The notes below the pieces were generated by a model. It did no database searches, was not told the DNA's origin, and saw only the letters and a list, made by a program, of their open reading frames with translations. Positions 1-44,887 of a stretch of 44,887 nt of DNA are shown piece after piece. The position numbers and the translations under genes were made by a program. Each line of letters begins with the position of its first letter. Position 1 is the stretch's first letter. Source of the stretch: Acidobacteriota bacterium (GTDB taxonomy: Bacteria > Acidobacteriota > Terriglobia > Bryobacterales > Bryobacteraceae); contig JAKAJI010000004.1 of assembly GCA_021813825.1 (NCBI GenBank), positions 1-44,887 of the forward strand, in the 5' to 3' direction.

Positions 1-414
1 GCCTGGCAGACGCAAACCGCGGCGACGTGTGGGGGGTGTCATAAGGAGCAACTGACCACCTATCGGGACACGCTGCATTCCCAGGTGTCTTCCCTCGGGT
101 ATGTGGATGTGGCGCACTGCTGGGATTGCCATGAGTCGCACCGGATCCTCCCGGCTTCCAATCCCGCTTCGAGCATCGCGCAGGCAAACTTGACGAAGAC
201 CTGCGGCAAGTGCCACGAAGGCGCCAATGCGGGTCTGATTGGCTACCAGCCCCACGCGGACTGGCGGGACGCCAAACGGTTTCCGCTGCTGCACTACTCC
301 AACGTGTTCATGATCTCGTTGCTGGTAAGCGTGCTGGGATTCTTCACGCTACACACGGCGCTCTGGCTCATCCGATCCTCGTTTGATAGCGCCGGGAGGA
401 GAAAGGGGGCCTGA
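1..414 (+). CDS. multiheme cytochrome c (NapC/NrfH or c3-like), 5' end truncated by window
   Basis: Frame 1 is open from base 1; three CxxCH motifs (CGGCH, CWDCH, CGKCH) and a C-terminal TM helix. The GTG at 85 is internal. Confidence 0.8.
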   Translation, partial: AWQTQTAATCGGCHKEQLTTYRDTLHSQVSSLGYVDVAHCWDCHESHRILPASNPASSIAQANLTKTCGKCHEGANAGLIGYQPHADWRDAKRFPLLHYSNVFMISLLVSVLGFFTLHTALWLIRSSFDSAGRRKGA

Positions 415-419
415 GAAAG

Positions 420-1280
420 ATGGGCAGAGCGGAGCTTGTTTCGCGCGCGAGCCCTGGAGGTGACGTAGAGCTTTTTTATCGTCGTTTCACCCTGGGTCAG
501 CGCTATCTGCACGCCGGGCTCGCCACGTCATTCTTGGCCCTTGCGTTCACTGGAATGACCCTGCGATTCAGTTCCCAGGGCTGGGCGGTGACGGCCGCCA
601 AGCTGGTGGGTGGATTCGCGGTCATTCAGTTCTTCCATCTTTTCTTCGCCGTCATTCTCACTGCAATATTCCTCATTCATGTTGGCGACCTGGTCCGGCG
701 AACGATCGTGCTCCGTGAGAAGGGTTTGCTGTCGGGACCCAACTCGATGGTGGTGCGCCGCAAGGACTTCGAGGACTTTTTCGCCAACATGAAGTACTTT
801 CTGTGGCTGGGGCCCCCGCCGAAGTTCGACCGCTATGCCTACTGGGAGAAACTCGACTACTGGGGGGAATGGTGGGGTATGGGCGTGATCGGGCTGACGG
901 GGTATGCGATGTGGTTCCCGGCGTTCTTCGCGCGCTTCATTCCGGGCCGCTGGCTGAATGTCGCGTTAGTGTTCCACAGCTGGGAAGCGCTGCTGGCGGC
1001 CGGTTTCATTTTTCTGATCCACTTTTTTAACGCTCACCTCCGGCCATTGAATTTTCCGATGGATCTGGTGATCTTCACGGGCCGGCAGTCGGAGGAGGAA
1101 TTTAAGATCCGGCATCCTGTCGAGTACGAACGAATCGTGGCGAGCGGAGAGTTAGAGAGATTGCGCGCCGAAGCGCCTCCGCCGTGGCTGAAGAATGTCA
1201 GCCGGCTGTTCGGGTCGTTGGCAATTTTGGCGGGATTTGTGCTTATTATCCTGGCAGTCTCGTCGTTTGTAAGAGGGTGA
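420..1280 (+). CDS. membrane cytochrome b subunit (cytochrome b561 / formate dehydrogenase gamma-like)
   Basis: 286 aa with several TM segments and spaced His residues (RYLHAG, FFHLFF, FHSWEA, LIHFFNAH); immediately downstream of the multiheme cytochrome. Confidence 0.75.
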   Translation: MGRAELVSRASPGGDVELFYRRFTLGQRYLHAGLATSFLALAFTGMTLRFSSQGWAVTAAKLVGGFAVIQFFHLFFAVILTAIFLIHVGDLVRRTIVLREKGLLSGPNSMVVRRKDFEDFFANMKYFLWLGPPPKFDRYAYWEKLDYWGEWWGMGVIGLTGYAMWFPAFFARFIPGRWLNVALVFHSWEALLAAGFIFLIHFFNAHLRPLNFPMDLVIFTGRQSEEEFKIRHPVEYERIVASGELERLRAEAPPPWLKNVSRLFGSLAILAGFVLIILAVSSFVRG

Positions 1281-1404
1281 AGGTCACGAGCACTGCAAAA
1301 GGAAGAAAGGAAATGGGAAGCGGGCACGGCCGAGAGCCGTTCTGCCGGCAATCCAAGGCGAAGTTCGGTAGTAGTTAACCAATAGACGTGAGGTACAAGA
1401 GACG

Positions 1405-1722
1405 ATGAAACGCATGTTCAATGTAATCGGGATCGCCGCTCTGGCGGCGACGATGAGTATAGCGGGGAACGCGGCTGCAGGGAAAGCCGACTATAACAAG
1501 GCTTGCAAGAGCTGTCATGGCGCCGATGGGAAGGCAAATCCCGCCATTGAGAAGATGATGAAGGTCGAGATGAAGGACCTGAAGTCGCCCGATGTTCAAA
1601 AGATGAGCGACGCCGATCTCAAGAAGATCATCGAGGAGGGGCAGGGGAAAATGAAGCCGGTGAAGAGCCTTTCCGGATCGGCGGTGGATGATGTGGTTGC
1701 CTACATGAAGACGCTGAAATAG
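1405..1722 (+). CDS. small periplasmic class I cytochrome c
   Basis: Signal peptide, CKSCHG heme motif and distal Met region (GKMKPVKSLS), typical c553-like layout. Confidence 0.85.
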   Translation: MKRMFNVIGIAALAATMSIAGNAAAGKADYNKACKSCHGADGKANPAIEKMMKVEMKDLKSPDVQKMSDADLKKIIEEGQGKMKPVKSLSGSAVDDVVAYMKTLK

Positions 1723-1831
1723 CAGCGAGTTTGCGCCGGTACACGCGCCATTTGTAGCGGAATGGCGCATCGCGGCGGGCCCGGGGCCGTTTTGGATGTG
1801 GTTCCGGGCCGTAATCTTGGCGTTCGTGCTT

Positions 1832-1847
1832 CGGCACGCTGGTTGCA
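1832..1847 (+). promoter_or_regulatory. candidate sigma54 (-24/-12) promoter of the uspA-like gene
   Basis: CGGCACG-CTGG-TTGCA versus consensus TGGCACG-N4-TTGCW; GG and GC 12 nt apart; predicted start about 1858, followed by GGAAAGG and ATG at 1873. Confidence 0.55.
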
Positions 1848-1872
1848 GTATCCAAACCGGAAAGGTGCGAGC

Positions 1873-2754
1873 ATGAACGGCTTCAATCGGATCCTGTTTC
1901 CCACGGACTTCTCACCGCAGGCCGAGGCGGCGGTGCCCTTCGTCCGGGAGATGGCGCTTCGGCACGGAGCTTCCATCGCGCTGCTGCATGCGGTTTACAT
2001 CCCTGCCTATGCGTATCCGCCCGAGATCGCTTTGCCTCCGGCAGCGATCGACCCGGCGGGATTCGTTGAGACAGGAGCGGAGTTGCTCGAACAGTTTGCC
2101 AAACGCCATTTCAGCGATCTACCGAGCGTCAACTGTGTAAGCCGTTACGCGGCGGCCGGTGATCCGGCGACGCTAATTACGGATTTTGCGCATGAGCGGA
2201 ACATCGATCTGATCATGCTTCCCACGCACGGCCTGGGTGTGTTCCGCCGTTGGCTGATCGGCTCGGTTACGGCCAAGGTATTGCACGACGCGCATTGCGC
2301 CGTCTGGACCGGTGTGCACGTGGAGGAACCTCCCGTTGGGCAGCATCCACGAATCCGGACGATTCTGTGCGCGATCGACGTGCAGCCGTCGGCAGAGGAC
2401 CTGATCGTGCAGGCGCTGCGCCTTGCCAGCAAGCATACGGCGACGGTGTTTCTCGTTCATTGTGTGCCGGGGCCGGAGGTGGGTCCCGAACGGTATTTCG
2501 ACCAGACGCTGGAGCGGAGTCTGATTGCGGCGGCACGGGGTGAGATCGCCGGCATGCAGCAGCGGTTGCAGACGTCGCTCGAGGTGTGTGTGGCGGCCGG
2601 GAGCGTGTCACGCGTGATTCACCAGGCAGCGGTACGCCATAGTGCGGACCTGATTGTGGCGGGCCGCGGGCGTCTGCAGCAGCCCTTCGGGCGCCTGCGC
2701 ACGAACGTCTACTCGATCGTCCGTGACTCCCCGTGCCCGGTGATCAGTTACTAA
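1873..2754 (+). CDS. universal stress protein, tandem UspA domains
   Basis: Two UspA repeats (ILFPTDFS..., ILCAIDVQ...; LIMLPTHGLGVFRRWLIGS, LIVAGRGRLQQPFGRLR). ATG 1873 preferred over 1762. Confidence 0.85.
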   Translation: MNGFNRILFPTDFSPQAEAAVPFVREMALRHGASIALLHAVYIPAYAYPPEIALPPAAIDPAGFVETGAELLEQFAKRHFSDLPSVNCVSRYAAAGDPATLITDFAHERNIDLIMLPTHGLGVFRRWLIGSVTAKVLHDAHCAVWTGVHVEEPPVGQHPRIRTILCAIDVQPSAEDLIVQALRLASKHTATVFLVHCVPGPEVGPERYFDQTLERSLIAAARGEIAGMQQRLQTSLEVCVAAGSVSRVIHQAAVRHSADLIVAGRGRLQQPFGRLRTNVYSIVRDSPCPVISY

Positions 2755-2785
2755 GTTAAATGGAAGAGCGCAGGGCTGCCGGATG

Positions 2786-4165
2786 CTACAGCAGGCCGTG
2801 CTTTTTCATCTTGTAGCGGAGAGCGTCCCGGCCGATGCGTAGCGCACGGGCGGCTTCCGACTGGTTCCCCCCGGCACGTTCAAGCGCCTCGGCGATCAGT
2901 TGTTTCTCGTGCGAGGCCAAGCTCTCCGGCGTAGCGCCCTCGACAAGGGAAGGTTGACCTCCGGCGGCGTCGACAAGATACTGCGGAAGGTCGACTACAT
3001 CGATCGAGTCGCCGGAGGCGATCATACAGGCGTGTCCGATGACATTCTCGAGTTCGCGCACGTTCCCCGGCCACTCATGCCGGGAGAGAACGATCTGGGC
3101 GCGGCGGGTGAGGGCACGGACATTCTTCCCGAACTGCTGCGAGAACTTGTCGAGGAAGTGCCGCGCCAGCAGCGGAAGATCTTCTTTGCGCTCGCGGAGA
3201 GAGGGGAGGTGGATCTCGACCATCGTGAGACGGTAAAAGAGGTCCTCGCGGAACTGGCGGTCAGCTACGGCCTTGCGCAGATCGTGATTGGTGGCGGCGA
3301 TGACGCGTACATCAACGCGTTTGGCGGTCAGTGAGCCGACGCGTTGCACTTCCTGGTTCTGGAGCACGCGCAGGAGCTTGGCTTGCGTGCCGAGCGGCAT
3401 GTCGCCGATCTCATCCAGAAAAATGGTGCCGTGGTTGGCGTGTTCGAAAAGCCCCATTTTATCGGAAGTAGCGCCGGTGAATGCGCCGCGAACGTGGCCG
3501 AAGAGCTCGCTTTCAAACAGGGATTCGACGACGGCCGAGCAGTTCAGGACGACGTGCTCCCGGCCTGCGGCAGGGCTCAGGTTGTGGATGGCGCGCGCGA
3601 CGAGGTCCTTGCCGGTTCCGGTTTCGCCGGTGATGAGCACGCTGCGGAAGTGGGGGGCGATACGGCGAACGCGGGCGAAGACCTCGGCCATTGCCGCGCT
3701 TTGTCCTACGATGCCCTCGAACTGGCAGCTTTCCAGCAGTTCCCGCTCGAGGTCCCCGGCGCGCATGCGTTTGCGGGCCTCGGCAACGAGTTTCCCTACG
3801 CGTTCGCGCACGACGGAGGGCTGGAGCGGCTTGGCGAGATAGTCACAAGCGCCGCGGCGGATCGCGTCGACCGCCGAATCGGTTGAGTAATGGGCCGTCA
3901 TCAACACGACGTCGATCGTGGGATCGAACTCAAGGGCGCGATCAAGCACTTGAAGGCCGTCGAGCTTCGGCATGACCAGATCCGTCAGCACGATCTGCGG
4001 GCGATGCTCCTGAACCAAGCTGAGGCCGTGTTCGGGATCGTCCGCGGTGAGAATGCGGAGGCCGGGTTGGCGCAGGGCGGCCGCGAGCATTTCGAGGCTG
4101 CCCGGGTGGTCGTCGATGATGACGAGTGTCGGCTCGGTTTCCGTTATGTCCTCAGGGTTAGTAAT
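2786..4165 (-). CDS. NtrC-family sigma54-dependent response regulator (receiver-AAA+-Fis HTH); ATG ORF is 2786..4090, extended here to a putative ATT start
   Basis: Walker A GETGTGKD, GAFTGA, FLDEIGDMP, Fis-type HTH (NQSEAARALRIGRDALRYKMKK). In-frame sequence upstream of ATG 4090 encodes TLVIIDDHPGSLE, the receiver beta1/acidic pocket, so the ATG start is too short. Confidence 0.85.
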   Translation of the reverse strand: MTNPEDITETEPTLVIIDDHPGSLEMLAAALRQPGLRILTADDPEHGLSLVQEHRPQIVLTDLVMPKLDGLQVLDRALEFDPTIDVVLMTAHYSTDSAVDAIRRGACDYLAKPLQPSVVRERVGKLVAEARKRMRAGDLERELLESCQFEGIVGQSAAMAEVFARVRRIAPHFRSVLITGETGTGKDLVARAIHNLSPAAGREHVVLNCSAVVESLFESELFGHVRGAFTGATSDKMGLFEHANHGTIFLDEIGDMPLGTQAKLLRVLQNQEVQRVGSLTAKRVDVRVIAATNHDLRKAVADRQFREDLFYRLTMVEIHLPSLRERKEDLPLLARHFLDKFSQQFGKNVRALTRRAQIVLSRHEWPGNVRELENVIGHACMIASGDSIDVVDLPQYLVDAAGGQPSLVEGATPESLASHEKQLIAEALERAGGNQSEAARALRIGRDALRYKMKKHGLL

Positions 4166-4515
4166 CTCTCCACCTCCGCGCGAAGTCCGGCGATAGACAC
4201 CGGTTTGGACACGTAACCGTCAAATCCCTCCGCCATCGCCCGTTCGCGGTCTCCCTGCATGGCATTGGCGGTGAAGGCGAGAAAAGGGGTGCTGGCGAAA
4301 CGCTCGTCGGCGCGAAGCGTGCGAAGGGTCTCGAAACCGTCGAGGCCGGGCATCCGCAGGTCCAGAATCACCAAGTCCGGGGATTCCGTTCGTGCCTTCG
4401 CCACCGCTTCCAATCCGTCGCTCGCCAAGATCACCTCGTAGCCACTGTGAGAGAGAACTGCGCGCGCCCACTCCCGACCCGCGGCGCGGTCCTCAGCCAC
4501 CAGAATCCGCTTCAT
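4144..4515 (-). CDS. single-domain CheY-like response regulator
   Basis: [16 protein letters not shown]...[14 protein letters not shown]...FTANAMQ...YVSKPV. The track ORF extends to 4977 but its N-terminal part is out-of-frame kinase sequence. Confidence 0.85.
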
Positions 4516-6097
4516 ATCCGGAACCCGCCCCGCCGTCATCGCCGCGCGGAAGCGTAAACCAAAACTTGCTTCCCTTGCCCAACTCACTCTCAAGCCAGAT
4601 CTTGCCACCGTGCATTTCGACGAGATGTTTCGTGATCGCAAGGCCGAGACCCGTTCCTTCGCGCACACCCCGGGTCGTGGGTCCGAGTTGGTGAAATTTA
4701 TCGAACACCGACTTCTGGCTCTCAGCGGCGATACCGATGCCGGTGTCGCTGACCAACACCTGGATGAAACTGTCCTGGGCATTGGCCTCGACACGAACCG
4801 CTCCGCCCTCTGGAGTGAACTTGACTGCATTACTGAGCAAGTTGTAGAGAATCTCCTTGAACCGTACCCGGTCCGCGTCGACGACAAGATCTTCGGGGAT
4901 CGAGGTCTCAAGTCTAAGTGACTTGGCTTCGGCCTGCGGTCCGATGCTGGCCAGCACTTCCCCGGCCGCTGGCGCAATCTCGAAGATCTCGCGCCGCAGA
5001 TCCAGCTTTCCGGCTTCGATTTTGCTCAAGTCGAGCACGTCGTTGATAAGCTCCAGCAGGTGGAGGGAGTCGCGACGGATATGCTCGACGAACCGCTTTT
5101 GGGGCTCGTTCAATGGGCCTTCGAGTTCTTCGGCCAGAAGTTCGGCGAAGCCGATGATCGTGTGTAGCGGCGTCCTCAGTTCGTGACTCACGCTGGCCAG
5201 AAACTCGCTCTTCAGGCGATTGGCGCGTTCGACTTCCCGGTTGCGTTGCTCGAGTTCGGCGTTGGCGGCATGAATTTTCTCTTCGGCAAGTTTTCGGTCT
5301 GTGACGTCGCGTATGATCGCGGTGACGCGGAAGCCCTCGTCGGCACGAACCGGGCTGAGGCTGATCTCGACGGGGAACAACGTGCCGTCCTTGCGGACCG
5401 CATGCAAGGGTAGTCCCTGCCCCATGGGACGTACGCGAGGCTCAGCCCAATACTGCGCACGGTGTTCACGGTGGCGCGCCTTGGCCGAGTTTGCGAGCAA
5501 CATCTCGACGCTGCGGCCCAGCATCTCCTCGCGCCGGTAGCCGAAGATGCGCTCCGCCGACGCGTTAGCAAGAACCATCGTGCCGTCCTCGTCGACCTCG
5601 ATAATCGCGTCCGGGGCTGCTTCGAGCAGTTCGCGGAACCGGCCTTCGGCCTTGACGCGGGCGTTGGCTTCCTGTTCGCGCGCACGCGCCCTCTCCTGTT
5701 CGGCGATCGCTACGCGGCGCGGGCCGTCATCGGCGATCACCGTGAGCAGTCCTCCCTCTTGGCGCCGCGAAGCCCAGCATCGCAATTCGATCTGGTTGCC
5801 GGTTCGCCCCTCAAATTGCAACTCGAGTCCATCGGAAGGCTCGTGGAGCAATCCGGCGTCCAGGGCTCGTTCGAGCTTTTCCAGCGCCGAAGCGAGGAGA
5901 GGCGGAGGGGTATGTCCGAGCACGTCGGCCGCCTCATATCCGAGCAGACGGGAGGCTCCGGGACTCCAAAGGGTAATGACACCACTGCGATCCGTCCCCA
6001 CCAGGCCTAGGGCGTGAGCACGCCAGATCTGGTCAAAAAGCTCGCGTTCCTCCAGGCTTCCGAGTTCCGTCACCGGTTTGCCTTTAGATGCTGCCAT
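4493..6097 (-). CDS. PAS-domain sensor histidine kinase
   Basis: Two PAS-like regions, H-box [21 protein letters not shown] box [15 protein letters not shown]1 DTGIGIA, G2 GTGLGLAI. Overlaps the downstream regulator by 23 nt. Confidence 0.9.
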
Positions 6098-6253
6098 TGC
6101 GTGATTTGGCGCTCCACTGGGCCACTTCGCGCAGCCTCATTACCGATCTCATTCTATCATTAGGAAATCACGCGGCTTCGGCACGCATTCGGAAGGCGGG
6201 TGGGTAGCCCCGGGGCTGGACACGCGGGCCGGAAATGTCATATAGTTCCGGTC

Positions 6254-6700
6254 ATGAAATTCTCCGGCCTTCTATTTGTGATTGCGGCTTTGGCCATGGC
6301 GGACGGGCCCGGTAAGGTTGACCTGTGGCACGGGGCCAAGGTGGTCTCGGAGGCGCTGCCGGCCGGCCCGGGTCTCGAAACGGCAGTTCTGGCCAAGTAT
6401 GAGAATCACTCGGTGATGGTGATTCGCCGGCAGAAGACCGGGCAGGTGGAGTTGCACCAGACGCAAACCGACATCATGATTGTCGAGAGCGGATCGGGGG
6501 AGCTGCGGACTGGCGGTACGATGCCGGACGCCAAGACTACTGCGCCGCATGAGCTTCGTTCGGACGAGATGAAAGGCGGGATGAGCCGCCATGTGGTGCC
6601 GGGGGATTTAATTCACATTCCGGCGAACGTCTCACACCAAGTGGTGCTGAAGCCGGGCGAGACGATCGACTACGTGACGATCAAAGTGGACGCGCCGTGA
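6254..6700 (+). CDS. secreted cupin-domain protein
   Basis: Signal peptide MKFSGLLFVIAALAMA and cupin features (GDLIHIPANVSHQVVLKPGE). Confidence 0.7.
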   Translation: MKFSGLLFVIAALAMADGPGKVDLWHGAKVVSEALPAGPGLETAVLAKYENHSVMVIRRQKTGQVELHQTQTDIMIVESGSGELRTGGTMPDAKTTAPHELRSDEMKGGMSRHVVPGDLIHIPANVSHQVVLKPGETIDYVTIKVDAP

Positions 6701-6707
6701 GGCGCGC

Positions 6708-9700
6708 TTAGCGCGTCTTGCGCCGGGACGGGCGCTTTTTAGGGATGGCCGGCAGTTCGGCTGCGAAGGCCATTTCGATCAGTTCGGCCTGCTCGGCGTT
6801 GTGGCGCTTGAGCGAACCCGGTGCGGGGCTGGCGCTCTCCAGGCGTCCGGCGTAGCCGAGCGTGCGGCCGGTTGGATCGAGCAGGGGCCGGAACCACTCG
6901 CGGACGAAGCGCCATGCACCCATGTTCCGCGGTTCTTCCTGAACCCAGCGAACTTCGGCGTTGGCGGGATACAGGGCGAGGGCATCGCGCATCTTGGCTT
7001 CGGGAAAAGGATAATACTGCTCCAGCCGGACGATCGCCACATCGTTGGCCTTTCGTTCCTCGCGTGATGCGAGCACGTCGAAGTAGACCTGGCCTGAGCA
7101 GACCAGGATGCGCTTCACGTTCCCGGCGTCCACGCTGTGATCCGGGAGCACTTCTTCGAAAGTTCCGGTGGTGAAGTCCGACAGTAGGCTGGTGGCCCGC
7201 GGATTTCGCAGCATTCGCTTCGGCGTGAACAGAATCAAAGGTTTGCGCATACCGCGCCCCTGGGGACCGCCGACCATCTGGCGGCGCAGTAAATGAAAAT
7301 ACTGGGCAGGGACGGTGCAGTTGCACACCTGCATATTGTCCTCACCACAGAGCTGCAGAAAGCGCTCGATGCGGGCGCTGGAATGCTCTGGGCCCTGTCC
7401 TTCCTGGCCGTGCGGGAGCAGCAGCACGAGACCGCTCGGCTGCGCCCACTTGGTCTCGGCGGTAGCGATGAACTGGTCGATCATGATCTGGGCGCCGTTG
7501 GCGAAGTCGCCGAACTGCGCTTCCCAAAGCACCAGCGTGGAGGGATCGGCGACGCTATAGCCGAACTCGAAGCCCATTACGGCGTACTCGCTGAGCGAAC
7601 TGTCGTAGACTTCAAAGCGCGCCTGGTCCGGGGCGGCGTGTTGCAACGGAATATAGGGCCGGCCGTCTTCGTAGTCGAAGAACTTGATGTGCCGTTGGCT
7701 GAAGGTTCCGCGGCCGCTGTCCTGGCCGCTGAGGCGGACGGGCGTGCCTTCGAGCACAAGGCTTCCGAAGGCGATGGCTTCGCCGGTGGCCCAATCGATC
7801 GGCGCGCCTGTCAGGATCTGGCGGCGCTTGTCCACGACGCTCTTCAGCTTCGGATGCAAGTGGAAGTCGGCCGGGAGTTCGGTCATCTTCTGGACGACGC
7901 GGTCGAGCAGGGCGGGCGAAATGGCTGTTTGGGTGGCCTCGGCGCGCGTCTTCACCTCGACTTCCGGCGCGGTCAGGCTGTCGACGTGATAGCGCTCCCC
8001 GCCCTTCTTGCTTTCGTCGTAGATCGCATTGAGACGGCCGGAAACCGTTTTGCGCATCGCGGTGACTGCAGCCTCATCGACGAGGCCGGAGGCGACCAAA
8101 GTGCGTGCGTACTGTACCGCGGCCGAAGGATGGGTCTTGATCTTGCGGTACATCAGCGGTTGGGTGTAGCTGGGGTCGTCGGCTTCGTTGTGCCCGTGCC
8201 GGCGGTAACAAACCATGTCGATGACGACGTCCTTTTTGAACTGCTGGCGGTAGTCAAAAGCGAGTTGGGCGGCGCGAACGCACGCCTCGGGGTCGTCAGC
8301 GTTGACGTGGAAGATCGGCGCCTGGACGGCGCGGGCGATGTCGGTTGAGTAGGTGGCGGTGCGTCCCTCGGATGGATCCGTGGTGAAGCCGATCTGGTTG
8401 TTAATGACGAGATGCAGTGTGCCGCCCGTCTTGTAACCCTTGAGTTGTGACAGATTCAACGTTTCGGCTACCACGCCCTGGCCGGCAAAGGCGGCGTCGC
8501 CATGGATGAGCAGGGGGATGACGCGGGCGCGTTCTGCGTCACCGGCGCGGTCCTGCCTGGGACGAACGATACCTTCGACAACCGGGTCGACGGCTTCCAG
8601 GTGACTCGGATTGCAGACCACGGAAAGAGCCACTTCGTGCCCGGAAGTCGTTTTGCGGACGCCGCTGGCGCCAAGGTGGTATTTCACGTCGCCGGAGCCT
8701 TCAATCGACTCGGGGTCGCCGCCCTCGAACTCGCTGAACACCTGCACCATGGACTTGCCGATGATGTTGGCGAGCACGTTCAGACGGCCGCGGTGAGCCA
8801 TGCCAATCACGATTTCGTGCACGCCGCCGGCGCCGGCGCGTTCGACAAATTCATCGAGGATCGCGATGGCTGACTCGCCGCCTTCCAGGCCGAAGCGTTT
8901 GTGGCCGACGAAGCGGGTCCCAAGGAAGTGTTCAAACTCCTCGGCTTCGATGAGCCGCTCCAAAATCCGCCGGCGCACGGTGTCGCCGAGCGGCCAGTGG
9001 TTCATCTCCGGCTCCATGCGATCCTGCAGCCACTGCTTCTGGTCCGGATGCTGGATGTGCATGAACTCGCAGGTCAGCGTGCCGCAGTATGTCTTGCGGA
9101 TCGCCTCCAGGATTTCGCGCAGCGTGGCTGTGTGCGAACTGCCCCTATGCACCTGCAGCGTGCCGACCGTGAAAACCTGGTCCAGATCTCCCGTCGTGAG
9201 CCCATAGGTTTCGGGATCAAGTTCGGGGTGCTCTTCACGGTGCATCAGGCCGAGCGGATCGAGGTCCGCCATCAGGTGGCCGCGGACCCGGTGCATGTGG
9301 ATCAGGTGCATCACCGCGCCCTGCTTTTCGACGAGTTCGGCGCTGACCGCTGGGGTGGCCGCCGGTTGAGCAGTTGCGGCAGGAGGAACGGAGGGAGCCG
9401 GCATCGTGCTCCAGGTGGCTGGCTTTGCGGTCAAGCTCATGGCGTGCATCAGCCGCTGATAGAACTCGTCCGCGCCTTCGAGCAGGGCCTGAAGGCGCGC
9501 GAGGAACAAGCCGGATTCCGCACCCTGGATCACGCGGTGATCATAGGTGCAGGTGATCATCATGACCTTCGAAATGCCAAGGGATGCTCGGGCGGCTTCG
9601 CTCAGCGCGCGGTATTCGGCCGGATAGTCGATGGCGCCGGTGGCGATGATCGCTCCCTGGCCGGGCATCAGGCGCGGCATCGAGCCGTATGTGCCGACGG

Positions 9701-10430
9701 TTCCGGGATTCGTGAGCGAGATCGTGGTTCCTTCGAAGTCGGCGAGCGTGAGTTTTCCTTCCCGCGCGCGGGCGACGATCGCGTCAAACGCTTCGACATA
9801 CTCCTCGAAGCTCAGCGTGTCGGCGTTCTTGATGTTCGGAACTTTGAGCGAGCGAGTGCCGTCCTTGGCGGCGACGTCGACCGCGAGGCCGAAGTTCACG
9901 TGGTCACGGACGGCTCGATAGGCGGTCCCGTCGACACTGGCGAAGGCGTGGTTCAGCGCTTTGTTGGTGCGCAGCGCCTCGAGTATCGCCCAGCCGATGA
10001 TGTGGGTGAAGGACAACTTGGATTGGCCGGCGCGGCCGCGCGCGTCGTTGGCGATGCGGCGGTTCTCCTCGAGAATGGCCACAGCCACCATCCTTTGCGA
10101 GGTGGCCGTCGGCAGCGTAAGGCTGGCGGTCATGTTTTCGGCGATGCGGAGCGCTGCGCCGCGTAATGGAACGAGTTGCTCGCCGGCGACGGCGATGTGG
10201 GCGGGCGCGGCGGCGGGCGCGGGCTTTGCGTGTCCGTTCGACACCGCGGCCTCGACGCCGTTCAAGGCCGGCGCAGCCGCAGCGGCCCCGTTTCCTTCAA
10301 AAATCTTCTTCCAGCTTTCGTCTACCGTGCGGCGATCATGAAGATAGTTCAGATAGAGCTCATCTTCGAGCCACTGGTTGATCCCGGGAGCAGCGCTACC
10401 TGGCGCAGAACTACTGGATGAGTCAGACAT
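6708..10430 (-). CDS. kgd: multifunctional 2-oxoglutarate dehydrogenase/decarboxylase (E2 catalytic domain fused to E1; Kgd/OdhA type)
   Basis: 1240 aa; N-terminal linker, E2 catalytic motif TYDHRVIQGAESG, then E1o core (IGMAHRGRLNVLANI, HGDAAFAGQGVVAETLNLS). Confidence 0.9.
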   Translation of the reverse strand: MSDSSSSSAPGSAAPGINQWLEDELYLNYLHDRRTVDESWKKIFEGNGAAAAAPALNGVEAAVSNGHAKPAPAAAPAHIAVAGEQLVPLRGAALRIAENMTASLTLPTATSQRMVAVAILEENRRIANDARGRAGQSKLSFTHIIGWAILEALRTNKALNHAFASVDGTAYRAVRDHVNFGLAVDVAAKDGTRSLKVPNIKNADTLSFEEYVEAFDAIVARAREGKLTLADFEGTTISLTNPGTVGTYGSMPRLMPGQGAIIATGAIDYPAEYRALSEAARASLGISKVMMITCTYDHRVIQGAESGLFLARLQALLEGADEFYQRLMHAMSLTAKPATWSTMPAPSVPPAATAQPAATPAVSAELVEKQGAVMHLIHMHRVRGHLMADLDPLGLMHREEHPELDPETYGLTTGDLDQVFTVGTLQVHRGSSHTATLREILEAIRKTYCGTLTCEFMHIQHPDQKQWLQDRMEPEMNHWPLGDTVRRRILERLIEAEEFEHFLGTRFVGHKRFGLEGGESAIAILDEFVERAGAGGVHEIVIGMAHRGRLNVLANIIGKSMVQVFSEFEGGDPESIEGSGDVKYHLGASGVRKTTSGHEVALSVVCNPSHLEAVDPVVEGIVRPRQDRAGDAERARVIPLLIHGDAAFAGQGVVAETLNLSQLKGYKTGGTLHLVINNQIGFTTDPSEGRTATYSTDIARAVQAPIFHVNADDPEACVRAAQLAFDYRQQFKKDVVIDMVCYRRHGHNEADDPSYTQPLMYRKIKTHPSAAVQYARTLVASGLVDEAAVTAMRKTVSGRLNAIYDESKKGGERYHVDSLTAPEVEVKTRAEATQTAISPALLDRVVQKMTELPADFHLHPKLKSVVDKRRQILTGAPIDWATGEAIAFGSLVLEGTPVRLSGQDSGRGTFSQRHIKFFDYEDGRPYIPLQHAAPDQARFEVYDSSLSEYAVMGFEFGYSVADPSTLVLWEAQFGDFANGAQIMIDQFIATAETKWAQPSGLVLLLPHGQEGQGPEHSSARIERFLQLCGEDNMQVCNCTVPAQYFHLLRRQMVGGPQGRGMRKPLILFTPKRMLRNPRATSLLSDFTTGTFEEVLPDHSVDAGNVKRILVCSGQVYFDVLASREERKANDVAIVRLEQYYPFPEAKMRDALALYPANAEVRWVQEEPRNMGAWRFVREWFRPLLDPTGRTLGYAGRLESASPAPGSLKRHNAEQAELIEMAFAAELPAIPKKRPSRRKTR

Positions 10431-10511
10431 GCAGTTTGGTGGGAGGTTCCTTCTTCTCTCATCCTATCGCGATCCCGGCGGCTTGTCGGCAGGTCAAAGA
10501 CGACCTGCGGG

Positions 10512-11357
10512 CTAGTCTTCAATCTCGATCTTCGGCCCGGTCTTCGCTCTCTCTTCGGCGGCGCGCCGTTCGACCTGCCGGGCCAGTTCGAGATAAGGCC
10601 GGGCGACGTCGGTGGCGTCGCCGACCACGACAGGCCGGCCGGTGTCGCCGCCCTCCCGAACGCGCGGGTCGAGGGGAAGCTCGCCGAGGAACGTGACGTT
10701 CATCGCGTCGGCCGTCTTCTTCCCCCCGCCCTGGCTGAAGACGTCGATGCGCTCGCTGCAATGCGGGCAGATGAGGTAGCTCATGTTTTCGACGAGTCCC
10801 AGGAGCGGCACGCGGACCTGCTCGAACATGAGAATGGCCTTTCGTGCGTCTTCGAGCGAGACTTCGGAGGGCGTGGTGACGATGATTGCGCCGGTGAGGG
10901 GTGCGGTCTGGATCAGCGTAATCTGCACGTCGCCGGTTCCGGGCGGCAGGTCGACGATTAAGTAGTCGAGATCGCCCCAATCCACCGAGCGGAGGAACTG
11001 CTGGATGACGCTATTGAGCATGGGGCCGCGCCAGACCAGGGGTCGATCGCCCGGATTGAGCAGGCCCATGGACATCACTTTCATGCCGTAGCGTTCCACC
11101 GGCTGAATGCGCTCGCCGATCGCGTGAGGTTGGGCTCGGACGCCGAGCATGAGCGGCACGTTTGGCCCGTACACGTCGGCGTCGAGCAGTCCGACCTTAT
11201 TGCCCAGGCTGCCCAGTGCGAGCGCCAGGTTCACGGCCACCGTCGTCTTGCCGACTCCGCCTTTTCCGCTGCCGACGGCGATCAGGTTTTTCACGCCGGG
11301 GATTGGCGGCCGGACCGGCTCGCCCTGCGATCCCATTGGTCTCGATTGCGTTCCCAT
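10512..11357 (-). CDS. mrp: Mrp/NBP35-family iron-sulfur carrier ATPase
   Basis: Deviant Walker A GSGKGGVGKTTVAVNLA, LLDADVYGPN, YLIVDLPPGTGD, CPHC motif. Confidence 0.9.
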   Translation of the reverse strand: MGTQSRPMGSQGEPVRPPIPGVKNLIAVGSGKGGVGKTTVAVNLALALGSLGNKVGLLDADVYGPNVPLMLGVRAQPHAIGERIQPVERYGMKVMSMGLLNPGDRPLVWRGPMLNSVIQQFLRSVDWGDLDYLIVDLPPGTGDVQITLIQTAPLTGAIIVTTPSEVSLEDARKAILMFEQVRVPLLGLVENMSYLICPHCSERIDVFSQGGGKKTADAMNVTFLGELPLDPRVREGGDTGRPVVVGDATDVARPYLELARQVERRAAEERAKTGPKIEIED

Positions 11358-11459
11358 TTCTTACCGATGATCGCGCATTGTTGCGTCCCGGCGCCAATGT
11401 CGTCGGGCCAGCAGCAGCCGGCTTGGGCGGACCGAAGGGGCGTGTTACGCTGGCCTCTT

Positions 11460-11936
11460 ATGCAGCTTTCGGGGATTTTCCTCGGGCTTGGGGAGGAGAC
11501 GTTCGGCGAGCTTTTGCGGAACGTCTCGATCAGCGGCCTCAAGACATATCAACTTTATGAACGGATGAAGGTGCGCCTCCATCTACCGAAGCTCAACGCA
11601 AGCACGCTTCGTGCTGCTGAGCCGAAGCTTTGGCAGCGGCTCCAGACGGGGGAGGAGGACCTGGCTACGGAGTTGGCGCAGGCGATTCTGGTTGGGCATC
11701 TGGACATGATCATCGCGGTGCTGAATTTTCTCGAGATCCCGCACGAGGATGGGTTTTTCGCCAAAGACCTGGACGGGGCGAAATATCTCACGGGCGACTG
11801 GCAGCAGCGGGTTTACGATAAGTTTCAGGCGAGTTATCCGCGGGCGCTGCTGCTGTTTTATTTGAATCACTTGGGCTGGGAAGTGGCAAAGGCAGAGAGC
11901 ATTTTCCAGCCGTCGATGCCGGAGACCAAGGCGTAG
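11460..11936 (+). CDS. hypothetical protein
   Basis: 158-aa ORF from ATG 11460, divergent from mrp; the track start at 11124 lies antisense to mrp. Confidence 0.65.
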   Translation: MQLSGIFLGLGEETFGELLRNVSISGLKTYQLYERMKVRLHLPKLNASTLRAAEPKLWQRLQTGEEDLATELAQAILVGHLDMIIAVLNFLEIPHEDGFFAKDLDGAKYLTGDWQQRVYDKFQASYPRALLLFYLNHLGWEVAKAESIFQPSMPETKA

Positions 11937-11945
11937 CCGGGGACT

Positions 11946-12605
11946 ATGAGCGGGTTTTTCGACGCTGTGCGCAGCGGTGATGTCGGCACGATGCAGGCGC
12001 TGGCCGAAGCCGAGCCAGTCGTAATGTCCTCGCGCGACGAGCGCGGCATCGACGCCTATATGGCGGCGCGGTATGCACGGCAGACGGAGGCGGCGGAGTG
12101 GCTGCTTGGCCACGGCTTTGTTTGCGATGTGTTTTCGGCCGCCGTGGCGGGCAATACGGACCGATTGAGCGAATTACTGGCGCATGACCGGAGTCTGGCG
12201 ACCAGCTACAGCGCCGACGGATGGACGCCGCTGCACCTAGCGGCGTTTTTCGGCAGCCGAGGCGCGGCCGAGGTCCTGATGGCGGCCGGAGCGAATGTCA
12301 ACGCGCGCTCGCGCAACGCGATGCAGAATGCTCCGCTTCACGCCGCGGCAGCCGGAAAGAGCCTGGAAGTGGCCCGGTTGCTGGTCGCCAACGGAGCGGA
12401 CGTGAACGCGATTCAGGAGGGCGGTTGGACCGCCCTGCACGCCGCGGCGCAGAACGGCGACACGGAAATGGCGCTGCTGCTGATTTCGTTCGGCTCACGA
12501 GTGAAGGCGGCGGCAACCAACGGACAGACGCCGCTCGACCTGGCCCTGACCGGTGGCCGCGCCGAGATGGTGAACCTTCTTGATGAGCATGGAGCTTCCG
12601 ACTAG
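11946..12605 (+). CDS. ankyrin-repeat protein
   Basis: Repeats DGWTPLHLAAFFGSRGAAEVLMAAGANVNAR, NAPLHAAAAGKSLEVARLLVANGADVNAI, GGWTALHAAAQNGDTEMALLLI. Confidence 0.9.
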   Translation: MSGFFDAVRSGDVGTMQALAEAEPVVMSSRDERGIDAYMAARYARQTEAAEWLLGHGFVCDVFSAAVAGNTDRLSELLAHDRSLATSYSADGWTPLHLAAFFGSRGAAEVLMAAGANVNARSRNAMQNAPLHAAAAGKSLEVARLLVANGADVNAIQEGGWTALHAAAQNGDTEMALLLISFGSRVKAAATNGQTPLDLALTGGRAEMVNLLDEHGASD

Positions 12606-13632
12606 GCTCGTGAACCTTTCCCAAATTCAAAAGTTGTGCGATGACGCTCTCGTGAGGATCGCCTCGGCGGAAACCCGGGATGCGCTTGAAGCGGTGCGCG
12701 TGGAAGTGCTTGGCCGCAAAGGGGCGCTGGCCTCTTTTAGCAAGGAAATGGGCCGGCTGGCGCCGGAGGAACGCGCTGAGGCTGGTAAGAAGCTGAACGC
12801 CGCAAAGCAGGAGTTGGAAACCGCGCTTGCGCGGCGCCTCGAGGTGTTTGAGCGGGAAGCGCTGGAACGCCGGCTCGATGCCGAATGGCTGGATCTGACG
12901 CTGCCCGCTCCCGGACCTCGCCCCGGCAGTCTGCATCCTGTGACGCTGATCCAGCGTGAGGTCGAGGACCTTTTTCTCTCGCTCGGCTTTCGCGTCCTGG
13001 ATGGGCCCGAAGTCGAGACCGAATACCATAACTTCGACGCCCTGAATATCCCGCCGCATCATCCGGCACGCGACATGCAGGACACGTTCTGGCTGGACGG
13101 AGGACGGTTGCTCCGTACCCACACGTCGCCCGTGCAGGTTCGCGGCATGGAGCAGTTCCGACCCCCGCTGCGGATGATCGCGCCCGGACGCGTGTTTCGC
13201 AACGAAGAAGTGGACGCGTCGCACGAGCACACTTTTTACCAGGTCGAGGGCATGATGATCGACCGCGACGTTTCGGTGGCGCATTTGATCTACTTCATGC
13301 AAACCCTGCTCCGGCGCATCTTCCGCCGGGAAGTCACGGTGCGCCTGCGCCCCGGCTATTTTCCGTTCGTCGAGCCGGGTTTTGAACTCGACATTCGCTG
13401 CCTGATCTGCGGCGGCGAAGGTTGCCCGGTCTGCAAGCAGAGCGGCTGGGTGGAACTGATGCCATGCGGACTGGTGCATCCGAACGTTTTACGGATGAGC
13501 GGCGTGGATCCGGAGGAGTGGAATGGGTTTGCCTTCGGCCTCGGACTGACACGGCTGGCGATGATGCGGTACGGAATCGACGACATCCGGCTGCTGCAAA
13601 GCGGCGATCTACGATTCCTGACACAGTTTTAG
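12580..13632 (+). CDS. pheS: phenylalanyl-tRNA synthetase alpha subunit
   Basis: Class II motifs: EYHNFDALNIPPHHPARDMQDTFW, MIAPGRVFRNEEVDASHEHTFYQVEG, GFAFGLGLTRLAMMRYGIDDIR. Exact start (12580 TTG, 12583 or 12589 ATG) uncertain. Confidence 0.95.
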   Translation: MMSMELPTRLVNLSQIQKLCDDALVRIASAETRDALEAVRVEVLGRKGALASFSKEMGRLAPEERAEAGKKLNAAKQELETALARRLEVFEREALERRLDAEWLDLTLPAPGPRPGSLHPVTLIQREVEDLFLSLGFRVLDGPEVETEYHNFDALNIPPHHPARDMQDTFWLDGGRLLRTHTSPVQVRGMEQFRPPLRMIAPGRVFRNEEVDASHEHTFYQVEGMMIDRDVSVAHLIYFMQTLLRRIFRREVTVRLRPGYFPFVEPGFELDIRCLICGGEGCPVCKQSGWVELMPCGLVHPNVLRMSGVDPEEWNGFAFGLGLTRLAMMRYGIDDIRLLQSGDLRFLTQF

Positions 13633-13649
13633 CTTTCGAAGCGAGATCG

Positions 13650-15962
13650 ATGAAGTTCTCCTACAACTGGATTTGCGAGCTGGTAGACGGCCTCGATAAG
13701 CCGGCCGAGGCGCTGATGCGTCTCATGACGATGAAGGTGGCCGAGTGCGAGGGCGTGGAGGAAGTGGGCGCGCACCTGGCTCAGGCGGACGTGGCGACGC
13801 TTGTTTCCGTGGAGCCAATTGAAGGCAGTCACAACCAGGAAGTCGTAATCGAGACGGAGCGCTACGGCCGGCGCACCGTCGTCTGCGGCGCTCCGAACGC
13901 TCGTATCGGGCTGCGTTCCGTGTACGTGCCGGCGGGAGTGCGTCTGGGGAATCGAGAGATCGGCAAGGCGACGATCGATGGCGTGGAAAGCGATGGAATG
14001 TTGGTAAGCGCCGCCGAGTTGGGAATCGGCACGGACCATACCGGGATCCTGGATATCGATGGCGAACTTGGGCTGAAGCCGGACCATGTCATCGAGGTTG
14101 ACAACAAGTCGCTGACGCACCGGCCGGATCTATGGGGGCATCTCGGGATGGCCCGCGAGATCGCGGCGATTTTGGGCAAGAAGCTGATCGACCCGGCGCA
14201 GGGGCTTCCGCTGCCTGGTCCAGGCGGCGACTTACACGTTGAGATTGCCAACCCGGCCCTTTGCCCCCGTTACAGCGCGCTGGTTTTTGACAACGTGAAG
14301 GTGGGGCCGTCTCCAGCCTGGCTGCGGTGGCGGCTGGCGGCGATTGGCCTGAACTCGATCAACAATATCGTCGACGCGACGAACTGGATCATGGCCGAAC
14401 TGAGCCAGCCGATGCACGCCTTCGACGCGGACCTGCTGCACGGCGACACGATCTATGTGCGGACGGCGCGGGCGGGCGAATCGATCGTGGCGCTGAACGG
14501 CGAGACCTACGCGCTCGAGCCCGCGAACCTCGTGATTGCGGACGCGGCCGGACCGGTGGCGATCGCCGGTGTGATCGGCGGGCAAGACAGCGCGATCCAC
14601 GAAGGCACGACGCGGATCGTGCTCGAAAGTGCATGTTTCCTCGACTCGAGCGTCCGCAAGACGAGCGTGCAGTTGAAGCTGCGTACAGACGCCTCGATGC
14701 GGTTCGAAAAATCGCAGGATGCGGTGAATACGACGCGCGCGCTGGCGCGCGCGATTGTGCTGTTGGAACAAATCTGCCCTGGGATACGGCTGGTGGGCGG
14801 TCTGGCGGACGCAGGTGGCGAGCCGGCGCCTCCGCCGCCGATCGACTTGCCGCTTGCTTGGCTCGACCGCAAGCTCGGCCGTCATGTGGAGCCGGCGCAA
14901 GCGCGCGGCATTTTGCATGCGCTCGGTTTTGGCGTAAGTGAAGCAGATGGCGGATCGCTTTCGGTCTTGGTGCCGTCATGGAGGGCGACGAAGGACATCT
15001 CGATCAAGGACGACCTGGTGGAAGAGATCGGCCGCATCCTCGGCTATGATTCGATCGAGCCGCGCGCGCCGATGGTTCCCTGCGACGCCCCGCAGGCAGA
15101 CCCGCGCCTTGCGCTGTTGCGGCATATCCGGGATATGGCCGCGGCGCAAGGGTTTACGGAGGTCTATAACTACTCCTTCGTGAGCGAGGAAATGGCGGGG
15201 CGGTTCGGGTTTGAGGCTCGCTCGCACGTGCGCGTGTTGAACCCGATCGCGGCAGGTCAAACATTGCTGCGCAACAGCTTGCTGCCCGGAATCTTTCGCG
15301 TAGTCGAGGAAAACAGCCGGCACTTCGGCGCATTCCGTTTTTTCGAAATCGGGCGTGAGATCCACCCTTGTCCCGGGGAGGAACTTCCGAAGGAGACGCC
15401 ACGCTTTGCGGCCGCGATTTTCTCCCGTGACGACGGCGTGGCGGCTCTGTTCGAGCTGAAGCGTCTGGCGGAGTGCCTGGCGCCGGGCTGCCGGGCTGAA
15501 CCGGTGGACGCGCGCCGGTTTGAACATCCGAGGCGGGCGGCTGAGATCCGGGTTGCCGAAGGGACGCTTGGGCGCCTAAGTGAACTGCATCCGTCGCTTG
15601 GCCTGGAGGGACGAGCGGCAGTGCTGGACCTTGATATTGCCGTGCTTGAACGGAGGTTCGGCGCGGTGGCGAAGGTGCAGCCACAGCGGAAGTACCCGAC
15701 CAGCGCATTTGATCTTTCCGTCGTCGCACACGCGCGAACTCTGGCTGGCTCGCTCCTCGACGAATTGACCATCCTCGGCCGGGAAGACGTTGTCCGCATA
15801 GAATATTTGCGCCAGTTTGCTCTGCCCGACGGGCAGGTGAGCTTTTCCTACCGGCTGACCGTAGGCGCCGCTGACCATACGCTCTCGTCAGGCGAAGTGG
15901 CGGCGATCCGCGACCGGCTGATTGAGGGGATGAGAGCCCGCGGTTACGAACTACGCGTCTGA
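13650..15962 (+). CDS. pheT: phenylalanyl-tRNA synthetase beta subunit
   Basis: MKFSYNWICELVDGL start, B3/B4 and B5 regions, C-terminal anticodon-binding domain; follows pheS. Confidence 0.95.
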   Translation: MKFSYNWICELVDGLDKPAEALMRLMTMKVAECEGVEEVGAHLAQADVATLVSVEPIEGSHNQEVVIETERYGRRTVVCGAPNARIGLRSVYVPAGVRLGNREIGKATIDGVESDGMLVSAAELGIGTDHTGILDIDGELGLKPDHVIEVDNKSLTHRPDLWGHLGMAREIAAILGKKLIDPAQGLPLPGPGGDLHVEIANPALCPRYSALVFDNVKVGPSPAWLRWRLAAIGLNSINNIVDATNWIMAELSQPMHAFDADLLHGDTIYVRTARAGESIVALNGETYALEPANLVIADAAGPVAIAGVIGGQDSAIHEGTTRIVLESACFLDSSVRKTSVQLKLRTDASMRFEKSQDAVNTTRALARAIVLLEQICPGIRLVGGLADAGGEPAPPPPIDLPLAWLDRKLGRHVEPAQARGILHALGFGVSEADGGSLSVLVPSWRATKDISIKDDLVEEIGRILGYDSIEPRAPMVPCDAPQADPRLALLRHIRDMAAAQGFTEVYNYSFVSEEMAGRFGFEARSHVRVLNPIAAGQTLLRNSLLPGIFRVVEENSRHFGAFRFFEIGREIHPCPGEELPKETPRFAAAIFSRDDGVAALFELKRLAECLAPGCRAEPVDARRFEHPRRAAEIRVAEGTLGRLSELHPSLGLEGRAAVLDLDIAVLERRFGAVAKVQPQRKYPTSAFDLSVVAHARTLAGSLLDELTILGREDVVRIEYLRQFALPDGQVSFSYRLTVGAADHTLSSGEVAAIRDRLIEGMRARGYELRV

Positions 15963-15979
15963 AAGCAGTTGCTCAAGCT

Positions 15980-16055
15980 GGTGGGCCCTGTAGGATTTGA
16001 ACCTACGACCAATGGATTATGAGTCCACTGCTCTAACCGCTGAGCTAAGGGCCCG
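15980..16055 (-). tRNA. tRNA-Ile2 (CAU anticodon, expected lysidine-modified), CCA encoded
   Basis: GGGCCCTTAGCTCAGCGGTTAGAGCAGTGGACTCATAATCCATTGGTCGTAGGTTCGAATCCTACAGGGCCCACCA folds as a 76-nt cloverleaf; closely resembles E. coli ileX rather than tRNA-Met. Confidence 0.92.
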
Positions 16056-16123
16056 TTTCGGTGCGGTGCTGACCGCTATTGTAGCGTTGCTTCGCCCACC
16101 GGCCGCCGTTCACGAGACGCCAT

Positions 16124-16774
16124 TCAGGAAACGAGGCCGCGGCGGACGGCGTAGAGGATGAGCTCCGGCATGCTGTGGAGGTTCAGCTTCTGGAAGATTT
16201 TATTCCGGTGGGTTTCCAACGTAGCGAGGCTCACGTTCAGGATGCCTGAGGCCTCCTTGTTGGAGCGTCCCTCGGCCAGAAGTTGCAGCACCTCGCGTTC
16301 GCGCGTGGTCAACGTCTCGTAGCTGTCCTCGGCGCCGCGGCTCTGCAGATGGGTGGCATAGTTCTCCACGAGCATCCGGCTGACTTCGGGGCTCAGGAAA
16401 GCCTTCCCTTCATTGACCGCTCGAATGGCGCCGATTACGTCCGCATCGGTGGAATCCTTCAGCAGGTAGCCCCGGATACCGGCCTGCAGGGAGCGCAGAA
16501 CGTAGCCCTCGTCTGAGTGCATGCTTAGGATGATTACCTTCGTGTGCGTTAGTTTGGCCGCAATCTGCCGCGCCGCTTCCATCCCGTTGAGCATCGGCAT
16601 GGCAATATCGAGCACCGCAATATCGGGTCGCTGCTGTTCAGCCATTTCTACGGCTTGGCGCCCGTCGGAGGCCTCAGCCACGACTTCAAAATCCGGCTGC
16701 CGTTCCAGAAGCAACCGCATGCCCGCGCGGAGGATCGTGTGGTCGTCCGCCAGCAGGATCCTTATCTTTTCCAC
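16124..16774 (-). CDS. NarL/LuxR-family response regulator
   Basis: Receiver (ILLADDHTILR, IAVLDIAMPMLNG, LLKDS) plus LuxR HTH (LTTREREVLQLLAEGRSNKEASGILNVSLATLETHRNKIFQKL). Confidence 0.92.
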   Translation of the reverse strand: MEKIRILLADDHTILRAGMRLLLERQPDFEVVAEASDGRQAVEMAEQQRPDIAVLDIAMPMLNGMEAARQIAAKLTHTKVIILSMHSDEGYVLRSLQAGIRGYLLKDSTDADVIGAIRAVNEGKAFLSPEVSRMLVENYATHLQSRGAEDSYETLTTREREVLQLLAEGRSNKEASGILNVSLATLETHRNKIFQKLNLHSMPELILYAVRRGLVS

Positions 16775-17089
16775 TTCGTGCGCCCCCTTATCCCAATCGT
16801 ACCGATTCTAGCCGACGGTCCGCGGGAGCGGGAGAACATCGTCCCAGATCAGGCTGGGACCGGAAGATTTGAACCATACGGCCATCCGGGGGCGAAAATC
16901 ATGGTCACAGGGTATGTTCCGAAACTGAGGAAGCCGGTAGTATCGAGTTGTGAGGGCAAGGGATTCGTTAGGTGACAGGCCCCCTTTCCACCCTGCCACT
17001 TCCCTCAAAGTCCGGCGGATCCCTTGACCTCGCTTCATCCGCGCGCGATGCCTCTGGATGAGCGAGAGTGCTTCCCCCCCGGTCGGTGA

Positions 17090-17602
17090 TTGGTAATTGT
17101 TGCGACGGAGCATATCCCCTTGTTTGACCTTAGGCGTCTATTTCTGGGTTGGAGAGCGGGTAGGAGCGACTCGGGAGACGTACAAGAGGAGCCGCAAAAG
17201 GAAATCCGACTGCTTGCCATCACGGCTGACATCGAAAACGAGATCGATCTCCGGAAAATTGCTGCCGAGAATGGCTGGCGGATTGTCTCGGCCCGGTCTT
17301 CGGAGGAGGCCATTGCGGTATTGGAGAGCGGGGAATATGCTCTCGTTATTTGTGATCGGGATCTGCCCGGCGAGGATTGGCGCGAAGTGCTCTCGCGTCT
17401 GACAAGTGCCTCGCAACGAACGTGTATTTTGCTGGCTTCGCCCGTCACCGATGAATATCTCTGGAACGAGGTCATCCAGCACCGTGGTTACGATGTGGTG
17501 ACCAAGCCGTATCGCTATGACGAACTGAAACGGGCGATCACTTTCGCCGGGAGCTGGACGGGCCGGCCAGAGAGCCACCGTAGGGAGGCTGCGTCGCGAT
17601 AA
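17090..17602 (+). CDS. divergent receiver-like protein
   Basis: Keeps phospho-Asp-like VICDRDLPGEDW and VVTKPYRYDEL but the beta1 acidic pair is replaced (LLAITADI). Confidence 0.6.
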   Translation: MVIVATEHIPLFDLRRLFLGWRAGRSDSGDVQEEPQKEIRLLAITADIENEIDLRKIAAENGWRIVSARSSEEAIAVLESGEYALVICDRDLPGEDWREVLSRLTSASQRTCILLASPVTDEYLWNEVIQHRGYDVVTKPYRYDELKRAITFAGSWTGRPESHRREAASR

Positions 17603-17635
17603 GCTGTTGTACTGTCTTCACCCTTTGCGTGCCCG

Positions 17636-18334
17636 ATGAACCCAACACTCCATCTCTCTTCCAATGATTTAGAGAAACTTGCCGCCCTCGACTCGTGCAG
17701 TGTGTCGAATGCGATTGAGACGTTTAACGTTCGGCTCCGAAACGAAGGTTTCATCACCGGCGGAATTCGCTGTATGTTTCCGGGGCTGCCTTCCACCGTC
17801 GGTTACGCCGCCACATGCCGCATCCGCGCCTCGTCGCCTCCGATGACCGGCCGATGCTATTTCAATCGAATGGATTGGTGGAAGTACCTGCTCACGGTCC
17901 CAGCGCCGAGAGTACTGGTCATTCAGGATGTGGATCGCGTTCCGGGGATCGGAGCCTTTGTTGGCGAGGTTCACGCCACGGTTGGACGGGCGCTGCAGTG
18001 CGTCGGTTGTGTGACGAATGGGGCTGTACGCGATCTCGAAGCGGTCGAGGCTACAGGATTTCAACTTTTCGCGGGTAGCGTGAGCGTGTCTCACGCCTAC
18101 GCGCACATTGTGGAGTTTGGGGAACCGGTCGAGATCGGGGCGCTGAAGATCCGATCGGGAGACTTAATTCATGGGGACCGGCACGGTGTGCAGACCGTTC
18201 CCCTTTCAATCGCTTCCGAGGTTCCGCGCGTGGCCGAAGAGATCCGGCGGAGGGAGCAGGAGTTGTTTGCGTTTTGCCGCTCAGCCGAGTTCAGTTTTGA
18301 CCAGCTTGCGGCGCGCTTCCAGGAGCTGAGTTAG
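17636..18334 (+). CDS. RraA-like / HMG-CHA aldolase family protein
   Basis: LDSCSVSNAIETF..., VGEVHATVGRALQCVGCVTNGAVRDLEAVEATGFQLFAGSVSVSHAYAH, GDLIHGDRHGVQTVP. Confidence 0.8.
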   Translation: MNPTLHLSSNDLEKLAALDSCSVSNAIETFNVRLRNEGFITGGIRCMFPGLPSTVGYAATCRIRASSPPMTGRCYFNRMDWWKYLLTVPAPRVLVIQDVDRVPGIGAFVGEVHATVGRALQCVGCVTNGAVRDLEAVEATGFQLFAGSVSVSHAYAHIVEFGEPVEIGALKIRSGDLIHGDRHGVQTVPLSIASEVPRVAEEIRRREQELFAFCRSAEFSFDQLAARFQELS

Positions 18335-18355
18335 TAGACAAGTTAGACGAGTTTC

Positions 18356-19615
18356 ATGCGAGGGATTGACATGGTTAGGAAGATACTGTTGTACGGCAGT
18401 TTCGGCTTGGCTGCGGTGGCCACGACGGTGCTGTCAGGTTGCTCGGCCACTCAGGCGGCGAAGGCCGCCAGCGCGGAACCGGCGGCGCTTGAAGTCGGTG
18501 TTGTGAAAATCGGGAAGAAGGACCTGGGGCGGACGCTCACAGTTTCCTCTGAATTGGTTCCCTTCCAGGAAATCGATGTATTCGCGAAAGAAGCCGGGTA
18601 CGTGCAGAAGTTGTACGTCGACTACGGGAGCCGCGTCAAAACGGGCCAGTTAATGGCGGTGCTCGAGATCCCCGAACTCGAAGCGCAACTGAGACAAGAC
18701 GACGCCGCGATCAAGAACGCCCAGGACATGGTGACGCACTCCGAACACGAGTTGTCGCGAAGCGAAGCCCAGCACAAAGTAGATCAGTTGGAGTTTGACC
18801 GGTTGGATGGAGTAGCCAAGACCAAGCCTGGGCTGGTGGCGCAACAAGAAGTGGACGATGCCGAGGGTAAGGCACTGGGATCAGCAGCGCAGGTAGAGGC
18901 CGCCAAAGCCACGCTTGAAGCGTCGCAAAGCCAACTCGCCGCGGCACAGTCCAAGCGCGAACATGACCAGGCTCTGTTTGACTATTCGAAAATTACCGCT
19001 CCCTTTGACGGCGTTGTGACACAGCGCTACGCCAACTACGGCACGCTGATGCAGGCGGGCACGGGTTCGAGCACGCAAGTTTTGCCACTGGTGCGCCTAT
19101 CGCAGGAAAACCTGTTTCGGCTTGTCATTCCGGTACCTGAGTCTTATGTCCGGTTTATTCATATCGGAGACCAAGTCAGCGTTCGGGTTCCGGCGCTGAA
19201 CCGTGACTTCCCCGGCAAGGTCACGCGCTTCTCAGTAGACGTGAAGGAAGACACGCGCACAATGCACACGGAAGTTGACGTGCCGAACCCGGATGCGACG
19301 CTGATGCCTGGGCTGTACGCCGAGGCGACTCTGACGTTGGACCGCAAGGAGGATGCGCTTGCCGTGCCTCTGCAGGCGGTCGATAAGGGCGACAGTGGGT
19401 CGACGGTTCTGGTCGTCAATGCCTCGGGGAAGATCGTGCAGCGCAAAGTCACGCTTGGCGTCCAGACCGACACCGACGCAGAAGTTCTGGAAGGAATTGC
19501 CGAGGGTGACCAGGTCGTTGTGAGTGACCGCGCCGGCCTGCGGGCGGGAGAGGCGGTGACGCCTCACTTAGTCCAACTCGTCCAATACCAGGGTCAGAAG
19601 GCGTCGGGAGAATAG
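18356..19615 (+). CDS. RND efflux periplasmic adaptor (lipoprotein membrane fusion protein)
   Basis: Lipobox VLSGC, coiled-coil hairpin, ITAPFDGVVTQRYANYGTLMQAG; start 18356 or 18371. Confidence 0.9.
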   Translation: MRGIDMVRKILLYGSFGLAAVATTVLSGCSATQAAKAASAEPAALEVGVVKIGKKDLGRTLTVSSELVPFQEIDVFAKEAGYVQKLYVDYGSRVKTGQLMAVLEIPELEAQLRQDDAAIKNAQDMVTHSEHELSRSEAQHKVDQLEFDRLDGVAKTKPGLVAQQEVDDAEGKALGSAAQVEAAKATLEASQSQLAAAQSKREHDQALFDYSKITAPFDGVVTQRYANYGTLMQAGTGSSTQVLPLVRLSQENLFRLVIPVPESYVRFIHIGDQVSVRVPALNRDFPGKVTRFSVDVKEDTRTMHTEVDVPNPDATLMPGLYAEATLTLDRKEDALAVPLQAVDKGDSGSTVLVVNASGKIVQRKVTLGVQTDTDAEVLEGIAEGDQVVVSDRAGLRAGEAVTPHLVQLVQYQGQKASGE

Positions 19616-19621
19616 CAGTCC

Positions 19622-22600
19622 ATGCCGCGTTTTTCTATTCGTAATCCGTACTTCATCATCGTTTGCTGCCTGGCGCTCGTCGTTATCGGCGGCGTGAGTA
19701 TCAGTAATATGCCGGTGGACCTGTTTCCACCGATCAATCTTCCTGAAGTAGTCGCGGCGACGTTCTACTCCGGGATGCCGCCGCAGGACATTGAAACCGA
19801 CATCACGGATCCTCTGGAACGCTTCTTCACGCTGGGAAGCGGAATTGACCATATGGAATCCCGCTCGATGTTGGGCGTCAGCATCATTAAGATCTACTTT
19901 CAGCCCGGCACCAACGCGGACTCCGATGTCACCAGCATCTCGAACCTCGCACTCGCCGACTTGAAGCGGCTTCCGCCGGGAACTCTGCCGCCGGTCGTGT
20001 TGAAGTTCGACGCATCGAGCCTGCCGGTGTGCCTCGTCACGGTGAAAGGCTCCGGACTCACACAGACACAGTTACACGACTACGCGCAGTTTGCGATCCG
20101 CAATCAGATTGCTGTGGTCAAGGGTGCTGAGATTCCGCCGCCGTTCGGCGGAAAGTACCGGCAGATCATGGTGTATGTAGACCCCTACAAGCTGTATTCG
20201 CGGCAACTCAGCCCGATGGACGTCGTGAAGGCAGTCAACAGCAGCAACCTGATTCTGCCCGCGGGCGACGTGAAGATGGGGCCGTATGACTACTACGTAT
20301 ATTCCAACAGCCTCGTCGACAACATGAAGCAGTTGGATGACGCGCCGCTGAAGACCGTTGGCACCAGTTGGGTTTCGGTGAAGGACGTTGGGAAAGCAGA
20401 GGATGCTTCGCAGATTCAGTACAATCTGGTCCGCGTCGATAGCCAGCGCTCCTGCTACATCCCCATCATGAAGCAGGGCGGGGATACGAACACGATTGCC
20501 GTCGTGAACGGCGTCCGGAAACTCACCGAACACCTCTACGACATTCCGTCGCAGATGAAAGCGGTGCTCGTCTTTGATCAATCGGTGTTTGTGAAGAACG
20601 CCCTGAAGACGGTCGCCCACGAAGGGTTGATGGGACTGGTGCTGACCAGCATCATGATTCTCATATTCCTCGGCAGTATGCGCGCAACGATCGCCGTTCT
20701 CCTCTCGATCCCGATTTCGGCCTTGGCGATGTTTGTGGTGCTGTCGCTGCTGGGAGCCACGATCAATACAATGATTTTGGGTGGGCTGGCGCTAGCTCTA
20801 TCCCGCGTCATCGACAACTCGGTTATTTCGCTGGAAAACATTTACCGGCACCTGGAGATGGGCGCCTCGCCAAAAGTGGCGGCCGAAGAGGGTGGCGCCG
20901 AAGTCAACATGGCCGTACTCGCCGCGACGCTCGTTGATGTGGTGGACTTTTTCCCCGTCACGTTCCTGTTTGGTGTGAGTAAATTCCTGTTCTCCGCCCT
21001 GGCGCTGGCGTTCTGCTTATCGCTTCTGGCGTCGTTTGTTGTCGCCATGACCGTCATTCCACTTTTCTGCTCGAAGTTCCTGACCGCGCATCACGGCGCG
21101 GCCGCGCACGGCGAGCCGGGAGAAGAAGGCGCGGACGCGGGCGAAGTCGGGCCCGAAGAGGATCTGACCTGGGGTGGGCGCTTCAATGCTTGGTTCAATC
21201 GAGTGTTTGAGAAGTTCCTAAACTTCTACGAACTCTGGGTCCGGCGGGCGTGCAAAGTGCCGGGCCTCACGGTGGCGTTGCTGGCAGGCCTGTTCTTTGC
21301 CAGTCTTCTCATCTATCCCTTCCTTGGGTTGGCCTTCTTCCCCCAGACGGACGCCGGCCAATTCACCATCAACCTGAAGGCGCCAACCGGCAGCCGGATC
21401 GAGAATACCGAGCAGTATGTCGGGAAGGTGGAAGATCTGATCCGCCACGTGGTCAAGCCGGACGACTTCAAAATGGTCGTGTCCAACATCGGAGTGGTTC
21501 CGGACTTCTCGTCGCTTTACACCACGAACGCCGGTCCGTACACGGCCACGGTGCAGGTTCAGCTCCAGGAAGAACACCGGATCAGTAGTTTCGAATACAT
21601 GGACCGGGTTCGGGAGGCGATGCAGCAGCAGTATCCCGAGCTGCGGACCTTTTTCAGCAGCGGCTCCATGGTGGACGCGATCCTCAATAGCGGCGCCTTG
21701 GCGCCGATCGACGTCCAGGTCGTCAGCCCGCGGCTGCACCAGATTTACGACATCGCGCAGACCCTGTCGACGCGGATCCGGCGGATGCCCGGCGTCGGCG
21801 AGGTCTACATTCCGCAGGACATGAACTATCCTGCCGTGAACCTCGACATCGACCGCGTACACGCCGGCGAACTCGGCCTGTCGCAGAAAGACGTGGTCGA
21901 CAACGTGATCACGGCGCTTAACTCGAATTACCAGATCGCCCCGAACTACTGGGTCGACCGCTCCAACGGTAACGACTACTACCTGACGGTGCAGTACTTC
22001 GAGCATGGCCGGCCGGCCATCCATACCATGGCCGACCTCAAGAACATTCCGCTTCGGGCGCCGAACCTCACACAGCCCACCACGCTCGATTCGGTCGTGA
22101 AGGTTCGTGAGATCCAGACGCCCACGGAGATCGACCACTACCAGATTCAGCGTGTGGTCGACGTGTTCGTGACGCCGAAGGGTGAAGACCTCGGGAAGGT
22201 TCGAACCGAGATTCTCAACATGCTCGCGGCGTCGAAGTCGGAGTTTCCCAGCCAGGTTCGCATCAGCCTGCACGGCATGGTGCAATCGATGCAGGCATCG
22301 TTCGTGAGTTTTGGCTTCGGGTTCTCCATTTCGTTCATCCTGTTGTTCCTGATCCTGATCGCCCAGTTCCGGTCGTTTGTCGACCCGTTCCTTATCATGT
22401 TGGCGATCCCGATGGGTTTCATTGGCGTGCTGGTCATCCTGCCGCTCACCGGAACGACGCTGAACGTGATGTCGTTGATGGGTGTGCTGATGCTCATCGG
22501 CATCGCGGATTCCAACAGCATTCTGATCGTTGATTTCGCGCACCGTCTGGAAGAACAGGGTTTGTCGCCGATGGATGCTGTGATCACAGCCTGCCGGGTG

Positions 22601-22849
22601 CGCCTGCGGCCCATTCTGATGACCTCGCTCGCGACCATCATCGGTATGATTCCGATGGCGTTGAAGATGGGCGAGGGCGCCGAACAGTATGCGCCGATGG
22701 CGCGCGCGATCATTGGCGGCCTGTCTTCGTCCGTCGCCTTCACGGTATTCATCGTGCCGGCGGCTTACTTGCTGGTTTACGGGAAGAAGAATCGGCCGGG
22801 CACCGCGGTTTCCGTGCCACCGACGCTTCCGGAGCCGGCCGGGCACTAA
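19622..22849 (+). CDS. RND (HAE1/AcrB-type) efflux transporter
   Basis: 1075 aa; NPYFIIVCCLALVVIGGVSISNMPVDLFPPINLPEV, TM4 SRVIDNSVISLEN, TM10 GIADSNSILIVDFAH. Confidence 0.93.
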   Translation: MPRFSIRNPYFIIVCCLALVVIGGVSISNMPVDLFPPINLPEVVAATFYSGMPPQDIETDITDPLERFFTLGSGIDHMESRSMLGVSIIKIYFQPGTNADSDVTSISNLALADLKRLPPGTLPPVVLKFDASSLPVCLVTVKGSGLTQTQLHDYAQFAIRNQIAVVKGAEIPPPFGGKYRQIMVYVDPYKLYSRQLSPMDVVKAVNSSNLILPAGDVKMGPYDYYVYSNSLVDNMKQLDDAPLKTVGTSWVSVKDVGKAEDASQIQYNLVRVDSQRSCYIPIMKQGGDTNTIAVVNGVRKLTEHLYDIPSQMKAVLVFDQSVFVKNALKTVAHEGLMGLVLTSIMILIFLGSMRATIAVLLSIPISALAMFVVLSLLGATINTMILGGLALALSRVIDNSVISLENIYRHLEMGASPKVAAEEGGAEVNMAVLAATLVDVVDFFPVTFLFGVSKFLFSALALAFCLSLLASFVVAMTVIPLFCSKFLTAHHGAAAHGEPGEEGADAGEVGPEEDLTWGGRFNAWFNRVFEKFLNFYELWVRRACKVPGLTVALLAGLFFASLLIYPFLGLAFFPQTDAGQFTINLKAPTGSRIENTEQYVGKVEDLIRHVVKPDDFKMVVSNIGVVPDFSSLYTTNAGPYTATVQVQLQEEHRISSFEYMDRVREAMQQQYPELRTFFSSGSMVDAILNSGALAPIDVQVVSPRLHQIYDIAQTLSTRIRRMPGVGEVYIPQDMNYPAVNLDIDRVHAGELGLSQKDVVDNVITALNSNYQIAPNYWVDRSNGNDYYLTVQYFEHGRPAIHTMADLKNIPLRAPNLTQPTTLDSVVKVREIQTPTEIDHYQIQRVVDVFVTPKGEDLGKVRTEILNMLAASKSEFPSQVRISLHGMVQSMQASFVSFGFGFSISFILLFLILIAQFRSFVDPFLIMLAIPMGFIGVLVILPLTGTTLNVMSLMGVLMLIGIADSNSILIVDFAHRLEEQGLSPMDAVITACRVRLRPILMTSLATIIGMIPMALKMGEGAEQYAPMARAIIGGLSSSVAFTVFIVPAAYLLVYGKKNRPGTAVSVPPTLPEPAGH

Positions 22850-22879
22850 CAACCTAATTCGAGTCTGGAGAAACAAGCC

Positions 22880-24238
22880 ATGCTCTCAAACAAGCGAGCC
22901 GTACTCTGTTTTGCCACCGCACTGCTGGCCGTGGCCTGCTATGGCCAGTCTCAAACTGCGCCGCAGGCCATGCCGCAGACTGCGCCGCCTGGCACCGCTG
23001 CCGGACCGCAGCCCTTGACGCTGAAGCAAGCGGAAGAGATCGCGCTGAAGAATCACCCTCTCATCCTGGCCGCACAGAACGAGGTTCTGACCGCCGACGA
23101 GCACATCGTCGAGAACAAGGCCGCATATTATCCCGTTCTAGACGGAGACCTCACGGGATCCCAGGCGAGCCAGAATGCCCGTCTTGGGGCGGGGTCATTT
23201 GCGATGCCCTATTTGTTCAATCACTTCGGAGCGGGTGTTACCTTCTCGCAACTGATCACGGACTCCGGACGCACTCCAAACCTGGTCGCCAATTCCAAGC
23301 TCAAGCAACAGGCGACGCAACAGGACGTGCTGACAAACAAGTACGACGTTCTTCTCGCGGTGGACCGGGCTTACTTCGAAGTTCTCCGGGCGCAGGCTCT
23401 GGTGAAGGTGGCCGAAGAGACCGTGGCCGCGCGCCAGCTCCTGCTGGATCAGATCACGGCTTTGGCAAATAACAAGCTCCGCTCAGAAGTGGATGTCAGT
23501 TTCGCCGACGTGGACGTTTCCGAGGCGAAGCTGCTTTTAATTCGTGCGCAGAATCAACTCGATAGCCAGCGGGCCGAGCTGGACCGCGCTCTCGGCATCG
23601 ACAAGAACACCGTTTTTGCCCTGGTAGACGAGCCGATGCCGCCGACGCCGCCCGGCACGGTAGATACCCTGATCGATACCGCCGTCAAAAACCGGCCCGA
23701 GTTGGCCAGCCTTCGGTTGACCAGCGACGCGGCGCGGAAGTTCGAGCGCGCCGAGCGCGACCTGTCTTACCCGACAGTGAGCCTCATTGGTGCAGCAGGC
23801 TTCCTGCCTCTGTTTGGCCACGATGGCCCGATCCGCACGCCGTCGGATTATTACGAGGGTGCGGCCGTCAACGTAGACATTCCGATCTTTAACGGTCATC
23901 TGTTCACAGCGCGGCGCGAGGCGGCGCGTTACCAAACCATCGTGGCGGACCAGAAGCTGCGGAATGAAATGGAGCGCATCACGCGTGACGTGCGAGTGGC
24001 CTGGAGTGGCTCGGTCACGTCATTCCAGCGAATTGACGTCACCACGCATCTGGTGGCTGAGGCGTCGCTTTCGCTGCAGTTGGCGCAGGGGAGGTATAAC
24101 CTCGGACTGGGCACGATCGTCGAACTGACGCAGGCGCAACTGAACCTCACGCAGGCCGAGATCGAGAACCTCAACGCGAAATACGATTATCACAGCCAGT
24201 ACGCGGTGCTCCAGTACACCGAAGGACTGCTGCGGTAG
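22880..24238 (+). CDS. TolC-family outer membrane efflux protein
   Basis: Signal peptide and internal OEP duplication with heptad-like helices; follows adaptor and pump. Confidence 0.9.
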   Translation: MLSNKRAVLCFATALLAVACYGQSQTAPQAMPQTAPPGTAAGPQPLTLKQAEEIALKNHPLILAAQNEVLTADEHIVENKAAYYPVLDGDLTGSQASQNARLGAGSFAMPYLFNHFGAGVTFSQLITDSGRTPNLVANSKLKQQATQQDVLTNKYDVLLAVDRAYFEVLRAQALVKVAEETVAARQLLLDQITALANNKLRSEVDVSFADVDVSEAKLLLIRAQNQLDSQRAELDRALGIDKNTVFALVDEPMPPTPPGTVDTLIDTAVKNRPELASLRLTSDAARKFERAERDLSYPTVSLIGAAGFLPLFGHDGPIRTPSDYYEGAAVNVDIPIFNGHLFTARREAARYQTIVADQKLRNEMERITRDVRVAWSGSVTSFQRIDVTTHLVAEASLSLQLAQGRYNLGLGTIVELTQAQLNLTQAEIENLNAKYDYHSQYAVLQYTEGLLR

Positions 24239-24262
24239 ACTGGGAGCCGGTCCAGACCAAAC

Positions 24263-24775
24263 TTGGCGAGCGGCGAGTCAGTATTATTTCGCGAAGAGCA
24301 GAGCTTTCCCCAGCTCCGGCTTCGCATCACCCTGGCAATCCCGCCGCTCATCCTGGGCGGGTTTACGTTCTGGCAAGTTGTGCTGGGACATCCGATTGGC
24401 AAGCAGCCACCGTCGAACGCCTCGCTCATCACGTTGACGATCTTCCTCGTGATTGTTTACCTGCGGCTGGTAACCGTGCGGCTTTCGACCGATGTCACTC
24501 CGGAGCGGATCCGGGTGCGCATGCGTGGTTTCTGGCGCGAGCGGCGCTTGGCTCCGGCCGACATCAAATCCATGAAGGTTATCACGTACGATCCGATCCG
24601 CGAGTTCGGTGGCTATGGCATTCGAAAGACGCGCCGTGGAACGGTAATGATCGCACGTGGCCGCCGGGGCGTTCGCTTGGAACTTTCCAGCGGCGGTGTG
24701 GTTGTGATCGGCTCGACAAAGCCGGACGAACTGCTCAGTGCGATCCGCAAGGCGCGACGGGAGGAAGCGAGTTAG
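24263..24775 (+). CDS. hypothetical membrane protein, PH-like C-terminal half
   Basis: Two TM segments followed by an Arg-rich beta-strand region (VTPERIRVRMRGFWRERRLAPADIKSM). Confidence 0.6.
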   Translation: MASGESVLFREEQSFPQLRLRITLAIPPLILGGFTFWQVVLGHPIGKQPPSNASLITLTIFLVIVYLRLVTVRLSTDVTPERIRVRMRGFWRERRLAPADIKSMKVITYDPIREFGGYGIRKTRRGTVMIARGRRGVRLELSSGGVVVIGSTKPDELLSAIRKARREEAS

Positions 24776-24896
24776 CGAATTTCGCGAAGCGGATGGCCGC
24801 CGCGATCTTTGACCGGGTAGACCGAACCGGTCTGTCCGGGGCCGAGCCTCCGGCCTAGGATGGGAATTGCCAGAGGGGGCGAGTTACACTCGGAGT

Positions 24897-25877
24897 ATGC
24901 CGGCAAGGCGGCTTGTGTTGTTTGCGGTTTTGGCCGCCGCGGCGGCGTCGGCCGCTGTGGTAGTTCTGCGCCGCGCTGATTTACGGGCAAGCGGCTTTTC
25001 AGCGGGCCAGGACGCCTCGCTCGTGTTGCCGGCGGTTGTTCAGCCACAAAAGTTGGTGAACGTGATGGCGCCCATCGAAGGGATTATCGAGGAGTGCTTC
25101 GTTGCCGAGGGTCAGCAGGTGCAGGCCGGCCAAGTGTTGGCGAGATTGGAGAGTTCGCCGTTTGACGGCAAGAACCTTGCGCTGCAGCGGCAGTCCCGCT
25201 CGGCGCGCGAGCGTTCCCAAGAAGCTGACAGCGATCTGAGTGCGGCGCGCATTGACGCCGCCCGCGCGGATGAGGACGCTGCGCGGGCCCAGACCGCTCT
25301 CGCGGCGGCCAGCAGCGCGTATCAGAAGCAGAAGATGCTGTATCAGAACGGTGTGGCCCCGCGGCTCGAGTTTGAGAATGCGGAGCGGACCTTCCGCATG
25401 GCGCTTGCCGACAGCGAGAGCTTGTCCGCACTGGCAAGACAAGCGCATGACCAGGTGGAATCATTGTCGCGAGTGGCGGCCGACGCCCGCCGCGCGGCCG
25501 AGGATATGGCAAAATCCGGAAGCGCGCTCGCACCCGCTGAACTGGATCTCCGTGCCCCGGTCGGAGGAATCGTGATGGCTCGTGTCGCCCGGGCCGGTGA
25601 CGCCGCGGATCCGCAAACGGGACCCGCGTTCCGCATCGCGACCGATCTCCATCGTCTGGACGCAATCGCGGCGGCGCCGCCTGCGGCGATGCGCTGGCTA
25701 CGGCCCGGTCTTGCGGCCGAGGTTGAGATTCCGGGCCCCGTGGGAGTTCCGCTACGGGGTCTGATCCGGGAGGTCGGCACGGGCGGGCGCATCATCGCCG
25801 GCTTCCAGTCCCAAAATTCCACCATTGCGCCGGGCACGCGCGTTCGCTTGATTGTGACGCGGCCTTCGGCGCCCTGA
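24897..25877 (+). CDS. HlyD-type efflux periplasmic adaptor
   Basis: N-terminal TM, VNVMAPIEGIIEECFVAEGQQVQAGQVLARLES half-lipoyl motif, coiled coil, LDLRAPVGGIVMARVARAGD. Confidence 0.8.
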   Translation: MPARRLVLFAVLAAAAASAAVVVLRRADLRASGFSAGQDASLVLPAVVQPQKLVNVMAPIEGIIEECFVAEGQQVQAGQVLARLESSPFDGKNLALQRQSRSARERSQEADSDLSAARIDAARADEDAARAQTALAAASSAYQKQKMLYQNGVAPRLEFENAERTFRMALADSESLSALARQAHDQVESLSRVAADARRAAEDMAKSGSALAPAELDLRAPVGGIVMARVARAGDAADPQTGPAFRIATDLHRLDAIAAAPPAAMRWLRPGLAAEVEIPGPVGVPLRGLIREVGTGGRIIAGFQSQNSTIAPGTRVRLIVTRPSAP

Positions 25878-25899
25878 GGCGTGTTCCAGAGAAAATCTC

Positions 25900-27420
25900 A
25901 TGAATCATCTCAAAGACAGTCTTGTTGAACTCATTTCCCAGACCTCTACGGACCTGCCGCCGGATGTGCGCCGTGCGATGGGTCTTGCCATGGCCGCCGA
26001 GACTCCTTCTACCCAGGCAGCCCAAGCGCTTTCCATCATTGCTTCGAACATCGATATGGCCGCCGAGGACGGGGGACCGATCTGCCAGGACACGGGCTTG
26101 CCCACGTTCTACATTCATTCGCCGATAGGAGCAAATCAGATGTTGATCGCACGCGCCGTCAACGAGGCCGTCGCCGAGGCGACGCGCCTGGGAAAGCTCC
26201 GGCCCAATTCAGTCGACTCGCTTACCGGGAAAAACAGCGGGAACAACCTCGGCGCCGACACGCCAGTGATTCACTTCGAACAGTGGGAGGAGGATGAGAT
26301 CGAAGTGAAGTTGATCCTGAAGGGCGGTGGCTGTGAGAACAAGAACATTCAGTACTCGCTTCCGGCGTCGCTCGATCATCTCGGCGCCGCCGGACGCAAT
26401 CTGGAAGGCGTGCGGAAGTGCCTGATGCACGCCGTATGGCAGGCGCAAGGTCAGGGTTGCGCGCCGGGCGCACTCGGTGTCTGCATTGGAAGCGACCGCG
26501 CACATGGCTACGATCTGGCCAAGCAGCAGTTATTCCGGCCACTTGACGATGTGAATCCGAATCGCGAGCTTGCCGAACTGGAAGAGAGGATCATGCATGA
26601 TGCAAATGAGCTTGGCGTTGGTGCGATGGGCTTTGGCGGCAAATCAACACTGATCGGCTGTAAGATAACGGCTGCCAACCGCTTGCCCGCAAGTTTCTTC
26701 GTCTCCGTCGCCTATGAGTGCTGGGCATTCCGGCGCCTTGGGGTGCGTTTGAGTGCGAGTGACGGCTCGATCGTGCGCTGGCTGTACCGGGATCCAGCCG
26801 AGCCGCTCATTCGCATGGCACGCGATACGGGTTTCCCACTCACCGGACGGGAGATCGTGCTGACTCCTCCGCTCGACGATGCGACGGTGCGTAGCTTGAA
26901 GGTCGGCGACGTGGTTTTGATCCGCGGGGAGATGTATACGGGACGCGACGCCGTTCATGCGCACCTGATGCAGAACCCACCTCCGGCCGACTTGCACGGG
27001 GCGGTGCTTTACCATTGCGGACCGGTCATGCTGAAGGAAGGCGATCGCTGGAAGGTGAAGGCCGCCGGGCCGACGACGAGCATCCGCGAGGAGCCATACC
27101 AGGCGGACGTACTGCGGCGTTACGGCGTTCGCGCAGTGATCGGGAAGGGCGGCATGGGAGCGAAGACGCTGGCCGCCCTGAAAGAATGCGGGGCGGTGTA
27201 CCTGAACGGCATCGGCGGTGCGGCCCAGTTCTACGCCCGAACGGTGGAGGAAGTTCTCGGCGTGCATTGGATCGAGTTCGGTATTCCCGAAGCCATGTGG
27301 CACATTCGAGTCCGGGACTTCGCGGCAATCGTGACCATGGACGCGCACGGCAACAGTCTGCACGCACGGATCGAGCAGGAAACGGGCGAGGCGCTGGAAG
27401 AGTTCGCTACCACCAAGTAA
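25900..27420 (+). CDS. class I fumarate hydratase (single-chain alpha+beta)
   Basis: 506 aa; GPICQDTGLPTFYIHSP, MGFGGKSTLIGCKI, AAGPTTSIREEPYQADVLRRYGVRAVIGKGGMG. Confidence 0.9.
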   Translation: MNHLKDSLVELISQTSTDLPPDVRRAMGLAMAAETPSTQAAQALSIIASNIDMAAEDGGPICQDTGLPTFYIHSPIGANQMLIARAVNEAVAEATRLGKLRPNSVDSLTGKNSGNNLGADTPVIHFEQWEEDEIEVKLILKGGGCENKNIQYSLPASLDHLGAAGRNLEGVRKCLMHAVWQAQGQGCAPGALGVCIGSDRAHGYDLAKQQLFRPLDDVNPNRELAELEERIMHDANELGVGAMGFGGKSTLIGCKITAANRLPASFFVSVAYECWAFRRLGVRLSASDGSIVRWLYRDPAEPLIRMARDTGFPLTGREIVLTPPLDDATVRSLKVGDVVLIRGEMYTGRDAVHAHLMQNPPPADLHGAVLYHCGPVMLKEGDRWKVKAAGPTTSIREEPYQADVLRRYGVRAVIGKGGMGAKTLAALKECGAVYLNGIGGAAQFYARTVEEVLGVHWIEFGIPEAMWHIRVRDFAAIVTMDAHGNSLHARIEQETGEALEEFATTK

Positions 27421-27556
27421 GTCCAGTGTGATTGACGGGCCCGGGACCGTTCGCGCCGCGAGGTCCGTGAAACACAGGTAATCCCTACCTTCGGGCTTGT
27501 CTTACAATCCACGATAATTTGCGTCGAAAACTTTCCTCGCCTGGCAAAGTTGCGCT

Positions 27557-28879
27557 ATGTTTCCCAGCAGGAGGTTTATGCCACTAAGACGTTGGCTTGC
27601 GGCAGCGCTCGTTGTCGCGTTTGCAGCCGCTCAAAATCAAAGTCCGCCGCCGGCGGATCAGTCAGAGAAACTTACGCCCGATCAGTTGAACAGTCTTGTC
27701 TCACCGATCGCGCTATATCCGGACCCTTTACTTAGCCAGGTCCTTGTAGCTTGCACTTATCCTCTTGAGGTTGTCGAGGCAAACCAGTGGGTCGAGCAAC
27801 ACCCAAACTGGAAGGGCAAGAAGCTCATGAAGGAGGCGAAGAAGCAAAACTGGGATCCCAGTATTCAGGCGCTTGTCGCATTTCCTGACGTATTGAAGTC
27901 GCTCAGCAATGACGTCAATTGGATGACACAGCTCGGCAATGCCTTTCTTGCTCAACAGGGCGACGTGATGAATGCTGTGCAACAGATGCGCTATGAAGCC
28001 CAGCAGAGGGGCCGGCTCAATTCCAATTCGCAGGAAGATGTACAAACCGAGACCCAAGACGGGCGCACGGTGATTCAAATCGAACCGACGGACCCGCAGG
28101 TGATCTACGTTCCCACGTATAACCCGTACTGGGTTTGGGGAGCCCCGCCAATCGCCTATCCGCCGCTGGACTACCCTGGCGCGGATGTTGGGATTAGCTG
28201 GGGGCTGGGCTGCAATCTGGGCCTTTACTTCGGCTCGTGCTGCGGTTGGGGAGGGTGGGGATGGTCGCCGCAATGGTACGGCGGTGGCGGGGTTATTGTG
28301 AATAACTACTTCTTCCACCGCTATGGATTTAATGACTTTCACGGCGGCCCCATGTGGGGCACCAGTATGTGGCAGCACGACCCGATGCATCGCTGGGGTG
28401 TACCCTATCCAAACCGCGCGCTTGCTGAACGCTATGGTGGTCCGGTTCCGGGAGGATTCGGACGCCGCGGCGGCTTTGCTGGTCCTGAGGGCCGGGTGGC
28501 GGGTAACTTCGGCGGTCGTGGGCCTGTTGGACCCGTGTTGCGCGGTCCAGGGCGGTTTGGCAGCCCGAACTTCGAGCGTCCGAACTTCGGACGTCCGGAT
28601 CCGATGATGCAGAGCCGAGGCGGCTTCTTTGGACAACGGCACATGCCGCAGGGAGGCTTCGACCGTTTTGGCGGACGGCAGGTTCCGCAACGCGATTTCT
28701 CCATGCCGCACAGCGTTTTCGGCGGAGTGCACGAGGGCGGCTTCGCGCGGGTTCAGAGCGATCATGGCTTTGCGGCGATGAATCGCGGTGGCTTTGGGGG
28801 CTTCGGTGGGGGCGGCTTCCGTGGTGGTTTTGGCGGAGGCCGGATGGCGATGCCCAGGATGGCTGGTCCCAGGAGGTAA
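27557..28879 (+). CDS. DUF3300-family secreted protein with Gly/Arg/Phe-rich C-terminus
   Basis: LTPDQLNSLVSPIALYPDPLLSQVLVACTYPLEVVEANQWV; low-complexity tail GGFGGFGGGGFRGGFGGGR. ATG 27578 may be the real start. Confidence 0.85.
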   Translation: MFPSRRFMPLRRWLAAALVVAFAAAQNQSPPPADQSEKLTPDQLNSLVSPIALYPDPLLSQVLVACTYPLEVVEANQWVEQHPNWKGKKLMKEAKKQNWDPSIQALVAFPDVLKSLSNDVNWMTQLGNAFLAQQGDVMNAVQQMRYEAQQRGRLNSNSQEDVQTETQDGRTVIQIEPTDPQVIYVPTYNPYWVWGAPPIAYPPLDYPGADVGISWGLGCNLGLYFGSCCGWGGWGWSPQWYGGGGVIVNNYFFHRYGFNDFHGGPMWGTSMWQHDPMHRWGVPYPNRALAERYGGPVPGGFGRRGGFAGPEGRVAGNFGGRGPVGPVLRGPGRFGSPNFERPNFGRPDPMMQSRGGFFGQRHMPQGGFDRFGGRQVPQRDFSMPHSVFGGVHEGGFARVQSDHGFAAMNRGGFGGFGGGGFRGGFGGGRMAMPRMAGPRR

Positions 28880-28882
28880 CTC

Positions 28883-29812
28883 ATGAAAATCGCAATTCTC
28901 ACCCCCGCAGCTCTCTTACTGGGAGCCGCCAGTTATTGTTTTTCCCAGACTCATCCCGCCGCAGCGAAAACGCAGCCGGCACAGCAGAGCTTTGACACGG
29001 CTCGGGCCGCCGCCACGGCGCTGCTCGACGCAGTAGCACATAACGATACGGCCGAACTGGAACGAATCTTTGGCCCGCAAGGGCATGCGATTCTGACTTC
29101 CGGAGATCCGAAACAAGATCGGGAGGAGCGCGCCGAGTTCAGCCGCCTGGCAACCGACAAAAACGACCTGGAACCGGATCCGATGAATAAGAAACGCATG
29201 ATTCTTACGATCGGTGAGGAGGATTGGCCGTTTCCCGTTCCAATCGTTGAGCAGAACGGAAAGTGGATTTTCGCGACGAACGAAGGCCGTTGGGAAATGC
29301 GCGCGCGCCGGGTGGGCGCCGACGAACTCGATGTCGCAGAAGTATGCGCAGGCTTCATGGAGGCGGAGAAGGAATACGCTTCCGAGCGGCGTGACTCCAA
29401 CCCGTTGCCGAAGTACACCAAGCGCATCGTAAGCACGGCGGGAAAGCATGACGGGCTCTACTGGGATGGGCCAAACCCATTGGTGCCAAAGCGTTTCGCC
29501 GAGGCCGTAGTAGATGAACCGCACCCGCCCGGCACGAAGCTGAGGCCGTACCACGGGTACTATTTTCACATCCTGACCGCGCAGGGACCGCACGCACCGG
29601 GTGGTGCCGTGTCTTACGACGTGAAGGGTTCGCTGATCGGGGGCGTGGGTCTTGCCGCGTGGCCGGCGGTGTACGGCGTTACCGGTATCGATACCTTCGT
29701 TGAGAATCAAGACGGCACGATCTACGAGAAAGATCTTGGCCCTGCATCGGGCGGGACGGCGGCGCCGGTTAAATTGTACGATCCGGACGAAACCTGGAAC
29801 CAGGTCGAATAG
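28883..29812 (+). CDS. DUF2950-family protein
   Basis: GHAILTSGDPKQDREERAEF, LPYHGYYF-like region (LRPYHGYYFHILTAQG), TYEKDLGP-like ending; follows DUF3300. Confidence 0.85.
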   Translation: MKIAILTPAALLLGAASYCFSQTHPAAAKTQPAQQSFDTARAAATALLDAVAHNDTAELERIFGPQGHAILTSGDPKQDREERAEFSRLATDKNDLEPDPMNKKRMILTIGEEDWPFPVPIVEQNGKWIFATNEGRWEMRARRVGADELDVAEVCAGFMEAEKEYASERRDSNPLPKYTKRIVSTAGKHDGLYWDGPNPLVPKRFAEAVVDEPHPPGTKLRPYHGYYFHILTAQGPHAPGGAVSYDVKGSLIGGVGLAAWPAVYGVTGIDTFVENQDGTIYEKDLGPASGGTAAPVKLYDPDETWNQVE

Positions 29813-29824
29813 GGAAAAAGAGAG

Positions 29825-29859
29825 CCGGGCGCCGGCCAGGGGATGAACCCGGCGCCCGG
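29825..29859 (+). terminator. perfect 11-bp hairpin downstream of the DUF2950 gene (terminator-like, no clear T-tract)
   Basis: CCGGGCGCCGG / CCGGCGCCCGG with a 13-nt loop. Confidence 0.5.
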
Positions 29860-29861
29860 AA

Positions 29862-29896
29862 CACGATTCTCGCGTCAGGGGGTCGCGGGAATCGTG
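29862..29896. other. second intergenic stem-loop
   Basis: CACGATTCTCGCG / CGCGGGAATCGTG, 13-bp stem with one G-U position. Confidence 0.5.
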
Positions 29897-30082
29897 AGCG
29901 TTCTGCCGGTACCCATTTCAGCCCGGCAATACAACTAGGCGTATCTGGAGATCAATAGGAAACGCCGCACGTGCGATCCCTTCGTAAAGTTTTGTAGATA
30001 GCTCGTTCGCTGCGTGTTCTGACCATTCTTTACGAGGCGAAGTGACACTTGCCGTACGGTGGGCGCGTTACATGGCTAGGAG

Positions 30083-30241
30083 ATGTCCAGGACCCGAATG
30101 AAACAACGCCTCATTGACGCGATCCCAATTCTGGTGCTCGCGGTCCTGCTGCTTCTGCTCTCGAGCCGGGGCGCCTATCCCGTAACGGCGGACATCGCAC
30201 CGGCAAGCCACTCCCAAGTTACGGGCATTCTGGAGCGCTGA
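30083..30241 (+). CDS. candidate small membrane or secreted protein (47-52 aa), below the ORF-track cutoff
   Basis: In-frame ATGs at 30083 and 30098; MKQRLIDAIPILVLAVLLLLLSSRGAYPVTADIAPASHSQVTGILER: basic N-terminus, hydrophobic core, polar tail. Confidence 0.4.
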   Translation: MSRTRMKQRLIDAIPILVLAVLLLLLSSRGAYPVTADIAPASHSQVTGILER

Positions 30242-30481
30242 CTATTCGGCGACGGTTGCAGCGGGAGCCGCTTTCTTCTTGCTTGCGCGGCGCTTTTCGG
30301 CGGGTGGTTGCCGGTCGCTTTTCTTCAGCGCAGGCAGCACGATCGACAAAACGAACTTCTTCTCGCCGTGCTCGTCAAACTTGATGACGATATATTCGTC
30401 GGTGCAGGACACGACCGAACCAAGACCAAACTTGGAGTGCTCGAGTTGAGCGCCCGTGGCGAATGCGGGTTTCGATGCCAT
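30242..30481 (-). CDS. small protein resembling the UvrD/PcrA C-terminal Tudor-like domain, Lys-rich tail
   Basis: GAQLEHSKFGLGSVVSCTDEYIVIKFDEHGEKKFV. Confidence 0.65.
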   Translation of the reverse strand: MASKPAFATGAQLEHSKFGLGSVVSCTDEYIVIKFDEHGEKKFVLSIVLPALKKSDRQPPAEKRRASKKKAAPAATVAE

Positions 30482-30586
30482 AGGGGGAGGAAATCTCCTG
30501 ATTTTCCTTCATCATAGCACGTATGTCGCCATTGTGTGCTGGTTGGCATCAGGCAACTAGCTGTGCTGGAGTGGAACTGAAACATT

Positions 30587-33500
30587 ATGTCTACGCGAAG
30601 CGTCCAGAATTCCGTGAAAGAGCACGCAAAAGCCTTCAGAATCGCGGCGATGGCATTCGGAATTACCCTGCTCGTCACGGCGCAAAACATCACGGTTCCG
30701 CCCAACCCCCGTAAGTTCACTCCCATCCGGCACCCGAAGCCGCCGGCTTCGATGCAGAGTGCGGCTTCGTCGGTTGGGCGTGCTGCCGCGGGTCAGAGGT
30801 CGGCACGGCTGGACCGATTCGCGCTGATCCTCAGCGATAAGCCGGTGGCTGCGCAATTTCCTTCGCGCCGCCGGATGCACAGCGTGCCGGCGATGCAGGC
30901 GGGACGCAACATCGACGCTGCGCAGGCGACGCTCAAATCAGCGCTTGCAGCGGACAGGGGCATCCGAGTGCTGGGATCGACGAAGGTATTGCTCAATGCG
31001 GTGTACGTGTTGGCCCCGGGAAAGACCGCGGCGCAGTTACTTCAATTTCCGGGAGTGGCGCGTGTGGTGCGCATGCAGCCTGTACACCGGAATCTGAATC
31101 TCGCGCTGGGTCTTGTTGGGGTGCCCGGCGCCTGGAACGTGCTCGGCGGGGAGGGCAATGCGGGAATTGGCATGAAGATTGGCATCATCGACACCGGCAT
31201 CGACAACACCAATCCCGCCTTCCAGGATGCGTCGCTTTCGCCCCCAGGCGGCTATCCGGTGGGAGCGGGAACAAATTGGCAGAACTTTGTGAATCACAAG
31301 ATCATCGTGGCCCGCAGCTATGTGGATCAACTGGTGCTTCCCTTCCAGCCGGGCGACACGCAGGATATCTCGCGGCCGGACGATCTTTCACCGCGCGACC
31401 GCGTCGGGCATGGTACCGCGGCTGCCATGATCGCGGCCGGGGAGACGGTTAACGCGCCTCTGGCGCAGATCACCGGTGTTGCGCCGAAGGCGTTTCTGGG
31501 CAATTACAAGATCTTCGGCTCACCCGGTGTCAACGATACTACGTTCGACGATGTTGTCCTCATGGCGCTGGAAGACGCCTTCAACGACGGCATGGACGTC
31601 GTAAGTCTCTCTGTCAGTTCTCCGGCGCTTTGGGGTCCCGACGACACCGGTTCGACGTGCGGCGCCAACAGCGGCGTCGCGTGTGACCCGCGCGCGCAGG
31701 CGGTGAACAACGCCGTCGCCAGCGGCATGACCGTCGTGTGCGCCGCGGGGAATTCTGGCTATAACGGATACGCGCCGCCTTCCTACGGTACGATCGAGTC
31801 CCCTGGGACCGCCGAAGGGGCAATCACTGTCGGCGCGGTCTACAACGCGCACATCTTCTACCAGAGCATCAGCGTTCCCAATGGCCCCTCGAACCTGCAG
31901 GGGATCGCGACGTTTTTCGCCGAGGGCGTGCCCATTCCCGGCGGCCCGTTTACGGCGCCGATGCTCGACGTGCTGACCATCGGTGGTTCAAACAACCCGG
32001 ACGCATGCGCCCCACTCCCGCCCAACTCGTTGAGCGGCGCGATCGGCCTCATCGGAACAGACGCCAACTGCAATCACCAGACCCAAGCAATCAATGCCCA
32101 GAACGCCGGAGCGGTCGCGGTGGTCTTTTACCTGCCCACCGGCAACGATTCGATTTACACCCTTTCGACGGTTCCGGGCGTCGGCATCCCCGTGGTCATG
32201 ATCGGCAACTCGGATGCGCTGAACCTGGAAAGCTACTTGAGCTCGAATCCAAAGCACGAGGTCACGCTGGATCCCACGCGAGTCGAAACCGACGCCAGTT
32301 CCAGCGAGGATTTCATCGCCTACTTCTCCTCGCGGGGGCCGGCGCTCGAAACCGAAGCGATCAAGCCGGAAGTGACCGCGGTGGGTACCGACTTGTACAC
32401 CGCCGGGCAGACCTATGACCCGAACGGGGATATGTACGACCCGAGCGGATTCACGGTCGTCAACGGCACCAGTTTCGCCGCTCCGATGGTGGCGGGCGTG
32501 GTGGCAATGGTGCAGCAGTTGCACCCGAATCTGACGCCGGGGCAATTGAAGTCAGCGGTAGTGAACACCGCCAATGGCAGCGCGGTCGGAGACTACAACT
32601 CGTACGGCAACCCGGTCAACGCGGGCGTGGAAACGACGGGCGCCGGCCTGCTCGACGCGCAGGCGGCGGTGCAGACCAACGTCACCATCGAGCCGGCCAC
32701 CCTCTCGCTTGGGGAGATTTTCAACAATCTTCCGCCGAACCAGCAGTTGACTTTCACCAATATCGGCACATCGCCGGCGAATCTCAGCTTGAGCATCAAC
32801 GCTTTTTACCCGGACAACACCGACACGCTGACGCTGAGCCAGACCAGTTTCACGCTGGCCCCCGGCGCGCAGCGAACGATCACCGCCTCGCTGCAGGGCG
32901 GCGGGATTCCGGCACCCGGCGTCTATGAAGGCGAAATCACCGTCAGCGGCGCCTCACAGCCGTTAGTCATTCCGTACCTGTACGGCGTCAGCGACCAGAC
33001 GATCGCGAATGCGTTTCCTCTTACCGGCATGAACTTCACGGGCGCGCCCGGAGACTCGGTGAATGGCTCGCTGCAACTCGAGGTGGTAGACGATCTTGGT
33101 TTCCCCCAGAGTGGAGTGCCGGTTTATTTCTACCCGACGCTCGGCAACGGCGCGATCTCGCAAGGAACCGGCACGACCGGTACCGACAACTACGGCATCG
33201 CGTTCGCAAATGCGCAGATTGGCTCACAACTTGGCGCCCAAGAGTTTGCCGCTGACATCGGCAATCCCGCGCTGTTCACGATCTACTTCGAGGGCCGCGC
33301 CTTCGCGCTCCCGACCATCTCCTCCGGTGGCGTGGTGAACGGGGCGAGTTTTCTCCAGGGGCAGGGCCAGGCGCCCGGCTCCTATATCTCGCTGTTCGGT
33401 TCGGGTTTGAGTGAAACAACGCAACTGTTCTTTACGCCTTACCTCCCGCTTTCCCTCGGCCGCGTAAGCGTGAGCTTCGACGTACCGTCAGCGGGACTGA

Positions 33501-34030
33501 GTGTGCCAGGGCGGCTCGTCTTTATCAGTCCCGGCCAGCTTGATGTGCAAGTTCCGTGGGAGTTGGCCGGACAGACTTCGGCGGCGATGAAGGTGAGCAT
33601 TGATTATGATTCGAGCAACGTGTACACGGTGCCGATCACTCCCTACTCGCCAGGCTTTTTCGAGTACACCGACTCGAGTGGGGCGAAGATGCTGGCGGCG
33701 CAGGATGCTAGCTACCACCTCATCGGGTCCGCGAATCCCGCCCGTAAGGGACAGATCATCCTGCTGTACTGCAACGGACTCGGCCCCGTTGATACACCTG
33801 TGCCCAGTGGAGAGCCGACGCCGTCCCAGGCGCCCCACACCACGTCGACCCCCGTCGTGACCATTGGCGGCCAGTCCGCGCAGGTGGTCTTCAGCGGGTT
33901 ATCGCCACAGAGCATCGGTCTCTACCAGGTGAACGTTGTGGTGCCTTCAAACGTGGCCGCCGGACCGCAACCGGTGGTGTTGTCGATCAACGGCTACCAG
34001 TCCCAGACGTCGACCGTCGTGGTGCAGTAA
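30587..34030 (+). CDS. secreted S8 (subtilisin-like) protease with PA-like insert and TIGR03437-like C-terminal domain
   Basis: Catalytic Asp (IGIIDTGID), His (VGHGTAAAMIA), Ser (VNGTSFAAPMVAG); C-terminus GVVNGASF...GSYISLFGSGL...YCNGLGPVDTPVPSG...GLYQVNVVVPSNV. Confidence 0.9.
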   Translation: MSTRSVQNSVKEHAKAFRIAAMAFGITLLVTAQNITVPPNPRKFTPIRHPKPPASMQSAASSVGRAAAGQRSARLDRFALILSDKPVAAQFPSRRRMHSVPAMQAGRNIDAAQATLKSALAADRGIRVLGSTKVLLNAVYVLAPGKTAAQLLQFPGVARVVRMQPVHRNLNLALGLVGVPGAWNVLGGEGNAGIGMKIGIIDTGIDNTNPAFQDASLSPPGGYPVGAGTNWQNFVNHKIIVARSYVDQLVLPFQPGDTQDISRPDDLSPRDRVGHGTAAAMIAAGETVNAPLAQITGVAPKAFLGNYKIFGSPGVNDTTFDDVVLMALEDAFNDGMDVVSLSVSSPALWGPDDTGSTCGANSGVACDPRAQAVNNAVASGMTVVCAAGNSGYNGYAPPSYGTIESPGTAEGAITVGAVYNAHIFYQSISVPNGPSNLQGIATFFAEGVPIPGGPFTAPMLDVLTIGGSNNPDACAPLPPNSLSGAIGLIGTDANCNHQTQAINAQNAGAVAVVFYLPTGNDSIYTLSTVPGVGIPVVMIGNSDALNLESYLSSNPKHEVTLDPTRVETDASSSEDFIAYFSSRGPALETEAIKPEVTAVGTDLYTAGQTYDPNGDMYDPSGFTVVNGTSFAAPMVAGVVAMVQQLHPNLTPGQLKSAVVNTANGSAVGDYNSYGNPVNAGVETTGAGLLDAQAAVQTNVTIEPATLSLGEIFNNLPPNQQLTFTNIGTSPANLSLSINAFYPDNTDTLTLSQTSFTLAPGAQRTITASLQGGGIPAPGVYEGEITVSGASQPLVIPYLYGVSDQTIANAFPLTGMNFTGAPGDSVNGSLQLEVVDDLGFPQSGVPVYFYPTLGNGAISQGTGTTGTDNYGIAFANAQIGSQLGAQEFAADIGNPALFTIYFEGRAFALPTISSGGVVNGASFLQGQGQAPGSYISLFGSGLSETTQLFFTPYLPLSLGRVSVSFDVPSAGLSVPGRLVFISPGQLDVQVPWELAGQTSAAMKVSIDYDSSNVYTVPITPYSPGFFEYTDSSGAKMLAAQDASYHLIGSANPARKGQIILLYCNGLGPVDTPVPSGEPTPSQAPHTTSTPVVTIGGQSAQVVFSGLSPQSIGLYQVNVVVPSNVAAGPQPVVLSINGYQSQTSTVVVQ

Positions 34031-34084
34031 ATGACCTCCGACGGCGCCATATCTGCCATAATGGCCTGAGGACCGCAGTAGCGA

Positions 34085-34546
34085 ATGGAAGATCTCAAGA
34101 AGAAGCTCGAAAGCGAGATCGCCGCTCTGGAATACGAGTTGCGGAACGAGTTGCCCAAGGAGATCTTGAAGGCACGCGCTCACGGGGATCTTAGCGAGAA
34201 CGCCGAATACCACGCGGCCAAAGAGCGCCAAGGGCTGGTGAACGCACGCCTGGGACAGCTTCACGCGCGGCTACGCGAACTGTCCATGGTGGACATGTCG
34301 AGGATTCCACGCGACCGGGTTGGGCTGGGCTCGAGCGTAGTGGTGCTCGATTTGAAGAAGGAAGAGGAGATCACCTACCGTCTGGTGACGAGCGAGGAGG
34401 CCGACGCGCAAAAGGGTCTCATCTCGACGAGTTCTCCGATCGGCCGCGGCCTGTTGGGGAAGAAGGTAGGCGATGTCGTGCGCATCCAGATTCCGGGAGG
34501 TTCCCGGGAGATGGAGATCCTGCAGCTCACGACGATTCATGACTGA
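34085..34546 (+). CDS. greA: transcription elongation factor GreA/GreB family
   Basis: KARAHGDLSENAEYHAAKERQ, SSPIGRGLLGKKVGDVVRIQIPGG. Confidence 0.93.
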   Translation: MEDLKKKLESEIAALEYELRNELPKEILKARAHGDLSENAEYHAAKERQGLVNARLGQLHARLRELSMVDMSRIPRDRVGLGSSVVVLDLKKEEEITYRLVTSEEADAQKGLISTSSPIGRGLLGKKVGDVVRIQIPGGSREMEILQLTTIHD

Positions 34547-34620
34547 GGCGCCGCCGGGCATGACTCGATCCGCACGCAACTGAAACGGCTGGCACGGGCT
34601 GCGCGGGGAGAAGAAGGACA

Positions 34621-35259
34621 ATGACGTACACACGGGCGATCGGAATCGGGGCGAGCAAGATCATCCGGATGATCGTCCACGGGCTTGCCCTGTCGAAGAT
34701 CCATCCGAACGTCCTGACGTTTCTTGGTCTGGTCATCAACATCGCCGCTGCGGTGACCCTGGCCGCGGGGCGGTTTCGCGCCGCCGGGGCGGTCATCATC
34801 GGAGCGGGCCTGTTCGACATGGTCGACGGCCGTGTTGCCCGGGCGACGAACCAGGTTACACGTTTCGGCGGCTTTTTCGATTCGGTTCTCGACCGTTACT
34901 CCGATCTCGCGCTCCTCATGGGCCTGCTGGTTTACTACGGCACGATCAACCGTCCGTTCTACGTGGTGCTGACGGCGATCGTGATGACCGGCTCTGTGAT
35001 GGTTAGCTATACGCGCGCCCGGAGTGAGAACACGATTCCAAGCTGCAAGGTCGGGTTCATGGAACGGCCGGAACGCGTGGTACTGCTGATCATCGGAGCG
35101 CTGTTTGACCGCATGGCGCCGGTGCTTTGGGTCATCGCGGTGCTTTCCAACATCACGGTGGCGCACCGGATGGCGTTCACCTACCAGGAAACGCGGCGGC
35201 TGGAAGATGCCCAACTGCGCGGAGTGCCGAGCGCGCAGCGCAGTGTGGAGCTGAAGTAG
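34621..35259 (+). CDS. CDP-alcohol phosphatidyltransferase
   Basis: Signature DMVDGRVARATNQVTRFGGFFDSVLDRYSD. Confidence 0.9.
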   Translation: MTYTRAIGIGASKIIRMIVHGLALSKIHPNVLTFLGLVINIAAAVTLAAGRFRAAGAVIIGAGLFDMVDGRVARATNQVTRFGGFFDSVLDRYSDLALLMGLLVYYGTINRPFYVVLTAIVMTGSVMVSYTRARSENTIPSCKVGFMERPERVVLLIIGALFDRMAPVLWVIAVLSNITVAHRMAFTYQETRRLEDAQLRGVPSAQRSVELK

Positions 35260-35272
35260 GCCCGCGAGCAAG

Positions 35273-35300
35273 AAAAAAGCCCCGGCTTTCGCCGGGGCTT
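35273..35300 (-). terminator. rho-independent terminator for a minus-strand transcript
   Basis: AAGCCCCGGC-TTTC-GCCGGGGCTT perfect stem; on the minus strand it is followed by TTTTTT. Confidence 0.75.
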
Positions 35301-35342
35301 GCATGAACCCTGGAAACCGCTAGCCCCTATCGGGGCGGCCTG

Positions 35343-35411
35343 CTACTTTTTCTTCTTCGGAGCAGCCTTCTTCGCGGGCTTCTTGGCGGCTTTCTTTGTC
35401 GCGTTCTTCAT
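35343..35411 (-). CDS. 22-aa Lys/Ala-rich peptide MKNATKKAAKKPAKKAAPKKKK (histone H1-tail-like)
   Basis: ATG at 35411, TAG at 35345..35343; RBS AGGGAG 9 nt upstream; own promoter and terminator. Below ORF-track cutoff. Confidence 0.6.
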   Translation of the reverse strand: MKNATKKAAKKPAKKAAPKKKK

Positions 35412-35467
35412 CGAGTGATTCTCCCTAACATCAAATTTGCGATCCAGAAAGATCGCAGTGTGATTCA

Positions 35468-35496
35468 TATATAAGGTTGTTTGAGATGAAAGTCAA
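35468..35496 (-). promoter_or_regulatory. sigma70-type promoter driving the 22-aa ORF
   Basis: Minus strand TTGACT (35496..35491), 17-nt spacer, TATATA (35473..35468). Confidence 0.7.
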
Positions 35497-35633
35497 GAAA
35501 AAAATGCACGGCGCCGTCCCACGGAGGGGGCTGCGGCAGGATTCGAAACCAAAAAACACATCTCACAAGAATTGTTTTGGCCTCACCGGCAACATTTTGG
35601 TGCCTCCATGTTTCAAGTGGGAGTCACCCGCCG

Positions 35634-36374
35634 ATGTGCGCTGCGCTACGATACGAAGTGGTGCGGACGCGCTGGCTCGCGGTCGTCATCTTCGCTCTCG
35701 GCGTGCTTGACAGCGGCTGTGCGCGTCGCCACGCGCACGTCGCTACCTTGCCGCATCCCCTCCCTGCCCCTCCACCGATGACGCCCGCCGAAATTGAAGC
35801 CATTGATGGCACTATCGGGATCGCGAGTTGGTACGGGGTGCCCTATGACGGACGACCCGCCGCCGACGGCGAGATTTACCACATGGAAGAACTTGTCGCC
35901 GCACACCGGACACTGCCGTTCGGTACGATGCTGCGCGTGACGAATCTGTCGAACAACGCATCGGTGGACGTCCGCATCATCGATCGCGGGCCGTTCGTGG
36001 ACGGGCGCATCATCGATTTGTCGAAAGCGGCCGCACGGCAGATCGCCATGATCGGTCCGGGAACGGCGCGTGTCCGGCTAAATCTCATCAGCGCCCCCGC
36101 TGATCCCGGTCCTTCTCTATTCGCGGTGCAGATCGGGGCCTTCGCGGACAAGCGGAACGCCGAAGCGATCGAGGCGCGCCTCGGTTCCCGCTTTGGCCCG
36201 GTGCGGCTTGTTCTCCGCTCCGGCGATCCACCGCTGTGGCGCGTTTTGGTTGGAGAAACGGAGACCACTGCGGCCGCCCAGTCCCTCGCCGCAAGTCTGC
36301 GCGGCCAAACCGGTGCAGCTTTCGTCGTCAGCCTCGAAGCTGTTCCCGGCGTGGCGGCGGAAAATTCCCGGTAG
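35634..36374 (+). CDS. rlpA: RlpA-like protein (DPBB domain plus SPOR domain)
   Basis: GIASWYGVPYDGRPAADGEIYHMEELVAAHRTLPFGTMLRVTNLSNNASVDVRIIDRGPFVDGRIIDLSKAAA; SPOR-like FAVQIGAFADKRNAEAI. Confidence 0.9.
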   Translation: MCAALRYEVVRTRWLAVVIFALGVLDSGCARRHAHVATLPHPLPAPPPMTPAEIEAIDGTIGIASWYGVPYDGRPAADGEIYHMEELVAAHRTLPFGTMLRVTNLSNNASVDVRIIDRGPFVDGRIIDLSKAAARQIAMIGPGTARVRLNLISAPADPGPSLFAVQIGAFADKRNAEAIEARLGSRFGPVRLVLRSGDPPLWRVLVGETETTAAAQSLAASLRGQTGAAFVVSLEAVPGVAAENSR

Positions 36375-36465
36375 AGTTTCGCCGCCCTCAGGCCACTACC
36401 TGATCTAGGCTGTTCAGCATTGGTATTCCGCTTTCACTCAAAGGCCTACGAGGGAGAAATTTGTT

Positions 36466-37443
36466 GTGGCGGCACACGCAGCCGAGTGCGTTCAAGTTTT
36501 CGTCGGCAAGTCGCCGCAGGCGCGACATGTCAACCGGCAGATCCAGCAGTACAGCCAATCTCGTTGGCCGGTATTGATTCTGGGCGAAACCGGTACCGGC
36601 AAGGAGGTGGCGGCCCGCGCCATTCACCAGCTCAACCCGCGGGGCCCCTTTGTACCCATTGACTGTTCGGCGATCGTAGGGCCGCTGATGGAAAGCGAAC
36701 TTTTCGGGCACGTCAAGGGATCGTTCACCGGCGCCATTGCCCAGAAAATCGGTCTGATTGAGGCCGCTCACGGGGGCACCGCATTTTTCGACGAGATTGG
36801 TGAACTGCCGCTCGACATGCAGGTGAAGCTGCTGCGCGTTCTCCAGGAGAAGGAGTTCCGGCCGGTCGGCTCGACGCAGGCGCGGCAAAGTGACTTCCGG
36901 GTGATCGCCGCCACAAATCGCAACCTTGCTGTCGAAGCCGAGCAGGGCCGCTTCCGGCGGGATCTTTACTATCGGCTTAACGTGGTTACTCTGCGGCTAC
37001 CGGCGCTTCGCGACCGCCGCGAAGACATCCCGCTACTCATCGAACACTTTCTGGCGCGTTACGGAGGCGGTCATCAGCTTACGGCGGAGACGGTCGAGAT
37101 GATGATGTCGTATTCATGGCCGGGGAACGTGCGGGAGCTTGAGAACTGCATTCACCGGCTGCTCGCCTCCGGCCCTGGCCCGCTCCTTCAGAAGCAGGAT
37201 CTGCCCTCGGCGCTGCAGAACCACGCCCGGCAAGCCGCGTTCGTGCGATCGGGAGCCGCAGCGGGCGCACGAGCCGAAGGGGATGAGATCGTTCCGCTCG
37301 CCGAGGTGGAACGCCGGGCGATCCTTCACGCACTCCGCATCACCAAGGGCGACCGCGCTACCACTGCGCAGCTGCTCGGCATCGGCCGCACGACGCTGTA
37401 CCGGAAGCTGAAAGAGTATGCAGTCGAAGACGTGAACCGCTGA
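36466..37443 (+). CDS. sigma54-interacting AAA+ activator without an N-terminal receiver
   Basis: [14 protein letters not shown] loop (variant of GAFTGA), FFDEIGELP, Fis HTH ([23 protein letters not shown]). Confidence 0.88.
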
Positions 37444-37479
37444 GCCCCTGTCCGCTTCGGCCGGGTATTTGTTGGTAGC

Positions 37480-38550
37480 TTGAAGAGCGTGCGCATTGCC
37501 CTCGACGCCAGCTATAGCCTTGGCACGCACCTCACGGGCGTCGGCGTGTACTCGCGCGAGATTTTACACGGGCTTGCCGCCGCTCATCCGGAGGTGCGCT
37601 GGCTGTGGTGCTACCGCGCACACCGCTGGCGTGCGTCGGCCTCTGAGCAGCTTCCCGTAAATGTGCGCCGGCGCCTGTTGTGGCGCGCTCCTTTCGCTCA
37701 CGGCGTGGACCTGTTCCATGCTCTGAACCAGCGTGTGGATTCCTCCCGCCCCCGCCGCATCGTTTCTACGTTCCACGATCTGTTCGTGCTCACCGCCGAG
37801 TATTCCAGCCCGGAGTTCCGGGCGCGGTTTGCCCGGCAGGCCCGGGAGGCCGCCGCGCGAAGCCACCGCATCATTGCCGTTTCCGCATTCACCGCCCGGC
37901 AACTGGAAGAACTGCTGGGAGTGGAGCGAGAGCGAATCCGCGTCATCCCGCACGGTGTCCATCTTCCCGCGCAGGAACCGCCCGCGGAAGGACGCCAGCG
38001 GTTGATCCTTTTCGCCGGGGCGTTGCAGACGCGCAAGAATCTCGAGCGGCTCATCGAAGCGTTCGAGCATTGTGAGCCCGGTTGGCGTCTGGTGCTTGCC
38101 GGTTCTCACGGCTACGGTGCGGCGGCGGTACTCGATCGGATCGCGCGCAGTTCGAGGCGTCCCGATATCGAGACGCCAGGCTATGTTTCCGAGGCCCGCC
38201 TGCACGATCTGCTTTCGCGCGCTTCGGTCTTTGCCTTTCCTTCGCTCGATGAGGGGTTCGGCATTCCGGTGCTGGAGGCTATGGCTTGGGGCGTTCCCGT
38301 CTTGACCTCGAACCGCTCCGCGCTGCCTGAAGCGGCCGGCGACGCGGCACTGCTCGCCGACCCACTGGATACTGAGTCGATCACGCAGGCTCTCCGCGCC
38401 CTCACTGCGGATGAGACGCTACGCTCTGATCTCCAGAAGCGTGGTCTGAGGAGGGCCAAACAGTTTCCGTGGGAGGCGGCGGTACAAAAAACGTGGAGTG
38501 TTTATCAAGAGTTGCTCGGCATGGGAGCCGAGGTGCAGGTGACCCGGTAG
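37480..38550 (+). CDS. GT4-type glycosyltransferase
   Basis: GVGVYSREILHGL, VIPHGVHLP, LFAGALQTRKNLERLIEAF, FAFPSLDEGFGIPVLEAMAWGVPVLTSNRSALPEAAGDAALLADP. Confidence 0.9.
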   Translation: MKSVRIALDASYSLGTHLTGVGVYSREILHGLAAAHPEVRWLWCYRAHRWRASASEQLPVNVRRRLLWRAPFAHGVDLFHALNQRVDSSRPRRIVSTFHDLFVLTAEYSSPEFRARFARQAREAAARSHRIIAVSAFTARQLEELLGVERERIRVIPHGVHLPAQEPPAEGRQRLILFAGALQTRKNLERLIEAFEHCEPGWRLVLAGSHGYGAAAVLDRIARSSRRPDIETPGYVSEARLHDLLSRASVFAFPSLDEGFGIPVLEAMAWGVPVLTSNRSALPEAAGDAALLADPLDTESITQALRALTADETLRSDLQKRGLRRAKQFPWEAAVQKTWSVYQELLGMGAEVQVTR

Positions 38551-38555
38551 GGCGG

Positions 38556-38876
38556 CTATCGCTGGGCCGAATCGTCGTCGACCGCGATCTTCAAGGCGCG
38601 CAGGAAGTTCTGATCCTGTGAAGTCAGCTTAATCTTCCCCGTCGACTCAACCCGGCGTTTGGCGGGGGGCTGATCTGTTGAGGCGCCTTCCTCGGCTTCC
38701 TCCGGCGCTCCCTCATCGCGCTTGTTGAACCCGATTGTAGCCTCGAGCACCAGGAAGACGTCGTAGCCGGCCTTCTTGATCTCGCCAATCGCTCCGGCGA
38801 TGCGGTCCGAGTCCGAAAGCGACTCGTTGATCGCGTGGCCAAGCTCTTCCATCAGCTTTTTGAGTCGATCTTCCAA
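38556..38876 (-). CDS. hypothetical protein (106 aa), TTG start
   Basis: Acidic N-terminal helix region; start lies immediately beside an adapter-like sequence, so the 5' end is uncertain. Confidence 0.6.
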   Translation of the reverse strand: MEDRLKKLMEELGHAINESLSDSDRIAGAIGEIKKAGYDVFLVLEATIGFNKRDEGAPEEAEEGASTDQPPAKRRVESTGKIKLTSQDQNFLRALKIAVDDDSAQR

Positions 38877-38883
38877 AGGATGA

Positions 38884-38913
38884 CCTCTTTCCTACAAACC
38901 GCTCTTCCGATCT
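38884..38913. other. Illumina TruSeq adapter-like sequence (possible assembly artefact)
   Basis: Plus strand CTCTTTCCTACAAACCGCTCTTCCGATCT versus adapter CTCTTTCCCTACACGACGCTCTTCCGATCT; 14-nt exact run CGCTCTTCCGATCT at 38900..38913. Confidence 0.6.
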
Positions 38914-39512
38914 CTTCCTCTCTACCTGTCTGGATGTCAACTAGAGGACCGGAGTTTCACCAATCTCCGGTTAACGGTTCTTGCAATCTACTTCCACTAT
39001 CGGCGCTCTCTGCGCCGCCCTTTACCTTCCCACCGGACCTAGCTTTCTTCTACCGATAAGCGTACACCATTCCAGAGCCCGCTGCGGCGCCATTTTCGCC
39101 TGGCCGCCCGCCATCTGGCCCTGCAACGGTCGTGCCCCGCGGTGCTCACAAACCGGGAAACTGCATGGGAGCACAACGCATACCCGCCGCATCCCCGTTG
39201 CGGTCGATTTGGCGCCGCACCCGATATTCAGCTTGCGCCGGAAACCGGCGGCCGGTCCAAACCGGTTTCAGAGAGGAAAGAACGAGTCCTCCACGAACCG
39301 CGAGCCGGTCCGGATCGCCACGGTTGTCCGAACGGGAAAGACCGTTGGATCGCTTCCGGAAACGATTCGGCGTGTGAGGCTGCTGCCTTCTGTCTATTGA
39401 CGTCGACCATTGAAACCGATGACGGTGCCCCTCGCCTGATCGAGATCGGCCGGGTGCGCTCCTGGCGCGGAGAGCACAACGCCAACGGTCAGAGCGCTGA
39501 ATCCGGATCTTC

Positions 39513-40811
39513 TCATTTTCCTGCCGGATGGAAGCCGGCCTTCTGCATGCCGCGGACGGCTTCGGCATTGCGCATGAATGTTTCCCAAACGAAGCCCGAC
39601 CGCAGGTTCTCTGCCATCAACATCGTTATCCCGGTGTCGATGCCGATCACGTCCGTGTCGTACCAGCTCTTCAGCGGGTTGAACGCATTGACAAACCCGT
39701 ACCGGCACCAGGCACCGTCTCCGTACTTGTTGCGCATGGTCTTGAGCACGCGCAGGCAGGCGGACGGCTGGAATGGCAGGGAACCTCCGGCCGCGCTCGG
39801 CACCACGGTTCCATCGATTGGCCCCGTCGCCGGAGGACCACCCCAGGCTTGGTAGCCGGATTGGGAGTCCGACGCGGTGATGCCCCAAAGGTCGTCGCTG
39901 TAGTCCGGGAACTGGGAAGCCAGTTCGAGGCAGAACCGGCGGTGCACGTCGGTGGCCAACCTCGAGTTCTGGAAATAGTCCGCGTACTTGTCGCGCTTGC
40001 CGCGAAAATCGAACCAGGCTTGCGAGTACTGATGCACGAACAGAGGAGCGAAGGATCCGATATAGCGGATGCCATCGTATTCGAACACCATCCGCTTCCA
40101 CGCATCCCAAGCCTCTGGCCGCAGCGGGTGTGTCGCCGCCCCCATCCCAAGCAGGTACATCATCATCAATTCGCTGTAGTAATCCCAGCGTGTAGGAAGA
40201 AACCCGGTCTCCGGCCTCCAGCCATGCGGGAGCAACAGCGTATCCTCGCTCAGCCACGACCACTCCACGCGTTCGAAGATCCGGGCGGCGAGCCGCGTAA
40301 TCTCGGCGTGCCGGAAGTGCGCCCGGCAGGTGAGTACGCCGCAGAGCAGGATCGCCGTATCTACCGATGACACTTCGGAATCCCACAGCCGTTCGCCCGT
40401 ATTCATGTCGGCGAAGTGAAAGTAGAAGCCTCGATGGTTGGGCAACTTGTTCCAGAGAAACCCAAGCGTCGCAAGGACTCGATCCCGCGCCGGAACATAG
40501 GTGAGGAAGCCACGCTGGTGGGCAATCGAAAGCGCCGTGAGCCCGAACCCCGTCGCGGCGATGCTTGAAATTGAGTTCCTTTCGTCTGGCGTGCGCACGT
40601 TCGCGCGATCACGCACCAACCCTGTTTCCGGACTCGCCTGCTCCCAGAAGTAGAGAAAGTTGGCGTGCTCGAGTTCGTTGAGGAAGGCGTCGTCTTCCGG
40701 CGCGAGGTTCAAATTGGCCGGGCTCTTTCCCGCAACTGCTCCAAGCGGTGGGAAAACAGCACTTGCCGCCAGACTCTTCAACATCGCGCGGCGTGTCTTT
40801 TGCCGATCCAT
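39513..40811 (-). CDS. secreted glucoamylase-like glycoside hydrolase (PF10091 / GH144-like)
   Basis: FLNELEHANFLYFWEQASPETGLVRDR, SIAATGFGLTALSIA, WDYYSELMMMYLLGMG, WGITASDSQSGYQAWGGPP; Arg-rich signal region. ATG 40811 preferred over 40961. Confidence 0.82.
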   Translation of the reverse strand: MDRQKTRRAMLKSLAASAVFPPLGAVAGKSPANLNLAPEDDAFLNELEHANFLYFWEQASPETGLVRDRANVRTPDERNSISSIAATGFGLTALSIAHQRGFLTYVPARDRVLATLGFLWNKLPNHRGFYFHFADMNTGERLWDSEVSSVDTAILLCGVLTCRAHFRHAEITRLAARIFERVEWSWLSEDTLLLPHGWRPETGFLPTRWDYYSELMMMYLLGMGAATHPLRPEAWDAWKRMVFEYDGIRYIGSFAPLFVHQYSQAWFDFRGKRDKYADYFQNSRLATDVHRRFCLELASQFPDYSDDLWGITASDSQSGYQAWGGPPATGPIDGTVVPSAAGGSLPFQPSACLRVLKTMRNKYGDGAWCRYGFVNAFNPLKSWYDTDVIGIDTGITMLMAENLRSGFVWETFMRNAEAVRGMQKAGFHPAGK

Positions 40812-40872
40812 CCTCGTCCTGCCGTTCCTCCTCCATCCTAGCGGGCTGGGCGTCTGTGCGACCCTGCAAGTA

Positions 40873-41853
40873 GTGTTAGCCCGTCTGGCCCATCGATTCG
40901 CGCGGGTTGGGTTGTTCCTGGCCCTTCTGGGCATGGCGTCGGCCTGCCGGCGGCAGCCCACTCAGGTAGTCCTGCACGGCGCGGTCATTCGCAATTCGCA
41001 GGATCCCAGCAGGCAGGCGCCGATCGCTGGAGTCCGGGTCGCCGCCGATTGCGGCCCCCGGACTTTGCTAACGCGCACGGACGCGCAAGGCTCATTCACT
41101 CTCGCGCTGCCTACCAGCGTATCGCCTACATCGCCGGTAACACTCCACTTGCGTCATCCGGACTACGAACCGCTGGACATGCAGGCCACGTCGCGATCCG
41201 AACTCTATGTGGTCCGGCTGGTACCCGTTCCGCGCGAGCAACGAGAACCAACCCATGGCCAAGCCACATCCATCAGCAACGTATCGGTGCGCTACGCAAC
41301 CAAGGTGCCGGTCCTCGTCGAAGTGGGCACACGAGTGCAAACCTTCCAGGTCATCAACCACGCCAATGTCCTGTGCAAGCCGGGTTCGCCGTGCTCCCCC
41401 GATGGCCGCTGGCAAGCCAAGCAGGCCGTCATCGGCCTCGACGCGGGCAAGGGGAACCAGTTCCGCAACGCACGCCTTTCCTGCATCGCAGGTCCGTGCC
41501 CGTTTACTCGCGTTCTTCGCGACGACTTCTCCCGAGGGGGTGAAACCATCAGCGCTACGGTGCTCAACTGGTCCGACACAGCGACGTTTCTTCTTCAGGC
41601 AGAAGTGGTGCATTCAATGCTCAGCGAAGCCGCGCGCGTGTCTTATCCGGTGATCTTCGGTAGCCAGATGAGTTTCTCGCTGCCAGGCAAGGCCGATGGC
41701 ATCTGCGTCGAGGCGGAGCTCAACAGTTCCTCGATCGTCTTTCCTCTTGGTCCCAACCTCAACTTGAGTTGGGCCGACTGCAGCATGCGCGACGAACGAG
41801 GAGACAATCGGATGTATCGCTGCGAATTGAAGCCCGGCTTCGAGTTCCGCTAA
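40873..41853 (+). CDS. putative lipoprotein of unknown function, carboxypeptidase-regulatory-like N-terminal domain
   Basis: GTG start gives VLARLAHRFARVGLFLALLGMASAC (lipobox-like), then VAADCGPRTLLTRTDAQGSFTLALP. Divergent from the glycoside hydrolase. Confidence 0.6.
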   Translation: MLARLAHRFARVGLFLALLGMASACRRQPTQVVLHGAVIRNSQDPSRQAPIAGVRVAADCGPRTLLTRTDAQGSFTLALPTSVSPTSPVTLHLRHPDYEPLDMQATSRSELYVVRLVPVPREQREPTHGQATSISNVSVRYATKVPVLVEVGTRVQTFQVINHANVLCKPGSPCSPDGRWQAKQAVIGLDAGKGNQFRNARLSCIAGPCPFTRVLRDDFSRGGETISATVLNWSDTATFLLQAEVVHSMLSEAARVSYPVIFGSQMSFSLPGKADGICVEAELNSSSIVFPLGPNLNLSWADCSMRDERGDNRMYRCELKPGFEFR

Positions 41854-41886
41854 CTCGTCGGGACATGGCAGAACGGAGATGGGAAG

Positions 41887-42786
41887 ATGCCGGCTCGCCT
41901 GAAACTGACGCTCACCGATGCCGCCGGTCAGGACTTGAACGACCACGTGGTGGTGGATCTGTTCTCGCTGAACAGCTCACGGCAGTATCAGGCAATCCAG
42001 AGGGTCAGACGCGAGCTTTTGATCGGCGGAATTGACGTGAGTGCCGGCCGAGTGTACCGCGTCAGAGTCAGTCCCGCGAATCATTCGATCGTGCAGTTCT
42101 TCGTTACGCTGGCCGAAGGCCGCATCACCGGTCTCGCTGCTCCGGTGCCGGTCGACCCCGACAAGGTCGTGGACATTTCCGCTGGCGAATTCGCCAGTTT
42201 GCCGCCGAAGGTGCGGGATGTACTTCTCAAGGCGGAGTCGCCGCGCTTCCGCGACGGTGCCGGCGGGTACCTCCGGGGTGGGGACCTTTATGCCGCGCTC
42301 GCTCCTTATCCGTTGCTCAAAGCCTGTTTCCTCAACGTCGTGGCGAAGTCAGGCAAGACCGGGCTGCCCGATGGCGGAAGTTGTCTGGATCACTTCCAAG
42401 GCATACTACGTCTGGAACAGGACCGTTTGTTCGTCCGGACCAACGCCGCGCTGGTAGAAGAGACCGCGCACTCCAACGCTTTTCATGCGGTTTCCGCGGC
42501 GCTGCACGAACCTATGCCCGGCTACCACGTCGTCTCCAGCTTCAAGACGTTCGATCGCTACGGCAACCTGCAGCTTACATTTCAGCGGCGTGGCGACTCC
42601 GGCGATGATTATGCGACCGACGTCGACATCGACGACGCGCAAGGCTTCGAGCATATCTTTCAAGTGCTGCGCAATGCTGTTTCCGGACCAACCAACCCAT
42701 ACGCCATTCACGACATCCTCCTGCAACAGACGCCGCGGGTCGATCCTGGCTACCGCTTTCTGTTCGCGGCCGCCGCGTTAGCGTGA
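41887..42786 (+). CDS. hypothetical protein
   Basis: 299-aa ORF just downstream of the lipoprotein; no family recognised. Confidence 0.65.
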   Translation: MPARLKLTLTDAAGQDLNDHVVVDLFSLNSSRQYQAIQRVRRELLIGGIDVSAGRVYRVRVSPANHSIVQFFVTLAEGRITGLAAPVPVDPDKVVDISAGEFASLPPKVRDVLLKAESPRFRDGAGGYLRGGDLYAALAPYPLLKACFLNVVAKSGKTGLPDGGSCLDHFQGILRLEQDRLFVRTNAALVEETAHSNAFHAVSAALHEPMPGYHVVSSFKTFDRYGNLQLTFQRRGDSGDDYATDVDIDDAQGFEHIFQVLRNAVSGPTNPYAIHDILLQQTPRVDPGYRFLFAAAALA

Positions 42787-42926
42787 GACCACCCGGTTCG
42801 ACACCCGCGCTGGCCGAACGCCCGGCTGCACTCGGCCAACATATCTGCTACTTTGACTAGCGGCGTTATCCAAAGCTCGATAGCGCCTCCGTAACTCGTA
42901 TTCGAGGGAAGCACCGGTACCCACGT

Positions 42927-44231
42927 ATGGCCTTACCAAGCGCAACCACGACGACTACCCTGCAGTCGGCGCCCGAATCCACCGACATCCGCGCGATGTC
43001 ATTAGTCACCTCGCTCTTCTTCATGTGGGGCTTCCTCACCGCCCTCAACGACATCCTGATTCCTCATCTGAAGGCCATCTTCGACCTCGGATACGCCGAG
43101 GTGATGCTGGTTCAGTTCGCTTTCTTTTCGTCGTATTTCGTGTTCGCGCTCCCTTCGGGGAAGATCGTTGAATCAATCGGTTATAAACGCTCAATGGTGC
43201 TGGGGCTGATCACGATGGGCTGCGGCGCCCTGCTGTTCATCCCCGCGGCGACCGTGCCAGCCTTCTCGCTCTTTCTTGGTGCGCTGATTGTGCTGGCCGC
43301 CGGTATGACCATCCTGCAGGTCGCCGCCAACCCATATGTATCCATCCTTGGCCCGCCCGCCACGGCATCGAGCCGGCTCAACCTGACCCAAGCCTTTAAC
43401 TCGCTCGGTACTACAATCGCTCCCCCGCTTGGCGGACTGTTGATACTTTCCGCTGCGCCGAAGACCCTCGAACAAATGCACCAGCTTTCGGCTTCCGCCC
43501 TCGCCTCCTACCGCATTCAGCAGGCGTCGTCCGTTAAGATGCCTTATCTCGCGATGGCTGCCGTGCTTTTCCTGATCGCTCTCGGCCTGGGCCTCGCGCA
43601 CCTGCCGCACTACGAAGCGGCAGAGAAAGAGAGCGCGGGTGGCGTCGGGCATACGGGTGGTATCTGGAGCAAGCGCCATCTCGTGCTCGGCGCCGTCGGC
43701 ATCTTCACCTACGTGGGCGCGGAGGTCTCCATCGGCAGTTTCCTGGTGAATTACTTCGCGCAGCCGGATATCGGCAACATGTCGGAGCAGACTGCGGCCA
43801 AGTACGTCGCCTTCTACTGGGGCGGTGCAATGGTGGGCCGGTTTATCGGCTCGGGCCTCCTGCAGCGGCTCCGCGCTAACCGGGTCTTGGGTTTCGCGGC
43901 TCTCGTCGCCGGTTGCCTGGTCTGTTTCTCGATGCTGAACTTTGGCTATGCAGCGCTGTGGAGCATTCTCCTCGTCGGCCTGTTCAACTCCGTGATGTTT
44001 CCGACCATCTTCACCCTCGGCATCGCGGAACTCGGACCGCTTACCGGGGAGGGTTCCGGACTGCTGATAGCAGCCATTGTCGGCGGCGCCCTGATCCCAC
44101 TGGCGCAGGGCAGGTTGGCGGACATGCCTTCCATCGGCATCCACCACGCTTTCGTCTTACCGGTGCTCTGCTATGTCTACATCGCGTTCTACGGCTTCCG
44201 CGGCTACCGTCCCTCGCCGCAGACCGCCTGA
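42927..44231 (+). CDS. MFS sugar transporter (FucP/GluP-type)
   Basis: TSLFFMWGFLTALNDILIPHLKAIFDLGYAEVMLVQFAFFSSYFVFALPSGKIVE; 12-TM pattern. Confidence 0.9.
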   Translation: MALPSATTTTTLQSAPESTDIRAMSLVTSLFFMWGFLTALNDILIPHLKAIFDLGYAEVMLVQFAFFSSYFVFALPSGKIVESIGYKRSMVLGLITMGCGALLFIPAATVPAFSLFLGALIVLAAGMTILQVAANPYVSILGPPATASSRLNLTQAFNSLGTTIAPPLGGLLILSAAPKTLEQMHQLSASALASYRIQQASSVKMPYLAMAAVLFLIALGLGLAHLPHYEAAEKESAGGVGHTGGIWSKRHLVLGAVGIFTYVGAEVSIGSFLVNYFAQPDIGNMSEQTAAKYVAFYWGGAMVGRFIGSGLLQRLRANRVLGFAALVAGCLVCFSMLNFGYAALWSILLVGLFNSVMFPTIFTLGIAELGPLTGEGSGLLIAAIVGGALIPLAQGRLADMPSIGIHHAFVLPVLCYVYIAFYGFRGYRPSPQTA

Positions 44232-44233
44232 CG

Positions 44234-44719
44234 ATGCCGAGGACGCCGAAACCCGCTGCCGGACTCAGCGTGGGCGTTCTATCCGATACGCACGGTTTGC
44301 TGCGGTCTGAGGCAGTCGAGGCACTCCGCGGCAGCGATCACATCGTTCACCTGGGCGACGTCGGCGATCCATCGATCCTCGATGCGTTGTCTCGTCTGGC
44401 TCCCCTCACCGCTATCCGCGGCAACATAGACGTCGCGGGTCCCTGTGCCCGGCTTCCGGCGACAAAGTTTCTCACCCTCGGCTGCCACAAACTCTACCTG
44501 GTCCACAACCTCGCAGATTCTGCTGTGGACCCCATGGACTCCACTTTCGCTGCGGTCCTGTACGGCCACACTCACAAGCCCCTCGTCGAGCATCGCAACG
44601 GTATCCTGTTCTTCAATCCCGGCAGTTGCGGCCCCCGCCGGTTCGCTCTGCCAGTGACACTTGGCCGCCTTCGAGTCACCGCAAAAGCGATCAGCGCCGA
44701 GATCGTTGCCCTTCTATAA
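44234..44719 (+). CDS. YfcE/MJ0936-type metallophosphoesterase
   Basis: VGVLSDTHGLL, HLGDVGD, IRGNID, LYGHTHKP, NPGSCGPRR. ATG 44234 preferred over 43913. Confidence 0.88.
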   Translation: MPRTPKPAAGLSVGVLSDTHGLLRSEAVEALRGSDHIVHLGDVGDPSILDALSRLAPLTAIRGNIDVAGPCARLPATKFLTLGCHKLYLVHNLADSAVDPMDSTFAAVLYGHTHKPLVEHRNGILFFNPGSCGPRRFALPVTLGRLRVTAKAISAEIVALL

Positions 44720-44753
44720 GCCGTCACTCAAACCTCGAGTGGCCACTGAATTT

Positions 44754-44887
44754 TCAGACCAGGTTTGCTTCCCGCAAGTAGGCACGAATCTGGCGGAGGT
44801 CCTCTCGCATCGCTTGGGAAACCTCCTCGCGCGGCAGCGTAAGGGTGGTTTTGCCGTCGTTGGCTCCGCCGAGTGGATACTCGAAAT
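44754..44887 (-). CDS. partial CDS, C-terminal end only (5' end outside window)
   Basis: Minus frame FEYPLGGANDGKTTLTLPREEVSQAMREDLRQIRAYLREANLV*, open to window edge. Confidence 0.55.
   Translation of the reverse strand, partial: FEYPLGGANDGKTTLTLPREEVSQAMREDLRQIRAYLREANLV

Follow-up and report, generated by a model that had tools for sequence, protein, structure and literature searches.

The window analysed here is a 44,887-nt stretch of DNA from a bacterium of the family Bryobacteraceae (phylum Acidobacteriota), and its minus strand carries a small putative transcription unit. When the sequence was re-read, every element listed in a first-pass annotation of this DNA was found in place on that strand. 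The promoter (35468–35496), recognized from sequence and conservation, consists of TTGACT (35496–35491), a 17-nt spacer, and TATATA (35473–35468). Immediately 5′ of the −35 hexamer lies a T-rich tract, CATTTTTTTC (35497–35506), which is conserved both in a 29-sequence alignment and in the units of Acidobacteriaceae and may act as an UP-element-like sequence. The predicted RNA, of about 190 nt, opens with a 7-bp stem-loop, TGCGATC...GATCGCA (35457–35438), that is backed by covariation and is followed by the leader and ribosome-binding box AATTTGATGTTAGGGAGA (35420–35437, with AGGGAG at 35426–35421), near-invariant in alignment A1. An open reading frame (ORF; 35343–35411) then runs from an ATG at 35411 to a TAG at 35343 and encodes the 22-aa peptide MKNATKKAAKKPAKKAAPKKKK, in which 11 of the 22 residues are Lys. 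The 3′ untranslated region (3′UTR) holds a hairpin, GCCCC-GATA-GGGGC (35336–35323), with stems of this kind enriched in the units of the family, and the unit ends in an intrinsic terminator (35270–35300) made of a 10-bp stem (35300–35277) with a GAAA loop and then a T run, which sequence and conservation likewise support.

Downstream of the unit and convergent with it lies a CDP-alcohol phosphatidyltransferase gene on the plus strand (34621–35259). The first-pass annotation had placed the unit between this gene and rlpA; among relatives, rlpA proved to be a frequent, though not constant, neighbor, and the CDP-alcohol phosphatidyltransferase gene was not the usual one. In many Bryobacteraceae an inverted element, AAAAC-N16-GTTTT, occurs about 55–80 nt upstream of the promoter (in the window at 35549–35580, minus strand, CCAAAACAATTCTTGTGAGATGTGTTTTTTGG). 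It was rejected as a regulator site of the unit, being absent from several loci, including one with a different upstream gene (L014/L112), and is probably a component of the divergent promoter of rlpA.

Motif scans of the single window sequence gave weak signals. The promoter scan did not reach the consensus of the tool, and five terminator-like sites were counted against a shuffle mean of 3.0 (sd 2.0), which is near expectation; chance was therefore judged only through comparison among relatives. In a DNA search, 40 of 61 relatives gave a match, and nearly all of the strong matches were in the same family. In an alignment of 29 loci, all 29 kept an open frame and the same architecture, namely CATTTTTTTCTTGAC, TTATATATGAATCAC, the hairpin, TTGATGTTAGGGAGAATC, ATGAAGAACGC, a Lys-rich frame of 20–25 codons, and the terminator, and the sequence between and around these conserved elements varied. 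It is by this conservation that the unit is judged to stand above chance. Furthermore, 97 of 102 units had a 17-nt promoter spacer, the −35 hexamer was TTGACT or TTGACA in all of them, and terminators were present in 95 of the 102, compared with 2 in shuffles. Four of the seven pairs of the 5′ hairpin had changes on both sides, and 96.4% of positions were paired versus 26–41% for slid partners, in an alignment that was not fitted to the structure; both families together gave 36 double-change cells, in an alignment that was model-fitted and so leans to that structure. Between stop codon and terminator, 51 of 74 Bryobacteraceae units had a perfect stem of 5 bp or more, versus 10.7 in shuffles.

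Gene contexts, for which ORFs were called mechanically, placed the downstream neighbor in convergent orientation in the window itself and in the majority of the cases mapped, and the neighbors varied between families. Thus, the unit appears to be monocistronic and not the leader of a neighboring operon. A short Lys-rich ORF with hairpins and a terminator downstream of it would also fit a lysine-sensing attenuator, in which a Lys-codon-rich leader peptide precedes a regulated operon. That reading is contradicted by gene order, the next gene being convergent and not co-oriented in the window and most contexts, and the Lys codons are interspersed with conserved Ala, Pro, and Thr codons; we give it next to no credence. 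With a promoter and a terminator of its own, no gene co-transcribed with it, and an ORF selected as protein (see below), the unit shows in silico some of the features by which dual-function sRNAs are recognized.

The Rfam search returned a match, below threshold, to the proteobacterial sX6 RNA/small-protein family (RF02225; cmscan 28.9 bits, E 1.2e-4, gathering score 40); the unit is not in Rfam as searched. Like the unit, sX6 carries an sRNA annotation and encodes a small protein, having first been taken for an sRNA and later been shown to be protein coding (PMC5559785). The alignment, however, joins a compositional GAAGAAG stretch to the GCCCCGGC terminator and skips most of the intervening model, and no sX6 match was obtained with eight other units, mostly from Acidobacteriaceae and mostly ORF-less, or with one ORF-less Bryobacteraceae unit. 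With its score below threshold and its match compositional, sX6 was rejected as a homolog by the tests run here, and membership of that family is highly improbable.

A purely structural sRNA, in which the Lys-rich frame would be incidental, had been considered equally possible in the first-pass annotation. The strong conservation of leader and terminator and the existence of ORF-less relatives would suit a non-coding RNA, but the coding statistics, drawn from 102 distinct units of which none was chosen by its coding pattern, argued firmly against it. The pN/pS ratio was 0.19 in Bryobacteraceae and 0.24 in Acidobacteriaceae, versus 0.7–2.6 in the two wrong frames. Minority bases were concentrated at the third codon position, with a fraction of 0.245 versus 0.033 (first) and 0.060 (second) in Bryobacteraceae and of 0.393 versus 0.117 and 0.128 in Acidobacteriaceae. 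Moreover, the peptide MKSATKKAAPKKKAAPKKKK occurred 10 times and was encoded by 10 distinct nucleotide sequences, so codons had changed synonymously, and an in-frame ATG lies a few bases 3′ of GGAGA in 181 distinct units. By sequence comparison, these data indicated that the ORF is under protein-level selection and establish its coding function to a high standard, leaving a non-coding sRNA very unlikely. Together with the conserved promoter and terminator, they bear out the earlier description of an autonomous unit with a Lys-rich peptide. The unit also held up, in almost all relatives, on the points where it had been expected to be vulnerable, namely that promoter, ORF, and terminator might not be co-conserved, that synonymous sites might be no more variable than nonsynonymous ones, or that the frame might be disrupted.

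Across the 181 units, the peptides consisted of Lys (0.49), Ala (0.30), and Pro (0.05) as fractions of residues and were usually 12–32 aa long within a full range of 12–76 aa, the length variation being in-frame. Peptides of Acidobacteriaceae mostly start with MATKK and have 12–32 aa, and expanded variants at this locus have 66 and 76 aa, made up of tandem PAKKA- or KKAAKK-type repeats. Such a low-complexity polycation, rich in Lys, Ala, and Pro and variable in repeat number, has the composition of an H1 or HupB tail, which agrees with the resemblance to a stand-alone histone tail that had been pointed out earlier. A HupB-type HU protein was rejected, as a whole product of 22 aa leaves no room for an HU domain. 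Neither Pfam nor NCBIfam gave a match for the 22-mer, and Pfam, including the histone H1-like HC1/HC2 families, gave none for the 66- and 76-aa variants. The peptide is expected to be disordered, and its composition suggests that it could bind nucleic acid, polybasic composition being no proof of such binding.

Elsewhere in the same genome, contig C98 (G000; L002:268–834) bears a Lys-rich gene for a 189-aa protein with an acidic N terminus and an AAPKK-repeat tail, which matched HC2 weakly (PF07382, E 0.007, below cutoff). This gene and the other Lys-rich DNA matches in the order, in family f3, were set aside as longer H1-like proteins lacking the unit's leader. In one genus of Bryobacteraceae (g8; L276, L278, and L279), a similar hairpin and a TTGATTGGGAGAATC leader are followed by a long MATKKPNDAPAPAA...PAKKA repeat protein, and no micropeptide is present.

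The distribution of the unit was then surveyed with custom covariance models, whose E-values are rough. A model reaching from the promoter to codon 8 located the unit in 138 of 150 Bryobacteraceae genomes, or in 105 of 108 when only those of good quality are counted, and almost always as a single copy; one genome, G031, has two copies, on contigs C138 and C79. Models extended with the first weak matches returned Acidobacteriaceae matches in 35 genomes of the phylum sample. Model R3, which covers promoter and leader and ends at the start codon region, found the unit in 184 of 201 Acidobacteriaceae genomes and in 77 of 80 genera. The family names used here follow the records returned by a named scan, which included Bryobacterales, Bryobacteraceae, and Solibacteraceae records alongside Acidobacteriaceae, with Edaphobacter, Granulicella, Acidobacterium, and Terracidiphilus among the named matches; a few stray names probably reflect mislabelled bins or chance similarity. 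The search pattern of that scan contained coding positions, and its loci were therefore excluded from the coding statistics. One member of another family in the same class has MAKKPAKKAAKKKK. Among the listed genomes of family f3, which belongs to the same order, none had the unit. Weak matches also came from a family of another class, f76 (L272 and L434), and had Lys-rich ORFs of 29–37 aa and a TTGAC/TATA promoter, with leaders that were similar to each other and unlike that of the unit; these could be distant relatives or a case of convergence.

Given that model R3 does not include the ORF, the presence of the ORF could be read independently of the match. In 21 genomes, the promoter, leader, GGGAG box, and terminator were kept and no Lys-rich frame was present at the locus (eight genomes in genus g54, six in g52, two in g333, one each in g49 and g331, and three in g261, the last belonging to Bryobacteraceae). 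The ORF must have been lost more than once, since other g49 species keep it and g261 lies in another family. The genus g52 is the Granulicella group, with six species, one of them Granulicella mallensis. Across these six, column identity from the GGGAG box to the terminator was 0.90–0.94, versus 0.30–0.54 upstream and about 0.52 just downstream; single-base indels within this interval exclude a conserved frame, and the terminator stem carries compensatory changes. The ORF-less g52 transcript contains three copies of the motif AGGCAA, the first of which sits in an 8-nt loop with a mean unpaired probability of 0.79–1.0. The same motif was found in the 3′UTRs of 57 of 89 Acidobacteriaceae coding units versus 1.3 in shuffles, a count that ignores shared ancestry and is inflated by relatedness, and nearly all ORF-less Acidobacteriaceae units have one to three copies, with the same disregard of shared ancestry.

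These ORF-less loci could instead be dying remnants of a gene that makes only a small protein, its leader and terminator serving mRNA stability and translation. Strong selection at the protein level agrees with that view, as does the small number of ORF-less cases in Bryobacteraceae, where G576 looks like a decay intermediate. Against it, no other intergenic part in the six g52 species is as well conserved as the ORF-less transcript, whose terminator stem shows compensatory changes, and AGGCAA copies persist or multiply in g52, g54, g333, and G308. We therefore regard a small-protein gene alone as possible but considerably less probable than a gene with two functions. A second, RNA-level function in Acidobacteriaceae appears well supported by these comparisons, and the dual-function alternative raised by the first-pass annotation thus draws its support, strongest in this family, from relatives that kept the RNA without the ORF. 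The case for an RNA role in Bryobacteraceae is weaker: the window RNA has no AGGCAA motif, and the three ORF-less units (G460, G570, and G576) share little similarity 3′ of the GGGAG box and could be decaying.

Our favored reading, to which we assign a probability of about 0.62, is that the unit is a monocistronic gene whose transcript encodes a Lys/Ala/Pro polycation and, at least in Acidobacteriaceae, also acts at the RNA level, which would make it a dual-function RNA. The strong-looking promoter would drive a short transcript bounded by the 5′ stem-loop and the terminator. Translation would yield a polycation, usually of 12–32 aa, equivalent to a histone H1/HupB-type tail without a folded domain, and this peptide would most likely serve as an abundant, nonspecific counter-ion for a polyanion, whether nucleic acid (DNA, rRNA, or mRNA) or some other. 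At least in Acidobacteriaceae, the same transcript would have a role of its own through the conserved AGGCAA beside the ribosome-binding site and terminator, which persists after ORF loss; regulation might proceed by base pairing of AGGCAA or through a protein that binds it. A bolder version, in which the RNA is dual-function throughout the class, the histone-tail-like micropeptide chaperones or packages either its own RNA or the targets of that RNA, and the RNA function is indispensable in lineages without the peptide, such as Granulicella, seems unlikely.

In the literature searched, neither this gene nor any comparable small RNA or micropeptide of Acidobacteria was found described, and the unit was in none of Rfam, Pfam, and NCBIfam as searched. 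We conclude that it is an undescribed micropeptide gene and probably a dual-function RNA. Acidobacteria are dominant soil bacteria. A near-universal and usually single-copy gene, below normal gene-calling length, offers a defined locus at which to study the role of a stand-alone histone-like tail of 13–25 aa in a bacterium. Furthermore, some species naturally have the peptide and others lack it (e.g., Edaphobacter versus Granulicella mallensis), so that its role can be told apart from that of the RNA with no engineering.

Among known systems, SgrS would be the closest working analogue. In most enterics SgrS includes the SgrT frame, and Yersinia keeps an SgrS without the ORF (PMC4021124), a pattern matched by the ORF-less units here. 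In both cases, here at least in Acidobacteriaceae, a single short autonomous transcript combines an ORF with a conserved RNA segment adjoining the terminator. The sequences are unrelated, however; SgrT is an inhibitor of the glucose transporter, whereas the peptide here is a polycation, and the RNA motif here is a repeated AGGCAA. VcdRP of Vibrio cholerae is similarly a small RNA that carries a short ORF, of 29 aa, together with a base-pairing segment (PMC8672173), but it differs in sequence and phylum and has no known function in common with the unit. The peptide itself is best compared with the tails of HupB in mycobacteria, Hc2 in Chlamydia, and AlgP in Pseudomonas, which share its Lys/Ala/Pro composition with PAKK-, KAAK-, and KPAA-type motifs and, in Hc2, a variable repeat number (PMC5676037, PMC2848022, PMC9239181). 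Those are much longer proteins, whereas here the tail usually stands alone, as 12–32 aa with no folded domain.
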